A stretch of DNA of 54,531 nt from Bacteroidaceae bacterium (GTDB lineage Bacteria > Bacteroidota > Bacteroidia > Bacteroidales > Bacteroidaceae). Location of the stretch: positions 1-54,531 of the forward strand of contig JAFUWG010000050.1 in NCBI GenBank assembly GCA_017483605.1. The letters run 5' to 3'. The notes under the pieces were generated by a model. The model saw nothing but the letters and a program-made list of their open reading frames with translations. It was not told where the DNA came from and ran no database searches. The first letter of the stretch is position 1. Each line of letters opens with the position of its first letter. The position numbers and the translations under genes are program-made. Positions 1 to 54,531 of the stretch are shown in pieces.

Positions 1-137
1 CTTTGTCCTCGGTAAACATTAGCGATATTCTTTAGTTGAATTTGTTTTGTAGCGACTACAAATTTACTAAAAATATCGCTAATTACCTAATAATCATATA
101 ACTATTTTAGAACTAAAATTCGTCGAACTCACGTTAA
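1..137 (-). mobile_element. Partial insertion sequence, left contig end
   Basis: The first 137 bases are the exact reverse complement of 54392-54528. On the minus strand the segment ends in an ATG (bases 17-19) that opens a frame reading M-F-T-E-D-K and runs off the contig, so this is the 5' end of an insertion sequence with its transposase promoter region and first codons. The start resembles Bacteroidetes IS982-family transposases (typically M-x-x-E-D-K-V-T-E-I-F), but only six residues are visible, so the family is tentative. The contig probably ends here because the element is repeated in the genome. Confidence 0.7.
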
Positions 138-199
138 TATATATTCCCAAAAAATCACGATTTTGAGAATAAATACAAGATATAGGAAGGGAACTCCCC

Positions 200-271
200 A
201 AAAACACTGAGTTAATTCATTTTATCGTTTGAATTAACTCATTCGATGATTTGAATTAACTCAGTGTTTTT
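200..271. repeat. Inverted repeat with CTGAGTTAATTCA arms
   Basis: Perfect 20-base arms (200-219 and 252-271) enclose a spacer that contains a further copy of the GAATTAACTCA arm. Ends are A-rich and T-rich, so either strand could act as an intrinsic terminator. A shorter palindrome with the same TGAGTTAACTCA core and A/T flanks lies near the other end of the window at 52455-52484. Confidence 0.6.
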
Positions 272-374
272 AGCAGTCAACGAACCTGCTTTAAAACAAC
301 GGCGTTAGTGACTCAATCTAACGGCGTATGAAGAGAGGGTTAGTAGTAGGCTGTGAACCATCAAGAAGCAAGAA

Positions 375-399
375 GACCGCCTGCAAGAAGCAGACGGTC
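375..399 (-). terminator. Candidate terminator of fabI
   Basis: Hairpin with arms GACCGCCTGC and GCAGACGGTC around a five-base loop, 29 bases past the fabI stop codon on the minus strand, followed by a T-rich stretch (TTCTTGCTTCTTG). Confidence 0.55.
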
Positions 400-427
400 A
401 ATCGTCAAGAAGCAAGTCACGGGCTGA

Positions 428-1291
428 TTATCCGTAGATAATCTTGCCCGTTTCCTTGTCGGTGTTTTCCTCGATGAACGACTTGTTGTACTGCGTCATG
501 CCACGCAGCGACATGCCCATGTTGGAGAAACCGCCATCGTGGAACAGCGTCTGCATCGTCACCTTCTTCGTCAGGTCGGAGAACATCACGATGCAGTAGT
601 CGGCACACTCGTCCGCACTGGCGTTGCCCAGCGGAGACATGCGGTCGGAGAAGTCGTAGAGACCGTCAAAGCCCTTGATGCCCGAACCTGCCGTGGTGTA
701 AGTAGGCGACTGGCTGATGGTGTTCACACGCACGCCCTTCTCTCGGCCATAAATGTAGCCAAACGAACGGGCAATCGACTCCAACAGCGACTTCGCGTCA
801 GCCATATCGTTATAGCCGAAGAAAGTGCGGTGGCTTGCCACATACGTCAGCGCCAGCACACTCGCATTCTCAGCCAGAGCGTCCATCTTCTTTGCCACCT
901 GCAGCATCTTGTGGAACGAGATGGCAGAGATGTCCAGCGTCTTGTCCAAGAGACTGTAGTCCAAGTCATCGTAAGTACGCTTCTTTCTCATGTTCGCACT
1001 CATGGCACACGAGTGCAGCACAAAGTCAATCTGCCCTCCGAGTGCCTTCTGAGCCTCGCCGAAGAGCATCTCCAAGTCTTCCACACTCGTAGCGTCCGCC
1101 GCAATCACTGTGGCGTGCGTCTTCTCCGCCAGTTCCGCAATGGTGCCCATGCGGCAGGCAACAGCCGTGTTGGTGAGTACGATTTGTGCACCTTCTTCAA
1201 CGGCACGTTCAGCCACCTTCCAAGCGATAGACTGGTCGTTCAGTGCACCAAAAATGATTCCTTTCTTACCTTTCAGCAAATTGTAAGCCAT
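428..1291 (-). CDS. fabI: Enoyl-ACP reductase (FabI-type)
   Basis: A 287-residue short-chain dehydrogenase of the FabI type, which reduces trans-2-enoyl-ACP in the last step of each fatty-acid elongation cycle in the cytoplasm. Visible features are the N-terminal nucleotide-binding segment (GKKGIIFGALNDQSIAWKVA, about 9-28), the FabI active-site pattern Y-x6-K (YNDMADAK) after a preceding TYVASHRTFFGY, and the substrate-loop segment SPTYTTAGSGIKGF. Length is a little above the usual 260 because of an extended C-terminus (NTDKETGKIIYG), common in Bacteroidetes. ATG start. It is monocistronic, with a hairpin terminator downstream and a tandem-repeat hairpin element upstream. A CAAAGTTA (TAACTTTG on the minus strand) near 1486-1493 is a possible -7 element. 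Confidence 0.93.
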   Translation of the reverse strand: MAYNLLKGKKGIIFGALNDQSIAWKVAERAVEEGAQIVLTNTAVACRMGTIAELAEKTHATVIAADATSVEDLEMLFGEAQKALGGQIDFVLHSCAMSANMRKKRTYDDLDYSLLDKTLDISAISFHKMLQVAKKMDALAENASVLALTYVASHRTFFGYNDMADAKSLLESIARSFGYIYGREKGVRVNTISQSPTYTTAGSGIKGFDGLYDFSDRMSPLGNASADECADYCIVMFSDLTKKVTMQTLFHDGGFSNMGMSLRGMTQYNKSFIEENTDKETGKIIYG

Positions 1292-1324
1292 AGTTTCTGG
1301 TTCGTTTTTTTAAGTTTTCTTTTT

Positions 1325-1480
1325 GTAGTTAAGAAGTTAAGTAGTTATCGCTTCGCTCTGTAGTTAAGCCAAATCTCATGCCATTGCCAAGGTATCGGCT
1401 TAACTACTTAACTACCGACAACTTACCTACTTAAGGTATCGGCTTAACTACTTAACTACTGACTACATAACTACTTAAAA
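1325..1480. repeat. Hairpin element, TTAACTAC family (copy 1)
   Basis: The left part carries GTAGTTAAG/AAGTTAAGTAG repeats and the right part their complements, CTTAACTACTTAACTAC, twice. The right half contains GGTATCGGCTTAACTACTT twice (starting near 1391 and 1437). The same phrase recurs upstream of mutY near 13237. The loop contains TTGCCAAGGTATCGG, which is related to the loops of other hairpin elements in this window. Confidence 0.7.
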
Positions 1481-1576
1481 CGGCCACAAAGTTACCACAT
1501 ATCGGCCACATACCGAAAGGAAAATCCCTTTTTCTTGCTTTTTCGCCCCTCATTCGCAAAAAAACTCACGAAATCC

Positions 1577-1607
1577 TTTGTCAGTTCCTCAAAAAGTTCT
1601 ACCTTTG
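1577..1607 (+). promoter_or_regulatory. Promoter of tRNA(CAT)
   Basis: TTTG at 1577-1580, 19 bases, then TACCTTTG at 1600-1607: an exact Bacteroidetes housekeeping promoter. The sequence TACCTTTGCACTCGC is shared with the tRNA-Phe promoter at 30664. Confidence 0.8.
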
Positions 1608-1639
1608 CACTCGCAATTCGGGAACACCCCCTTGCGGAT

Positions 1640-1716
1640 GGCGGGGTAGCTCAGCCGGTTAGAGCGTCGGATTCATAATCCGGAGGTCGAGGGTTCGAGC
1701 CCCTCCCCCGCTACCA
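1640..1716 (+). tRNA. tRNA with anticodon CAT (Met, elongator type)
   Basis: A cloverleaf can be drawn. The acceptor stem is GGCGGGG with CCCCGCT (first pair G-U). D arm GCTC...GAGC; anticodon stem TCGGA/TCCGG with loop TTCATAA (anticodon CAT); T arm GAGGG/CCCTC with loop TTCGAGC; encoded CCA end. It lacks the initiator features (unpaired position 1-72, GGG/CCC anticodon stem), so elongator Met is the first choice. A lysidine-modified tRNA-Ile reading AUA cannot be excluded from sequence alone. Confidence 0.92.
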
Positions 1717-1778
1717 AAAAGGCACTTACGATTCTCTCGCAAGTGCCTTTTCTTTTTTGTCATTTTGTATTTCCCCTT

Positions 1779-2684
1779 CTATTTCAATTCCTCAGGAATG
1801 ATGGGCATGGCTCCATGCTGCGTGCAGACGAAGGCACTCACTTTCACGGCACGCTCGTGGGCTTCCTTCACCGTCCTGCCCAGCAGCAGCGAGGAAACGA
1901 ACGTAGCGGTGAACGAATCGCCAGCCCCCACCGTGTCAGCCACCGTCACCTTCGGCGTGCCCTGCACACTCATCTCACCATCGGGAGTGAACACATACGA
2001 GCCATTCACGCCACAAGTCAGAATGAGCATCCGCAGGTCGTACTTCATCAAGATGGCACGGCACTTGCTCTCGAAGTCGATGCTCTGCCAGATGGTGTCA
2101 AAGTCCTCGTCGCTCTCGGGCAGTGCCCCAAATACCCTACTCACCATCACCAGTTCCTCATCGTTAATCTTCAAGATGTTGCACATTTCCAGCGACGCCT
2201 CAATCACCTCCTTCGTGAAGAAGTTCTGACGCAGGTTAATGTCAAACACCTTCAGGGCATCCTTTGGCATGTCCTCAATGAACTGGCGGATGGTGTTGCG
2301 GCTCACATACGACCGCTGTGCCAGCGAGCCCCAGCACACGGCATCAGTCCGACGAGCCAAGTCAGCCAACGCCTCCGAGTAGGGGATGTTGTCCCAAGCC
2401 ACACCCGTCTTGATGTCATACTGAGGGATGCCGTTCTTATCCAGCGTCACCTGCACCGTGCCCGTCTCGTAAGGCACCTTCGGGATGATCACCTTCTGAT
2501 TTACCTTGCGGCAAATCTCCAAGATTTCATCGCCCAGGGCATCGTCGCCCACCGCACTGGCAGCATACGAGTCCAATCCGAACTGCCCACAATGATACGC
2601 AAAATTTGTTGGTGCACCACCAAACTTTCTTCCTTCGGGGAGGCAATCCCATAGTGCCTCGCCTATACCTACTACTGTCTTCAT
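1779..2684 (-). CDS. Fructokinase / PfkB-family carbohydrate kinase
   Basis: A 301-residue ribokinase/PfkB-family kinase that probably phosphorylates fructose released by the neighbouring GH32 enzyme. The N-terminal GEALWDCLPEGRKFGGAPTN segment holds the sugar-binding G-G-A-P-x-N pattern, and the C-terminal DTVGAGDSFTATF is the PfkB signature with its catalytic aspartate in GAGD. Length fits the family. It is the last gene of the fructan locus, 129 bases after the GH32 stop; that gap is filled by a hairpin repeat. Fructose specificity is inferred from context. Confidence 0.9.
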   Translation of the reverse strand: MKTVVGIGEALWDCLPEGRKFGGAPTNFAYHCGQFGLDSYAASAVGDDALGDEILEICRKVNQKVIIPKVPYETGTVQVTLDKNGIPQYDIKTGVAWDNIPYSEALADLARRTDAVCWGSLAQRSYVSRNTIRQFIEDMPKDALKVFDINLRQNFFTKEVIEASLEMCNILKINDEELVMVSRVFGALPESDEDFDTIWQSIDFESKCRAILMKYDLRMLILTCGVNGSYVFTPDGEMSVQGTPKVTVADTVGAGDSFTATFVSSLLLGRTVKEAHERAVKVSAFVCTQHGAMPIIPEELK

Positions 2685-2700
2685 ATTGGTTTTGTTTTTG

Positions 2701-2799
2701 GGAGTTAGAAGGAGTTAGAAGGAGATAAAAAGACGAATGTTTTCCCTTTGGACAAGGTATCGTCCTCTATCTTCTTTTATCTTCCTATATCTTCTTAGC
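2701..2799. repeat. Hairpin element, GGAGTTAGAA / TATCTTCTT family (copy 1)
   Basis: Tandem decamers GGAGTTAGAAGGAGTTAGAA on the left are complementary to TATCTTCTTTTATCTTCCTA on the right. The loop contains GACGAATGTTTT and GGACAAGGTATCGTCC, the latter itself a small hairpin. It fills nearly the whole gap between the GH32 and fructokinase genes. A second copy lies at 12919-13024. Confidence 0.7.
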
Positions 2800-2813
2800 A
2801 TCCGAAAGTTGAG

Positions 2814-4469
2814 TTATTTAAGTTTACTTTTAGGAAATACCAAATTAGTCAACACCACCTCGCCGTTGTTGCCGAACACTTCCACCGAGCACTCGTCCAC
2901 AAACACCCGCAGGCTCGTCAACTTGCGATGCACAGGAGCCACCGTCACGGCAGGGAACGACTGGCTGAACGAGGTGTCGCCACACTTCGTGCGGTCACAC
3001 GTCAGCGTCATCGCCTTCTGGTCATAACTGATGCGGAACTCGTCGCCCTCAGGGTTCGTCAGGGTGATGGCAGTCGAGCCGTTCACCCTGTACGTCTTGT
3101 CCAGCCCCTTGCCGTCATACTCCTTGGCAGGTCGGCTCCCCAGATAGCACTCCTTGCCCACCCGGTAGAGGAACACGTCGCGGGCAATCGAGTTGGCAGA
3201 GCGGAACTGCTGCGTCGGCACGTCGTTGGCATACTCCCAGTTCGACATCCACGCCATCACCGTGCGTCTCCCCTCGGGAGCATTCGACCACGACACCGTG
3301 GCATAGTGGTCTTTGCCATAGTCCATCCACAGCGCCTTGCCGCCCTCATAGCGAGCCACGTCATCCACCGTGAACGTGTGTCCGTCGAAGTCGCCCACAA
3401 AATACTGCGTGGCCGAACCGCCGAAAGGCCCACCAGGGTTGATGTTGCACAGCAGCACCCACTTGCTTTCTTTCGAGCCCTCCACCTGCACCTTCATCAG
3501 GTCGGGACACTCCCACACGCCACCATGACAGCCCAGCCCCATGCCGAAGCGAGACTCCTCCGTCCAGCTCTTCAAGTCGGGCGACGAATAGATACGCATC
3601 TCCTGCCCAGCCGCCAAAATAAGATTCCAAGCCCCCGTTTCCTCATTCCAGAACATATTCGGGTCGCGGAAGTCAGCCACATCCGCCGTCAGAATCGGGT
3701 TGCCGACATACTTCTGAAACGTCCTGCCGCCATCCGTCGAGTAGGCCAGACACTGACTCTGCACAGCGTCAGCCGCCGTGTAGAGAGCCACCACAGCCCC
3801 CCGTCCGAATCCAGCCGTGCCCTCCTTGTCCACCACACACGAGCCCGAGAAGATGGCACCATGAGCATCAGGCGCAATCGCCACCGCCTCGTGCCGCCAG
3901 TGGACGAGGTCGGTCGAAGTCGAGTGCCCCCAGTTCATGTTGCCCCACATCGAGCCGTAGGGGTTGTACTGATAGAAGAGATGCCACGTGCCGTCCTCAT
4001 AGAACATACCGTTCGGGTCGTTCATCCAGCCATACAGCGGCGTGTGATGAAACACAGGGCGATACCGCTCACGGTTCGTCGTGTCGAACGAGTCAGCAAG
4101 CCTGATTTCCTTCAGAAAGACCTCGCCAGCCACTCCGCCCCTGTTTGAGCGGTCAATGTTCACGTGCGTCCACAGCGCCAGGTTCCTGCCCCTCCACTCG
4201 TCCAGCAGCAGAGGCACATAATAGTCCACCTTGTTCAGAGCCAGCCGCACATGGATAATTCTTTGTTGCACACCCTCAGCCGCCACACGGATGTTAGCCT
4301 CGGGAGCCCTCTCCTCCACAGGCAGCAACAGATACTTCTCCGTCACGTCGGCCGACACCCGAATGATGCAGTTGTCGTCAGCCAGACGTTCCACCGCCAG
4401 CCCCTGAGCCCCTGCCTCTCTGGAGCAGAACACCAGCAGCAGCGTCAAAAGAAAAAATTTCCTGTTCAT
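2814..4469 (-). CDS. GH32 fructan hydrolase (levanase/inulinase type)
   Basis: A 551-residue secreted glycoside hydrolase of family 32 that releases fructose from fructans or sucrose-like oligosaccharides. Signal peptide about 1-22 (ending AGAQ). An N-terminal beta domain (about 25-130, as in other Bacteroidetes GH32 proteins) precedes the five-bladed propeller. The nucleophile is in WMNDPNG (Asp151), the transition-state stabiliser in FRDP (about 267-270), and the acid/base in WECPDL (Glu320). A C-terminal beta-sandwich follows (about 430-551). No lipobox is seen, so the protein may be periplasmic. It lies downstream of susD by 89 bases in the same operon. Whether it prefers levan or inulin cannot be read from sequence. 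Confidence 0.93.
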   Translation of the reverse strand: MNRKFFLLTLLLVFCSREAGAQGLAVERLADDNCIIRVSADVTEKYLLLPVEERAPEANIRVAAEGVQQRIIHVRLALNKVDYYVPLLLDEWRGRNLALWTHVNIDRSNRGGVAGEVFLKEIRLADSFDTTNRERYRPVFHHTPLYGWMNDPNGMFYEDGTWHLFYQYNPYGSMWGNMNWGHSTSTDLVHWRHEAVAIAPDAHGAIFSGSCVVDKEGTAGFGRGAVVALYTAADAVQSQCLAYSTDGGRTFQKYVGNPILTADVADFRDPNMFWNEETGAWNLILAAGQEMRIYSSPDLKSWTEESRFGMGLGCHGGVWECPDLMKVQVEGSKESKWVLLCNINPGGPFGGSATQYFVGDFDGHTFTVDDVARYEGGKALWMDYGKDHYATVSWSNAPEGRRTVMAWMSNWEYANDVPTQQFRSANSIARDVFLYRVGKECYLGSRPAKEYDGKGLDKTYRVNGSTAITLTNPEGDEFRISYDQKAMTLTCDRTKCGDTSFSQSFPAVTVAPVHRKLTSLRVFVDECSVEVFGNNGEVVLTNLVFPKSKLK

Positions 4470-4558
4470 AATCGGTATTGTTTAGGTAATGAAATCAAAA
4501 CACGCCAAAATGGCACAGAGCAAGCAAGTTCCTGCTCTGCACCACTATTCACGAGTGG

Positions 4559-6352
4559 TCATTGAAACGAAGCGTACCCAGGATTCTGCACATACGTGTT
4601 ACCCGAGAACTTAAATTGATTGTCCGTCAGCGGGAAGTATTCGTCTCTGCCCTCCACAAAATGAGCCTCGCCATAATACACACGATTGTCCTTCTCGCAC
4701 TCAATGTACTTGTTCATCGTCTCGGCAGCAATGCCCCAGCGCACGAGGTCGAAGAAACGTTCACCCTCCATCGCCTTTTCCAGACGAGTCTCAAAACGCA
4801 CCGCCTTGCGAGCATAGTCCTGCGTCCATCCCGTGGCAGGGTACTCTTCAATCTTGTAGTTGGCAGCATAGCCGTTGAAATTGGGGCAATACAGACCCTC
4901 AAAAGCAGTTACCCATGCACTTTGCTTCGCACGACGACGAATCTCATTCACCAACGGACGAGCCTCATCCTGTCTGCCCAACTCCACCAATGCCTCACTT
5001 TCCCACAGCAGGATGTCAGCATAGCGGATGATTTGCCAGTTCAGTTCGCTCGCACCCCAAGGCCAGCCCGGATACATCTTCGGACTCTCGGGCGACACAA
5101 AGAAACGCTTGCAACAGTGGTAGCCGTATGTGCCGCGGTCACGCACCCATGTAGCCAAACAAGGCGTCTCCGTATAAGTCTTCCAACGCACATTGGGACG
5201 ACCCACCACAAAATCCAGACGAGGGTCAACAGTGGCATCCACCTGGTTGTTGATAGGCTGTTCGCCCTCAAACGTAATGACATCATAGTCCGCATTCTGC
5301 CACGAGCCATCCAACAACGGCAGCCCATTGGCGTCCGTCTGATACGCATTGATGAGGTCTTGCGACGGGAGGAAGAAACCGTCGCCAGAGTAAGGACCTT
5401 GTGGGGCATTCAGCAGGTTGCTCCAGTTGATGCGACCCGCACTCGCCGAACCGTCATTCATCGAGTACTGCACAGCCCAGACACTCTCCCGTCCATTCTC
5501 ATACTCCACGAGGTCAAGTTGCTGAAAGTCATCCAGCAGACCATACTTGCCAGTCCCCTTCAGTTCTTCGCACAAAGACACCACTTTTTGCAACTCATCC
5601 TTGTTGATGTTCACCACTTTGTGCTGGGCATCCTGCTCGTATGCACGATAGAGGTGCACCTTTGCCAAATAAGCCTTCGCCATCCACTTGTTCACACGAC
5701 CAATCTCCCCCTGTGCGTCAGGCAACACCTCGGCCGCATCGGCAAAGTCCTTCGCAATCAGTTCCAATATTTCGTTGCGACTATATTTATTGTTAGGCTC
5801 TGTGGCGTATGCCTGTTCATCCATCGTCTCGTCAATCCACACAATCTGATTGAACAGACGGCTCAACTCGAAGTAATAGTGGGCACGCAATGCCTTCATC
5901 TCCGCAATGCGGACAGCCTTTGCTGGCACGTCACTTTCCGAGCAGTTAGCAAGCACTTTGAGGGCAGAGTTGCAACGCTGCACACTGGTGTACAGATGAT
6001 ACCACTTACCATCCACCTGTCCGTTCGTTGCATCCACGGTGAACACCTCCATGCGGTGGGCATCGTTGCCGTCGCCCGTGCCGCCACCACCCTTGTAGGC
6101 ATTGTCGCCACGCACTTCGCCAAATGTCCAGTTGGTGGTCGGTGTCCACCACACACTCCAATCCTGAGGGTTAGGACCAGCCAAAGCAGCGTATGCAGCC
6201 GTTACCAACTGGTCAACACCCTCGGCAGAGTTCAAGATGTCCTCACTCATCACCCCCTGCGGTTTATTGTCGAGGAAGTCCGATTCGTCGCAAGCCGTCA
6301 TCATTGCCGCACCCGCCAGAATCATTGTATATATAATATGTGTAGTTTTCAT
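4559..6352 (-). CDS. SusD-like starch/fructan-binding lipoprotein
   Basis: A 597-residue RagB/SusD family outer-membrane lipoprotein that captures oligosaccharides for its SusC partner. The signal peptide ends at a lipobox (AAMMTAC), and the mature protein begins with CDESDFLDNKPQG, a typical SusD N-terminus. The C-terminus shows the family segments LEKAMEGERFFDLVRWG and a terminal TYVQNPGY. The ATG at 6352 was chosen because the upstream in-frame codon at 6358 is TTG. It is separated from susC by 45 bases filled by an AATTATG-type repeat. Confidence 0.93.
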   Translation of the reverse strand: MKTTHIIYTMILAGAAMMTACDESDFLDNKPQGVMSEDILNSAEGVDQLVTAAYAALAGPNPQDWSVWWTPTTNWTFGEVRGDNAYKGGGGTGDGNDAHRMEVFTVDATNGQVDGKWYHLYTSVQRCNSALKVLANCSESDVPAKAVRIAEMKALRAHYYFELSRLFNQIVWIDETMDEQAYATEPNNKYSRNEILELIAKDFADAAEVLPDAQGEIGRVNKWMAKAYLAKVHLYRAYEQDAQHKVVNINKDELQKVVSLCEELKGTGKYGLLDDFQQLDLVEYENGRESVWAVQYSMNDGSASAGRINWSNLLNAPQGPYSGDGFFLPSQDLINAYQTDANGLPLLDGSWQNADYDVITFEGEQPINNQVDATVDPRLDFVVGRPNVRWKTYTETPCLATWVRDRGTYGYHCCKRFFVSPESPKMYPGWPWGASELNWQIIRYADILLWESEALVELGRQDEARPLVNEIRRRAKQSAWVTAFEGLYCPNFNGYAANYKIEEYPATGWTQDYARKAVRFETRLEKAMEGERFFDLVRWGIAAETMNKYIECEKDNRVYYGEAHFVEGRDEYFPLTDNQFKFSGNTYVQNPGYASFQ

Positions 6353-6362
6353 ACTCAAAAAG

Positions 6363-6394
6363 AATTATGAATTGTCAATTATGAATTATCAATT
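6363..6394. repeat. Tandem heptamer AATTATG/AATTGTC/AATTATC
   Basis: Four and a half near-identical heptamers (AATTATG, AATTGTC, AATTATG, AATTATC, AATT) fill the gap between susC and susD. They are partly self-complementary, so they could fold into a weak hairpin between the two cistrons. Confidence 0.6.
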
Positions 6395-6397
6395 AAA

Positions 6398-9300
6398 CTA
6401 AAGTCCTACAGAGAGACCGAACGTAAAAGTGCGTGGCATCGGGTAGGTGTAGCCAAGTCCTTCGGGGTCTGCACCCTTGTAACTGGTGATGGTGAAGAGG
6501 TTCTGTGCCTGAATGAACACACGGGCCTGACGGATATGTGCCTTTTCAAGAAGCGACTTTGGCAATGTATAACCCAACGTGGCGGTTTTCAGTTTGATGT
6601 AGTTGCCATTCTCCACGTAGAAGTCTGAGCCACGGTCTTCGTTGTTCGAGTTGTTGGTAGTTAGGGCAGGCACATTGCTATCGTAGCGACCCGTCTGCTC
6701 ATAGTGGTTCCATGCGTTCAGTGCATCGAGTAAATGAGTGGAGTGGTTTCCTGTCCAGCACTGGAAGAGGTCGGTGTAATACTTCGAGTTGTTCCAAGCC
6801 TTACGCACCATGCCGCTGAAAAAGAGCGAAAGGTCAAAGTTCTTATAAGAAACGCTGAGATTCAAGCCAGCAGAGAACTTGGGCAGGTCGTGCCCCAGCA
6901 CCACACGGTCGTTGGCATTGATTTTGCCGTCACCATTGGCATCCAGATATTTGATACGTCCCACGCCGGGTGCACCAATCTCCACATTGTATTGCTGATT
7001 GTACTCGTCCACTTCTGCCTGTGTGTGGAACACGCCATCGGTCTTATAACCCAGCCAAGAGCCGTATGCATAGCCAATGTTGCTGATGTCCACGCCATTG
7101 CCGCAACCAAATGTGTAATAAACGGCATCTGGCAGTTTGGTAATTTTGTTCTTCTGAACAGCAAAGTTGAAACCAACCTCATAACTCCAATCCTTCTTGA
7201 TGCGGTCACGCCATGTGATGACTCCCTCGAAACCCTTGTTGTTCATCGAAGCACTATTCTGATAACTATAGCCACCTTCACCTATCACACCTGCGTATGC
7301 GGGTTCATAAAGCATATCCTTTGTATTCTTGTTGTAGTAGTCGGCACTGATAAGCAAGCGGTTGTTGAGGAATGCAGCATCAAAACCAAGGTTCACCTGA
7401 TTGGTCTGCTCCCAACGCAAGTAGTTGTTGCCTGTGTGCGTCTTCACCGTACCAGCCACGAGTGTTGAGCCATCCCCATTGAGATTATAACCTGCATTGT
7501 TCAACGAGTTGGCGAAGAGGTTATAAGTGGCAGAGTTGTTAATCTGGTCGTTACCATTGATACCCCACGAAGCACGAATCTTCAAATCATCCATCCAACT
7601 GTGGGTTTTCTCCATAAACTTCTCGTTGGAGATACGCCAACCCACACTGGCTGACGGGAAAGTACCCGAGTTGTTCTTGGAGCCGAAACGTGAACTGGCA
7701 TCACGACGAAGTGTGAAACTTGCCAGATACTTGCTGTCGAAAGAGTAGTTGATTTTGCCGAAATAAGAGACCATCGAATAGGTGTTGCTCGTGCCGCCCA
7801 CATTCTTGCCAGCAGTTACCACATCAAGGTAGGCATAGTCGAGACTTTCGAGTTGAAGCCCTGTGCCATAGCCATAGAGCCAGTCGTAGCGGTTCTTCTT
7901 TGCCTCCATGCCCAGCAGGAAGGTGAAGGAATGCTTGTCGGCCAACGTCATGGCGTAGGATGCTTGGTTCGTCCAAGTCCAGTCAAACTGCGTGGCGTTG
8001 GATGAAGAAAGTTCGTTCGTGTTGACCGTGCGGGCACCTTCTCTCCACGAGGGGACAAACTCTGAGTTGTTCTCGGTGTAGTAGTTAACGCCGAAATTGC
8101 TGCGAAGCACAAGGTTCTTGATGGGTTCGATTTCCACGTAGGCATTGCCGAAGAGACGCCAACGCACATGACGGTTGTTGGCTTCGTTGTCGGTCAGACG
8201 AATGAGGTTTGGCTTGTCACCGAGAATATCCACATAGCCACCTGCATAGCCCCCGTTCTCGTCATAGACAGGGATGGCAGGGTGCTGTGCAATCACATTT
8301 TCCTCAATGCCACCAGGATTGAGGTGCTGTGTCCAGCGGTTCACAGAGAAGTTCTCACCAATGCGAAGACGGTCGTTCAGGAATTTGAAGTCGTTGGACA
8401 GACGGGTAGAGAAGTTCTGGTAGTCGGTGTTGCGACACATACCGTCTTGGTCCATGTAGTTGACAGAGAGTGAAGAACTGCTGTTCTCCGTACCCTTCGA
8501 CAGCGTGAGGTTATAGGTCTGCATCAGTGCCGTGCTGTAAATTTCGTCAGCCCAATCGGTGTCTGCCACACGAATTTTGACGCCGTCTTGGTCGTAATAG
8601 TAGGGTTGCATCACGGCTGTAGCCCCATTTCCATAGACGAGCGAATTGGGGGTGTTGCCGCCATTGGCATACTTGAATGCCTGCCAGTAGCAGTCGCCCC
8701 ATTGCTGTGCGGTGAGCAAGTCCATGCCTGTAGAGAAGGTCTGTGCCGTCAGGCTCATGTTGAAATCGACGTTGATTTCACCCTTCTTGGCTCGCTTGGT
8801 GGTGATGATGATGACACCATTGGCAGCCTGTGCTCCGTAGATGGCGGCTGAACTGGCGTCTTTGAGCACTTGAATGCTCTCGATGTCGCCACTGGAGATG
8901 ATGGTTCCCACGTTGTCGCGTGTAGGCACGCCGTCTATAATATAAAGAGGTGAAGAGTTGTTGATGGTGGTCGTACCACGCACCAATGTGGAGGTTGTGC
9001 CGCCACCGGGTGTACCGTCGGTGGTGATGTTCATTCCAGCCACACGTCCCTGCAGGGCTTGCATCACATTGCCCGTGGGGATGTCTGCCACGTCTTTCAT
9101 CTTCACGACCGAAACGGCACCAGTGAGGTCTGCTTTCTTTTCCTGCATGTAACCCGTCACCACCATTTCGTCCAGCAGTTCGCTGTTTTCCTCCAGCACT
9201 ACATTCATAATGGCTTGAGGTTTCAGCACCTGCGTCTTGTAGCCGACGAAGGAGATGGTGATGGTGCTGTTCTTGGGGACGGTGAGGGTGAACTTGCCGT

Positions 9301-9469
9301 CCATGTCGGTAGCGACACCATTGCTGGTGCCTGTCTCCACAACGGTTGCCGCCATGACCGGTTCGTTGAACACATTGTCGGTCACGGTGCCGTTGACCGT
9401 GATGGTCTGTGCCCACGCCACCAGAGGAGCGACGAGTGTCAAAAGACTCAATAGAAGTTTTTTCTGCAT
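6398..9469 (-). CDS. SusC-like TonB-dependent transporter
   Basis: A 1023-residue outer-membrane importer. Signal peptide about 1-20 (ending AWAQ). A carboxypeptidase-regulatory-like domain (about 22-105, with DMDGKFTLTVP and ISFVGYKTQ) is followed by the plug (about 115-225, with ALQGRVAGMNI and PLYIIDGVPTRDN, typical of SusC/RagA) and a 22-strand barrel ending in FTFGLSVGL. It would take up fructo-oligosaccharides bound by the SusD partner, energised by TonB. It is the first structural gene after the regulator. A -7-like TACCTTTG lies on the minus strand at 9520-9527 without a good TTTG at the right distance, consistent with an activator-dependent promoter. Confidence 0.94.
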   Translation of the reverse strand: MQKKLLLSLLTLVAPLVAWAQTITVNGTVTDNVFNEPVMAATVVETGTSNGVATDMDGKFTLTVPKNSTITISFVGYKTQVLKPQAIMNVVLEENSELLDEMVVTGYMQEKKADLTGAVSVVKMKDVADIPTGNVMQALQGRVAGMNITTDGTPGGGTTSTLVRGTTTINNSSPLYIIDGVPTRDNVGTIISSGDIESIQVLKDASSAAIYGAQAANGVIIITTKRAKKGEINVDFNMSLTAQTFSTGMDLLTAQQWGDCYWQAFKYANGGNTPNSLVYGNGATAVMQPYYYDQDGVKIRVADTDWADEIYSTALMQTYNLTLSKGTENSSSSLSVNYMDQDGMCRNTDYQNFSTRLSNDFKFLNDRLRIGENFSVNRWTQHLNPGGIEENVIAQHPAIPVYDENGGYAGGYVDILGDKPNLIRLTDNEANNRHVRWRLFGNAYVEIEPIKNLVLRSNFGVNYYTENNSEFVPSWREGARTVNTNELSSSNATQFDWTWTNQASYAMTLADKHSFTFLLGMEAKKNRYDWLYGYGTGLQLESLDYAYLDVVTAGKNVGGTSNTYSMVSYFGKINYSFDSKYLASFTLRRDASSRFGSKNNSGTFPSASVGWRISNEKFMEKTHSWMDDLKIRASWGINGNDQINNSATYNLFANSLNNAGYNLNGDGSTLVAGTVKTHTGNNYLRWEQTNQVNLGFDAAFLNNRLLISADYYNKNTKDMLYEPAYAGVIGEGGYSYQNSASMNNKGFEGVITWRDRIKKDWSYEVGFNFAVQKNKITKLPDAVYYTFGCGNGVDISNIGYAYGSWLGYKTDGVFHTQAEVDEYNQQYNVEIGAPGVGRIKYLDANGDGKINANDRVVLGHDLPKFSAGLNLSVSYKNFDLSLFFSGMVRKAWNNSKYYTDLFQCWTGNHSTHLLDALNAWNHYEQTGRYDSNVPALTTNNSNNEDRGSDFYVENGNYIKLKTATLGYTLPKSLLEKAHIRQARVFIQAQNLFTITSYKGADPEGLGYTYPMPRTFTFGLSVGL

Positions 9470-9620
9470 AGTGGGTTTTGTTTTTAGTTAGTAATGAGTG
9501 TTGTTTGTTTTTGATGCTGCAAAGGTAGAACAATGATACTCATTACTTAAAAACAAATGTTGCAACGACTGCAAAAGTTGTTTCAACGTAACATTTTTGC
9601 GAGAAGTTGCAACATTTTTT

Positions 9621-11234
9621 CTATTTCTTCAGGGTCTCGGTGGGCGCCACCCCGAAGAGGTCTTTGTAACACTTGGCAAAGTAGGAGGGGCTGGAGAAGC
9701 CGACGGCGTAGGCGGCTTCGCTGATGTTGTGGTCGCCTCCCTCGAGCAGTTCCTTGCCTCGGGTGAGCCGGGCGATGCGGAGCAGTTCGTTGGGAGAGTG
9801 TCCCGTGAGGGCTTTCACTCGCCGATAGAGTTGTACACGACCCAGGTTCATTTCGGCTCCGAGCATATCGACGGTGAGTTCGGAGTTGTCCATCTGACGT
9901 GCTACGACAGCATGGAACTTGTCGAGGAATCGCTGGTCTTGCGGCGGCAAAGCCTCGCCTCGCTCCTTCAGTTCCTCGCTGTGCTCCATCTCCACCTCGA
10001 TTTCCTTGCGTTCGGCGGTGGTCATCTGAGCCTCGATGAGTTTGTCACGCTCCGTCTCCAGTTCGTCACGCTGCCGCTGCAGGAGTTCGTTCTTGTGCTG
10101 CAGTTTGGCGTTCATGCGGTGTTTCATCAGCACGAAGCGGATGCCGAGCACGACCACTGCCATGAGCAGCAGGGCGAGGGCGATGAATGTCCACATGACC
10201 ACCTTCTGGGCGGAGTAGGCTTTGAAGAACTCGTCCAGCCGTGTGTTGAGGAACTCGATTTTCTGGTCTTGTTCGGAGATGTGATTTGCCTGTATCCGCA
10301 TCAGGTGTACGTTGCCTCGGTTGACAAGGCTGGTCTCGAACACCTGCTCTCGCTCGTAGGGCAGTCCGTTCAGGATGCAAGCGGCGGTGTGAATCGCCTT
10401 GTCGCCGCCTGTCTGATAGAGGAAAGAGGCCTCGAGGGTGCCGTCTTCCACCCGTCCCACGCCCACGGTGTCGTCGAGCAAGGCATCTACGCCAATGAAC
10501 AGGGGCGTGCGTGGGAAGTGGAGCCGTCCCGAAGCCATGCCCTGTTCGATGGACTGGCGGGCACCAATCGCCATGCGGTCGTTGTAGGCAAAGACGATGT
10601 CAACAGGGGTGTCGGCAAGCAGCGGCGTGACGCTGTCCATCACCTCGACGGCTCGCTGCCGCTGCCAGTTTGCCACGAGGTCGGCTGCGATGTGGATGCT
10701 GGGGAAGGAGTCGAGCACTTCGTGCAGTCCCTGCTTGCGTTCCTGCGACGAGGTGGACGATGCCAGACCCTCTATCTCGACAATGGTGCCGCCTTGTGGC
10801 AGGAGGTCAAGGATGTAGCGGGCGGCTTTCCTGCCCACCTCCACGTTGTCGCCGCCCACAAAGGCGGTGTATTTCTCGCTGTTGATTTTGCGGTCAACCA
10901 GCACCACGGGGATGCCCGCATCGTAGGCACGTTCGATGACGGGACGGAGGGGTTTCCATTCGTTGGGAGCCACAACGATGGCATCCACCCTTCGCTGGAT
11001 GAAACGCTCGATGTCGGCGATTTGCTTCTGGGTGTCGTCGGGGGTGGAATGGATTTCCACGTCAAGGTCGGTATGGAAGAACGCCTCACGCCGCATCTCC
11101 TCGTTCATCTGGTTGCGCCACTCGTCCATCGAGCACTGCGACACAGCGACAATTTTCTTCCGCTCCGTCTGGCACGCCCACAGCAATGCCATGCTGAGAC
11201 ACAGGCAGAAGGAATAAACATAGGTTCTTTTCAT
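9621..11234 (-). CDS. Membrane-spanning sugar-sensing AraC-type regulator
   Basis: A 537-residue protein in the place where Bacteroides fructan loci carry a hybrid two-component sensor. In order: signal peptide with lipobox-like LLWAC (Cys21); a LacI/ribose-binding-type periplasmic sugar-binding domain (about 27-310, with VDAIVVAPN and GIPVVLVDRK); one membrane helix (about 345-370); a charged coiled coil (375-425); and an AraC-type double helix-turn-helix (about 433-537, ending ISEAAYAVGFSSPSYFAKCYKDLFG). No histidine kinase or receiver domain is present. It probably senses fructose in the periplasm and activates susC directly. The ATG at 11234 was chosen over 11342 because it begins the signal peptide and a good promoter lies just upstream. 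Confidence 0.88.
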   Translation of the reverse strand: MKRTYVYSFCLCLSMALLWACQTERKKIVAVSQCSMDEWRNQMNEEMRREAFFHTDLDVEIHSTPDDTQKQIADIERFIQRRVDAIVVAPNEWKPLRPVIERAYDAGIPVVLVDRKINSEKYTAFVGGDNVEVGRKAARYILDLLPQGGTIVEIEGLASSTSSQERKQGLHEVLDSFPSIHIAADLVANWQRQRAVEVMDSVTPLLADTPVDIVFAYNDRMAIGARQSIEQGMASGRLHFPRTPLFIGVDALLDDTVGVGRVEDGTLEASFLYQTGGDKAIHTAACILNGLPYEREQVFETSLVNRGNVHLMRIQANHISEQDQKIEFLNTRLDEFFKAYSAQKVVMWTFIALALLLMAVVVLGIRFVLMKHRMNAKLQHKNELLQRQRDELETERDKLIEAQMTTAERKEIEVEMEHSEELKERGEALPPQDQRFLDKFHAVVARQMDNSELTVDMLGAEMNLGRVQLYRRVKALTGHSPNELLRIARLTRGKELLEGGDHNISEAAYAVGFSSPSYFAKCYKDLFGVAPTETLKK

Positions 11235-11258
11235 GGTCTGCTTTTCTGTTTTTCTGTG

Positions 11259-11289
11259 CAAAGTTACACATTTTTCCTTACCCGCCAAA
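11259..11289 (-). promoter_or_regulatory. Promoter of the AraC-type regulator
   Basis: On the minus strand, TTTG (11289-11286), 19 bases, then TAACTTTG (11266-11259), 25 bases before the chosen start codon. This supports the start at 11234. Confidence 0.7.
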
Positions 11290-11427
11290 CTTTCCTGAAA
11301 ATATATTCGTTTCTTTCGCACTTTTGACCTGCAGAAAGGCAAATGACGGAGGTGTCTGCACCGAAAGGAAGGAACGGGGCAGTTCCATTTTGTTCTATCG
11401 AAAAACGGGACACTGCACGCCCCGAAA

Positions 11428-11493
11428 GTGGTCTGAGTCAGACCGCCTCGGCGGTGTGACTCAGACCACCCGGGCGGTGTGAGTCACACCACC
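11428..11493. repeat. Triple-palindrome GTGGTCTGAGTCA element (copy 1)
   Basis: Three tandem near-palindromic units of about 20 bases, each a variant of GTGGTCTGAGTCAGACCGCC or GCGGTGTGACTCAGACCACC, separated by TCG or CGG. After it comes CTTCGAGCGTGCAATTTTGT, closely matched after copy 2 and, inverted, before copy 4. Other copies: 24529, 38340, 52962. Confidence 0.85.
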
Positions 11494-11574
11494 TTCGACG
11501 CTTCGAGCGTGCAATTTTGTCCTATCGCGAGGCAGGAACGTTGTTCATACGGGGAAATGACCCCGAGGCAACAG

Positions 11575-11603
11575 AAAGGCTGGAATCTTCACAGACCCCA
11601 GCC
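11575..11603 (-). terminator. Candidate terminator of the sugar transporter
   Basis: Hairpin with arms GGCTGG and CCAGCC, followed on the minus strand by TTTCTGTT, about 105 bases past the stop codon of the transporter gene. The arms are short, so this is a weak call. Confidence 0.35.
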
Positions 11604-11707
11604 GCTCCTTACTAACAAATCTTTTTCTTCTAATACCAAAAACCTAAAGGGTGTGTTTGTGTCTAACCTAATATTGATATTGCTTAACCTTTATGTGTGC
11701 GAGGCGG

Positions 11708-12868
11708 TTACTTTCTTGTCCAGAAGCCAAACAGATAGAGCACGCCGAGTGACATGACGAGGACGGCTCCTGCCTGACCGATGAGGTCGGAGGCAAAGCC
11801 CATGAGCAGAGGGAAGAGGGTGCCGCCGAAGAGTCCCATAATCATCAGTCCGCTCACTTCGTTCTGCTTCTCGGGCACGGCCTGGAGGGCTCGGGCGAAG
11901 CAGAGAGAGAATACGTTAGAGTTGCCGTAGCCGACGAGGGCGATGGCGGTGTAGAGCACGGGGCGGGTGGTGCCGAAGAACATGCCAAGCATGGAGAGTG
12001 CCATGAGCACCACGGAGATGAGCAGGAAGGTGCGGTTGGTGACTCGCTGGAGGATGAAACTGCCCGTGAAGCAGCCGATGGTGCGGAAGATGAAGTAGAG
12101 GGAGGTGGCGAAGGCGGCTTCGTTGAGGGTCATGCCGAGGCGTTCGATGAGGAGTTTGGGGGCGGTGGTGTTGGTGCCCACGTCGATGCCCACGTGACAT
12201 ACGATGCCGAAGAAGCAGAGCAGCACGAGGGGGTTGCCGAGCAGTTTGAGAGCACCTGCGAATGCCTTGCCCACCGACTCGCCTTTGTCTTCCGCAGGCT
12301 CTTCGCGGATGGAGGTGGCGAAGAGCAGCAGGGTGGCGATGATGCCGATGACGAGATAGATGGGGAAGAGGACTCGCCAGCCAAGCCCGAAGGTGGGGAT
12401 GGTGGCTGCGGCTCCCCACATGGCGATGTAGGGTGCCATGAAGGAGGCGATGGCCTTGACGAACTGTCCGAAGGTGAGGGTGGAAGCCAAATTACCGCCC
12501 TGCATCACGGTGGATACGAGGGGGTTGAGGGAGGTCTGCATGAGGGCGTTGCCGATGCCGAGCAGGGAGAAGGCGATGAGCATGACGTAGAAGTTCTCGC
12601 CGAAGATGGGGATGCAGAGCGACACGGCGGTGACGAGGAGGGAGAGGAGCACGGTGTTCTTGCGTCCGATTTTGTTCATCAGCAGGCTGGTGGGCACGCT
12701 GAACAGGAGGAACCAGAAGAACACGAGCGAGGGAAAGAGGTTGGCCATGGAGTCGCTGAGCGAGAGGTCTTCTTTCACATAGTTGGAGGCGATGCCCACG
12801 AGGTCAACAAAGCCCATCGCGAAAAAGCAGAGCATGACGGGCACGATTTTGGTGAGGTTGGTCTTCAT
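11708..12868 (-). CDS. MFS sugar transporter (FucP/GGP type, probably fructose)
   Basis: A 386-residue inner-membrane transporter with about 12 hydrophobic segments, resembling the FucP/glucose-galactose branch of the major facilitator superfamily (MLCFFAMGFVDLVGIASNYVK near the N-terminus; GIGNALMQTSLNPLVS in the first half). It is the promoter-proximal gene of the fructan locus and would bring fructose into the cytoplasm for the kinase at 1779-2684. Ordering a transporter, a regulator, SusCD, GH32 and kinase matches the content of characterised Bacteroides fructan loci, though in a different gene order. Substrate is inferred from context. Confidence 0.87.
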   Translation of the reverse strand: MKTNLTKIVPVMLCFFAMGFVDLVGIASNYVKEDLSLSDSMANLFPSLVFFWFLLFSVPTSLLMNKIGRKNTVLLSLLVTAVSLCIPIFGENFYVMLIAFSLLGIGNALMQTSLNPLVSTVMQGGNLASTLTFGQFVKAIASFMAPYIAMWGAAATIPTFGLGWRVLFPIYLVIGIIATLLLFATSIREEPAEDKGESVGKAFAGALKLLGNPLVLLCFFGIVCHVGIDVGTNTTAPKLLIERLGMTLNEAAFATSLYFIFRTIGCFTGSFILQRVTNRTFLLISVVLMALSMLGMFFGTTRPVLYTAIALVGYGNSNVFSLCFARALQAVPEKQNEVSGLMIMGLFGGTLFPLLMGFASDLIGQAGAVLVMSLGVLYLFGFWTRK

Positions 12869-12918
12869 GTTGTTTTTTTATTTAAGTTTTCGGGAATTCT
12901 GCATGTCTTGTAGATAGA

Positions 12919-13024
12919 GGGAGTTAGAAGAAGATAGAAGGAGATAAAAGACGAATGTTTTGCTATTGGACAAGGTTTCGTCCTCTATCTTCCTATATCT
13001 TCTTTTATCTTCCTATATCTTCTT
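12919..13024. repeat. Hairpin element, GGAGTTAGAA / TATCTTCTT family (copy 2)
   Basis: The same arms as 2701-2799 (GAGTTAGAAGAAGATAGAAGG against TATCTTCCTATATCTTCTTT) with loop GACGAATGTTTTGCTATTGG then ACAAGGTTTCGTCC. It lies upstream of the transporter gene, in the divergent region shared with mutY. Confidence 0.7.
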
Positions 13025-13130
13025 AACATACGAAAAATGAGTTTTTTAGATTTTACATTTTGCATTTTCGGCGGCAAAGGTATGGGTTTTGTGGCGAAAC
13101 GGCAACAAATTATGTTTCCTTTGCGGGTAA

Positions 13131-13164
13131 TTTTGTTGCACTGAAACATTTTTGTGTAACTTTG
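13131..13164 (+). promoter_or_regulatory. Promoter of mutY
   Basis: TTTTG (13131-13135), about 21 bases, then TAACTTTG (13157-13164). It predicts a leader of about 125 bases that is almost entirely a TTAACTAC-family hairpin element. Confidence 0.5.
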
Positions 13165-13177
13165 CAGGAGTTTTTAT

Positions 13178-13277
13178 GTAGTCAAGGAGTTAAGTAAGAG
13201 ATGTCAAATGTTACATGTTACATCTTCTATTGCCAGGTATCGGCTTAACTACTTAACTTCTGACTACTTAACTACTT
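13178..13277. repeat. Hairpin element, TTAACTAC family (copy 2)
   Basis: Left arm GTAGTCAAGGAGTTAAGTAAG pairs with the right arm CTTAACTACTTAACTTCTGA and CTACTTAACTACTTC. The loop ends TTGCCAGGTATCGG, like copy 1. Inside the loop, TGTTACATGTTACATCTTC pairs partly with AGATGTCAAATG. It ends 18 bases before the mutY start codon. Confidence 0.7.
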
Positions 13278-13295
13278 CTGAACTTGAATTAAAAA

Positions 13296-14294
13296 ATGAA
13301 GACGTTCACGACGATATTGCTGGATTGGTATGCCCGGAACGGGCGTGACTTGCCGTGGCGGCACACGCAAGACCCGTATGCGGTGTGGCTGAGCGAGGTC
13401 ATCTTGCAGCAGACACGCGTGGGGCAGGGGATGGACTATTGGCTGCGGTTCATGCACCGATGGCCCAGGGTGGAGGACTTGGCGGCGGCGACCGAGGACG
13501 AGGTGCTAAGAATGTGGCAAGGATTGGGCTATTACAGCCGTGCGCGCAACCTGCACGCGGCGGCGCGGCAGGTGGTGGCGATGGGCAAGTTTCCCGACTC
13601 GCTGGAGGGCATCAGGGGGCTGAAGGGTGTGGGCGACTACACGGCAGCGGCGATTGGCTCGATTGCGTTCGGGCTGCCTGTGGCGGCGGTGGACGGCAAC
13701 GTGTATCGGGTGCTGGCTCGGCACTACGGCATCGACGTGCCCATCAACTCGACAAGGGGGAAGAAGGTGTTTGCCGAACTGGCGGGGTCGCTCCTGCCGA
13801 CTGACCAGCCCGCAGCGTTCAATCAGGCGATGATGGACTTCGGGGCGACGCTGTGTACGCCCGCCGCGCCGCGATGTGTGGTGTGCCCGTTGCAGGAGAC
13901 GTGCGAGGCATTGCGGACGGGTCGCGTCGGGCTGCTACCCGTGAAGGAGAGGAAACTGACGGTGAAGACGGTTCACCTCACCTATTTATATATAAGATGT
14001 AAGGGCAAGACAGCCATCCGCAGGAGGGGAAAGGGCGGCATCTGGCAGGGGCTGTGGGAGGTGGTGCAGCCTCTCCCTCCGACTGCCCGTCCTCATCATG
14101 GCGAGGGGCTTGTCCTTCTCCGCGAGGGGGTGAAGCACGTGCTCACTCACCGCATCCTCCTTGCCGACTTCTATTTTCTGGAGACGGACGAGCCGCCTGT
14201 GCTGCCCGAGGGCTACATCTGGGTGGACGAGAGCGACCTCGACCTGTATGCCTTCCCTCGGCTGATGGAGATACTGTTTGAGTCGCTGCCATAG
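13296..14294 (+). CDS. mutY: A/G-specific adenine glycosylase MutY
   Basis: A 332-residue base-excision repair glycosylase that removes adenine paired with 8-oxoguanine. The catalytic glutamate is Glu34 in WLSEVILQQT; the helix-hairpin-helix is about 106-122 (GLKGVGDYTAAAIGS); the catalytic aspartate is Asp133 in AAVDGNVYRV. A [4Fe-4S] cluster motif C-x6-C-x2-C-x5-C (Cys187, 194, 197, 203) follows. The C-terminal NUDIX-like 8-oxoG recognition domain spans about 225-332, with KGGIWQGLWE. Length is normal for the family. ATG start after an A-rich stretch. It is transcribed divergently from the fructan locus. Confidence 0.95.
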   Translation: MKTFTTILLDWYARNGRDLPWRHTQDPYAVWLSEVILQQTRVGQGMDYWLRFMHRWPRVEDLAAATEDEVLRMWQGLGYYSRARNLHAAARQVVAMGKFPDSLEGIRGLKGVGDYTAAAIGSIAFGLPVAAVDGNVYRVLARHYGIDVPINSTRGKKVFAELAGSLLPTDQPAAFNQAMMDFGATLCTPAAPRCVVCPLQETCEALRTGRVGLLPVKERKLTVKTVHLTYLYIRCKGKTAIRRRGKGGIWQGLWEVVQPLPPTARPHHGEGLVLLREGVKHVLTHRILLADFYFLETDEPPVLPEGYIWVDESDLDLYAFPRLMEILFESLP

Positions 14295-14359
14295 GATTTT
14301 TCTCACTTTTTTTACTTTTTCTTGTTGAATTTCGACGTGCTTATTCGTTCTATCAGTGT

Positions 14360-14857
14360 ATGACACAAAAAGAGTTTGAACAGATAGCGATGCAAGCACG
14401 GACGAGGGCTGTGGGCGTGGCGGGCGGATTCGGTCTCTCGACGGAAGAGGCGGAGGACGTGGCACAGGACGTGATGCTGAAGTTGTGGTGTATGCACGAC
14501 GACATCCCTCGGCATGACCCCGTGGAGGTGCTGGCAGGGCTGATGGCTCGACGGCTGTGCATCGACAAGTGGCGATTGCGGAAGCACGAAGAGGAGGCTG
14601 ACGACTCTTTATGGCTCATGGAGGAGAACGACCCGCACCGTCTGCTGGAATATAAGGAACTGGAGCGATGGCTCTTCCGACGCATCGAGCAGTTGCCGAC
14701 GACGAGCGGAATCATTCTAAGAATGCGGCAACTGGAACATCGCGAACTGGGCGAGATAGCCTCGCTGCTCGGCATCACTCAGGCATCGGTATCGACCTTG
14801 CTGTCGAGGGCACGAAAACAATTGTTGGACGAACTGAAAAGGAGGAACAAACAATGA
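14360..14857 (+). CDS. ECF-type RNA polymerase sigma factor
   Basis: A 165-residue sigma-70 family protein of the extracytoplasmic-function type. Region 2 is about 5-75 (STEEAEDVAQDVMLKLW, then ARRLCIDKWR) and region 4 about 100-160 (IEQLPTTSGIILRMRQLEHR, then GITQASVSTLLSRARKQL, the helix-turn-helix). Its stop codon overlaps the start codon of the next gene (ATGA), which encodes a probable membrane anti-sigma factor, so the two are translationally coupled. It probably controls its own operon and perhaps cell-envelope genes elsewhere; the stimulus is unknown. Confidence 0.88.
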   Translation: MTQKEFEQIAMQARTRAVGVAGGFGLSTEEAEDVAQDVMLKLWCMHDDIPRHDPVEVLAGLMARRLCIDKWRLRKHEEEADDSLWLMEENDPHRLLEYKELERWLFRRIEQLPTTSGIILRMRQLEHRELGEIASLLGITQASVSTLLSRARKQLLDELKRRNKQ

Positions 14858-15522
14858 AAAGACTACATACGACGCAGGAAGTGGAGCAACTGCTCGCACG
14901 ATTCATGGACGGCACTTCGACCCTGGAGGAGGAGGCACAACTGGCTGAATCCTTCCGCACTCACGAGGTGGCGGGCGAATGGAAGGAGTACAAGAAGATG
15001 TTTGCCTTGTTTGACAAGGGAGAGGTGGAAGTGAAACAGACCCAACCTCGCTGGCGAAAGTACATCGGCATGGCTGCCACCATGGCATTGCTGGTCGGCA
15101 TTGGCTCTTTCCTATGGATCCATCAAGGAAGCCCAAAGAGACAGAGCCTGACAGCAAAGGTTGACACGGTGAAGACCTCGCCACAACAGATGGAGGAAAA
15201 AGACAACAGAGTGGAAGAAGAGAAAAAAGACACGAACAATGTGGTGAAGGACGCAGAAAGGGTGATATACAGTACACCCAAGGTGTATATGGCAAAAGCA
15301 TCTGCACCATCCATCACCACCGAGCCTCATCAGGATACTGAAACAGCAGAAGCGGAACTTTCGCCCGAAGAATATGTTGAATGGCTCATTGCCGAAAACA
15401 AGGCAAGGATGAATGCCATGATGGCAGCGGAAGACCCGTACGAACTGCGTGAGGAAATCCGTCGGCGGGGAGAACGCCTGACACAAAGCATCGAGATGGC
15501 CATCAGCAACGATAATTACTAA
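14854..15522 (+). CDS. Probable single-pass membrane anti-sigma factor
   Basis: A 222-residue protein. The cytoplasmic N-terminal part (1-68) is rich in charged residues and could bind the sigma factor. One membrane helix follows (about 71-88, GMAATMALLVGIGSFLW), then an acidic and lysine-rich low-complexity stretch (about 105-130) and a periplasmic tail. It starts at the ATG overlapping the sigma stop codon, preceded by GGAGG. Longer in-frame upstream readings overlap the sigma gene and are unlikely. No conserved zinc-anti-sigma motif (HxxxCxxC) is visible, so the assignment rests on coupling and topology. Confidence 0.72.
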   Translation: MKRLHTTQEVEQLLARFMDGTSTLEEEAQLAESFRTHEVAGEWKEYKKMFALFDKGEVEVKQTQPRWRKYIGMAATMALLVGIGSFLWIHQGSPKRQSLTAKVDTVKTSPQQMEEKDNRVEEEKKDTNNVVKDAERVIYSTPKVYMAKASAPSITTEPHQDTETAEAELSPEEYVEWLIAENKARMNAMMAAEDPYELREEIRRRGERLTQSIEMAISNDNY

Positions 15523-15549
15523 CTCACAAAAAACAAAAAACAAAACAAC

Positions 15550-16803
15550 ATGAAAAGATTCATATTGGCACTCGCCACCCTACTCCTTTGTCTGACCTCT
15601 CAGGCTCAGAGTAACCCGAAGATTGACAGCCTTGTCAGCCAACTGAGAGCCTTAGGAGACAACCCCGAGATTCTCTACATCTACGACGGATGGCACGAAA
15701 AGCATGTCTCAACAGGGGTGATGCTCTCTGGCGAACGAAAGCCGTCCACTCCGACAGGAGATGCCAAGACGGATTCGCTCAACGCACAGGTGGACAGCAT
15801 CATGCTCGACCGTGCCCGACAAGAGAACAAGGTGTTTCAGACCCTCAAGGAGGCCTGCAAATCGCTGGCTGAGGACGCCACGGAGAGTTACATGTGGGAG
15901 TATCACCGAGGCGGAGTGGACAGCATCTATTACTCCATCGCCATGGGTAACCATGGGGACGGGAGAGATTCACTCGTCGTCTCCACCGGCGAAAGGGATG
16001 TCTATTACCTCAACGCACCCGAAGTTGCCTACTTCCACTACACGCCCTACTCCCACAACGACACCGAAAGCCAATGGGCTCCCCGAGGGTACGGATGGTT
16101 CAACTACGTCTATACGCCCGACAGCACGAGAGGCGAAAACGAATACCTCAACATCCAAGCCTACACGCAAAGCCTCTTGGGCATCCTGAAGCAGAAAGGG
16201 GTGGAGAGTTACCCCATCTACCTCAGCCACGATTCGACCTACACGATGGGAGACGACTCTAATACAATGCCTTTCAGCGTCGAAACGAAAGACCCTGTCC
16301 AACCGAAGTCGGAGACCCGAGGAACGGTTTACACCATCCGTTCAAAAGAACTGGCAGAAGCGGTGCTGAGCCAGATAGTCAGAGCCACATGGCAGTATCT
16401 GGACGAACACCCCCACACCACCTACCATTTCCGACCCGAAAGCACTTTCCGCCACGGAGCCTTAACGTCCCTCTTTTCCAGCAGCAAAGACACCCAAGTG
16501 TATGAAGAATTCAGGGTGTTCATCCACCGATGGATGGAGGACGAATACAGCATCCTGGTGCTCAACACCCAAGGCGACCTCTGGATTCCCTGTGAGTGGC
16601 CCATCCTGCAAAGTTGGAAGAACGGGAAGATGACCTTCAACAAAAAGCAGAAAAGGCTGTCGCCCGAAGAAACCCCAAAACGCAACTTCGACCGGCAGCA
16701 CATCCAACGGAACTACACCGTCAAAGACGAGAACGAATACACGGACAGAAACAGAAGAATCGTCAAGGTGAAAGCAGAGTATAAGGTCAGCACAGAGAAA
16801 TGA
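15550..16803 (+). CDS. Secreted protein of unknown function in the sigma operon
   Basis: A 417-residue protein with a clear signal peptide (about 1-19, ending TSQAQS) and no lipobox. I do not recognise a domain. The first part has NPKIDSLVSQLRALGDNPEI, followed by a region rich in Tyr and Asp (VYYLNAPEVAYFHYTPYS) and a strongly basic C-terminus (FNKKQKRLSPEETPKRNFDR). No membrane segment is seen after the signal. It follows the anti-sigma gene by 27 bases and probably belongs to the same operon, as an effector or envelope sensor. Its stop lies 9 bases before that of the convergent LuxR-type gene. Confidence 0.7.
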   Translation: MKRFILALATLLLCLTSQAQSNPKIDSLVSQLRALGDNPEILYIYDGWHEKHVSTGVMLSGERKPSTPTGDAKTDSLNAQVDSIMLDRARQENKVFQTLKEACKSLAEDATESYMWEYHRGGVDSIYYSIAMGNHGDGRDSLVVSTGERDVYYLNAPEVAYFHYTPYSHNDTESQWAPRGYGWFNYVYTPDSTRGENEYLNIQAYTQSLLGILKQKGVESYPIYLSHDSTYTMGDDSNTMPFSVETKDPVQPKSETRGTVYTIRSKELAEAVLSQIVRATWQYLDEHPHTTYHFRPESTFRHGALTSLFSSSKDTQVYEEFRVFIHRWMEDEYSILVLNTQGDLWIPCEWPILQSWKNGKMTFNKKQKRLSPEETPKRNFDRQHIQRNYTVKDENEYTDRNRRIVKVKAEYKVSTEK

Positions 16804-16811
16804 GGGATTGC

Positions 16812-17414
16812 TCACAACTCTCCCACATCGATGAGTCCGTTCATCACCACATAGATGATGATGTCGGCAAGGGAGCGGGCATGGAGTTTTTCCATGATGT
16901 TCTTGCGATGGGTGATGGCTGTGGTGACGCTGATGTGGAGATGCTCGGCTATCTCCTTGTTGATGAGTCCCTTGGCAAGAAGGATGGCTACTTCGACCTC
17001 ACGGGAGGAAAGGGGACCTTCTTCTGCCGCCCCTCGCTCGTGGTGGGGAGGAATGGCGTGGGGATGGGACGAGGTGGGGTGATGCCCCGCACGGTGCAGT
17101 TTCAGAATGGACTTGACGAGCAACTTCTCGCTCTGACAGACGTTGAGGGTAGGCACACCCGCTATCTGGAGGTCGCCATTGACAAGCACGATGGAGGGAT
17201 GGGGAAGGCTGCGGAAGTAGGCGGTGTGCTCGAAATAGATGCGTGATGCCACAAAGTAGTGGACGAACTGCCCCTGGTCGGCATCTTGCAGTTCGTCGAA
17301 GGAGATGAAGGTGCGTATCTCTCCCACGGGGATGATGTCGCTGAGAATCTGCTGCAACCCCATCGCCGTGAGGATGTTGGTATCTACGATGGCTATCTCG
17401 AAATGTGGAATCAT
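16812..17414 (-). CDS. LuxR-family DNA-binding regulator with receiver-like N-terminus
   Basis: A 200-residue protein with a C-terminal LuxR/FixJ helix-turn-helix (about 138-198: LSSREVEVAILLAKGLINKE then HISVTTAITHRKNIMEKL). The N-terminal 120 residues look like a degenerate response-regulator domain (FEIAIVDTNILTAMGLQQIL, with one aspartate where a phospho-acceptor pocket would start). No clear phosphorylatable Asp with a following Lys is seen, so it may act without a kinase. The ATG at 17414 was chosen because upstream in-frame sequence is low-complexity. A TACCTTTG on the minus strand at 17426-17419 lies only five bases upstream, so either the mRNA is nearly leaderless or this -7 is fortuitous. 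Confidence 0.8.
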   Translation of the reverse strand: MIPHFEIAIVDTNILTAMGLQQILSDIIPVGEIRTFISFDELQDADQGQFVHYFVASRIYFEHTAYFRSLPHPSIVLVNGDLQIAGVPTLNVCQSEKLLVKSILKLHRAGHHPTSSHPHAIPPHHERGAAEEGPLSSREVEVAILLAKGLINKEIAEHLHISVTTAITHRKNIMEKLHARSLADIIIYVVMNGLIDVGEL

Positions 17415-17435
17415 GGTGCAAAGGTACGGAAAAAA

Positions 17436-17466
17436 ATGAAGAATGAAGAATGAAGAATGAAGAATT
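17436..17466. repeat. Tandem heptamer TGAAGAA
   Basis: About four heptamers (ATGAAGAATGAAGAATGAAG and on) lie just upstream of the LuxR-type gene. Related runs occur at 33509 and 34099. Confidence 0.65.
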
Positions 17467-17502
17467 GGGGGGCGAGGGATGAAAAAATCCTCATAAATAA
17501 GG

Positions 17503-17534
17503 ATTGCGGGAATGAAAAGAATGGCGTAACTTTG
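17503..17534 (+). promoter_or_regulatory. Promoter of the two-lipoprotein operon
   Basis: ATTG (17503-17506), 20 bases, then TAACTTTG (17527-17534). The predicted leader of about 140 bases is mostly the hairpin element at 17548-17674. Confidence 0.5.
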
Positions 17535-17547
17535 CAGCCGAAAATGA

Positions 17548-17674
17548 TTTAAGTTTGTGAGTTTGTAAGTTTTTAAGTTTTTGAGTTTGCCATTCGGGAT
17601 GTTTGAAAAACTCAAGAACCTAAAAACTCAAGAACTCAAAAACTTAAAAACTTAAGAACTTAAAAACTTAAAAA
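17548..17674. repeat. Hairpin element, AAACTTAA family
   Basis: The left arm is made of TTTAAGTTTGTGAGTTTG-like repeats. The right arm is about twice as long and made of AACTCAAGAAC and AACTTAAAAACTTAAG repeats. The loop GCCATTCGGGATGTTTG (17589-17605) closely matches loops of the elements at 21389 and, inverted, 26136. It ends six bases before the start codon of the lipoprotein gene. Confidence 0.75.
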
Positions 17675-17679
17675 ACAAC

Positions 17680-18198
17680 ATGAAAACTTTGAAGTATTTA
17701 GCAATGATGCTGGTTGCACTGGTCGGTATGACTGCGTGCAGCGACGACGACAACGAACAGAAACCTATCATCGACCCTGTATTTCCAGGATTCCACACGG
17801 GTGTGAACACCGTGACGGTCTATGGACAAGACCTCACCACCACCATGACCTATCAGATTATTCCCAACGAGGACGGCACCATCAACCTCGTTTCGCCCGA
17901 GTACTCGTTGGAAGTTCCCATGATGCATGGCTCCCTCACACTCGGAGAGTTCACCATCAAGAACATCGCCTATGATGAGGAAAAGGATGCCTTCTACCGC
18001 CAGTATGGAAGCGATGGGCTGACGGTTCACTACACCATGGGAGCGACTGACCGAGATTATGACTTCAGCGAAGACAGTTACATTCTGATAGAAGACACCG
18101 AGGAGGGCATTCAGGTGACCAACGAGTTCAAGTTAGGCAACATGCCTCACTCCATCCTTTCCGTCTTCAAGTCTGAGGCCACAGAAAAGGGCGAGTAG
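17680..18198 (+). CDS. Small lipoprotein, calycin-like
   Basis: A 172-residue lipoprotein with signal peptide and lipobox (VGMTAC, Cys20) followed by SDDDNEQ, a Bacteroidetes lipoprotein export-like acidic segment suggesting surface exposure. The remainder is beta-rich (NTVTVYGQDLTTTMTYQIIP and VPMMHGSLTLGEFTIKNIAY) and resembles the calycin-like barrel lipoproteins of Bacteroidetes; that fold call is tentative. It is co-transcribed with the HmuY-like gene 13 bases downstream, so a role in haem or metal binding is possible but inferred. Confidence 0.65.
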   Translation: MKTLKYLAMMLVALVGMTACSDDDNEQKPIIDPVFPGFHTGVNTVTVYGQDLTTTMTYQIIPNEDGTINLVSPEYSLEVPMMHGSLTLGEFTIKNIAYDEEKDAFYRQYGSDGLTVHYTMGATDRDYDFSEDSYILIEDTEEGIQVTNEFKLGNMPHSILSVFKSEATEKGE

Positions 18199-18211
18199 CA
18201 ATCTGAGAACT

Positions 18212-18994
18212 ATGACAGGGAAGCAACACATCATCATCGTCATGCTGGGAGCGACACTCTTGCTTTCAGCATGTCAAGATGTGTTTGAGCATGTGTATGA
18301 CGACCCTCAAGAGGAGGTTGTGCAGAAAGAGGGACAATTGTATGTGGACGCATCGAGTTGGTTGCACTGGCACTATGTGGACTTGCAGGTGCTCACCGAC
18401 AGCATCTCGACCCAAGGGCGTACACCGACTGACGTGGCGTATGACATTCCTCTGGATTCTATCGGAGCGGGAAACAGCGGCGAGGGTGTGGAGAAACCTT
18501 GCGGCATCTACACCTATTGGTATGACGTGTTTGGTGAGGGCATGGAGAAGCGTGAGTTCCGTGACTCTTATCATACACTCGCACAACCCGAACCAGAGCG
18601 GTGGAGTTTTGCCGTGCATCGGAACAATGTACGTACCAATGAGGGGGCAGTGTATGAGACATCCTTCACGTCGATGGATGACCTGCCCGAGAGCAGCGAG
18701 GCATTCCGCGAACAGACCTTCACGGCTGACACATGGAACGAGACGGACGTATGGACGGTGTCGGACAGGATGCTGGAAGGGCTGATTGGGAACCAAGGCA
18801 TCAAGGTGAACCCTGCGTTGTCCTCGTGGCTGCAAATGAAGATTCCCCCCATGCCGCCGACCTTCATGCTCAACAGCCATGTGTTTATCCTGCGGCTGAA
18901 AAACGGCACGTATGCCGCCCTCCAACTGGAAAACTACATGAGCACGTCTGGCATCAAGTGCTGCTTGACCATCAACTACAGGTATCCCTATTGA
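18212..18994 (+). CDS. HmuY-like haem-binding lipoprotein
   Basis: A 260-residue lipoprotein (lipobox LLLSAC, Cys21). The C-terminal part carries the pattern characteristic of HmuY-family proteins: FILRLKNGTYAALQLENYMS then IKCCLTINYRYPY at the end. HmuY proteins of Porphyromonas and Prevotella bind haem at the cell surface. The usual partner, a TonB-dependent HmuR-like receptor, is not in this window. The axial ligands cannot be assigned here: His and Met residues are present (WLHWHY, PPMPPTFML) but need structural alignment. Confidence 0.78.
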   Translation: MTGKQHIIIVMLGATLLLSACQDVFEHVYDDPQEEVVQKEGQLYVDASSWLHWHYVDLQVLTDSISTQGRTPTDVAYDIPLDSIGAGNSGEGVEKPCGIYTYWYDVFGEGMEKREFRDSYHTLAQPEPERWSFAVHRNNVRTNEGAVYETSFTSMDDLPESSEAFREQTFTADTWNETDVWTVSDRMLEGLIGNQGIKVNPALSSWLQMKIPPMPPTFMLNSHVFILRLKNGTYAALQLENYMSTSGIKCCLTINYRYPY

Positions 18995-19213
18995 GGGGAA
19001 AGGGAAGTTCCTGCTCCAGAAGTACAACTTTTTCATTCCAAGTATCAAAAAACGAGCGTTTCCTATCCTTTTTGTTGCATCGCCCCACTTTTAGCCAACA
19101 AAAAGGTATCGTTTTCGCATATTTTTCTTACATTTGCACATCTTTCGGGTTTTCGTAGGCTCGGAAGATGTGTTTTGTGTCTGTTTGAACAAATACTAAT
19201 AACCTATATAACA

Positions 19214-20812
19214 ATGAAACAATTACTTCTTGGCGACGAAGCCATTGCCTTGGGGGCGATTAACGCTGGACTCTCTGGCGTGTATGCTTATCCGGGCACT
19301 CCGTCCACCGAAATCACAGAGTTTATTCAGACGAATAAACTGGCACGTGAACGTGGCATCCACAGCCGCTGGTGCACCAACGAGAAGACGGCGATGGAAG
19401 CCGCACTCGGCATGTCCTACGCTGGCAAGCGTGCCTTGGTGTGCATGAAGCACGTGGGTATGAACGTGTGTGCCGACGCTTTTGTCAACAGTGCCATCAC
19501 AGGCGTACAAGGCGGTCTCATCGTCTTGGCTGCCGACGACCCATCCATGCACTCCTCGCAGAACGAGCAGGATAGCCGCTTCTACGGCAAGTTCGCCCTC
19601 ATCCCCATCTTCGAGCCATCGAACCAGCAGGAGGCATACGACATGGTGGCTTCTGCCTTCGAGATGTCCGAATCGCTGAAAGTGCCCGTGCTGCTGCGCA
19701 TCGTCACTCGCTTGGCACACAGCCGTGCTGCCGTAGAGGTGGGCGAACCGCTGGCAGAGAATGCACTCAACCCCAGCACCGACCAGTGGGTGCTGCTGCC
19801 CGGCATCGCTCGCAAGAAATACGTCGCTCTGTTAGACAAACAAACAGAGTTTGAAAAGGCAAGCGAGTCCTCCGTCTATAACAAGAAAGAAGTCTCTACG
19901 GGTCAGAAGAAGGGCATCATTGCCTGTGGTATCGGCTACAACTACGTGAAGGAAAATGTGGGCGACAACGCTGACATCCTTAAGATTTCCCAATATCCTC
20001 TTTCAAAAAAAGTCATTAAGGCTTTTGCTGATGAGCATGAGGAAGTTCTGATCGTAGAGGACGGACAGCCCGTTGTGGAAGAGGCTGTGGCTGGCATCCT
20101 TGGTGCCGACTACCCCATCAAGGGACGTCTCACTGGCGACCTGCCACGCACAGGCGAACTCACACCCGACTGCGTAGCCAAGGCACTCGGTCTGCCTGCG
20201 GGTCCTGCCTTCGAGGATGCCAAGAACCTCGCAGGCCGTCCCCCACAACTCTGTCAAGGTTGCGGTCACCGCGACGTTTACACCGCACTCAATCAGGTGC
20301 TGGCTGAATATCCAGACTACCGCGTGTTCGGCGACATCGGCTGCTACACGCTCGGTGCCCTGCCACCCTTCAAGAGCCTCTCGTCCTGCGTAGATATGGG
20401 AGCCTCCATCACCATGGCGAAGGGTGCTGCCGATGCAGGTCTCTTCCCTGCCGTTGCCATCATTGGCGACTCCACTTTCACCCACTCAGGCATGACGGGT
20501 CTGCTCGATGCCGTCAACGACAAGTCTAACATCACCGTCGTCATCTCCGACAACCTCACCACAGGCATGACAGGCGGTCAGGACTCTGCTGGCACCAACA
20601 AGTTCGAGGCCATCTGTCTCGGCCTCGGTGTGGAGCCAGAGCATGTCCGCGTGGTTGTGCCACTCCCCAAGAACATGCCCGAAATCACCCGCATCCTCAA
20701 GGAAGAGATTGAATACAAGGGAGTTTCGGTGATTATCCCTCGCCGTGAGTGCATCCAGACGGCAGCACGCCACGCAAGAGAAAGACAAAAAGCAAAGGAG
20801 GCAAACAAATGA
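19214..20812 (+). CDS. iorA: Indolepyruvate ferredoxin oxidoreductase, alpha subunit
   Basis: A 532-residue thiamine-pyrophosphate subunit that interconverts aryl 2-oxoacids (indolepyruvate, phenylpyruvate) and aryl-acetyl-CoA with ferredoxin. N-terminal pyrimidine-binding domain (YAYPGTPSTEITEF; WCTNEKTAMEAALGMSYAGK). C-terminal TPP-binding domain (LCQGCGHRDVY; GDIGCYTLGALPPF; IGDSTFTHSGMTGLLDAVND). The two [4Fe-4S] clusters at the end of archaeal IorA are absent: the protein stops at RECIQTAARHARERQKAKEA. This short form appears usual in Bacteroidetes. The ATG at 19214 follows A-rich sequence; a TACATTTG at 19129-19136 may be its -7 element. It overlaps iorB by four bases. Confidence 0.93.
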   Translation: MKQLLLGDEAIALGAINAGLSGVYAYPGTPSTEITEFIQTNKLARERGIHSRWCTNEKTAMEAALGMSYAGKRALVCMKHVGMNVCADAFVNSAITGVQGGLIVLAADDPSMHSSQNEQDSRFYGKFALIPIFEPSNQQEAYDMVASAFEMSESLKVPVLLRIVTRLAHSRAAVEVGEPLAENALNPSTDQWVLLPGIARKKYVALLDKQTEFEKASESSVYNKKEVSTGQKKGIIACGIGYNYVKENVGDNADILKISQYPLSKKVIKAFADEHEEVLIVEDGQPVVEEAVAGILGADYPIKGRLTGDLPRTGELTPDCVAKALGLPAGPAFEDAKNLAGRPPQLCQGCGHRDVYTALNQVLAEYPDYRVFGDIGCYTLGALPPFKSLSSCVDMGASITMAKGAADAGLFPAVAIIGDSTFTHSGMTGLLDAVNDKSNITVVISDNLTTGMTGGQDSAGTNKFEAICLGLGVEPEHVRVVVPLPKNMPEITRILKEEIEYKGVSVIIPRRECIQTAARHARERQKAKEANK

Positions 20813-21387
20813 AAAAAGACATCATACTCTGCGGTGTGGGTGGACAAGGCATCCTCTCCATCGCAACCATCATCGGCGAAGCAGCCACAGAGGCTGGCAT
20901 CAACCTGAAACAAGCCGAGGTGCACGGCATGAGCCAGCGCGGCGGCGACGTGCAGTCCAACCTGCGCCTCTCCACCGAGCGCATCTACTCTGACCTCATC
21001 CCACAAGGCGGTGCCGACGTGGTCATCTCCATGGAGCCCATGGAGTCCCTGCGCTACCTGCCCTACCTTGCCAAGACTGGCACCATCGTGACCAGCAGCA
21101 AGCCTTTCATCAACATTCCCAACTACCCCGACGAAGCCGCCCTGCAAGCCGAACTCGATGCCCTGCCCTCCGTGGTGAAACTCGACATCGAGACCGTTGC
21201 CAAGGATGCCGGCAATGTGCGTGGAGCCAACATGGTGCTTCTCGGCATGGCTGCCCCCTTCATCGAGATTCTCTCCGTCGAGCAACTCCGCAAGGCCATC
21301 TCCGTCATCTTCGCCCGCAAAGGCGACGCCATCGTCGAAGCCAACCTCAAAGCCTTCGACATGGGCGTGGAGGCAAGTAAGAAGTAG
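20809..21387 (+). CDS. iorB: Indolepyruvate ferredoxin oxidoreductase, beta subunit
   Basis: A 192-residue gamma-type oxidoreductase subunit, partner of iorA. It has the glycine-rich start ILCGVGGQGILSIATIIGEA and the HGMSQRGGDVQSNLRLS motif typical of IorB. ATG overlaps the iorA stop codon (ATGA) and is preceded by AAAGGAGG, so the two are translationally coupled. Because iorA lacks ferredoxin-type cysteines, electron transfer would need a separate ferredoxin. The stop codon is followed after one base by a large perfect inverted repeat. Confidence 0.92.
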   Translation: MKKDIILCGVGGQGILSIATIIGEAATEAGINLKQAEVHGMSQRGGDVQSNLRLSTERIYSDLIPQGGADVVISMEPMESLRYLPYLAKTGTIVTSSKPFINIPNYPDEAALQAELDALPSVVKLDIETVAKDAGNVRGANMVLLGMAAPFIEILSVEQLRKAISVIFARKGDAIVEANLKAFDMGVEASKK

Positions 21388-21388
21388 A

Positions 21389-21570
21389 AGACCCCCTCTG
21401 CCCTGCGGGCATCTCCCCCTCTATGGGGAGGGAAACCATGCGGGATGTTTGGGTTTAATACGAAAAATAAACAACAAACATAAAATATTACTAACCCCTA
21501 AAAAAATCCCCCAACAAGCCGGATGGCTCTCCCCATAGAGGGGGAGATGCCCGCAGGGCAGAGGGGGTCT
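21389..21570. repeat. Perfect 42-bp inverted repeat between iorB and paaK
   Basis: Left arm 21389-21430 (begins AGACCCCCTCTGCCCTGCGG) is the exact complement of right arm 21529-21570 (ends GGGCAGAGGGGGTCT). The 98-base loop is AT-rich apart from ACCATGCGGGATGTTTGGG, close to the loop of the element at 17548. The element starts one base after the iorB stop and ends eight bases before the paaK start codon. In mRNA it would be an extremely stable hairpin. Confidence 0.9.
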
Positions 21571-21578
21571 GTGTCATT

Positions 21579-22895
21579 ATGATTCACAATCCTCAAATGG
21601 AGTGCATGGACAGGGAGTCCATGCGCAAGTTGCAGTCAGAGCGACTGATTAAGACCGTCAAAATCTGCTACGAGAAGGTGCCCTTCTACAAGAAGAAGAT
21701 GGACCGCATGGGTGTGAAACCCGAGGACATCCGCAGCATCGACGACATCTACAAACTGCCCTTCACCACCAAGCACGACCTGCGCGACGAGTACCCCTTC
21801 GGACTCCAGGCTGTGCCCATGAGCGAGGTGCGCCGCATCCACGCCTCGTCAGGCACCACCGGCAAGCCCGTCGTTGACACCTACACCGAGAACGACCTGA
21901 AGATGTGGGCAGAAGGTGTTGCCCGTGTGATGGCTGTCGGCGACATAGGCCCCGGCGACGTTGTGCAGGTGTCCTACGGCTACGGACTCTTCACCGGCGG
22001 ACTCGGTGCCCACGATGGTGCCGCCATGCGCGGTGCCGTGCAGTTGCCCACCTCTGCCGGCAACTCCGAGAAGCAAGTCATGCTGATGAAGGACTTCGGC
22101 TCCACCGCCCTCTGCTGCACTCCCTCCTACGCCCTGCATTTGGCAGAAGTCATTGAGAAGAGTCCCGACGTGAATGTGGAAGACCTCAAACTCCGCGTCG
22201 GCTTCTTCGGAGCAGAGCCTTGGACATGGGGCATCCGCCGCGAACTGGAGAAGAAACTGCACATCAAAGCCATCGACATCTACGGACTCACCGAGATGTG
22301 CGGCCCCGGCGTGGGTGGCGAATGTCAGTACCAGAACGGCACCCACATTGCCGAAGACATGTTCTACCCCGAAATCATCAACCCCGAAACGCTGGAGCCA
22401 GTGGCACCGGGCGAGCAAGGCGAACTCGTCTTCACCTCCCTCTGCAAGGAAGCCATGCCTATCCTTCGCTACCGCACACGCGACCTCACGAACCTCATCT
22501 ACGAGCCTTGCGAATGCGGACGTACCTCCGTCCGAATCGGCAAGATTCTGGGTCGTAGCGACGACATGCTCATCATCCGAGGCGTCAACGTCTTCCCCTC
22601 ACAAATCGAGACAGCCCTCACCGAGTTCCCCGTCTTCACTCCGCAGTACTTCATCACCGTGGACCGCAAGAACAACGAGGACACCTTCGACCTCGACGTC
22701 GAACTCCGTGCCGAATACTTCTCGCCCAACCCTGCCAAGCAGATGCCGTTCATCAAGCCACTCTACGACCGCATCGTCAGCATGGTGGGCATCAAGCCCA
22801 ACATCCACATCAAGGAGCCGGGCAACATCGAGCGTTCCATTGGCAAGGCAAAGCACGTGCTCGACAAGCGCACCCTCCTCACCGACTGGAAATAA
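21579..22895 (+). CDS. paaK: Phenylacetate-CoA ligase, paralogue 1
   Basis: A 438-residue adenylate-forming ligase that activates arylacetates to CoA thioesters with ATP. P-loop SSGTTGKPV (about 89-97); A5-like region YGLTEMCGPGVGGEC; LRYRTRDL; hinge and C-terminal lid with the catalytic lysine in RSIGKAKHVLDKR. Length and motifs match PaaK. In context with iorAB it would supply or consume aryl-acetyl-CoA. It lies after the perfect inverted repeat, so its ribosome access may depend on that hairpin. A strong terminator follows at 22925. Confidence 0.93.
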   Translation: MIHNPQMECMDRESMRKLQSERLIKTVKICYEKVPFYKKKMDRMGVKPEDIRSIDDIYKLPFTTKHDLRDEYPFGLQAVPMSEVRRIHASSGTTGKPVVDTYTENDLKMWAEGVARVMAVGDIGPGDVVQVSYGYGLFTGGLGAHDGAAMRGAVQLPTSAGNSEKQVMLMKDFGSTALCCTPSYALHLAEVIEKSPDVNVEDLKLRVGFFGAEPWTWGIRRELEKKLHIKAIDIYGLTEMCGPGVGGECQYQNGTHIAEDMFYPEIINPETLEPVAPGEQGELVFTSLCKEAMPILRYRTRDLTNLIYEPCECGRTSVRIGKILGRSDDMLIIRGVNVFPSQIETALTEFPVFTPQYFITVDRKNNEDTFDLDVELRAEYFSPNPAKQMPFIKPLYDRIVSMVGIKPNIHIKEPGNIERSIGKAKHVLDKRTLLTDWK

Positions 22896-22924
22896 GTCCA
22901 CCCCTACTCAAAGGGAGCAACACA

Positions 22925-22968
22925 GAACCCCGCCATCGCACACACGATGGCGGGGTTCTTTCGTTTTC
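22925..22968 (+). terminator. Intrinsic terminator after paaK paralogue 1
   Basis: Stem GAACCCCGCCATCG / CGATGGCGGGGTTC with a six-base loop (CACACA), followed by TTTCGTTTTC. It starts 29 bases after the stop codon. Confidence 0.85.
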
Positions 22969-22997
22969 TTCCTTTGATGGGTGTTGCCATTCGTCTC

Positions 22998-23063
22998 TCA
23001 CGTTTCCGCCGTCACTATCGCGAGGCTTGCCATGCACATCAGTACGAGATAAATCTTCTTCAT
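22998..23063 (-). pseudogene. Signal-peptide remnant (21 codons)
   Basis: An ATG overlapping the stop codon of the upstream minus-strand gene (ATGA) opens MKKIYLVLMCMASLAIVTAE and stops one codon later. It has the shape of a complete lipoprotein or secreted-protein signal peptide but no mature protein. This suggests a second cistron of a two-gene operon that was cut off where the paaK terminator now lies. Confidence 0.5.
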
Positions 23064-23578
23064 TCCTGTTTGGGTTTGGTGATATACTTGTCTAAGTTGT
23101 CTCTAAGTCCTCTAACGGCTGCGGCTGGGTCGTCCGAGTTCTCGGCAGCCTCCATGTCCCGCATGAGTTGTCCTGCGTCGATGGTTCGTGCAACCTTGTA
23201 GCCTTTCGGCAGGTCGAAAGCCTTGTCGGGGTGGGCACCGAGCGTGATATGCGACAATCTTTGCATCGTTCCGCCGTTCTGGTCTTCACGCAGCGTGATG
23301 CCCGTCTCGATGTCTGTCCAGATGGCAAAGCGGGTCTGCATAACTTGACCTTGTACATCGTGGTCTTCTGCGACGTAGGTCTCCAGGACGCACCATCGGT
23401 CGGCGTACTTCACGACCTCCTTCTTGTGATTGATTTTCTTGTAAATTTTTGCACCTTGAGCACCTTTCAGCGACACGACGGAGATGGTCTTTTGGGCATC
23501 GTCGATAGTATAACTGATAAGACTGTCCTCGGAATGAATCTTGTGATGTTCATTGTTCTTTTCATTGTTGTTTGATAT
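23060..23578 (-). pseudogene. N-terminally truncated protein, unknown
   Basis: The frame is open from a TAA at 23579-23581 down to the stop at 23060, giving about 172 codons with no ATG in the first third. A GTG at 23476 would give 138 residues. The protein-like part reads DRWCVLETYVAEDHDVQGQV, then FAIWTDIETGITLRED, then PKGYKVARTIDAGQLMRDME, and looks like the C-terminal part of an envelope protein. In a neighbouring frame an ATG near 23566 gives a short basic hydrophobic peptide, so a frameshift in the signal-peptide region is possible. I do not recognise the family. Confidence 0.5.
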
Positions 23579-23600
23579 TTAATGATTTATTGTTATTTGC

Positions 23601-23631
23601 TTTGTTGTTTCGCAAATTATTCGTACTTTTG
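23601..23631 (+). promoter_or_regulatory. Promoter of the vapBC-type operon
   Basis: TTTG (23601-23604), 19 bases, then TACTTTTG (23624-23631), a good match to the Bacteroidetes promoter. It is 28 bases upstream of the antitoxin ATG. Confidence 0.7.
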
Positions 23632-23659
23632 CCGCCGTAAACTATAATATGTTAGGAGT

Positions 23660-23998
23660 ATGACAGGAACAGTATTAAGGAAACCGTCAACCATGAGTGC
23701 CCCGTATTGGGGGATGCTGCAGGGGTTAAGCAAGCCAGTAAAATTGGAACTTGTGGCTCTGCTGAGTGATTCATTGGCTTTCGGGAACGAAGAAACTTCT
23801 GAGCCAGCATTGACGGAAGCAGAACGCAAGGAAGGATTGATGGCTCTGGCCGGCAGTTGGGCCGATAGGGATGACGAGATGCTGGATGCGGCATTGGCCA
23901 AGTTCAGCGGTGACTTTGGCGGCAGCAAAGATGCCCGGGAGGTTGCCCGTGAACTGCGACAGGGGGCGGAATTGGTTCGTGACGTAGAAACTTGGTGA
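23660..23998 (+). CDS. Antitoxin of a VapBC-type module
   Basis: A 112-residue acidic protein directly upstream of a PIN-domain toxin, ending two bases before the toxin ATG. The N-terminal third (LSKPVKLELVALLSDSLAF) could form a small DNA-binding or dimerisation unit; the C-terminal part (LDAALAKFSGDFGGSKDARE) would wrap the toxin. No classical AbrB or ribbon-helix-helix signature is evident, so the role rests on gene order and size. A shorter start at 23693 is possible. Confidence 0.75.
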   Translation: MTGTVLRKPSTMSAPYWGMLQGLSKPVKLELVALLSDSLAFGNEETSEPALTEAERKEGLMALAGSWADRDDEMLDAALAKFSGDFGGSKDAREVARELRQGAELVRDVETW

Positions 23999-24000
23999 GT

Positions 24001-24405
24001 ATGCTGACACACGGAACGTATTTGATTGACACAGATATATGCATCGAACTGGCTCGCAAGAATCCGATTGTAGTGGAGCATGTCAGGGCTGTCGGGGCTT
24101 CCGAATGTAAGATATCTGACGTGACGCTGGCGGAAATGTATTTCGGAGCGTTCAAATCGGGTAGAGAGAAGCATTTCAATGATGTGACCGTAATCAGCGG
24201 TCTGTTCGAATCGTACCCTATCGGATACCTTCGTAAATACGGCGAGTTGCGCTGCATGTTGGAGAAGAAGGGGCTGAAGATTGGCGATATGGATATGTTT
24301 ATCGCCGCCACCGCACTGGAGGAAGACCTAATCCTTGTAACTGGTAACACCGACCACTTCGAGCGTATCCCCGGCCTGCGGATTGAGAACTGGATGGAGG
24401 GGTAA
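24001..24405 (+). CDS. PIN-domain ribonuclease toxin (VapC family)
   Basis: A 134-residue PIN-domain protein. The four acidic positions can be placed: Asp in YLIDTDICIEL, Glu in TLAEMYFG, Asp in IGDMDMFIAATA, and Asp in VTGNTDHFERIPGL. VapC toxins cleave RNA, often tRNA, and are neutralised by the upstream antitoxin. The ATG at 24001 was preferred to the TTG at 23992 because it does not overlap the antitoxin. A hairpin terminator follows. The module sits between two paaK paralogues and may have entered there. Confidence 0.88.
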   Translation: MLTHGTYLIDTDICIELARKNPIVVEHVRAVGASECKISDVTLAEMYFGAFKSGREKHFNDVTVISGLFESYPIGYLRKYGELRCMLEKKGLKIGDMDMFIAATALEEDLILVTGNTDHFERIPGLRIENWMEG

Positions 24406-24435
24406 TTCAGAGCCATGTACAAATGATAACGGCAT

Positions 24436-24470
24436 CATCCCCCGCACAGCATTACGCCGTGCGGGGGATG
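24436..24470 (+). terminator. Terminator after vapC
   Basis: Stem CATCCCCCGCAC / GTGCGGGGGATG with an 11-base loop, followed by GTTGT. It starts 30 bases after the toxin stop codon. Confidence 0.7.
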
Positions 24471-24528
24471 GTTGTATCTGAAATGTCAATTTCGTCTCCG
24501 CTAAAACGGCACGCAGGGAGCGTTGAAA

Positions 24529-24593
24529 GTGGTCTGAGTCAGACCGCCTCGGTGGTGTGACTCAGACCACCCGAGCGGTGTGAGTCACACCAC
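24529..24593. repeat. Triple-palindrome GTGGTCTGAGTCA element (copy 2)
   Basis: The same three-unit structure as 11428-11493, with few differences. It shares the downstream CGAGCGTGCAATTTTGTCCT and a related upstream stretch (ACGG, ACGC). It lies between the vapC terminator and the aminotransferase promoter region. Confidence 0.85.
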
Positions 24594-24827
24594 TTCGGAC
24601 GTGACGAGCGTGCAATTTTGTCCTATTCTCGTGCCTGAAATGGCAGGAAAGCCCTGCATCTCCTCCGTGTCATCAGAAATACTTGCCATCTCCCGAGGGG
24701 AAAGTGACAAAAAACGGGACTTTGCGAAGAGTTGAGGATGGGAGAATCAAGAATTTTGGCAAAAAGGGGCTTTGTTAGAAATCTTTTGTGTAAATTTGCA
24801 AACAGAAACTATATTTGCGACGAATTT

Positions 24828-26147
24828 ATGAAGACTCCATTAGATTACAATACGGTCACCGAAGCCATCGACGGGATGGGACTGGGTGACTTCTCGCAGG
24901 CAACGATTCGGGACATCCAGTCGCTGTCGCGTGTGCTAGAAGAAAAGACGGGACAGCAGGTCATCCACTTGGAGATGGGTGTGCCAGGGCTGCAACCGTC
25001 GGAGATTGCGTTGAAGGCTGAACAGAAGGCACTCAGCGAAGGGTGTGCTACGATTTACCCACCCAACGGAGGCATCCCACGCATCAAGCAGGCGGCTTCA
25101 CGGTTTGTGAAGGCATTCATTGGCGTGGACATCGACCCTCTCTGCTGCATCCCCACAACAGGTTCGATGCAGGGCACGTTCGCCACGTTCACGGCTTGGC
25201 ACCATGCCATGCCGGAGAAGGACACGGTGCTGCTCATCCAGCCGGGCTTCCCTGTGCAGACCACGCAATGCGACGTGATTGGCTTGAAGCACGTCGGGCT
25301 GGACATCCACGACTTCAGGGGGGATGCACTCATCGAGAAGTTGGAAGAGATCCTGTCGAAGGGCAACATCTGCGGCATCGTTTACTCGAACCCCAACAAC
25401 CCCTCGTGGGTGTGCTTCAACGAAGATGAACTGAAGGGCATCGGCTGCTTGGCCAACAAGCATGATGTCATCATCCTCGAAGACCTCGCCTACTTTGCCA
25501 TGGACTTCCGCCGCGACTTGAGCCACCCGTTTGAGGCACCTTATCAAGCGACGGTGGCACGATACACCGACAACTACATCCTGGCGGTGTCGGGCTCGAA
25601 AGCGTTCTCGTATGCAGGTCAGCGCATCGGCGTGGCTTGCATCAGCAACAGGCTCTACCACCGCGTCTATCCCGCCTTGGAGCAGAACTTCGGCGTGGGC
25701 GAGTTCGGCAACTTCTTCTGCAACCGACTGATGTACACCCTCAGCAGCGGCACGACCCACAGTGTGCAGCATGCGATGGCAGCACTGATGGAGGCGGCTT
25801 GTGACGGGAAGTACAACTTCCTGGACGACGTGAAGGAATATGGCAGAAGAGCCAAATTCATGAAGGATGTGCTGCTCGCCAACAACTTCTACTTGGTGTA
25901 TGACAACGACCTCGGTGCCCCATTGGCAGACGGTTTCTACTTCACGGTGCAGTATCCAGGCATGAACGACCTCGAACTGACTCGCGAACTGATGTACTAC
26001 GGCATTGCCGTGTTCCCGCTCGACACAATGGGCTCGAACGAGCAGGGTGTACGCATCTGCACTTCGTTCTTCTCGAAGGAACAGGAGCCGCTGTTTAAGG
26101 AGAGAATAGAAATGTTTCATAAAAATCAACAAGATAGTGAAAAGTGA
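24828..26147 (+). CDS. Class I/II PLP-dependent aminotransferase
   Basis: A 439-residue aminotransferase. Fold-type I signatures: YSNPNNPSWV; the aspartate in LEDLAYFAMDF; the PLP lysine in AVSGSKAFSYAGQRIG; and the C-terminal arginine in GVRICTSFFS. In this operon it would interconvert aromatic amino acids and the aryl 2-oxoacids handled by IorAB. The ATG at 24828 was chosen because the upstream in-frame ATG at 24732 lies before a plausible promoter (TAAATTTG at 24791-24798). The last four codons and stop lie inside a GTGAAAA hairpin element, so the C-terminus D-S-E-K may derive from that element. Confidence 0.88.
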   Translation: MKTPLDYNTVTEAIDGMGLGDFSQATIRDIQSLSRVLEEKTGQQVIHLEMGVPGLQPSEIALKAEQKALSEGCATIYPPNGGIPRIKQAASRFVKAFIGVDIDPLCCIPTTGSMQGTFATFTAWHHAMPEKDTVLLIQPGFPVQTTQCDVIGLKHVGLDIHDFRGDALIEKLEEILSKGNICGIVYSNPNNPSWVCFNEDELKGIGCLANKHDVIILEDLAYFAMDFRRDLSHPFEAPYQATVARYTDNYILAVSGSKAFSYAGQRIGVACISNRLYHRVYPALEQNFGVGEFGNFFCNRLMYTLSSGTTHSVQHAMAALMEAACDGKYNFLDDVKEYGRRAKFMKDVLLANNFYLVYDNDLGAPLADGFYFTVQYPGMNDLELTRELMYYGIAVFPLDTMGSNEQGVRICTSFFSKEQEPLFKERIEMFHKNQQDSEK

Positions 26148-26248
26148 AGAGTGAAAAGTGAAAAATCTAAGTTACTTGTGCAAATGAGTTGCCAACAACC
26201 CGAATGGTCGGTAACTTAAATTTTTCACTTTTCACTCTTCACTTTTCA
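26136..26248. repeat. Hairpin element, AGTGAAA heptamer family
   Basis: Left arm AGTGAAAAGTGAAGAGTGAA and on to 26174; right arm TTTTTCACTTTTCACTCTTC and on to 26248. The loop contains TTGCCAACAACCCGAATGGT then CGG; read on the other strand it includes ACCATTCGGGTTGTTGG, close to the loops at 17589 and 21435. It overlaps the 3' end of the aminotransferase gene and fills the gap to paaK paralogue 2. A half copy lies at 49926. Confidence 0.8.
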
Positions 26249-26263
26249 GTTTAGAATTAAATC

Positions 26264-27580
26264 ATGGACGATAAATCACCTTACCTTCATCCGCAATACG
26301 AGACGCTGTCTCGTGAGGAACTGAACAAGTTGCAACTGGAACGTCTGCAAGCCACCGTGAAGCACTGCATGAACTCGCCGTTCTACAAGCAGCGTTTCGA
26401 GGAAGCAGGACTGAAACCCGAGGACATCCAGAGCCTCGACGACATCCGCAAGATACCTTTCACCACCAAGCAAGACCTGCGTGACACCTACCCCTTCGGC
26501 ATCGCCAGTGTGCCACTCCGCGAGTGTGTGCGTCTGCACTCCTCATCAGGCACCACAGGCAACCCGACCGTCATCCTCCACACGAAGAAAGACCTCGACG
26601 AATGGGCAAACCAAGTGGCTCGCAACCTCTGGATGGTGGGGCTGCGTCCTGACGATGTGTTCCAGAACTCCAGTGGCTACGGCATGTTCACAGGCGGTCT
26701 CGGATTCCAGTATGGAGCCGAGAAACTCGGAATGCTCACCGTGCCCGCTGCGGCTGGCAACTCGCTGCGTCAGATCAAGTTCATCAAGGATTTCGGCACC
26801 ACCGCCATCCATGCTGTGCCCAGTTACGTGACCCGTCTCTACGAGGTGATGCAGCAGGAAGGCGTTGACCCTCGCAAGGACACGAAGTTGAAGGTGCTTG
26901 CCATCGGTGCCGAGCCTCACTCGGAGGAACAGCGCAAACGTATCGAGGACATGATGGGCGTGAAGGCTTACAACTCGTTCGGCATGAGCGAGATGTGCGG
27001 TCCTGGGGTGGGCTTCGAGTGCAAGGAGCAGAACGGTCTCCACTTCTGGGAGGACTACTACATCGTGGAGATTGTCAACCCTGAGACGTTGGAGCCTGTG
27101 AAGGACGGCGAGATTGGCGAACTGGTGCTCACCACGCTGTGCCGCGAGGCAATGCCGCTGCTCCGCTACCGCACCCGCGACTTGACCCGTGTGCTGGGTC
27201 GCACCTGCCCATGCGGACGCAACCACATCCGCCTCGACCGTATGCGTGGACGTAGCGACGACATGATGGTGCTGCGTGGCGTGAACATCTTCCCGATTCA
27301 GATTGAGAAGATTCTCATGCAGTTCAAGGAACTCGCCAGCAACTACCTCATCACCCTCACGACCGACGAGGACAATGACAACATGACCGTGGAAGTGGAA
27401 CTCGAAGAACTCTTCACCGACGACTTCCAGCGTCTCCTCTCGCTGGAGAAAGAAATCAAGCGTCGCCTGAAGGACGAAATTCTGCTCACCCCACACGTGA
27501 AACTCGTACCAAAGGGCACCCTGCCTGTCAGCGAAGGCAAGGCTGTCCGCGTAGTCGATAAACGTAAAGTATATCAATAA
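26264..27580 (+). CDS. paaK: Phenylacetate-CoA ligase, paralogue 2
   Basis: A 438-residue ligase with the same architecture as the protein at 21579-22895. The P-loop is SSGTTGNPTV, with Asn in place of the usual Lys; the remaining motifs are SFGMSEMCGPGVGFEC, LRYRTRDL, and the C-terminal catalytic lysine in SEGKAVRVVDKRK. Having two paralogues in one locus suggests different arylacetates (for example phenylacetate and indoleacetate or 4-hydroxyphenylacetate). It is followed after two bases by the ACT gene, so the two are almost certainly co-translated. Confidence 0.92.
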   Translation: MDDKSPYLHPQYETLSREELNKLQLERLQATVKHCMNSPFYKQRFEEAGLKPEDIQSLDDIRKIPFTTKQDLRDTYPFGIASVPLRECVRLHSSSGTTGNPTVILHTKKDLDEWANQVARNLWMVGLRPDDVFQNSSGYGMFTGGLGFQYGAEKLGMLTVPAAAGNSLRQIKFIKDFGTTAIHAVPSYVTRLYEVMQQEGVDPRKDTKLKVLAIGAEPHSEEQRKRIEDMMGVKAYNSFGMSEMCGPGVGFECKEQNGLHFWEDYYIVEIVNPETLEPVKDGEIGELVLTTLCREAMPLLRYRTRDLTRVLGRTCPCGRNHIRLDRMRGRSDDMMVLRGVNIFPIQIEKILMQFKELASNYLITLTTDEDNDNMTVEVELEELFTDDFQRLLSLEKEIKRRLKDEILLTPHVKLVPKGTLPVSEGKAVRVVDKRKVYQ

Positions 27581-27582
27581 CC

Positions 27583-28002
27583 ATGACCATCAAGCAACTT
27601 TCCATCTTCATCGAGAACAAGGGGGGCACACTCATCAAGGTTCTCGACCTGCTCAGCAAGGCAGGCATACAGATTATCGCCTCCACCATTGCCGACACCA
27701 AGGACTACGGCATCTACCGCCTGCTGACCGACAATCCGCCACAGGCATACCTCATTCTGAAAGAGACGGGCATCAACGTGCAACTCTCCGACGTCTTTGC
27801 CCTCAGCATCGACGACCAGCCCGGACGTGCCGCCGAAGCCGTCAAGCGGATTTCCGATGCTGGCGTGAGCATCCTCTATCTCTACTCCTTCCTCTGGCAA
27901 GGCAAGGGTGTCCTCGTCTTCCGTGCCGACCAGGCAGAGAAAGCCAAGGAGACCATCATGCTCGGCAAGATGACCTTCCTCACCGAAAACGATTTCAAGT
28001 AA
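27583..28002 (+). CDS. ACT-domain protein, tandem ACT
   Basis: A 139-residue protein made of two ACT-like halves (KQLSIFIENKGGTLIKVLDL at the start; LSIDDQPGRAAEAVKRISDA near 70). ACT domains bind amino acids, and this short type is commonly found next to paaK and iorAB. It may sense an aromatic amino acid and modulate the ligase or transcription; the ligand is unknown. Two bases separate it from paaK and six from the next gene. Confidence 0.85.
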   Translation: MTIKQLSIFIENKGGTLIKVLDLLSKAGIQIIASTIADTKDYGIYRLLTDNPPQAYLILKETGINVQLSDVFALSIDDQPGRAAEAVKRISDAGVSILYLYSFLWQGKGVLVFRADQAEKAKETIMLGKMTFLTENDFK

Positions 28003-28008
28003 TCGACC

Positions 28009-28422
28009 ATGACCCTGCTTGACAATCTCAACACCAACGACCGCTTCGCCCACAGCATCGGGGCACAACTCACCGAGGTGCGTGAAGGCTATGCCCGTGC
28101 GGAACTGACGGTGGAGGAACGGCACCTGAACGGGGCTGGTGTGTGTCAGGGTGGTGTGATGTACACCCTTGCCGACCTTGCCTTTGCCGGAGTCGCCAAC
28201 TGTCACGGCACCCTCACACTGGGCATCAGCAACACCATCACGTTTCTGAAATCAGGACAGTTGGGCGACCGCATCATTGCGGAATGCACGGAAGTGTATG
28301 ACCACCACAAACTGCCCTACTGCGACATGAAAGTTACCAACCAGGACGGTGAACTGCTGGCGGTGATGACGGGGCTTGCCTATCGGATGAGGAGAGATTT
28401 TCCGTTTGAAGCATTGATGTAA
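28009..28422 (+). CDS. Hotdog-fold thioesterase (PaaI type)
   Basis: A 137-residue hotdog protein similar to PaaI thioesterases. The helix-start segment GAGVCQGGVMYTLADLAFAGV carries the family H/Q-G-G-x-x-x-x-L-A-D pattern (here QGGVMYTLAD, with the catalytic-type Asp), and the C-terminal strands match CDMKVTNQDGELLAVMTGLA. It would hydrolyse aryl-acetyl-CoA, releasing CoA if the pathway stalls. It is in the same operon as paaK and ACT. Confidence 0.86.
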   Translation: MTLLDNLNTNDRFAHSIGAQLTEVREGYARAELTVEERHLNGAGVCQGGVMYTLADLAFAGVANCHGTLTLGISNTITFLKSGQLGDRIIAECTEVYDHHKLPYCDMKVTNQDGELLAVMTGLAYRMRRDFPFEALM

Positions 28423-28424
28423 GA

Positions 28425-29144
28425 ATGATTGAGATAAAACTGGACGTACACACCCACACCATCGTGTCAGGTCATGCTTTCAGCACCCTCAACGAAATGA
28501 TTCAGGAGGCGCAGAAGCATCACCTGACACTGTTTGGTGTGACCGAACATGGCCCTGCCATCCCTGGCACCTGCCACCCCATCTACTTTCGCAACATGCA
28601 CGTCGTGCCACGACAGTACGGCAACATGCGGCTGCTGATGGGAGCAGAACTGAACATCATCGACTATGAGGGGAATGTTGACATCACCGACCCCGAAGAG
28701 ATTGACTGCATGGACCACATCATCGCAGGGCTGCACTCCCGCTGCTACACCGACGGCACACGTCAGCAGAACACCTCTGCCCTGCTTGGTGCCATCGAGA
28801 ACCCACACATCCACATCATCTCCCACCCATGCGACGGCACAGCGTCCGACTTCGACATTGAGGCTGTGGTCTTGGCTGCCAAACGCACCAACACCCTGCT
28901 GGAACTGAACAGCAGTTCGCTCAACCCTGCCCGTCATAAGAAGCTGGCTCACCCCATGTTTGTGGAGATGTTGCGTCTGTGCAAACAACACGACGTGCCC
29001 ATCATCCTCGGCAGCGACGCCCACCACACGTCCGCCATCTGCGACTATCGCTACGCCCTGCCACTGCTGACAGAGACGGCATTCCCCGACGAACTCATCA
29101 TCAACGACAAACCCAATGATTTTCTGAGACTTATCGCGAAATAA
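28425..29144 (+). CDS. PHP-domain phosphatase (YcdX-like)
   Basis: A 239-residue metal-dependent phosphoesterase of the PHP family. Metal ligands are visible in DVHTHTIVSGHAFST, VTEHGPA, MGAELNIID, GLHSR, ISHPCDG and GSDAHHTSAICDY. Length and motif order fit the YcdX subgroup, which uses three metal ions. The substrate is unknown. It begins two bases after the thioesterase stop and ends inside the convergent 5'-nucleotidase gene with a 14-base overlap. Confidence 0.88.
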   Translation: MIEIKLDVHTHTIVSGHAFSTLNEMIQEAQKHHLTLFGVTEHGPAIPGTCHPIYFRNMHVVPRQYGNMRLLMGAELNIIDYEGNVDITDPEEIDCMDHIIAGLHSRCYTDGTRQQNTSALLGAIENPHIHIISHPCDGTASDFDIEAVVLAAKRTNTLLELNSSSLNPARHKKLAHPMFVEMLRLCKQHDVPIILGSDAHHTSAICDYRYALPLLTETAFPDELIINDKPNDFLRLIAK

Positions 29145-30549
29145 CCTCGATACGTCTCTTGCCGGCATAATCGACCGTCTCCCGTTTCTCCAGATAGCGG
29201 AGAATCAGGTCGCTCGTCTGCACGCCTAAACCCTCACCCTCGAAGGTGCCGCACAACGTCTGGATATAGTTGCTCGTGCCCACCTTGTACTTCTTCTTCA
29301 GGTCAAACTTCTTGCCATCCTCGGTGGTCATCACGATGCTCTTGCTGCGAGTGCTGTCGTTCGGATCGATGGTCAGCACATACTTCACCCCCGACACGAA
29401 AGGAGCCACCGTCTCGTCATTGTCGCGACACTCCATGATGAAGTCAGCCAACTGTCTGCCTGTCATCTCCATCACCATCGCCTCGTTGCCGAACGGGTCG
29501 AGCCGCAACACATCGCCCACCGTGATGGGACCAGCAGGAAACTCGCTGAAACGCACACCGCCACCATTCTGCACATATACATCACAGCCACCCTCCTCAC
29601 GCATTGCATCCGCCATCAGGCAGCCCAGTTCCTCCACGTCCGTCAACGACCTTTCTACTCTGCAAATCACTCGCTTCATCTCCTCGTTCTGATGGAAGAA
29701 ATCCACCATCGCCCCCACCACCTCGTTCTCACCTCGATGGTGGACAATGTCGATAATCTCCGACTCACGACTCACCACCTTTCCGTCCTCCAAGCCAATC
29801 TTTACCAACGTGGCGAACCGCACCTTGCTCTTGCTCTGCGTGATGAGCACATTGTTGTGGAACGTGTTGGCATCCACCAACAGGTGCGTGTGACCACCCA
29901 GAATGGCGTCAAACCAAGGGTACAGATTTGCCGTCTCCACGTCAGCATAATAGCCATCGTGACTCAGCAGCACCAGCACGTCACACTCCTTCCGCATCCA
30001 CTCATACTGCCCAATCATCTCGTTCGCACGGGTGAACTTGATGCCTCTCACATTGTCGGGATGGCAATCGGGAATGCCATGCACACCCAACTGAATCACC
30101 CCCAAAACTCCCAGACGGACACCCTCCACATCGAAAAACTGGCAGGGCAACACATGCAGATTCATCGAGTCGGGAGCCTCCATGTTGGCACACAGATAGC
30201 GGAAATTGCTCCGCCGCATCTGACGGCGAAAGCCCTCCACCTTGCTGTCCCACTCGTGGTTGCCAATCGCCGAAGCCGCCACACCAATCTGATTCATCAG
30301 AGCCGTCATCGGATAGGAAGGGTCGGGATATCGGTCATTGTAGGGGTTACCCGTGCGGTTGTCACCCGCCGAAAAGACCAACAACTGCGGATACTGCTCA
30401 CGAAGACTGTCCACCACGTGCGACAACTTGGGGAAATTCTCTATCACCGCGTGCATGTCATTCAGCGTCAGAATCACCACCTCTTTCTTCTGTGCCACCA
30501 TCGTCAGAGACAGGCACAGCAAGGCTACCATCGTCAATACTTTTTTCAT
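29131..30549 (-). CDS. 5'-nucleotidase / metallophosphatase, secreted
   Basis: A 472-residue periplasmic enzyme of the UshA/5'-nucleotidase family. Signal peptide about 1-20. Calcineurin-like domain with metal ligands in LTLNDMHAV, SAGDNRTGNPYND, AIGNHEWD, LLSHDG and LGGHTH. C-terminal 5'-nucleotidase domain (about 280-472) with VQNGGGVRF and DPFGNEAMVMEMTG. Both domains are in one polypeptide. The ATG at 30549 was chosen because it begins the signal peptide; the frame extends upstream to 30711 into the tRNA-Phe gene, which is not plausible. It hydrolyses nucleotides or nucleotide sugars. Confidence 0.9.
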   Translation of the reverse strand: MKKVLTMVALLCLSLTMVAQKKEVVILTLNDMHAVIENFPKLSHVVDSLREQYPQLLVFSAGDNRTGNPYNDRYPDPSYPMTALMNQIGVAASAIGNHEWDSKVEGFRRQMRRSNFRYLCANMEAPDSMNLHVLPCQFFDVEGVRLGVLGVIQLGVHGIPDCHPDNVRGIKFTRANEMIGQYEWMRKECDVLVLLSHDGYYADVETANLYPWFDAILGGHTHLLVDANTFHNNVLITQSKSKVRFATLVKIGLEDGKVVSRESEIIDIVHHRGENEVVGAMVDFFHQNEEMKRVICRVERSLTDVEELGCLMADAMREEGGCDVYVQNGGGVRFSEFPAGPITVGDVLRLDPFGNEAMVMEMTGRQLADFIMECRDNDETVAPFVSGVKYVLTIDPNDSTRSKSIVMTTEDGKKFDLKKKYKVGTSNYIQTLCGTFEGEGLGVQTSDLILRYLEKRETVDYAGKRRIEVISR

Positions 30550-30639
30550 TGTTTTCCTTGTTTTTACGATTGATTTTCTCCACAAAGTTAAGAAAACCAT
30601 CACAAAAAACACCACAAACACAAAAAAAAGTGTCAAAAG

Positions 30640-30671
30640 TTTGGTCAGTAACCAAAAAAGCCCTACCTTTG
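30640..30671 (+). promoter_or_regulatory. Promoter of tRNA-Phe
   Basis: TTTG (30640-30643), 20 bases, then TACCTTTG (30664-30671), followed by CACTCGC exactly as at the other tRNA promoter (1600-1614). Confidence 0.8.
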
Positions 30672-30703
30672 CACTCGCTAAACGAAAGTTCAGCCCCAAA
30701 CAA

Positions 30704-30776
30704 GGTGCCATAGCTCAGTTGGTAGAGCATCGGACTGAAAATCCGTGTGTCCCCGGTTCGAATCCTGGTGGTACCA
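30704..30776 (+). tRNA. tRNA-Phe (anticodon GAA)
   Basis: Acceptor GGTGCCA/TGGTACC; D arm GCTC...GAGC; anticodon loop CTGAAAA with GAA; T loop TTCGAAT. The CCA end is not encoded. The T stem has one C-U mismatch (CCCGG/CCTGG). A short T-rich hairpin (AACGCTAACTC... GGGTTAGCGTTTT) after it (about 30785-30818) probably terminates transcription. Confidence 0.93.
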
Positions 30777-30864
30777 CATCAAAAAACGCTAACTCTTTCA
30801 AAAAGGGTTAGCGTTTTCTCTGTTTTTGTATCCTTCCTCCGTATCAGTATGGAGGAGAGGGGGC

Positions 30865-32802
30865 TTAGAAACCTTTTGACTTGATGGTCCAGCCGTCGAA
30901 GTCGGTGAGGTCGGGCTTGAGGAAGGTGGAGGCGTTGGCCTTCTTGCCCTTGAGTTGCCAGTCGAGCCAGCGGAGGGCAAGGACTGCGTTGCTGCCACCG
31001 TGGGGCTGACCATAGGTGCCGCCATGACCGGATTGGGTGTTGTCGGCAAGGACAACAGGCACTTTGCTGATGGATTCGTAGTCGATTTGTGCGTTCTGGT
31101 ATGCCACGTCGGTGGTGCCACCTGTCATGTAGAGAATGGGCTGATGGAGATTGAGGAGCGATGCGGGACTGGCTCCTGCCATGCTCATCTTGCCCATGCC
31201 TGCATTGAAGATGATGCAGGTCTTGATGTTGGGATTGCCACAATTGTAGAGCGTCTGGGCACCTCCGCAAGAGTGGCCACCTGCGGCAATCTTCTTGGGG
31301 TCGAGCAAGCCATAGTATTTGCTACCTTTGGTCTTTGTCTGACGGAGCACCCACTGCAGAGCCTCGTCGAGCATTTCTGACTGAGTGGAATTCTCGTTAC
31401 GGTCGAACTGCTTCTGCTGAAGTTCGCCGATGGCGACGACCATGTAGCCGTGAGAGGCGATATGGTTGAGCATGTTCTCATAGCCGACACTCGAATCCAT
31501 GCAGGCACCATTGGCAAAAAGAAGGACGGGAAGTTTACCTTCGGCCTTGACGGCTGCCGACATGTCTTGCGGGCGATAAATGGTGAAGCCCGGGAGGGTT
31601 TCTTCTGATTCCACCACGGCTTTGTAGGCTCCTGCACCACCCTCTTCAACGACTTTGCTCTGCACCTTGAAGAGTTTTGGAGCGGTCAGTCCCAAGAACT
31701 TGCGGGCATTCATCCAAGTGTGTCCGCCTGTGGTGTCGAACTGCTCGAAACGGATGCCTTTCTGCTGGAAGAGGGCTTCGTTGGTGTGGACACCTTCGAG
31801 GAGGAAGTCGCTGCTGCCGACTCCGAACCAGATGAGCCGATAAAGGTCGTTGGTCTTGTCGGGATGATTGATAAGGTCGCCAAACTGCTGCTCATAGACC
31901 TCGTTGGTCAGGTAGGCGCTGTAGGCACACACCGAGGCGAACTGGTCGGAAAGTCGGAACGCCGTGTAGAGTGCTTCGCCACCACCACGGGAGAAACCTG
32001 CGATGGCTCGGTTTTCACGTTCGGTCTTCGTGCGGAAATTCTTCTCGACGTATGGCATGATGCACTCTTTCATCTCCTGCGAGAAAATCTCATAGCACTT
32101 GGTGGCTTCGGGAGAAGAGGGACGCGGATTGCCCGTGTTCATGTTGCCGTAGGGCATCACCACAATCATCTTGTTGGCTTTGCCACTCAGAATGAGGTTG
32201 TCCATGATGTCGTTGGTGCGACCCGCCTTGTACCAAGTCTCTTCGGTATCAGTTGTGCCGCTGACGAGGTAGAAGACGGGATAATGGCGCTGGGCATCGC
32301 GGTCGTAATCGGCAGGGGTATAGACGAGCAGACGACGATTTTCCTTCAAGACTGTGGAGTAGTAATTGCAATAGTGGACCTTGCCATGCGGGATGTTCCG
32401 TTCGGTGTAGAGCATGTCGGGATTGGGCATCACCAAGAGGCTCGCCTTGAAAAGTTCGTTGGGGAAGACTTCCTTGTTATTGGGGTCACTCACCTGCTGT
32501 CCGTCCACCACGAAATTGTAGGGATAGATGTCTGCCACCTCGGGGTGAAGCGTCACCTTCCAAAGTCCAGAGGCTTCGTCCTTCACCATCGGCGTGTTAG
32601 GGCAGAACTGGCTGCTCAATTCCACCTTCTTTGCCTGCGGAGCAAAAAGGCGAAAAGTCACATCGCCCTCGGGAGAGATTTCGGGGGATTTCACACTTTC
32701 GAACCACTCCATTCGTGGGGTTCGGTTTTGGGTCTCTTGGGCTTGTGTCATGCTCAGCCCACACACAGCCATCCATGCTGTCAAGAAAAAAATCTTTTTC
32801 AT
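30865..32802 (-). CDS. Two-domain secreted esterase
   Basis: A 645-residue protein with signal peptide (1-21, ending MTQAQ). An N-terminal early-set domain (about 35-125, as in CE1-associated esterases) is followed by a CE1-like alpha/beta hydrolase (about 130-370) with nucleophile Ser271 in AIAGFSRGGG and histidine His361 in TTGGHTW. A second alpha/beta hydrolase follows (about 395-645) with Ser511 in AAGGHSCGGA and a probable histidine in SGHGG. It would remove ester decorations (feruloyl or acetyl) from plant polysaccharide. Two complete hydrolase units in one chain are notable. No PUL genes flank it directly. Confidence 0.85.
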   Translation of the reverse strand: MKKIFFLTAWMAVCGLSMTQAQETQNRTPRMEWFESVKSPEISPEGDVTFRLFAPQAKKVELSSQFCPNTPMVKDEASGLWKVTLHPEVADIYPYNFVVDGQQVSDPNNKEVFPNELFKASLLVMPNPDMLYTERNIPHGKVHYCNYYSTVLKENRRLLVYTPADYDRDAQRHYPVFYLVSGTTDTEETWYKAGRTNDIMDNLILSGKANKMIVVMPYGNMNTGNPRPSSPEATKCYEIFSQEMKECIMPYVEKNFRTKTERENRAIAGFSRGGGEALYTAFRLSDQFASVCAYSAYLTNEVYEQQFGDLINHPDKTNDLYRLIWFGVGSSDFLLEGVHTNEALFQQKGIRFEQFDTTGGHTWMNARKFLGLTAPKLFKVQSKVVEEGGAGAYKAVVESEETLPGFTIYRPQDMSAAVKAEGKLPVLLFANGACMDSSVGYENMLNHIASHGYMVVAIGELQQKQFDRNENSTQSEMLDEALQWVLRQTKTKGSKYYGLLDPKKIAAGGHSCGGAQTLYNCGNPNIKTCIIFNAGMGKMSMAGASPASLLNLHQPILYMTGGTTDVAYQNAQIDYESISKVPVVLADNTQSGHGGTYGQPHGGSNAVLALRWLDWQLKGKKANASTFLKPDLTDFDGWTIKSKGF

Positions 32803-32920
32803 GTTCCTCTATGTTTTGGTATTGAATCCGCTGCAAAAATACGGCTTTTTCGTCAAATGCTTTTTCACAAAATGTACAAATCCTTTCATTTTTCAATCTT
32901 CATCGCCTATGTAGGCACAC

Positions 32921-32955
32921 AAAAAACGGGCAGAAGCATAAACTTCCACCCGTTA
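32921..32955 (-). terminator. Terminator of the MaoC-like gene
   Basis: On the minus strand the arms AACGGG-TG-GAAG and CTTC-TG-CCCGTT are followed by TTTTGTG, 42 bases past the stop codon at 32997. Confidence 0.65.
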
Positions 32956-32996
32956 TGTTTCCAACGCACCGAGATGTGTACGCAGCGATGCTCCTA

Positions 32997-33461
32997 CTAT
33001 TCGAAATAGTACAAGAATGTGGCGAGACCTTCGAGGGCTTGCTTCTTCTGGTCCTCGATTTCGAGTTTAAACTTGATTTGAGCCTTGCAGATGCCGCGGA
33101 TGTTGGAGATGTCGTGAAGGGATGCTGTGAGACGGACACGCTGACCGGAAAGAACCGGCTGTCCGAACTTCATCTGATCCATTCCGTAGTTGACGAGCAT
33201 CTTGACGTTGTTCACCTGAATAATCTCCTGCCACAGATGAGGGAGGAGGGAAAGGGTGAGATAGCCGTGAGCGATGGTGGACTTGTAGGGACTTTCCACC
33301 TTCGCACGCTCGGTGTCAACATGTATCCACTGGTGGTCAAGCGTGGCATCGGCAAAGAGGTTGATACGCTCCTGAGAGACTTCGAGCCATTCGCTCTGAC
33401 CTATCACCTCGCCCAGATGGGAGGCAAACTCGTCGTATGAATTGACAATAAGCTTTTCCAT
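32997..33461 (-). CDS. MaoC-like (R)-specific enoyl-CoA hydratase
   Basis: A 154-residue hotdog-fold protein. The hydratase motif is FADATLDHQWIHVDTERA (about 36-53), with Asp and His of the catalytic dyad, and STIAHGYLTLSLLP follows. It hydrates trans-2-enoyl-CoA or a related thioester; the pathway is not clear from neighbours (tRNA and esterase on one side, rplS on the other). It is probably monocistronic. A TACCTTTG on the minus strand (33499-33492) is a candidate -7 element. Confidence 0.87.
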   Translation of the reverse strand: MEKLIVNSYDEFASHLGEVIGQSEWLEVSQERINLFADATLDHQWIHVDTERAKVESPYKSTIAHGYLTLSLLPHLWQEIIQVNNVKMLVNYGMDQMKFGQPVLSGQRVRLTASLHDISNIRGICKAQIKFKLEIEDQKKQALEGLATFLYYFE

Positions 33462-33508
33462 ATATTCGTTTACTTCTGTTTTTTAATCATGCAAAGGTAA
33501 ATAAAAAT

Positions 33509-33563
33509 TGGGAATGAAGAACGAAGAATGAAGAATTATTTTCGAAAAAGGAAAGAAAAAAGA
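33509..33563. repeat. TGAAGAA tandem element (copy near maoC)
   Basis: AATGAAGAACGAAGAATGAAG, then AATTATTTTCGAAAAAGGAAAG. It shares about 40 aligned bases with 34099-34155, on the other side of rplS. Confidence 0.65.
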
Positions 33564-33587
33564 GAGAATTGGAGTAATTCTCTCTTT
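33559..33587 (-). terminator. Terminator of rplS
   Basis: AAAGAGAGAATT, then GGAGT, then AATTCTCTCTTT: a 12-bp perfect stem with A-rich and T-rich ends, 22 bases past the rplS stop on the minus strand. Confidence 0.8.
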
Positions 33588-33608
33588 GCTTCGTCATGTT
33601 TCGGAGGA

Positions 33609-33989
33609 TTAAGCCTCGATGTTCTTTTTACCTGAGAGCTTTTCCTTGATACGGGCTTTCTTACCTGTGAGTTTGCGGAGATAATAGAGTTTAGCACGAC
33701 GAACCTTACCAATCTTGTTCACCTCGATAGAATCGATGTTGGGTGAATCGAGTGGGAAGATACGCTCAACGCCTACTGTGCCAGACATCTTGCGAACAGT
33801 GAAACGCTTCTTGTCTTCATGTCCTGCAACCTTGATGACGACACCACGGTAAAGTTGGATACGCTCTTTGCTACCTTCGACAATCTTGTAAGCGACGGTT
33901 ACAGTATCACCTGCCTTGAACTGAGGGAACTGCTTTGGCTCTGAAGTCTGCATTGCTTCCTGAGCCACTTTAATTAAATCTACTGCCAT
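33609..33989 (-). CDS. rplS: Ribosomal protein L19
   Basis: A 126-residue large-subunit ribosomal protein. The L19 core is clear: [55 protein letters not shown], and [20 protein letters not shown] near the C-terminus. The start is the ATG giving [10 protein letters not shown]; the frame extends upstream to 34046 without family similarity. The minus-strand TACCTTTG at 34093-34086 gives a leader of about 90 bases, where autoregulation could occur; I did not identify a known leader motif. Confidence 0.97.
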
Positions 33990-34098
33990 TTTTTGGATGA
34001 TTTGTTTGTTAATTAAAGAGTTACAACGAAGCATTCTCTGGAGCACTCAACCTCCTTTAGACAGCGGCTTCGCCAAAAACGGTTGCAAAGGTAAGAAA

Positions 34099-34155
34099 AA
34101 ATGAAGAATAAAGAACGATGAATGAAGAATTATTTTTGAAAAAAGGTGAAAAAAG
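34099..34155. repeat. TGAAGAA tandem element (copy near GH97)
   Basis: ATGAAGAATAAAGAACGATG, then AATGAAGAATTATTTTTGAA. It is closely similar to 33509-33563 and lies between the GH97 stop and the rplS promoter. Confidence 0.65.
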
Positions 34156-34157
34156 TC

Positions 34158-35993
34158 TCATTGAGCCGCAATGACAAGGACAAATCCGCCCCGTGGTTGG
34201 CAAGTGACGGTCGTTGGTACATCGGAGGTTCCCATTTTGCGGATGTTCCAAGGTTGCGCCTTGTCGGCGTTGTCCATAAAGACGATGGCAGGGGCAGCCT
34301 TCGTCAAAATGGTGCTCAGGGGAAGAGGGATGTCCTTCGCCTCATCCGTACCATTGATACCTGCCACATACCACGTTGTACCACGACGACGAGCCATCAC
34401 GACCGACTCTCCCGGATAGCCCGAAAGAAGACGGGTCTCGTCCCAGACGGAAGGTAAGTCTCCGAGGAACATCTGCACCTCTGCCGGCTGTGCGAGATAA
34501 CTCTCCGGACGGTCGGCAAGATGCTGGAGTCCACTTTCGTAGAGGACGGTCAATGCCAGTTCGTGGGCATGGGTGGTGATGTGGGGATGCTGCGAGTCGG
34601 AGAAAGCACAAGGGGTGTAATCCATCGGACCTATGACGTTGCGGGTGAAAGGCAGCGTGGCATTGTGACGGGCAGCACGCTCGGTGAAGGTAGGCACATT
34701 GTTGTACCACTCAGCACCATAGACACCCTCGGTGGAGAGCAGATTGGGATAAGTGCGTTGCCAACCACGAGGGATGGTCGCTCCGTGGAAGTTGACCAGC
34801 AAGTGATGACGGGCGGCACATTCGAGCAGTTCTTGACAATAATCCATGTTCATCTGATTGTCACCCGAGAAGAAGTCGATTTTCACACCAGCCACACCCA
34901 ACTTTTCGCACCACGCAAATTCGCGTTCACGGTCTTCGGGCTTGTTCAGACGGAACTTCGGACCTGGAGCACCATCTACCCAACCCACGGAAGAGTTGTA
35001 CCAGATGAGTGGCTTCACCTTTTGGGAGTTGGCACACTTCACGGCATCCTCAATGGTCTTGCCGTCCTTCATTTCGTCCCACTCAGCATCAATCAGCACG
35101 TATGGAAGGTGGAGCGTGACTGCCATATCCACATATTTCTTAATAATATTGTAGTCATTGGAGCCGTGGTTGTATGCCCAATATATCCAAGAGACCACAC
35201 CCGGCTGAATCCAACCCGTATCTTTCAGGCGGCATGGTTCCGACACATCGGTGACAAGTGTCGATGCCACCACATCTGCCAGCGAACCGACAATGACCAC
35301 ACGCCAAGGGGTGTGCCAGTCACCAGTGAGGGGCACCGTATTTTCATCGGGCGTGACACGGAAAAGGTCGCCCTCGCTGAACAAGCACGATGCACTTTGC
35401 CGACGCTCGATGTTCGCTTCGGTGATGAGGGCGAAGACATCGTCGGCCGGTTGGAGCAAAGACGGATAGCCCCATCGCCCTTTTTCCATGTTTATTGTGC
35501 TGAGAGGGAAGAAGCCTTCATAACCCTCTGACCACTGCTGCATCCATCGGCGTGTGCCATCGGGAATGCGATAAGTGGTTTGTTCTTGAGGGGCAGACAG
35601 ACCCGTCAGCCCTGTGAGTTCGTAGCGGAATGCCAAGCCGTCATTGTACAGCCGCACGACCAGTCGAGAACCATCGCTCAGCAGGGTTTGATACTCATTG
35701 GCTTCGTTCGTACAGTGCAGCCGTTTGCCTGCCAACATCGTGTAATCGTCCTTGACGGGGCGCACAAACGCCAGTTCTCCAATTGGCGTGGCTGACGATG
35801 CGCCCATGCCCAACTTCGGGATGTCCAACACGGTTTGTCCGCCACAAAAGAGGACAAAACCACCCTGCTTCTGTATCAGCGACAGCCGACCATTAGGCGA
35901 CTGCCATTTCCCTTTGCCATCGGTCGCGGCTTGGGCGTATGCCACCACTCCACACAGGAGGAGGCACAAAGTCATCATCAATGCTTTTCTCAT
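34158..35993 (-). CDS. GH97 glycosidase, retaining type (alpha-galactosidase-like)
   Basis: A 611-residue secreted enzyme (signal peptide 1-21, ending AYAQA). It has the N-terminal beta-sandwich, the TIM barrel and the C-terminal beta domain of GH97 (WIYWAYNHGSNDYNIIKKYV; IDAEWDE; NFHGATIPRGWQRTYPNLLS). In the inverting glucosidase SusB the residue after VKT is glycine; here the segment is VKIDFFSGDN with Asp373, matching the catalytic nucleophile of retaining GH97 alpha-galactosidases, and Glu422 (STEGVYG) is the probable acid/base. The retaining mechanism is therefore predicted. The ATG at 35993 begins the signal peptide. Confidence 0.86.
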   Translation of the reverse strand: MRKALMMTLCLLLCGVVAYAQAATDGKGKWQSPNGRLSLIQKQGGFVLFCGGQTVLDIPKLGMGASSATPIGELAFVRPVKDDYTMLAGKRLHCTNEANEYQTLLSDGSRLVVRLYNDGLAFRYELTGLTGLSAPQEQTTYRIPDGTRRWMQQWSEGYEGFFPLSTINMEKGRWGYPSLLQPADDVFALITEANIERRQSASCLFSEGDLFRVTPDENTVPLTGDWHTPWRVVIVGSLADVVASTLVTDVSEPCRLKDTGWIQPGVVSWIYWAYNHGSNDYNIIKKYVDMAVTLHLPYVLIDAEWDEMKDGKTIEDAVKCANSQKVKPLIWYNSSVGWVDGAPGPKFRLNKPEDREREFAWCEKLGVAGVKIDFFSGDNQMNMDYCQELLECAARHHLLVNFHGATIPRGWQRTYPNLLSTEGVYGAEWYNNVPTFTERAARHNATLPFTRNVIGPMDYTPCAFSDSQHPHITTHAHELALTVLYESGLQHLADRPESYLAQPAEVQMFLGDLPSVWDETRLLSGYPGESVVMARRRGTTWYVAGINGTDEAKDIPLPLSTILTKAAPAIVFMDNADKAQPWNIRKMGTSDVPTTVTCQPRGGFVLVIAAQ

Positions 35994-36124
35994 TGGTTTT
36001 TCAAAGAAATTTATTTCGTTGTGCAAAAGTACACAAAAAAAACGGGAACGAAGTAGGACAAAATTGACTTTGTGTGAGATAAAAGGGCTTCACCACGTTA
36101 AAAATGGTTAAACGCCCAAAAAGA

Positions 36125-36156
36125 TTTGGTGATGATAAGAGAAAGTTATACTTTTG
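36125..36156 (+). promoter_or_regulatory. Promoter of the ABC-GntR operon
   Basis: TTTG (36125-36128), 20 bases, TACTTTTG (36149-36156). The predicted transcription start falls inside the palindrome at 36158-36181. Confidence 0.7.
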
Positions 36157-36157
36157 T

Positions 36158-36181
36158 AGTGTCTTAAGAGACTAAGACACT
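36158..36181. promoter_or_regulatory. Candidate GntR operator
   Basis: Perfect 9-bp inverted repeat AGTGTCTTA / TAAGACACT around AGAGAC, just downstream of the -7 element and 16 bases before the start codon. The operon's third gene encodes a YtrA-type GntR repressor, so autoregulation by binding here is likely. Confidence 0.6.
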
Positions 36182-36197
36182 TAACCATAAGAAGATT

Positions 36198-37031
36198 ATG
36201 ATTCATATTCAAGAAGTTACATTCAGTTATGGAGACAAAAAACCGACGATTTTCGACAAGTTTAGTCTCCAGTTAGAGCAGAACAAGGTGTATGGGCTGC
36301 TCGGCGAGAACGGGACGGGGAAATCGACCCTGCTCTATCTGATGATGGGGTTGCTCCGTCCGAGCGAAGGACACATCATGGTGGATGGCACAGATGTGAG
36401 CAAGCGGCAACATGCGTCGTTGCGGCAGATGTACATCGTGCCAGAAGAGTTCGACCTGCCCGCCATGCGATTCTCTGAGTATGTGGATACGTATCGCCCT
36501 TTCTATGAGGATTTTAGCGACGAGATTCTCCGCAGGTGCATGGAGGAGTTCCATTTGCCGCTCGACGTGCAACTCAAGAGTCTTTCGATGGGCGACAAAA
36601 AGAAGGCGTTGATGAGTTTTGCCCTTGCCACCAATGTGCGTTACCTGCTGATGGACGAGCCGACGAACGGGCTGGATGTGCCGTCGAAGAAGCAATTCCG
36701 CAAGGTGATTGCCACCACCATGACGGAAGAGCGAACCCTGCTCATTGCCACCCACCAACTGCACGACGTAGATTCGCTGCTCGACCACGTGCTCATTCTG
36801 CAACGCTCGCATCTGCTGCTCAATGCGTCAGTCACGGAGATTTGCGAGAAATACACATTCGACGTGCGTCCTAACGACGACATGGACGAGAACGTGCTTT
36901 ACAGCGAACGCACTCCGCAAGGCAATGCCACGATGGCACTTCGCCAAGCAGAAGACGAGGAAACACCCCTCAACCTCGAACTGCTGTTCAATGCCATCAT
37001 TAGCCACCAAACAAAAAAAATTCATGAATAA
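36198..37031 (+). CDS. ABC transporter ATP-binding protein
   Basis: A 277-residue ABC ATPase. Walker A GLLGENGTGKSTLLYLMMG (about 34-52); Q-loop-like MYIVPEEFDLPAM; signature LKSLSMGDKKKALMSFALA; Walker B YLLMDEPTNGLD; switch His in LLIATHQLHD. The signature reads S-M-G-D-K in place of S-x-G-q-x, as in the YtrB/YhcG-like subgroup. It is the first gene of an operon with a membrane protein and a GntR-type regulator. The substrate is unknown. Confidence 0.9.
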   Translation: MIHIQEVTFSYGDKKPTIFDKFSLQLEQNKVYGLLGENGTGKSTLLYLMMGLLRPSEGHIMVDGTDVSKRQHASLRQMYIVPEEFDLPAMRFSEYVDTYRPFYEDFSDEILRRCMEEFHLPLDVQLKSLSMGDKKKALMSFALATNVRYLLMDEPTNGLDVPSKKQFRKVIATTMTEERTLLIATHQLHDVDSLLDHVLILQRSHLLLNASVTEICEKYTFDVRPNDDMDENVLYSERTPQGNATMALRQAEDEETPLNLELLFNAIISHQTKKIHE

Positions 37032-37110
37032 TTCGTGATTAATTCGTGACAATTTATGTTTAGAATAAAACACGAATTACCATCAATTAACCATGAATTT
37101 ATCATAAATT
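37023..37110. repeat. Low-complexity AATTCGTG/ATTAACC element
   Basis: ATGAATAATTCGTGATTAAT, then TCGTGACAATTTATG, then CACGAATTACCATCAATTAA. The two halves are partly complementary (AATTCGTG / CACGAATT) and form a weak hairpin in the gap between the ATPase and membrane genes. Confidence 0.55.
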
Positions 37111-37118
37111 TTATTCCT

Positions 37119-37964
37119 ATGCAAATGAAAAATAGTAGATTTATGGAAACCATATCACTCAAACGCATCGGGCTGCTCATGCGGTTCTACTGGAGAACAG
37201 AAAAGAAACGCTACCTGCGGCTGTTTCTCACCTTCCTCGCCATTTTCCTTGTGAAGACGGCAGTCATCGAATTCATCTTGATGCACATCAACGCTGATGT
37301 TTACAACCTCTCGCACTATACCCTCACCCAATGGATTTTCTTTGGAGGCATCGTCATCGTTCTCTCCTTCCTGTTCGATGCCGTTCACCACAAGCAACGA
37401 GCCATCGATGCACTCTGTCTGCCAGCCAACAACGCCGAGAAGTTCCTTTCACGGCTGATTTTAGGGTTGGTCGGCGTTCCACTTATTGTCCATGTGGCAC
37501 TTTTGGCAGCAACCACCGTGGTCGTTCTCTTCCTCGGCACGATGGACTCTCTGGCTGGCAATCAGCCCGATTGGGAAAGAATCTTCAGTTATTATTACGC
37601 CATGCCTTGGTTCTACGATGTCAGAAATGCTTTCCACGGCTTCGACACCATCTCTCATGTCGTTCAGCGCCTCTTCTGGGAAAACAAGTTCGAATTGGTG
37701 TTTTACACCTTCTTCATCTGGTTCGGCACCGCTTTCCGCCGTATGGGATGGGTGTATGCCTTCATCGCTTTCTTCGTGGTGGTGGCACTGTGCGTGTTCG
37801 CCTACGAAGTAGTGGGCATCAGAAACACCCATCTTCTTGTCTCGCACACCTCCATAAAGTCGCTCCTTTATTGCTTCCTTTTCCTCTCTATCCCCTTCAC
37901 CCTCCTCGCCTACCATTCCTTCTGCCGCTCTCAGATTGTCAACCACAAATTCTTCACCCTATGA
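37119..37964 (+). CDS. ABC transporter membrane protein
   Basis: A 281-residue hydrophobic protein with about six membrane segments (for example YLRLFLTFLAIFLVKTAVIE; WIFFGGIVIVLSFLF; VPLIVHVALLAATTVVVLFL; YAFIAFFVVVALCVFAYEVV; SLLYCFLFLSIPFTLLAY). It is the presumed permease of the adjacent ATPase. The start is uncertain: ATGs at 37119, 37125 and 37143 are all in frame, and the last gives METISLKRIG, which looks most like a natural N-terminus. Its TGA overlaps the ATG of the GntR gene. Confidence 0.8.
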   Translation: MQMKNSRFMETISLKRIGLLMRFYWRTEKKRYLRLFLTFLAIFLVKTAVIEFILMHINADVYNLSHYTLTQWIFFGGIVIVLSFLFDAVHHKQRAIDALCLPANNAEKFLSRLILGLVGVPLIVHVALLAATTVVVLFLGTMDSLAGNQPDWERIFSYYYAMPWFYDVRNAFHGFDTISHVVQRLFWENKFELVFYTFFIWFGTAFRRMGWVYAFIAFFVVVALCVFAYEVVGIRNTHLLVSHTSIKSLLYCFLFLSIPFTLLAYHSFCRSQIVNHKFFTL

Positions 37965-38317
37965 TTTACCAGAACGAAAAAGCCATCTACGTGAAGATTG
38001 CCGACCGGCTGTGCGACGACATCCTTTCGGGCAAATATCGGGAGGAGGAGCGTGTGCCGAGCATCCGCGAACTGGCTGCCGAGTATGAGGTGAACACCAA
38101 CACGGTGCTCCGCACGTTCGACATCCTGCAACGCGACGAAATCATCTACCAGAAACGGGGCATCGGTGTCTTTGTCTCTCATGGTGCCCAACGCCGCATC
38201 CGCCATGCACGGAAGAAGGAATTCGTCAATCACGAACTCCCCGAGTTCTTTCGTCGCCTTCGCCTCATGGGCATGACTATCGAAGACGTGGTGAAGGCTT
38301 GGGAAGAAAGTCAATAA
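37961..38317 (+). CDS. GntR-family (YtrA-type) repressor
   Basis: A 118-residue transcription factor with an N-terminal winged helix: AIYVKIADRLCDDILSGKYR, RVPSIRELAAEYEVNTNTVL, RTFDILQRDEIIYQKRGIGV. The short effector domain after about residue 75 is typical of the YtrA subgroup, which usually represses its own ABC transporter operon. Start ATG overlaps the stop of the membrane gene (ATGA). The perfect palindrome at 36158-36181 is its probable operator. Confidence 0.88.
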   Translation: MIYQNEKAIYVKIADRLCDDILSGKYREEERVPSIRELAAEYEVNTNTVLRTFDILQRDEIIYQKRGIGVFVSHGAQRRIRHARKKEFVNHELPEFFRRLRLMGMTIEDVVKAWEESQ

Positions 38318-38323
38318 CCCTCC

Positions 38324-38420
38324 GCTCGATACCCCAAAAGTGGTCTGAGTCACACCACCTCGGCGGTCTGAGTCACACCGCTTCGGTGGTCTGACTCAGA
38401 CCACTTTTGGGGTATCGAGC
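38324..38420. repeat. Triple-palindrome GTGGTCTGAGTCA element (copy 3)
   Basis: Three tandem units (38340-38404) are enclosed by a perfect 20-bp inverted repeat (GCTCGATACCCCAAAAGTGG and its complement). It sits exactly between the convergent gntR and GH115 genes, seven bases after one stop and six before the other, where a stable structure would act as a bidirectional terminator. Confidence 0.88.
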
Positions 38421-38426
38421 AGGGGG

Positions 38427-40637
38427 TTAGCGGGATATGCTGATGCGACGCAGATAAACTCCCTCGGTGAGGGCTTTGAAGGTGAGGGTGTGCAGCCCTC
38501 CTGCCCCTTGGGAGCGATTCTGAGGGGATGAAGAAAGAGGTAGCGTCATGCGGCGGAGGGCATAGTTGCGAAGCACATTCTGCTTCCACTCCTCGCTGCG
38601 GTCGTAAGTCTGATAGTCGAAAACTTGCGGTTCGCCGCCATCCACAGAGACCGAGAACGTAAGCCGGTCACCCACAACAGGATGGTTGGGAAGAAGACGT
38701 ATCTCGGCATCGACTTCACTTGCCGCCGACTCGAAAGTGAACGTCCGTTCCTCGCCCAATCGTACCGATAGCCATGTGTCGCTCTCGAAAAGAATAGTCT
38801 CAGGCTTCGCCTCGGGATAGATTAACGGTTCCTCCACCTTGCCGAACACGGCGAGTTTGCGAGGTGCCATGTCCATGATGCCCTTCCATTTGGGGTGTGA
38901 CATCCATACAGGACCACTATTATATATATGTGTAAGGGCGACAATACTGTCATACGCCTCCGCACTCCTTTCAGGCACCAGAAACTTGAAGTTCATCTGT
39001 GCAGCGGCTTGCACAGGATACTTGACCAACTGGAAGTAGGCATCCTTACGATGCTCCGGCACTTGCCCCTCCAAAGCCTCAACAGCATCGGACAGCCGCT
39101 GGTAGGCAACCACACGCTGGGCGACGTCCTCCCTCGACCAACCGTCAATAGGTCGGAACGTGTTCCAATACTGCCTGTCAGACTCTTCCACCCGTGTGCC
39201 ACCCATGTGCTCGGGCTTGCGGTCGAAGGCGAGGCAGTAATTTTCGGTCACGATGGAAGAAAGAGTATCAGCAAGAGTGTCGCCAAACTCACGTTCCAAG
39301 AAAAGCCTCAAGGCTGTTTGCTCATCGTACTTCTCCACGCCCTCCCAAGCCATATTGAGGAAATCTTCCACCTGATACTCGGCAGGCTTGATGTCACCCA
39401 CATTCAGAATCCACATCTGGCGGATGCCGAGACGATAGGCTTCGGTGAGTTGCTGACGCATCAGGTCAGGCAAGAAAGTGCCCAGCCACAGATAATCGTG
39501 AGGCCTTCCCCAATAGGAAATATGATAATAAAGTCCATTTCCGCCCCTTCGTGAACGCTCGATAGAATCGGGGAAATGGCGAATGTAACCATAATTATCG
39601 TCCGTCCACATCAGCGTCACATCAGCGGGCACTTTCAGCCCCGCATGATAGATGTCGAGCACCTCCTTGTAGGGTACAAACACCTGCGGAATCTGTGTCA
39701 CATCGGGGTTGACGTGGGCAGCCAACATGGCTCGTTGGTCGTCAATCACCTGCTGCAAGTAGTACAACTTTTCTTCTTTGGTCTTCACGCCCTGCATGGA
39801 ACCGTCGTGTACCCCTCTCATGCCGATGGTGTACACCATGTCCTGCCCTTTCACCTCGTCAAGTCGCTCTGCCCAGAACTTCTGCACGTTCTCCTTGTTG
39901 GTCACATAGTTGTAATCGCCAACGCCTCGCATCTTCCACTCTTTGGCTGGCGAAGTGCCCATCGGCTCGCAATGGCTGCCACCCACATAGATGCCATACT
40001 TGTGTGCCATCTCGCGGTTGCCCTCGATGGTGAAGAAGGGGGTGCTCACTTCGTGCATCGAAGGCCAATAATAATTGGCTCTCAGACGCAACATCAGTTG
40101 AAAAATGCGTTCGTTCGTTTCGGAACCGATGACTCCCCCACTCCACGGTAGGATGCCCCAATCCTCGTCGTTGATGAAGATGCCGCGGTAGGCAATGGCA
40201 GGACTCTGCTGAGACGTGAAACCTTGGGGCAGTCGAACGGCCGTCTCTCGGGTCGGCAAGCAATCAGCCCACCACTCCCAAGGCGACACACCCATCAGCC
40301 GCGACACCTCCAAGAGCCCATACGCCAAACCATGTGCATCGGCACCTCGGATGATGAGCCGACCTTTCTCCACATACAACCGAAAGCCCTCACGAGGCAG
40401 ACAATCGTCAAGCACCGCCACCACTTGCGCCTTTTTCTCTTTCTTCACCGGCACGATTTCCACGCCCAACACGGTTTCCATATCCCCTGCCAGCATCTGC
40501 AAGGCGGTGGAGGCAACAGGTTCGTTCACTGGCGGCATATAAACAGTCACTTTGGTTCCTGCTTTCAGCACAAAATCCTGTGCATCAGCCGCTAACGCCA
40601 CAAGGCACAAGGTGAAAATCAAACTAAATCTTCGCAT
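38427..40637 (-). CDS. GH115 alpha-glucuronidase
   Basis: A 736-residue secreted glycosidase (signal peptide about 1-19, ending AADAQ) of family 115, which removes (4-O-methyl-)glucuronic acid from xylan. The N-terminal beta domain is followed by the barrel with typical segments: AYRGIFINDEDWG, NYYWPSMHE, VYTIGMRGVHDGSM, LMWTDDNYGYIRHFP, YYHISYWGRPHDYLWLG, ILNVGDIKPAEY. Characterised GH115 enzymes often exceed 800 residues with a full C-terminal beta domain; here the C-terminal part is short. The divergent uxuA/uxuB genes process the released glucuronate. Confidence 0.9.
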   Translation of the reverse strand: MRRFSLIFTLCLVALAADAQDFVLKAGTKVTVYMPPVNEPVASTALQMLAGDMETVLGVEIVPVKKEKKAQVVAVLDDCLPREGFRLYVEKGRLIIRGADAHGLAYGLLEVSRLMGVSPWEWWADCLPTRETAVRLPQGFTSQQSPAIAYRGIFINDEDWGILPWSGGVIGSETNERIFQLMLRLRANYYWPSMHEVSTPFFTIEGNREMAHKYGIYVGGSHCEPMGTSPAKEWKMRGVGDYNYVTNKENVQKFWAERLDEVKGQDMVYTIGMRGVHDGSMQGVKTKEEKLYYLQQVIDDQRAMLAAHVNPDVTQIPQVFVPYKEVLDIYHAGLKVPADVTLMWTDDNYGYIRHFPDSIERSRRGGNGLYYHISYWGRPHDYLWLGTFLPDLMRQQLTEAYRLGIRQMWILNVGDIKPAEYQVEDFLNMAWEGVEKYDEQTALRLFLEREFGDTLADTLSSIVTENYCLAFDRKPEHMGGTRVEESDRQYWNTFRPIDGWSREDVAQRVVAYQRLSDAVEALEGQVPEHRKDAYFQLVKYPVQAAAQMNFKFLVPERSAEAYDSIVALTHIYNSGPVWMSHPKWKGIMDMAPRKLAVFGKVEEPLIYPEAKPETILFESDTWLSVRLGEERTFTFESAASEVDAEIRLLPNHPVVGDRLTFSVSVDGGEPQVFDYQTYDRSEEWKQNVLRNYALRRMTLPLSSSPQNRSQGAGGLHTLTFKALTEGVYLRRISISR

Positions 40638-40771
40638 ACGTTCTTCTTTTTCTGTTGCAAAAATACAAAATTTGGTACGACATCACACAAAAATGATACA
40701 GAAAAACAAGTTGCTTTGCCGTTTTTTGCCTACCTTTGCAACAAATTTACTCTAATAACCTAAAAACAACA

Positions 40772-42025
40772 ATGGAAAGAACATGGCGTTGGTTTGGCAA
40801 GAAAGATAAGATTACGCTTGCCCAACTGAAACAGATTGGCGTGGAGGGCATCGTGACCGCCCTGCACGACGTGCCTCTTGGCGAGGTGTGGACACGCGAG
40901 AAAATCCGTGACCTGCGTGAGTATATCGAAAGTTATGGAATGCGATGGAGCGTGGTGGAGAGTCTGCCCGTGGTGGAGACCATCAAGTATGGCGGTCCCG
41001 ACCGTGACCACCAGATCGAGGTGTACAAAGAATCGCTGCGCAACCTCTCGGCAGAAGGCATCCACTGCATCTGCTACAACTTCATGCCTGTACTCGACTG
41101 GGCACGCACCGACTTGCAGCACAACAACCCCAACGGTGCCACCAACCTCTACTTCAACTATGCAGAGTTTGCCTATTTCGACATCTACATCTTGAAGCGT
41201 GAAGGTGCCCGCGAGGAGTGGGCAAAGTTCCAGTTCCCTGCAGGTGTGGGCGAAGGACGTAACGTGTTGGCTGAGGCTGACGAACTCGCCAAGACGATGA
41301 CTCCCGAGAAAGACCATGCCCTGGTGGAGACCATCATCATCAAGACCCAAGGATTCGTGAGCGGCAACTTCAGCGAGAACGACGAGGCTCCCATCCAGAA
41401 GTTCCGTGAGTTTTTGGAACTGTACAAGGGCATTGACAAGGCTCAACTCCGTGCCAACATGAAGTACTTCCTCGAAGCCATCATGCCGACCTGCGAGGAG
41501 TATGGCATGAACATGTGCGTTCACCCCGACGACCCACCCATCGAAGTGCTCGGCTTGCCACGCATCGTGCGTACAGAGGAAGACATCGAGTGGTTCCTCA
41601 ATGCCGTGCCCAACAAGCACAATGGCCTCACCTTCTGTGCCGGTTCCCTCTCAGCAGGTGCCTACAACAACGTGGTGGATTTGGCAAAGAAGTATGCCTC
41701 TCGCACCCACTTCGTGCATCTGCGTTCCTGCCACATCTTCCCCAATGGCGACTTCACAGAAGCATCCCACCTGGGCGGACGTGCCGACCTCATCGAACTG
41801 TGCCGCATCTTCGAGAAAGAGAACCCGAATCTGCCCATGCGTGTTGACCACGGCATGACCTTCACCGACACCGAAGGTGGCGTTTTCGACGAGAGCAACC
41901 ACGGACACAATGCAGGTTACACCCTCCTCGGACGCATGTTCGCCATGGGACAGGTGCAGGGCATTCTGGCTACCGTAGATAGAGAGTTAGGCATCGAATA
42001 CAAACAACCCGGATTTTTCGATTAA
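40772..42025 (+). CDS. uxuA: Mannonate dehydratase
   Basis: A 417-residue UxuA-type enzyme that converts D-mannonate to 2-keto-3-deoxygluconate, a step of glucuronate degradation. N-terminal MERTWRWFGKKDKITLAQLK and GVEGIVTALHDVPLGEVWT match UxuA; metal and substrate residues lie in MNMCVHPDDPP, TFCAGSLSAGAYN, HLRSCHIFPNGDF, and DHGMTFTD. The ATG at 40772 follows AAAAACAACA; a TACCTTTG at 40731-40738 is the -7 element. It is divergent from the GH115 gene and followed after four bases by uxuB. Confidence 0.93.
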   Translation: MERTWRWFGKKDKITLAQLKQIGVEGIVTALHDVPLGEVWTREKIRDLREYIESYGMRWSVVESLPVVETIKYGGPDRDHQIEVYKESLRNLSAEGIHCICYNFMPVLDWARTDLQHNNPNGATNLYFNYAEFAYFDIYILKREGAREEWAKFQFPAGVGEGRNVLAEADELAKTMTPEKDHALVETIIIKTQGFVSGNFSENDEAPIQKFREFLELYKGIDKAQLRANMKYFLEAIMPTCEEYGMNMCVHPDDPPIEVLGLPRIVRTEEDIEWFLNAVPNKHNGLTFCAGSLSAGAYNNVVDLAKKYASRTHFVHLRSCHIFPNGDFTEASHLGGRADLIELCRIFEKENPNLPMRVDHGMTFTDTEGGVFDESNHGHNAGYTLLGRMFAMGQVQGILATVDRELGIEYKQPGFFD

Positions 42026-42029
42026 GGCA

Positions 42030-43616
42030 ATGAAACTGAATGACATAATGAGCGGCAACTTCAATGCCGCAGAATGGGAAGCCAAAGGTTATCAACTTCC
42101 CCTGTTTGACATCAAGGCAGTACGTGAAAAGACCGCCCAAGAGCCCACATGGGTACACTTCGGCGGTGGCAACATCTTCCGTGCCTTCCCTGCCGCCATC
42201 CTCAACGATGCCCTGAACACGGGCAAGTACGACCGTGGCGTCATCGTGGCAGAAACTTTTGACTTTGAGGTGGTGGACAAAGCATACGCACCCTACAACA
42301 ACCTCTCGTTGTGTGTCAACCTTTGCTCCGACGGCTCCATCGAGAAGAAGGTCATTGCTTCCGTTACAGAAGCCCTCAAAGCCGACTACCAATTCAGCGA
42401 CTGGCAGAGACTGGTCGAGATTTTCAAGACCCCTTCGCTCCAGATGATTTCCTTCACTATCACCGAGAAGGGTTACACCTACAACGAGGCAGACTTGGCA
42501 AGAGGCTTGAAGCCCGTCTTCGCCATGGGTAAGGTGTGTGCCCTGCTGCTCGAACGCTACAATGCAGGACAACTTCCACTCACCATCCAGAGCATGGACA
42601 ACTGCTCGCACAACGGCGACAAGGTGAAGGCTGGCGTGTTCGCCTATGCCGAAAAGTGGGTGAAGGACGGGCTCGTACCTGCTGGCTTCCTCGACTATCT
42701 GAAGGACGAAACGAAAATCACCTTCCCGTGGTCGATGATTGACAAAATCACCCCTCGTCCCCACGAGAAAGTGAAGGAACTGTTGGCATCCGACGGCTTC
42801 GAGGACAACAACTACATCGAGACAGAGAAGCACACCTTCACCGCCCCCTTCGTGAATGCCGAAGAGGTGCAGTACCTCGTCATCGAGGACAACTACACGA
42901 ACGGTCGTCCCCCACTCGACCTCGGCGGTGCCCTCTACACCACCCGCGAGACCGTGGATAAGGTGGAGACCATGAAGGTGACCACCTGCCTCAACCCACT
43001 CCACACCGCCATGTCCATCTACGGCTGTATGCTTGGCTACACGCTCATCTCCGCTGAAATGGCTGATGATGACCTCCGTGCCTTCATCCAGAAGATTGGT
43101 TACATGGAGGCAATGCCTGTGGTGACCGACCCTGGCGTGCTCAACCCTTACGAGTTCATCGGAGCCGTCATCAACCGCCGCTTGCCCAACCCCTTCATGC
43201 CCGATGCTCCACAGCGTATCGCCATGGACACCAGCCAGAAACTGCCCATCCGCTTCGGCGAGACCATCAAGAAGTATCTGGCACGTGGGCTCGACAAGAG
43301 CAACCTCGTCCTCATCCCACTCACGCTGGCTGGCTACGCCCGCTACCTGAAGGGCATCAAGGACGACGGCACACCATTCGACCCATCACCCGACCCGCTG
43401 CTCGCCGAGTTGCAAGCCATCGTGGCACCCCTCGAAGTGGGCAAGCCCAACCAGGACTACTCCTGCCTGAAGCAACTCTATAGCCGTGCCGACATCTTCG
43501 GTGTCAACCTCTACGACGCCTGTCTTGGTGAACAAATCGAAGGCATGGTGAAGGAACTCTATGCTGGCAATGGTGCCGTTCGCACTACGCTGCACAAGTA
43601 CGTTTCAGCCCGATAA
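42030..43616 (+). CDS. uxuB: Fructuronate reductase (UxuB / mannitol dehydrogenase family)
   Basis: A 528-residue long-chain dehydrogenase that reduces D-fructuronate to D-mannonate with NADH. The Rossmann segment is WVHFGGGNIFRAFPA (about 41-55). The C-terminal catalytic region has MKVTTCLNPLHTAMSIYG, where the Lys, Asn and His of the family's active site can be placed. It acts immediately before uxuA in the pathway. A strong bidirectional terminator follows. Confidence 0.9.
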   Translation: MKLNDIMSGNFNAAEWEAKGYQLPLFDIKAVREKTAQEPTWVHFGGGNIFRAFPAAILNDALNTGKYDRGVIVAETFDFEVVDKAYAPYNNLSLCVNLCSDGSIEKKVIASVTEALKADYQFSDWQRLVEIFKTPSLQMISFTITEKGYTYNEADLARGLKPVFAMGKVCALLLERYNAGQLPLTIQSMDNCSHNGDKVKAGVFAYAEKWVKDGLVPAGFLDYLKDETKITFPWSMIDKITPRPHEKVKELLASDGFEDNNYIETEKHTFTAPFVNAEEVQYLVIEDNYTNGRPPLDLGGALYTTRETVDKVETMKVTTCLNPLHTAMSIYGCMLGYTLISAEMADDDLRAFIQKIGYMEAMPVVTDPGVLNPYEFIGAVINRRLPNPFMPDAPQRIAMDTSQKLPIRFGETIKKYLARGLDKSNLVLIPLTLAGYARYLKGIKDDGTPFDPSPDPLLAELQAIVAPLEVGKPNQDYSCLKQLYSRADIFGVNLYDACLGEQIEGMVKELYAGNGAVRTTLHKYVSAR

Positions 43617-43637
43617 TAGATACGAAAAAGCATCAAG

Positions 43638-43683
43638 AAAAAAGGTCGGCCTCATCCTGATTCGGATAAAGCCGACCTTTTTC
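43638..43683. terminator. Bidirectional terminator between uxuB and a lipoprotein gene
   Basis: AAAAAAGGTCGGC and GCCGACCTTTTTC arms around a 20-base loop. A-rich and T-rich flanks on both sides serve the two convergent genes. Confidence 0.88.
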
Positions 43684-43694
43684 ATTCCTCTTCG

Positions 43695-44975
43695 CTATTT
43701 CTTCATCGTCTCCTCATACGCCTTCATCAGAGCCTCACGCACGGCATCGTCGGCGCCCAGTTTCTCAACGAGTTTCTTGGCACGTTTGTAGTTCTTGATT
43801 TTCTTGCGGTTGAGGATGGAAGAGATGGGACCTTTCAAGTTGACATCGTGTGCCCACGCCGTGCGAACCACCTCCTCGGGGTTGTACTCTTTCGGCACGC
43901 CAAACACACGATAGAACTGCTCAAGTCCGGGGGCGGCTCGCACCTCCACTTCTTGCAAAAGGATGCTGCCATCTTCGGGAATTCCCGCATCGGTCTTCGC
44001 CACGGGCGTCGCATATTTCCGTTTCATTGCGACATCCATAAAGACCGACGGATGAGGCAGTTGGGTCATGGCAAGGTCCTTGGCGATGTAAGCAGAATCC
44101 CTGTCGGCAGGGTCGTCCGTCGCAGTGCACACATAAAGATACTGGTCATAGTTCAGCACCTCGGTATGCTCATAACTCTGGATGAACGCAGGAAAGTATC
44201 GGGAGGCAAACACAGTGGAGTCCTCCACAGGCAGGTCACGCATGAAGCCATAGTTACGCACATCCCGAATCGCCTCCATCTCGGCATCCTGCTGGGGAAT
44301 GCTCTGCCACCCCGTCTCATGTTGCTGGGCATAGGCGAGCAGTTCGTAAGATTTGCTGGGTGCATACTCAAAAATCCAGAGCACAAACTGCATCTGCACG
44401 TTGCAGCGAGCCAAGTTCTGCTCTTCGGGAGAGAAGCCGTAGCGGTCTGCCACCCGACTCACGCTGTCTAAGGCAACATTCATCTTCTGGGTCACATCCG
44501 CCACAAACTCGGGGAAGTTGTGCCGCTCTTTGCTCACAGCAAAATCCTCATGGGTATAAAACTGGCGGTTTGAGATGTCGTGACGAAGCAGATTCTCATA
44601 CTTCATCGGCTTGCCGTCCTTCCGCCCATACGTCTCCACCTGTCCGTTTCGCCCCAACTGAATGACCAAACTATCGCCCGGCTCGGCATAGAAAGGCACA
44701 CGGCTATTGCTGCCCACAATCAGTTCGTCATACAGAGGATGGTAGAGGTCGAAGTTCAGCACCTCCACCCCATCCCTGACAAACTCCGACTTCACCTTCC
44801 GTTCCTCCTTTGCATAGAGGTCGGTCAACCAGAAGTACACAAGGTGGCTATGCCCATAGTGGTGTCTCACCTCAATATAGACAGGCCAGGACGGAGGCAA
44901 AGGATTAGCCCCAATCCGACAGGCTTGCAGCAGACAAACCCACAGAATAAAAAGGAAAACAGATAATCGCTTCAT
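43695..44975 (-). CDS. Lipoprotein of unknown function
   Basis: A 426-residue lipoprotein. The signal peptide (MKRLSVFLFILWVCLLQAC) ends at a lipobox Cys19 followed by R-I-G-A-N. The early part is beta-rich (VYIEVRHHYGHSHLVYFWLT; FYAEPGDSLVIQLGRNGQV), resembling the N-terminal domains of Bacteroidetes thiol-disulfide proteins (a D-S-L-V-I-x-L pattern), but no CxxC thioredoxin motif is present. The C-terminal half has no recognised domain and ends in a basic helix (NRKKIKNYKRAKKLVEKLGA). The ATG at 44975 was chosen for the signal peptide. The function cannot be given. Confidence 0.65.
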   Translation of the reverse strand: MKRLSVFLFILWVCLLQACRIGANPLPPSWPVYIEVRHHYGHSHLVYFWLTDLYAKEERKVKSEFVRDGVEVLNFDLYHPLYDELIVGSNSRVPFYAEPGDSLVIQLGRNGQVETYGRKDGKPMKYENLLRHDISNRQFYTHEDFAVSKERHNFPEFVADVTQKMNVALDSVSRVADRYGFSPEEQNLARCNVQMQFVLWIFEYAPSKSYELLAYAQQHETGWQSIPQQDAEMEAIRDVRNYGFMRDLPVEDSTVFASRYFPAFIQSYEHTEVLNYDQYLYVCTATDDPADRDSAYIAKDLAMTQLPHPSVFMDVAMKRKYATPVAKTDAGIPEDGSILLQEVEVRAAPGLEQFYRVFGVPKEYNPEEVVRTAWAHDVNLKGPISSILNRKKIKNYKRAKKLVEKLGADDAVREALMKAYEETMKK

Positions 44976-45029
44976 GCCACATTCTTTGCAAAACGCCACA
45001 AAGATAGGGCATCCCTCCCACCCCCACAA

Positions 45030-45413
45030 CTTTTTTATTTTTCTTTCACACGCCGCTTCTCTTTTTAGGCATTTTTAATGAATCTGTACCTCGCACAGCC
45101 CTCCGCCACGATATATACAGCCTCCGCCAATCGATAATCGCTTCTTAGAGGCTGCGAGAGTCCTTATTCAGAGACCATGGGGCTCGTACAATAGGGATAG
45201 AAGGTAGTCAAAATCCGATTTTGTCAACACAAAGACAGATGTTTCGCCACAACCTTCCATATAAAACTACAATTATTTCAGGTTTTTTCCTTCTTTTTTG
45301 TTCCTTTCCCAAAATCTCCGTACCATTGACTTCGTCGTTATCGCTTGCGCTTTCGCAACTATATGGAGAAAGAACGTAATTTCGCTCGACAATAAAAATA
45401 AATGCCAATTTAT
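45030..45413. other. Gap without recognised gene
   Basis: About 380 bases, AT-rich and with irregular composition, at the left edge of the accessory island. Short open frames on the minus strand (for example about 45208-45461) have no protein-like features. I see no clear terminator, repeat or RNA here. It is probably the junction of inserted DNA with the lipoprotein gene's upstream region. Confidence 0.4.
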
Positions 45414-45444
45414 TTTGTACTGTCCTCGCTTATTCGTACCTTTG
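45414..45444 (+). promoter_or_regulatory. Promoter of RNA cassette copy 1
   Basis: TTTG (45414-45417), 19 bases, TACCTTTG (45437-45444): textbook Bacteroidetes promoter. Transcription would begin near 45450, at the start of the conserved repeat. Confidence 0.75.
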
Positions 45445-45540
45445 TCCCTGCATCCACCCACATAGTGCTACCCAACGAGCGGGACAAGCCGATGGGTGGA
45501 GCACAACATATAAAAGGCACTACTGACACTTTGTTTTGGG
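45445..45540 (+). ncRNA. Structured RNA cassette, copy 1 (leader of ORF6N gene)
   Basis: About 96 bases, roughly 85-90% identical to 46472-46566. Conserved complementary segments are TCCACCCA with TGGGTGGA, GTGC with GCAC, and GTCCC with GGGAC. TCCACCCA lies outside and TGGGTGGA inside the GTGC/GCAC stem, so the pairs interleave as a pseudoknot. The distal hairpin that looks like a terminator in copy 2 is weakened here (GGCACTACTGACACTTT), which would let transcription run into the ORF6N gene 11 bases downstream. Confidence 0.6.
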
Positions 45541-45551
45541 CTTTTGACTAA

Positions 45552-46379
45552 ATGCAAGAGAACGAGATAATACTATATCAACCCAATGATGCCATTCGCT
45601 TGGAAGTGAGGATGGTCGATGAGTCCGTGTGGCTCACGCAACAGCAGATTGCAGAGTTGTTCGGGGTAAAACAGCCTGCCATTTCAAAACACTTGAACAA
45701 TATCTTCAAAAGCGGAGAGTTGGATGAGAATTCTGTTCATTCCATTTTGGAATATACTGCCGCTGACGGGAAACAATACAAGACCAAATTCTATAATCTC
45801 GATGCCATACTGTCTGTCGGTTATCGCGTCAACAGCATCAACGCCACCATGTTCCGCAAATGGGCAAACAGTGTTTTGAAAGAATATCTGCTCAAAGGTT
45901 ATTCTGTCAACCAGCGGTTCGAACGGCTTGAGCAAAGAGTGACTCGAACGGAAGAGAAGATTGATTTCTTTGTACGAACCTCGCTTCCACCCGTTGAAGG
46001 GGTCTTTTTTGACGGGCAGATTTACGATGCCTACGAATTGGCCAGCCGACTGGTGAAGAGCGCCCAAAAGAGAATCATCCTGATTGACAATTATATTGAC
46101 GAGAGTGTACTAACCCTTCTCGACAAGCGGAATGATGGGGTCACTGCCGAAATATACACCCTGCAGATTACACCTCAGTTGCAACTCGACATCCAGCGGC
46201 ATGACAGTCAATATACACCCATCCCCGTTCATGTACTTACAGCATCTCACGACCGCTTCCTCCTGCTCGATGATGACGTCTACCATATTGGTGCCAGCAT
46301 CAAAGACCTCGGGAAACGTTGGTTCGCTATCATGAAGATGCATGACACAAAATCTGATGACATTTTAAGCCACTTGTAA
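45552..46379 (+). CDS. ORF6N/RhuM-like protein with phospholipase-D-like C-terminus
   Basis: A 275-residue protein. The N-terminal half has a DNA-binding-like segment (VWLTQQQIAELFGVKQPAIS then KHLNNIF, about 26-52) and YNLDAILSVGYRVNS, as in RhuM/ORF6N phage-type proteins. A short coiled coil follows (about 120-145). The C-terminal half (about 165-275) resembles a PLD-superfamily unit: ILIDNYIDESVLTLL and HDRFLLLDDDVYHIGASIKD, where HDRF stands in place of the catalytic HxK and two aspartates follow. Such proteins often accompany restriction-modification loci. The ATG is 11 bases after the RNA cassette. The function is unknown; a nucleic-acid-binding role is inferred. Confidence 0.8.
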   Translation: MQENEIILYQPNDAIRLEVRMVDESVWLTQQQIAELFGVKQPAISKHLNNIFKSGELDENSVHSILEYTAADGKQYKTKFYNLDAILSVGYRVNSINATMFRKWANSVLKEYLLKGYSVNQRFERLEQRVTRTEEKIDFFVRTSLPPVEGVFFDGQIYDAYELASRLVKSAQKRIILIDNYIDESVLTLLDKRNDGVTAEIYTLQITPQLQLDIQRHDSQYTPIPVHVLTASHDRFLLLDDDVYHIGASIKDLGKRWFAIMKMHDTKSDDILSHL

Positions 46380-46441
46380 GGCATTCTCTTGAAAAATCCA
46401 TGCTTTTTTCTGGAGAAACAACTCAAAATTGCCCTGACACG

Positions 46442-46471
46442 ATTGTGTTAGGGATTTTTTTTGTACCTTTG
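46442..46471 (+). promoter_or_regulatory. Promoter of RNA cassette copy 2
   Basis: ATTG (46442-46445), 18 bases, TACCTTTG (46464-46471). The -7 element is part of the repeated sequence; the -33 region is not, and is a weaker match than in copy 1. Confidence 0.6.
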
Positions 46472-46566
46472 TCCCTGCATCCACCCACATAGTGCAGCCC
46501 GACGAGCGGGACCAGCCGATGGGTGGAGCACTACATATTAAAAGGCGTTACTGACGCTTTGTTTTT
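46472..46566 (+). ncRNA. Structured RNA cassette, copy 2
   Basis: The same interleaved complementary segments as copy 1, with an additional good hairpin CCCG-ACGAG-CGGG. It ends in AAAGGCGTTACTGACGCTTT (arms AAAG-CGT / ACG-CTTT with one bulged G) followed by GTTTTT, a plausible intrinsic terminator. A stand-alone transcript of about 95 bases is predicted. The identity of this RNA is unknown to me. Confidence 0.6.
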
Positions 46567-46590
46567 GGCATCTGAAACACCACTTTCAAA

Positions 46591-46743
46591 TTGCAAATCA
46601 AGAACAATGCAGAGGTGATGCTCATGGGAGTGTAGTATATGCACATCCCAAGTGTGCAGAGGGTTATTGTGCCCTCATGCACACTTTAGGGTGTTCAATA
46701 TACTTCCTTGCGTGGGTGTTTGACTCTGTCCTGTTATTTGCAA
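46591..46743 (+). ncRNA. Long rod-shaped hairpin, possible RNA gene
   Basis: Nested complementary blocks give one long imperfect hairpin: TTGCAAAT (46591) with ATTTGCAA (46736); CAGAG (46610) with CTCTG (46724); AGTATAT (46634) with ATATACT (46698); and an apical stem AGTGTGCA-GAGGG (46651) with CCCTC-A-TGCACACT (46672). Internal loops separate them. Overall shape recalls 6S RNA, but I do not recognise the sequence. It lies 25 bases after RNA cassette copy 2, so it might be a longer form of that transcript. A weak hairpin with GTCTTTTT ends near 46797. Confidence 0.45.
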
Positions 46744-46921
46744 GGTTGTGGTGACCTCAGATGCGAACAGGCAGATGTTAAGCACCTGCGTCTTTTTATG
46801 TCGTTACTTAAATTATATAACAGTTCGTACAGGGTGCTTGCGAACAACAATAAAAAGAAAACTAACTGAAAAAGGAATAACATAGCGTCTTTTGCATCCT
46901 TGGTTGACTGATTAACCAGAA

Positions 46922-47050
46922 TTACGACTTTATGAACACATCAGCCAGGCAAGCAATTGGATGTTTACGCTCATACGGGCGTGGACAGTTGGATTGTTGT
47001 CTGATGTGGGTCGTCGTAAGCCTTGGTTAAACACATCTTCTTCCACGCCC
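46922..47050 (+). promoter_or_regulatory. Structured leader of the restriction-modification operon
   Basis: Nested pairs TTACGAC (46922) / GTCGTAA (47013), CACATCAG (46937) / CTGATGTG (47001), and GTTTACGC (46963) / GCGTGGAC (46979, with G-U pairs) form a rod. The same GGGCGTGGA (46977-46985) is also perfectly complementary to TCCACGCCC (47042-47050), which is followed by CCTTTTC. The two folds are mutually exclusive, as in an attenuator. No promoter was confidently placed here. Confidence 0.4.
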
Positions 47051-47078
47051 CCTTTTCAAAACGAAGAGAGGGCTTTTT

Positions 47079-48101
47079 ATGTCAAAGAAGATAATTAGAG
47101 TTTTTGAAGGTTTTGCAGGTTATGGCGGAGGTTCTTTTGGCTTTAAACGGCTGAAAGAAAGAATGCCCGAGATTGATTATGAAGTAATAGGCTATTCCGA
47201 GTTTGACAAATATGCATCGGAATTATATGATGCCAATCACAAAGATAAGAACGGCAAACCACTGAAAAATTGGGGCGATATCACAAAAATAATTCCAGAA
47301 GAACTTCCCAATTTCGACATGTTCATGGGAGGTTTCCCATGTCAACCTTTTTCGTCTGCAGGAATGCAAATGGGGACAGAAGATCCTTATGGAAGGGGGA
47401 CAATGTTAGGACATATAATACGTATTTGCAAGGTGAAGAAACCGACATACATCTTTTTAGAGAATGTGAAAGGGTTTACACATGGAAAATTTCAGCCAAT
47501 TCATGACCAGTTGATAAAAGATCTGAGAGAAATGGGATATGGCGATGAACCACTTGTTAAAGCAGTTCTAAACTCTAAAGATTATGGAATCCCTCAAAAT
47601 AGAGAACGGCTCTGGATGTTTGCACAAATGGGAGGTCTTCCTGACAATTTCAGCATGACACCTCCTCCAATTGAATCAAATATAAAGATGGCTGATTTCT
47701 TGGACTTAAACCCAGAGAAAGCACTATATCTATCTGATGCTCAGATTGAACATCTGAAAATAAAACATCATATAGATTCTTTTGTCGTTGACACACCGCT
47801 ATGTTTTGATGTCTACAACAAGAAAATTAAAAGGGATGGATATTGTATTACTATCACTCAACCTGAGCACAACAGCCTGCGAGTTGTTGAGACTCCTAAG
47901 AAGGATGGCAAAGAAATCGTTCGTAAGATGTCAGTTCACGAACAATTCAGACTTATGGGGTTTAGAATTTCTAGAGACTTAAAAGAATGTGAAATAGATT
48001 TCGCCAACCACTCATATTCTCAATTGTCAAAACGAGCAGGTAACGGTTGGGACGTCAATCTCGTTGGAATACTATTAACCCATATATTCAAACAATTATG
48101 A
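47079..48101 (+). CDS. DNA (cytosine-5-)-methyltransferase
   Basis: A 340-residue m5C methyltransferase. Motif I FEGFAGYGGGSFGFKRL (about 9-25, S-adenosylmethionine binding); motif IV GGFPCQPFSSAG with the catalytic Cys88; motif VI ENVKGF (128-133); motif VIII QNRERLWMFA (173-182); a small target-recognition region (about 185-275); motifs IX-X MSVHEQFRLMGF and AGNGWDVNLVG. It protects host DNA from the restriction genes that follow. Its stop overlaps the ATG of the next gene (ATGA). The recognition sequence cannot be read. Base composition is more AT-rich than in the flanking core genes, consistent with transfer. Confidence 0.95.
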   Translation: MSKKIIRVFEGFAGYGGGSFGFKRLKERMPEIDYEVIGYSEFDKYASELYDANHKDKNGKPLKNWGDITKIIPEELPNFDMFMGGFPCQPFSSAGMQMGTEDPYGRGTMLGHIIRICKVKKPTYIFLENVKGFTHGKFQPIHDQLIKDLREMGYGDEPLVKAVLNSKDYGIPQNRERLWMFAQMGGLPDNFSMTPPPIESNIKMADFLDLNPEKALYLSDAQIEHLKIKHHIDSFVVDTPLCFDVYNKKIKRDGYCITITQPEHNSLRVVETPKKDGKEIVRKMSVHEQFRLMGFRISRDLKECEIDFANHSYSQLSKRAGNGWDVNLVGILLTHIFKQL

Positions 48102-49912
48102 AAATAGATTTAGGTTCTTTTGCATTCGGATCAACCATTTCGTCTGGTGGTAACACCCCATCATGGGGCACATCACTTGGTCAAATTAAACCTGACCTCA
48201 AACTTACTTATCCAGGGTATGACAATATTGTAATTGGAATGGTATACAAATCCATTCCAGTAGATAAAGTATATATTCCTTTAGGAAAAGGTGGACATAT
48301 ATGCAATAGTCTTGAAGATGAAGGCATCCAACTTGCTGCCCTATTTGATAAAGTATATGTAAATGAGGTAAGGGTGAATGCCCCTTTCATTATGCTAATA
48401 TACAAAGAGGATTCCAATAGTTGGGCTGGAAGAAAAACATTAAAATATAATACAAAAATAGAATATCGAAGAGGGAAGAATGATATTGTTTATAACTCTG
48501 ACTTCATAAATGCAGCAAGAGAGGCACTACAACTTGCAGACGATGCCTGTTGGGTCATAAGTGATATCTTTATCTTGAATCAAGATGAATTGCATATGAT
48601 AGCAGGCATCGTGAATCCGTATCAATCAGAGACCTTCCCAACTGCAGATATACGCAAAGCAGCATTTATTGATGCAATAAAAACCACATACGACGAGAAC
48701 CCACATTTCAAACAAAAATATTCTGATGAGGCTATTAATAGTTTACCAAGACACGCTATTATTCCTCTGCCTGTTTCTCCTTATCGTCCCTTCATTACCG
48801 CCATCCGCACAAAACCCTTTATCTTGCTCGCTGGTATATCAGGTACAGGCAAATCACGTATTGTAAGGAAGTTAGCACAGGTAACGGATGATATAGACCA
48901 GTTCGAGAATGAGGATGACAGATGGAGACTACAAAGACCTGCAAACTTTGAACTGATTCAGGTGAAACCAAACTGGCACAACTCAATGGATGTGGTGGGA
49001 TTCAAGTCGAACATCAATGGGGAACACTATGAGTTTACTCCTTTCGTGGACTTTATCGTGAAGGCTTGGTGCTATCAAGATACACCGTTCTTCCTGTGCC
49101 TTGACGAAATGAACTTGGCTCCCGTAGAAGAATACTTTGCAGAGTTTCTGAGTGCGATAGAGAGTCGAAGTATTGGTGAGGACGGCGAGTTTGAGACTGA
49201 CCCGATTATCAAGCCATTTGACAATTTTGGAGCAGAACTTTCAGGAATGATGATGCACCATTTTGTGGAAATGGGTTATGATATTCCAAATGATGTGGAG
49301 AACAGATTGAGGAAGAAAGGACTGACACTGCCCAAGAACCTGATTGTGATGGGAACGGTGAATATGGATGAGACAACATTCTCGTTCTCTCGAAAAGTGC
49401 TCGACAGAGCGATGTCAATAGAAATGAACGAGGTGGACTATGACGGATTCATCGAAGGAAGAACGGAGTATAACATTCCACGGCTGGTAGAGCACAACGA
49501 CTTATTGGTGAATCGCCCCATTTCAGCACAAGAGGTAAAAAACAGCATTGAGGCACAATCGGTGATGGACTTCCTGAAAGGCGTGAATGAACTGTTGGAA
49601 GGGACACCGTTCAAGTTAGGCTATCGTGCCGCCAACGAGGCAATCCTGTATGTGGCTGCTGACAAGGCAATAGGTGCAGACAACATTCAGACGGCACTCG
49701 ATGACTTTACGCTGATGAAGATACTGAGCCGCATAGAAGGCGATGATTCGAAACTCGTCACCAAAGATGGAAACAAGTTGCTGGACGAATTGTATGATTT
49801 GCTAAAGAAAGATGATATCTTCGGAACATTAGCAAAGAGCAAGTCGCTGGCTAAACTCGACAGTATGAGAAAGACGCTGAAACGCGACCACTTCGTGTCG
49901 TTCTGGGGATGA
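48098..49912 (+). CDS. McrB-like AAA+ restriction ATPase/GTPase
   Basis: A 604-residue protein. The N-terminal 220 residues (unrecognised, probably DNA-recognising) precede an AAA+ motor: Walker A LLAGISGTGKSR (about 244-255), Walker B FFLCLDEMNLAPVEEY (about 331-346), and sensor VMGTVNMDETTFSFSRKVLD with the arginine finger. The McrB N-x-x-D-type nucleotide signature is represented by VNMDE. ATG start overlaps the methyltransferase stop. It would translocate on DNA and activate the McrC-like nuclease encoded 55 bases downstream. Confidence 0.9.
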   Translation: MKIDLGSFAFGSTISSGGNTPSWGTSLGQIKPDLKLTYPGYDNIVIGMVYKSIPVDKVYIPLGKGGHICNSLEDEGIQLAALFDKVYVNEVRVNAPFIMLIYKEDSNSWAGRKTLKYNTKIEYRRGKNDIVYNSDFINAAREALQLADDACWVISDIFILNQDELHMIAGIVNPYQSETFPTADIRKAAFIDAIKTTYDENPHFKQKYSDEAINSLPRHAIIPLPVSPYRPFITAIRTKPFILLAGISGTGKSRIVRKLAQVTDDIDQFENEDDRWRLQRPANFELIQVKPNWHNSMDVVGFKSNINGEHYEFTPFVDFIVKAWCYQDTPFFLCLDEMNLAPVEEYFAEFLSAIESRSIGEDGEFETDPIIKPFDNFGAELSGMMMHHFVEMGYDIPNDVENRLRKKGLTLPKNLIVMGTVNMDETTFSFSRKVLDRAMSIEMNEVDYDGFIEGRTEYNIPRLVEHNDLLVNRPISAQEVKNSIEAQSVMDFLKGVNELLEGTPFKLGYRAANEAILYVAADKAIGADNIQTALDDFTLMKILSRIEGDDSKLVTKDGNKLLDELYDLLKKDDIFGTLAKSKSLAKLDSMRKTLKRDHFVSFWG

Positions 49913-49925
49913 TGCGGGCTTTCCA

Positions 49926-49950
49926 AGTGAAAAGTGAAGAGTGAAAAATT
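49926..49950. repeat. Half copy of AGTGAAA hairpin element
   Basis: AGTGAAAAGTGAAGAGTGAA then AAATT, identical over 20 bases with the left arm at 26136. The complementary arm is absent. It lies in the 55-base gap between the McrB-like and McrC-like genes. Confidence 0.7.
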
Positions 49951-49967
49951 TGCTACCGCTATAGGTT

Positions 49968-52322
49968 ATGACAGGATTCAGTTCGTTTGAAGTGAGAAAC
50001 GGGGATGTGAGCCTGCGCATCTCATGCCTGAACTATGGCAAGCATCTCCGTGCAGCCATACAGAACCTAATGGCTGATGAATATGTTGTGAATAGTCCGC
50101 TGTATGCTGTGTATGCCACAGAGCAAGAGGACACCACGTTCTATTTCGACAACGAGGCGACAGAGGAGAAAGACTTTCAGCGGTTGGCGATTCTCTTTGA
50201 AAACACAGAATACCCTATCCGAGTGAAACCACTGCATGATGGTGTCACGATTGAGGGACTGTACATAGCAGGCCATTCGTCGGATGCAGCATCGGATGCC
50301 AGCGATGAGGACTCGTTGCTGTTTGGAACATTGAACTTCAAGAATCAGGTGGGTCGCACGGATTTTAAGGTGGTTTATCATGCGAATGGTGAACAACGGA
50401 GCATGGACTTCCGCACGGAGGTGCTGAGTTACAAGTTGGACTATCGCACCGACATGCAGCAGATTATCAACGACATCGAGCAGGAGTACTCAATGCTGAG
50501 TTATTCATTCTTGAAACAGACCTATCTGAGTTTCAAGGCTAACGACAGCGAGAGCACAGACCTGATATGGTGGCAGATATTCTGCCAGTGCTTTGATGAA
50601 ATCATTAAAGCCACAAAGACCATTATCAACAACCCCAAGCGTAGGCTGAAAGCAGAGGTGCACTATGAAAGAGCGGAACGCCTAAGAAATCTTTCTGCTG
50701 ATGTAGAGAATGAATTCGCACTCTTCAAGAATGACCCACACCATTTATACAGGACGGAAGAAATGTTCCTGTCAAAAGATACCGTTGAGAACCGCTTTCT
50801 GAAATATGCCATCAAGGAGATGCACAGACGTTTCTCCATCGTGAGGGAGCACATCAAGAACAGCCTGAAGGTGGGTGACGAGCGGATTTCTCATCGCATC
50901 AGCGAGATGGACGATACATTGTTGAGACTGAGCAACCACGCTTTCTTCCGACAGATTGGGCAGTTCAAGGGCTTTACGCAGGACTCGTTAGTGATGAAGC
51001 GTGCCCGTGGGTATAGCGATATTTACAAGAATTGGCTCTTGCTACAATGCGGCTATGAGTTGGAGGACAGCATCAACCACTTGGAAGTGAAGGACATCTC
51101 AGAACTGTACGAGATTTGGTGCTTTATCAAGGTGAAGAACATGGTGCAGCAGATACTGGGCAAAGAGACTACGGCAAACTCGTCAGGAAGAGAACTGACA
51201 TCGGGATTTATCCGCCAGTTGGTATATGGTTCAAAGTCGGAAGTCATCTTCAAGAAAGGCGACGTGGAACTGGCTACAGTCACTTACAATGCACAAGTAG
51301 AAAAGGAGGATGCAAGAATAGAGTCTGCTATTGACGACACCCGAACTTTCACCACGATTCAACGGCCTGATATTGTGTTGAGGCTTTCGAAGAAGAGCGA
51401 ACAGGACATCGTCTATACCTATCTGTTTGATGCCAAGTATCGTCTGAATGACAGACGTATCGAGGGTAAGGATGTGCCGCCAGAGGATGCCATCAATCAA
51501 ATGCATCGCTATAGGGACGCCATCTACTATACAGAAGGACAGAGTGACGAGCAACTGAAAAAGGAAATTATTGGTGGCTATGTACTCTACCCGGGCAATA
51601 TGGGGAAGAAAGAATATGAAGATTCATATTATCATCACTCGATAGAGAAGGTGGGAATAGGTGCGTTCCCTTTGAGACCTGGTACTATGAAGATAGACGA
51701 AGACGGGAACCTGTATGTTGACCCATTGAGCAGCGAGTCGGTGCTGTATGAACAGATTAAAACTTGGATGGAGGAAGGTGACCGGCGTTCAAAATTATTA
51801 GAGAAAGTCATTCCTCAGAAAGGACTTTCGTATGAGCGGGACGCCTCAGCCAACAATTGGAAAACACGATACTATCTGGAGCGTTACCCTGATGCAGATA
51901 TACTGATTGGCTGTTATCACGACCAAGCACATTTAAAGTGGATACTTTCGAAAGACCACAAAGAAGAGGCGATGTACAACATTCGTCTTGGCAGCGAGAG
52001 GGATGGAGCGTTTCCCAGAGAGTTCTTCAACAAGAAGAATGTCAAGTTCGTGGTGCTCTACGAAGAAGGGCTTGAGCATGAGAACAGATACCTTGCCTTT
52101 CGAGTCAATGGGATAAAGGAAATGCGACCCTCGGACATGATAAAAGCAGGCTATCCTCGTCAACCCCAATACAGTTATGAATGCTTCATCTTAGATGAGG
52201 AAGTTGAGATTGGCTCATACGATATCTTCCGTATTGTATCACGTGCCAGAACTGATAAAGACTACAAGGATTATACTCCGATATTCCATCGCTGTGCAGA
52301 AATGTTAGAGTATCGGAAATGA
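49968..52322 (+). CDS. McrC-like nuclease (DUF2357, PD-(D/E)xK)
   Basis: A 784-residue protein. A helical and beta N-terminal region (1-400), including LLLQCGYELEDSINHLEVKD then YEIWCFIKV, matches DUF2357/McrC-type partners. The nuclease core carries RPDIVLRL (Asp468), YLFDAKYRL (Asp488, Lys490) and QMHRYRDAIY (511-520). A further 180 residues (600-784, with YPDADILIGCYHDQAHLKWI and VKFVVLYEEGLEHENRYLAF) form an additional domain not found in E. coli McrC, which has about 350 residues. It is the DNA-cleaving subunit of the three-gene system. Confidence 0.9.
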   Translation: MTGFSSFEVRNGDVSLRISCLNYGKHLRAAIQNLMADEYVVNSPLYAVYATEQEDTTFYFDNEATEEKDFQRLAILFENTEYPIRVKPLHDGVTIEGLYIAGHSSDAASDASDEDSLLFGTLNFKNQVGRTDFKVVYHANGEQRSMDFRTEVLSYKLDYRTDMQQIINDIEQEYSMLSYSFLKQTYLSFKANDSESTDLIWWQIFCQCFDEIIKATKTIINNPKRRLKAEVHYERAERLRNLSADVENEFALFKNDPHHLYRTEEMFLSKDTVENRFLKYAIKEMHRRFSIVREHIKNSLKVGDERISHRISEMDDTLLRLSNHAFFRQIGQFKGFTQDSLVMKRARGYSDIYKNWLLLQCGYELEDSINHLEVKDISELYEIWCFIKVKNMVQQILGKETTANSSGRELTSGFIRQLVYGSKSEVIFKKGDVELATVTYNAQVEKEDARIESAIDDTRTFTTIQRPDIVLRLSKKSEQDIVYTYLFDAKYRLNDRRIEGKDVPPEDAINQMHRYRDAIYYTEGQSDEQLKKEIIGGYVLYPGNMGKKEYEDSYYHHSIEKVGIGAFPLRPGTMKIDEDGNLYVDPLSSESVLYEQIKTWMEEGDRRSKLLEKVIPQKGLSYERDASANNWKTRYYLERYPDADILIGCYHDQAHLKWILSKDHKEEAMYNIRLGSERDGAFPREFFNKKNVKFVVLYEEGLEHENRYLAFRVNGIKEMRPSDMIKAGYPRQPQYSYECFILDEEVEIGSYDIFRIVSRARTDKDYKDYTPIFHRCAEMLEYRK

Positions 52323-52371
52323 TATTCACTCGTACTTCCCGTATCCTCCCCAAAGCGTAAGCAAGCCCGAC

Positions 52372-52400
52372 CCAAGCCCAAACTGCATCGTTGGGCTTGG
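52372..52400 (+). terminator. Hairpin after the restriction operon
   Basis: CCAAGCCCAA / TTGGGCTTGG perfect 10-bp stem with a 9-base loop, 49 bases after the stop codon. No T run follows, so it may stabilise the 3' end rather than terminate. Confidence 0.4.
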
Positions 52401-52454
52401 CTACACCTTGGGAACTCCTTGGGTAGGACTTGGGTAGAGCGTAAATGACCTCTC

Positions 52455-52484
52455 AAAAAAAACTGAGTTAACTCAACGTTTTTT
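52455..52484. terminator. A/T-flanked palindrome TGAGTTAACTCA
   Basis: AAAAAAAAC, then TGAGTTAACTCA, then ACGTTTTTT: a palindrome with A-rich and T-rich ends, a possible terminator for either strand. It shares the core of the inverted repeat at 200-271. Confidence 0.55.
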
Positions 52485-52517
52485 AGGGGTCAAGTCACTA
52501 CAGGGGAGTGTCAATCG

Positions 52518-52691
52518 TCAAAGTGCAACTTTGCCAATGCCTTTCATTTCAAGTGCAACTTCCACGCCCAATGCTCGGAATGCTCTCATCATGGAAGCAA
52601 GTATGATGCTTCGCCCACTCTCCATGCGAATCAAGGCAATCTGGCGGTTGATGGCAAATGGTTCTTCGAAGTAGGAGGTAAAACAAGGGAT
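52518..52691 (-). pseudogene. Remnant of an XRE/HipB-like antitoxin
   Basis: A minus-strand frame of 57 codons lies between two stops, without its N-terminus. It reads FAINRQIALIRMESGRSIIL then MRAFRALGVEVALEMKGIGK, the C-terminal half of a HipB-type helix-turn-helix protein (R-I-E-x-G-R-S-I-x-L-x-x-L-x-R-A-L-G-V-x-L-x-L pattern). An internal ATG would give only 35 residues. No toxin gene is adjacent. Confidence 0.55.
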
Positions 52692-52795
52692 TCAAGCAGA
52701 TAAAAGGTATTGAAGACAGTTACGTCGTCAGCGACGGCATAGACATCGGTCAAGGGGAAAAAATTCCGCTATGGGTGTTTGATTTGCTGTATTGA
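52691..52795 (+). pseudogene. C-terminal remnant of a DUF4143-type ATPase
   Basis: The frame reads FKQIKGIEDSYVVSDGIDIG, then KIPLWVFDLLY and stop. This is the typical last 35 residues of AAA ATPases with a DUF4143-like C-terminus (V-V-A-D-x-I-D-x-G-x-G-x-K-I-P-L-W-L-F). Nothing upstream continues the protein; the frame meets the antitoxin remnant on the other strand. Confidence 0.6.
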
Positions 52796-52961
52796 AACGC
52801 ATCTGGCTAAAGGCAGGATGAAGCGATAGAAAAGATAATAAAGCAACGGATGAAAAAGATAGAAGTCGTTGCAGCGATTAACACAAAGATGATAAGATAT
52901 TCGCCACTCAACGAGGGTACGGCGAATGATAGGACAAAATGACACGCTCGAAGCCTCAAAA

Positions 52962-53026
52962 GTGGTCTGAGTCACACCGCATTGGCGGTCTGAGTCACAC
53001 CACTCGGGCGGTGTGACTCAGACCAC
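52962..53026. repeat. Triple-palindrome GTGGTCTGAGTCA element (copy 4)
   Basis: Three tandem units between arms CCTCAAAAGTGG and CCACTTGAGAGG. It is preceded by TAGGACAAAATGACACGCTC, related to the complement of the sequence that follows copies 1 and 2. It lies 66 bases past the convergent ATPase gene's stop. Confidence 0.85.
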
Positions 53027-53092
53027 TTGAGAGGTACACAGCGACGGGACGTGAAGGATGCGTTGACGTTCATGACTCGATCCACGGAAACT

Positions 53093-54217
53093 TTACCTTG
53101 ATACCCACATGGCAAAGAATTGGTCGTATGCCATGTAAGCATTGTCTTCTTGGGTGATGAAGTCCTTGTCGAGGAGGGCTTTGAGGGCTGACATCACGCT
53201 GCTCGCCGACCACAGGTGGTATTTTTTGATGAATGCACCGCCTGTGACATTCCTCGCCTTGCCTTCCGCCACAATGGAGCGGAATACAATTCGCTGTTTT
53301 TCTGACATTTGAGAGAGTTGCATCTCATAGTTTTCAGAGTAGAGGTCGAGCAGATAGTTGATGGCCTCGTCTACCATCTCCGGGGTACAGTTGTCCCCTA
53401 TGTTAGTACGGAAATACAGCACGTTCATCACCCGTTGCAGGCACGACGTAACTCCGCTGAAGCGGCTGTACACCTCGTGTACCGTCGCCTCTTCCAGCCT
53501 CTTCCCGTTCTTCTCAAACAGCCGTATGGCAAACTCCGTGTATTTGTCTTCCGAAATGGGTGCCAGCCCCATCGTGATGACCGACTGGTAAAAAGGCCGC
53601 GATGGTGACGTGAAAATTTCACCCATCAAGTGACGCTTGGAGCCCGCAAAGATGAACGTGGCATTCAAACAACGCTGAATGTAGGTGCGGAGTGCCGCTT
53701 CGATGTTCTGTCCGTCGGGGTATTGTGTAATCTGCTGAAACTCATCAATCGCCACAAGACAAGGCTTGTCTGCTGATGACAGATAACTGAAAATCTCGTC
53801 CAGCGTGACTGCAGGATTCTCCATGTTACCAAGTCCGATACTCCAAACGGGATTGCCGTTGATGTCGAAAGAGATTTCCTGCTGCAACGACTTCAGAGCC
53901 GAGACAAACGCCTCCCACACCTTACGGCCCCGAGGCTTCAACTCCTCCAGAATCGCCTTGCCAAACACATTCACAAAGTCTCGCAACGACCCTGTGGCGT
54001 AGATGTCTATCATGAAGGTGTAGTACCGCCCTTTGATTTCCGGCTGATTGAAACAATGATGTATCAAGTCTGTTTTCCCCAACCGACGCGGGGAAATCAA
54101 CGCCATATTGTTCTCGTTGGTCAGCAACTGCACCAAGTCTTGGGTCTCTTTCACACGGTCGCAGAAATACTCCGCACCCCCATAGCCTTTTGTCACAAAC
54201 GGATTTACCATATACAT
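53093..54217 (-). CDS. AAA family ATPase (archaeal-ATPase type)
   Basis: A 374-residue P-loop ATPase. N-terminal MVNPFVTKGYGGAEYFCDRV; Walker A is represented by ISPRRLGKTDLIHHCF (about 41-56); Walker B by PCLVAIDEFQQITQYP; sensor by FIFAGSKRHLMGEIFTSPSR. The C-terminal winged helix (about 300-374) ends in AYDQFFAMWVSR. This group is frequent in Bacteroidetes genomes, often beside mobile elements; its function is not established. A minus-strand TAACTTTG (54245-54238) lies upstream. A second ATG six bases downstream of the first is also possible as a start. Confidence 0.85.
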   Translation of the reverse strand: MYMVNPFVTKGYGGAEYFCDRVKETQDLVQLLTNENNMALISPRRLGKTDLIHHCFNQPEIKGRYYTFMIDIYATGSLRDFVNVFGKAILEELKPRGRKVWEAFVSALKSLQQEISFDINGNPVWSIGLGNMENPAVTLDEIFSYLSSADKPCLVAIDEFQQITQYPDGQNIEAALRTYIQRCLNATFIFAGSKRHLMGEIFTSPSRPFYQSVITMGLAPISEDKYTEFAIRLFEKNGKRLEEATVHEVYSRFSGVTSCLQRVMNVLYFRTNIGDNCTPEMVDEAINYLLDLYSENYEMQLSQMSEKQRIVFRSIVAEGKARNVTGGAFIKKYHLWSASSVMSALKALLDKDFITQEDNAYMAYDQFFAMWVSR

Positions 54218-54391
54218 TCAGGTTTTAGTTTCATTTGCAAAGTTAGGCAAATATTCTCTCATCTCCAAACTTTTTATCGAAAACATGATAATCATATTTA
54301 TGATAATCGAGAATGCGATAAAAAAGAGACAAAAAAGCCCCAACGCAGGGCTTCGCAGCGATGCGTGGGGAGACCGGTCGATATTAACTAT

Positions 54392-54531
54392 TTAACGTGA
54401 GTTCGACGAATTTTAGTTCTAAAATAGTTATATGATTATTAGGTAATTAGCGATATTTTTAGTAAATTTGTAGTCGCTACAAAACAAATTCAACTAAAGA
54501 ATATCGCTAATGTTTACCGAGGACAAAGTTA
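54392..54531 (+). mobile_element. Partial insertion sequence, right contig end
   Basis: Exact inverted copy of bases 1-137. The ATG at 54510 opens M-F-T-E-D-K-V at the contig edge. The first bases (TTAACGTGAGTTCGACGAAT) are probably the element's terminal inverted repeat, since similarity to the left copy stops precisely at TTAA. Confidence 0.75.

Follow-up and report, generated by a model that had tools for sequence, protein, structure and literature searches.

A candidate family of switch-like leader RNAs precedes a restriction-modification operon and other accessory genes in Bacteroidales

Introduction

In a contig of a Bacteroidaceae bacterium (the window, i.e., the whole 54,531-nt stretch of DNA that was analysed), two direct repeats flank a gene for a RhuM-family protein, and their position raises the question of whether repeat and gene make up an RNA–protein module or whether the repeat is part of something else. 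The initial annotation had described each repeat as an RNA cassette of about 100 nt with its own promoter and a pseudoknot-like fold, and had likened the arrangement to type III toxin-antitoxin systems.

Results

Two direct repeats and the RhuM gene

The two direct copies are clearly present: positions 45430-45515 and 46457-46542 are 91% identical over 86 nt without a gap, and their continuation (45511-45547 and 46539-46575) is 84% identical over 37 nt. Both carry the common promoter element that had been recognized in them, TACCTTTG (45437-45444 in copy 1 and 46464-46471 in copy 2, forward strand), which we take to be a Bacteroidetes -7 element and whose general form, TAnnTTTG, stands at the matching place in 124 of 145 full-length relatives. 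The repeat occurs above chance, copy 2 being matched by blastn in 77 of 301 Bacteroidaceae genomes at E <= 0.01 (the window's own genome included, and the weakest matches short); within the window's own genome, blastn at E <= 0.001 found no further repeat copy.

The interleaved complementary segments ascribed to the repeat were retained only in part. Among 27 relatives, neither crossing pair was complete in a single one (GTCCC/GGGAC kept a mean fraction of 0.23 of its pairs, and GTGC/GCAC a mean fraction of 0.45), so that the proposed pseudoknot looks like a chance match; what holds is the TCCACCCA/TGGGTGGA stem (termed here D1), with a mean of 0.66 of its pairs kept and all eight kept in one of the 27. 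Similarly, the terminator assigned to the end of copy 2 corresponds to a terminator-like hairpin (D2, 46542-46561), but the conserved sequence does not end there and continues to about 46845, and then to 47078.

Copy 1, as had been noted, lacks three pairs of copy 2's second hairpin and runs into the RhuM gene (45552-46379, forward strand), whose product matches PF13310 and, over nearly its full length, the PADLOC candidate PDC-S05 (E 3.1e-123). It consists of D1 and a weakened D2 only (45449-45533, forward strand), without the domains D3 to D6 seen in copy 2 and its relatives, and we infer that it is a truncated relic, fused to the RhuM gene and now supplying the promoter and 5' end of that gene. 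Five other leaders (L217, L218, L221, L227, and L228) seem by eye to be internally deleted or truncated, and represent natural variants. Both matching phage records, and all 20 plasmid records listed out of 46 that matched, aligned with the RhuM coding part of the query, and an exact 16-base word of D1, TCCACCCACATAGTGC, occurs in three viral contigs (L032, L033, and L034).

An RNA-like repeat directly before a gene whose product is a phage-defence candidate is what a type III toxin-antitoxin system, or another RNA–protein module of repeat RNA and RhuM, would look like. The protein had been judged not to be ToxN-like, and its profile matches bear this out, as they include no ToxN/CptN/TenpN-like endoribonuclease; the repeat comparison found no tandem repeat array of the kind known from type III antitoxin RNAs. 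With the proposed pairing kept in none of the 27 relatives, and with copy 1 being a truncated form of a leader found before many genes unrelated to one another, we consider such a module extremely improbable. The expectation that other genes of this kind would carry the same RNA upstream also failed at locus L321, where a RhuM gene (product 74.5% identical over 263 residues) directly precedes a full leader, with no D2 word found on its own 5' side.

Anatomy of the predicted leader RNA

When 28 loci were lined up, conservation reached far beyond the reported element, running from the promoter across five domains, the last of them the long hairpin D5 with its T run, and on to the small hairpin D6. 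In the window, the full predicted leader RNA (D1 to D6, 374 nt, of what we term subfamily I) spans 46472-46845 on the forward strand, its start being placed by the promoter word. It opens with the D1 hairpin (46476-46530, stem TGC.ATCCACCCA / TGGGTGGAGCA, with a variable tip), followed by the 5' strand of a possible closing helix, P0 (CTACATA, 46531-46537), which would pair with 46797-46803 (P0') with one mismatch, and by D2, which is strongly conserved and has a T run behind it. The D3 segment (46568-46598) holds three blocks, a (GCATCTGA, 46568-46575), k (CACCAC, 46578-46583), and b (TTGCAAAT, 46591-46598). Next come a long hairpin, D4 (46623-46708, its end approximate), and a second terminator-like hairpin, D5 (46711-46790), with a T run read from the sequence at 46791-46797. 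The strands of D5 are, in order, x (46711-46721), b' (ATTTGCAA, 46736-46743), k' (GTGGTG, 46748-46753), a' (TCAGATGC, 46757-46764), and y (46780-46790), of which the three inner ones are the counterparts of b, k, and a in D3. The last hairpin, D6 (46823-46845), holds in its loop a strand, z (46831-46839), that is complementary to y.

Covariation links D3 to D5 and D5 to D6

Relatives were gathered with two covariance models, R1 (the D4-D5 region, from 24 sequences of subfamily I) and R2 (D5 alone, from 13 sequences of diverged leaders, subfamily II). We fetched 100 of 106 further R1 matches listed, leaving out those with E values above about 2.6e-8 as well as two with lower values, and from a total of 147 loci obtained 145 aligned leaders after dropping L092 and L182, which had too little upstream sequence. 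Covariation in these 145 copies was scored by a G-test with APC, for which 20 null alignments simulated along the tree of the copies served as the reference; the script was our own and follows the idea of R-scape without being R-scape itself.

Sixteen column pairs reached E <= 0.05, of which 15 link D3 to D5 (several representing one and the same helix through adjacent or register-shifted columns), the remaining one being a local pair in D2. At the level of four-pair helices, E 0.00 was obtained for the apical loops k-k' (e.g., CUACCACA with UGUGGUAG), for both segments of a-a' (the 5' flank of D3 with D5), for b-b' (the 3' flank of D3 with D5), for y-z (in which the D6 loop pairs with the 3' strand of D5), for two segments of the D5 stem, and for the D4 tip. 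Because D3 and D6 lie outside the model with which the copies were found, their covariation is not built in by the search, whereas that of D4 and D5 partly is. Covariation among homologues, which had been named as a check on the repeat RNA, supports the D3-D5 pairing, which lies downstream of the proposed pseudoknot.

In the same 145 copies, covariation was not detected for the apical stem of D5 (E 1.15), for P0 (E 20), for lower D4 (E 152), or for D1 and D2 as helices (E in the thousands); D2 and lower D4 hardly vary, D2 being too conserved to covary, and D1 varies and aligns poorly. A weak test with coarse classes gave p=0.056 for pairing between D2 and the T run. When the 42 copies of subfamily II were taken apart, a-a' and k-k' again reached E 0.00, and b-b' (E 2.4), y-z (E 17), and the D5 stem (E 23) were not significant. 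Leaders of this subfamily (e.g., L343-L375) have GCGT as the 5' strand of D2, with a second possible partner, ATGC, behind D3 (E 6.3), which is perhaps a third switch element. Mismatches also point to the molecule that folds: summed over ten helices without y-z, G-U combinations outnumber A-C combinations by 850 to 218, and in y-z by 85 to 13, as expected for an RNA of the forward strand.

Private pairing and competing folds

Each leader is matched to itself. The predicted energy of the D3-D5 duplex averages -29.6 kcal/mol with a copy's own partner as against -12.9 kcal/mol with swapped partners; a copy's own D5 ranks first among the 145 for 111 copies and within the first five for 139, and where copies share a genome with another copy (n=95), the own partner beats those of the paralogues in 91. 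The duplex of the window reaches -29.1 kcal/mol and rank 1, and a poor D3-D5 match was seen in four of the 145 (L139, L080, L040, and L052). The y-z complementarity shows a modest excess, with a run of at least six pairs in 128 of 145 copies as against 68% of swapped partners.

Pairing of D3 with the top of D5 follows a nested order (a-k-b with b'-k'-a'), and the lower D5 stem, x-y, crosses these helices. Because each of the two arms comprises about 20 pairs, with almost no linker, the full D3-D5 duplex and x-y can hardly coexist on topological grounds, and minimum-energy folds conform to this: at least 10 D3-D5 pairs form in 106 of 145, at least 10 x-y pairs in 36, and both in none. For the window, the predicted fold reaches -149.8 kcal/mol, as against -143.8 kcal/mol with D5 folded alone. 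These predictions show two sets of helices that would be hard to form together, namely D5 closed by x-y and D3 with the top of D5, and since both covary, both seem to be kept by selection. The y strand has two possible partners, x and z, and a strand that would choose between them is, as far as primary sequence can tell, the anatomy of a switch.

A free-standing small RNA that ends at the T run of D5 (about 325 nt) and acts in trans, with the gene behind it separately controlled, would equally have its own promoter word, a terminator-like D5, and an elaborate fold. However, z lies behind that T run and covaries with y, in 87 of 145 loci the first ORF begins 40-110 nt past the end of the model match, a point within the T run, and the letters of D3 and D5 vary between copies in a way that suits pairing in cis, so that we regard a small RNA of this type as distinctly unlikely.

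Distribution of the family

At E <= 1e-4, R1 found matches in 109 of 399 Bacteroidaceae genomes and, at E <= 1e-3 in an order-wide sample, in 7 of 295, that is, in the window's own genome and in six genomes from other families (6 of 294 others). Subfamily II was more frequent, R2 matching 165 of 251 Bacteroidaceae genomes, with at least 17 matches in one of them; in a phylum-wide sample of 247 genomes, R2 matched the window's own genome alone. That genome holds two R1 copies (E < 1e-11) and four more by R2 (E < 1e-5). Because few candidates were scored per genome (2 with blastn, 6 with R1 in Bacteroidaceae, 9 with R1 order-wide, and 17 in the R2 searches), and because stricter filters applied over 40 genomes, all of these counts are lower bounds.

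Of 71 blastn matches compared, from the upper part of the list, 29 had no R1 match behind them, a figure that does not count truncated copies, as 15 of the 20 that we fetched were full, diverged leaders of subfamily II by R2, and the remaining five appear by eye to be shortened or to carry internal deletions. A scan of named genomes with the D2 word returned 101 stretches; the 80 of them listed belong to Prevotella and further members of the Bacteroidales, with rumen, reticulum, or omasum as the source of many, and include P. communis E15-14.

Several copies per genome, a sporadic distribution, and truncated copies are also what a mobile repeat of the MITE or REP type would leave behind, spreading by itself and folding as DNA rather than as RNA. 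Against such a repeat, the promoter word stands at the same end in 124 of 145 relatives, and the longest frame 300-700 nt behind the leader lies on the same strand in 137 of the 143 loci with enough sequence; together with the excess of G-U over A-C and the pairing retained by diverged copies, this makes a mobile repeat highly improbable.

Genes and modules behind the leader

In the window, the leader precedes a restriction-modification operon, all on the forward strand, that consists of a C5-cytosine DNA methyltransferase (47079-48101, PF00145), an AAA protein (48047-49912, whose start may lie later) that is McrB-like by neighbourhood (with a weak AAA_5 match below the Pfam cut-off and a match to PADLOC PDC-M26A), and a DUF2357/PD-(D/E)XK nuclease that is McrC-like (49968-52322). 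The operon presumably resembles LlaJI-type systems. Behind it, on the reverse strand, lies a probable ATPase gene (53093-54217), in whose product the stretch ISPRRLGKTDL looks by eye like a nucleotide-binding motif.

First genes were chosen mechanically as ORFs on the leader strand, which may include wrong picks (L140 and L173 are doubtful); with L156 and L159 lacking an ORF of 100 aa, this gave 145 proteins, cut to 300 aa, a set that differs from the 145 aligned leaders. C5-methyltransferases are the largest class, at 36 of 145 loci, and other restriction genes include three D12 adenine methyltransferases, three TdeIII endonucleases, and a few more. Other first-gene products comprise five MBOAT proteins, six acyltransferase-3 proteins, and seven BspA-type repeat proteins. 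Altogether the first ORFs span 61 Pfam families, and since Pfam and NCBIfam tallies cover the 25 families with the most members, many ORFs fall outside them. The predicted leaders are a family carried by gut and rumen Bacteroidales, and the accessory genes behind them include those for phage defence, capsule, and cell surface.

Between leader and methyltransferase, the window contains a second structured leader, module B (46883-47078, forward strand), with a hairpin and a T run by the ATG and two helices (TAAC/GTTA and ACGA/TCGT) that covary at E 0.00. All 46 unique copies of module B in the leader loci precede a C5-methyltransferase-like frame within 700 nt; as these loci were collected via the leader, the joint occurrence of the two is not in itself a finding. 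An independent search recovered module B in 13 of 201 genomes, with an R1 leader in front in 8 of the 13. Of the five copies without an R1 leader, which were read by eye, three have the promoter word no more than about 110 nt upstream, a fourth is cut off where its contig ends, and in the fifth the word stands some 500 nt away; one of the five precedes a C5-methyltransferase and the others precede other or unassigned proteins, so that the association in 46 of 46 holds for leader-borne copies only. A further conserved block between leader and next gene, module C (AACTGGAAATC ... GCGTTTCCAGTC), was noticed in L006, L009, L015, L023, and L321.

Nine of the 145 first ORFs match the UpxY antiterminator model, five of them above NCBI's cut-off. 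One of the UpxY-type genes with a leader in front belongs to the window's own genome (L177, G000 contig C40:56645-56819), and five UpxY-type leaders (L146, L164, L174, L177, and L180) share a block, CAATAGCG.CTATTTC ... GTCATTG.CGTTATTGGA, behind D5. That UpxY genes follow the leader would suit a processive-antitermination RNA whose fold loads a NusG-type (UpxY-like) factor on RNA polymerase, as would the strong conservation of D2, which a protein site would show, and UpxY has been reported to keep transcription of its capsule operon from ending prematurely in the untranslated region (PMC7315117). The capsule leaders of Bacteroides on which UpxY acts come from the same bacterial order as ours, are likewise untranslated, with premature termination reported, and precede accessory surface genes. 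However, when 30 UpxY-like loci with the best matches to the L177 protein were searched, the leader was present at two by R1 (the one of the window's own genome and that of its nearest relative) and at none more by R2, although L177 had been chosen as query for having a leader, and most leaders do not have UpxY as their first gene. The leader is thus not the UpxY leader itself, and loading of an antitermination factor is unlikely for the family at large, while being a fair rival for a subset of leaders.

Comparison with catalogued RNAs

Across the whole window, Rfam 15 at gathering score returned two tRNAs only. In 45380-47080 it gave six matches at E <= 5, all below gathering scores, the best being 6A RNA (E 0.035, 46817-46871) and SNORA9 (E 0.062, 46639-46772, 22.7 of 85 bits), and 12 relatives gave two matches at E <= 3 (E 1.7 and 2.6). 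With no match above threshold, a known Rfam family is ruled out as the identity of the leader. The FopS RNAs are another multicopy RNA family of Bacteroidaceae, small RNAs of about 65-70 nt with sigma-ABfr promoters, a single-stranded 5' part, a seed termed R1, and one terminator hairpin, which act on SusC messages (PMC11697453); by that description they differ from the leader, which is several times longer and folds otherwise, and are ruled out as its identity.

Antitermination RNAs such as JUMPstart and EAR (epsC) are leaders of surface-polysaccharide operons, and in this respect resemble the leader, but neither appeared in our Rfam scans. Both are listed with Rfam numbers in an earlier survey (PMC2864571). 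That survey and two others (PMC8040213 and PMC11109978) hold, in the parts covered, nothing that matches the leader, and a search of freely accessible papers found no description of it, an earlier mention elsewhere being conceivable. The leader is of a known kind, a leader switch, and forms a family for which we found no catalogue entry. The suggestion of a new RNA family or defence module thus stands with regard to the RNA, which has no Rfam 15 match, has real long-range pairing, and is often beside defence-type genes; it does not stand with regard to its partner, since the RNA goes with the methyltransferase operon and with many further genes, and the RhuM gene neighbours a truncated copy.

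Discussion

We favour, with moderate confidence, the reading that the leader is a bistable attenuator of the restriction-modification operon. As read from the DNA, promoter, structured leader, terminator-like hairpin, and gene follow one another in the order of an attenuator, and the terminator-like hairpin and a competing fold that exclude each other appear to be under selection, with D5 missing significance in subfamily II. Attenuators and riboswitch expression platforms likewise combine, upstream of a gene and behind their own promoter, a terminator-like hairpin with a competing fold. The leader differs from them in that the strands that compete with its terminator bind the top and the 3' half of that hairpin, in part from downstream, in that one leader family serves unrelated genes, and in that the pairing letters are private to each copy; because the downstream genes are unrelated, they give no hint of a metabolite, as might be sought for a riboswitch.

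Under the attenuator reading, D5, once formed, would stop transcription or keep the message shut. A kissing contact between the loops of D3 and D5 would start the capture of the D5 top from two closed hairpins, and once D3 had captured it and D6 held the freed y strand, the message would read on and stay open, so that D3-D5 and y-z would together mark the ON state. Kissing antisense pairs of the CopA/CopT type also begin with a loop-loop contact that is extended by flanking helices, with the difference that the leader would carry the two partners on a single transcript. Pairing of y with z cannot decide termination at the T run, since z, like P0', is encoded behind it, and some of the control may act on translation or on message stability. 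The private D3-D5 letters would allow paralogous leaders to work in one cell without cross-pairing, and module B would add a second control in methyltransferase operons.

Since restriction, capsule, and surface genes all stand behind the same kind of leader, it may respond to a single condition common to them, for which phage attack, growth state, and a transcription factor are candidates. A more far-reaching and speculative version, to which we give a rather low probability, is that the leaders form a common permission gate for phage-facing genes of Bacteroidales, in which one signal, with phage attack or a NusG-type factor bound at D2 as the likeliest, would flip unrelated restriction, capsule, and adhesin operons, the private D3-D5 codes would stop interference between paralogues, and module B would be a second gate sensing the methyltransferase.

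The leader represents a large family of structured RNAs for which two rival folds are predicted and whose subfamily II is present in two thirds of the sampled Bacteroidaceae genomes, and its pairing supplies exact base pairs that are open to testing. Module B, for its part, would be an RNA element associated with operons for DNA methyltransferases and with related operons. If the attenuator reading is true, one type of RNA control would extend, in gut and rumen Bacteroidales, over the genes for restriction-modification, capsule, and cell surface, which would bear on how these bacteria ration phage defences that are costly or dangerous.
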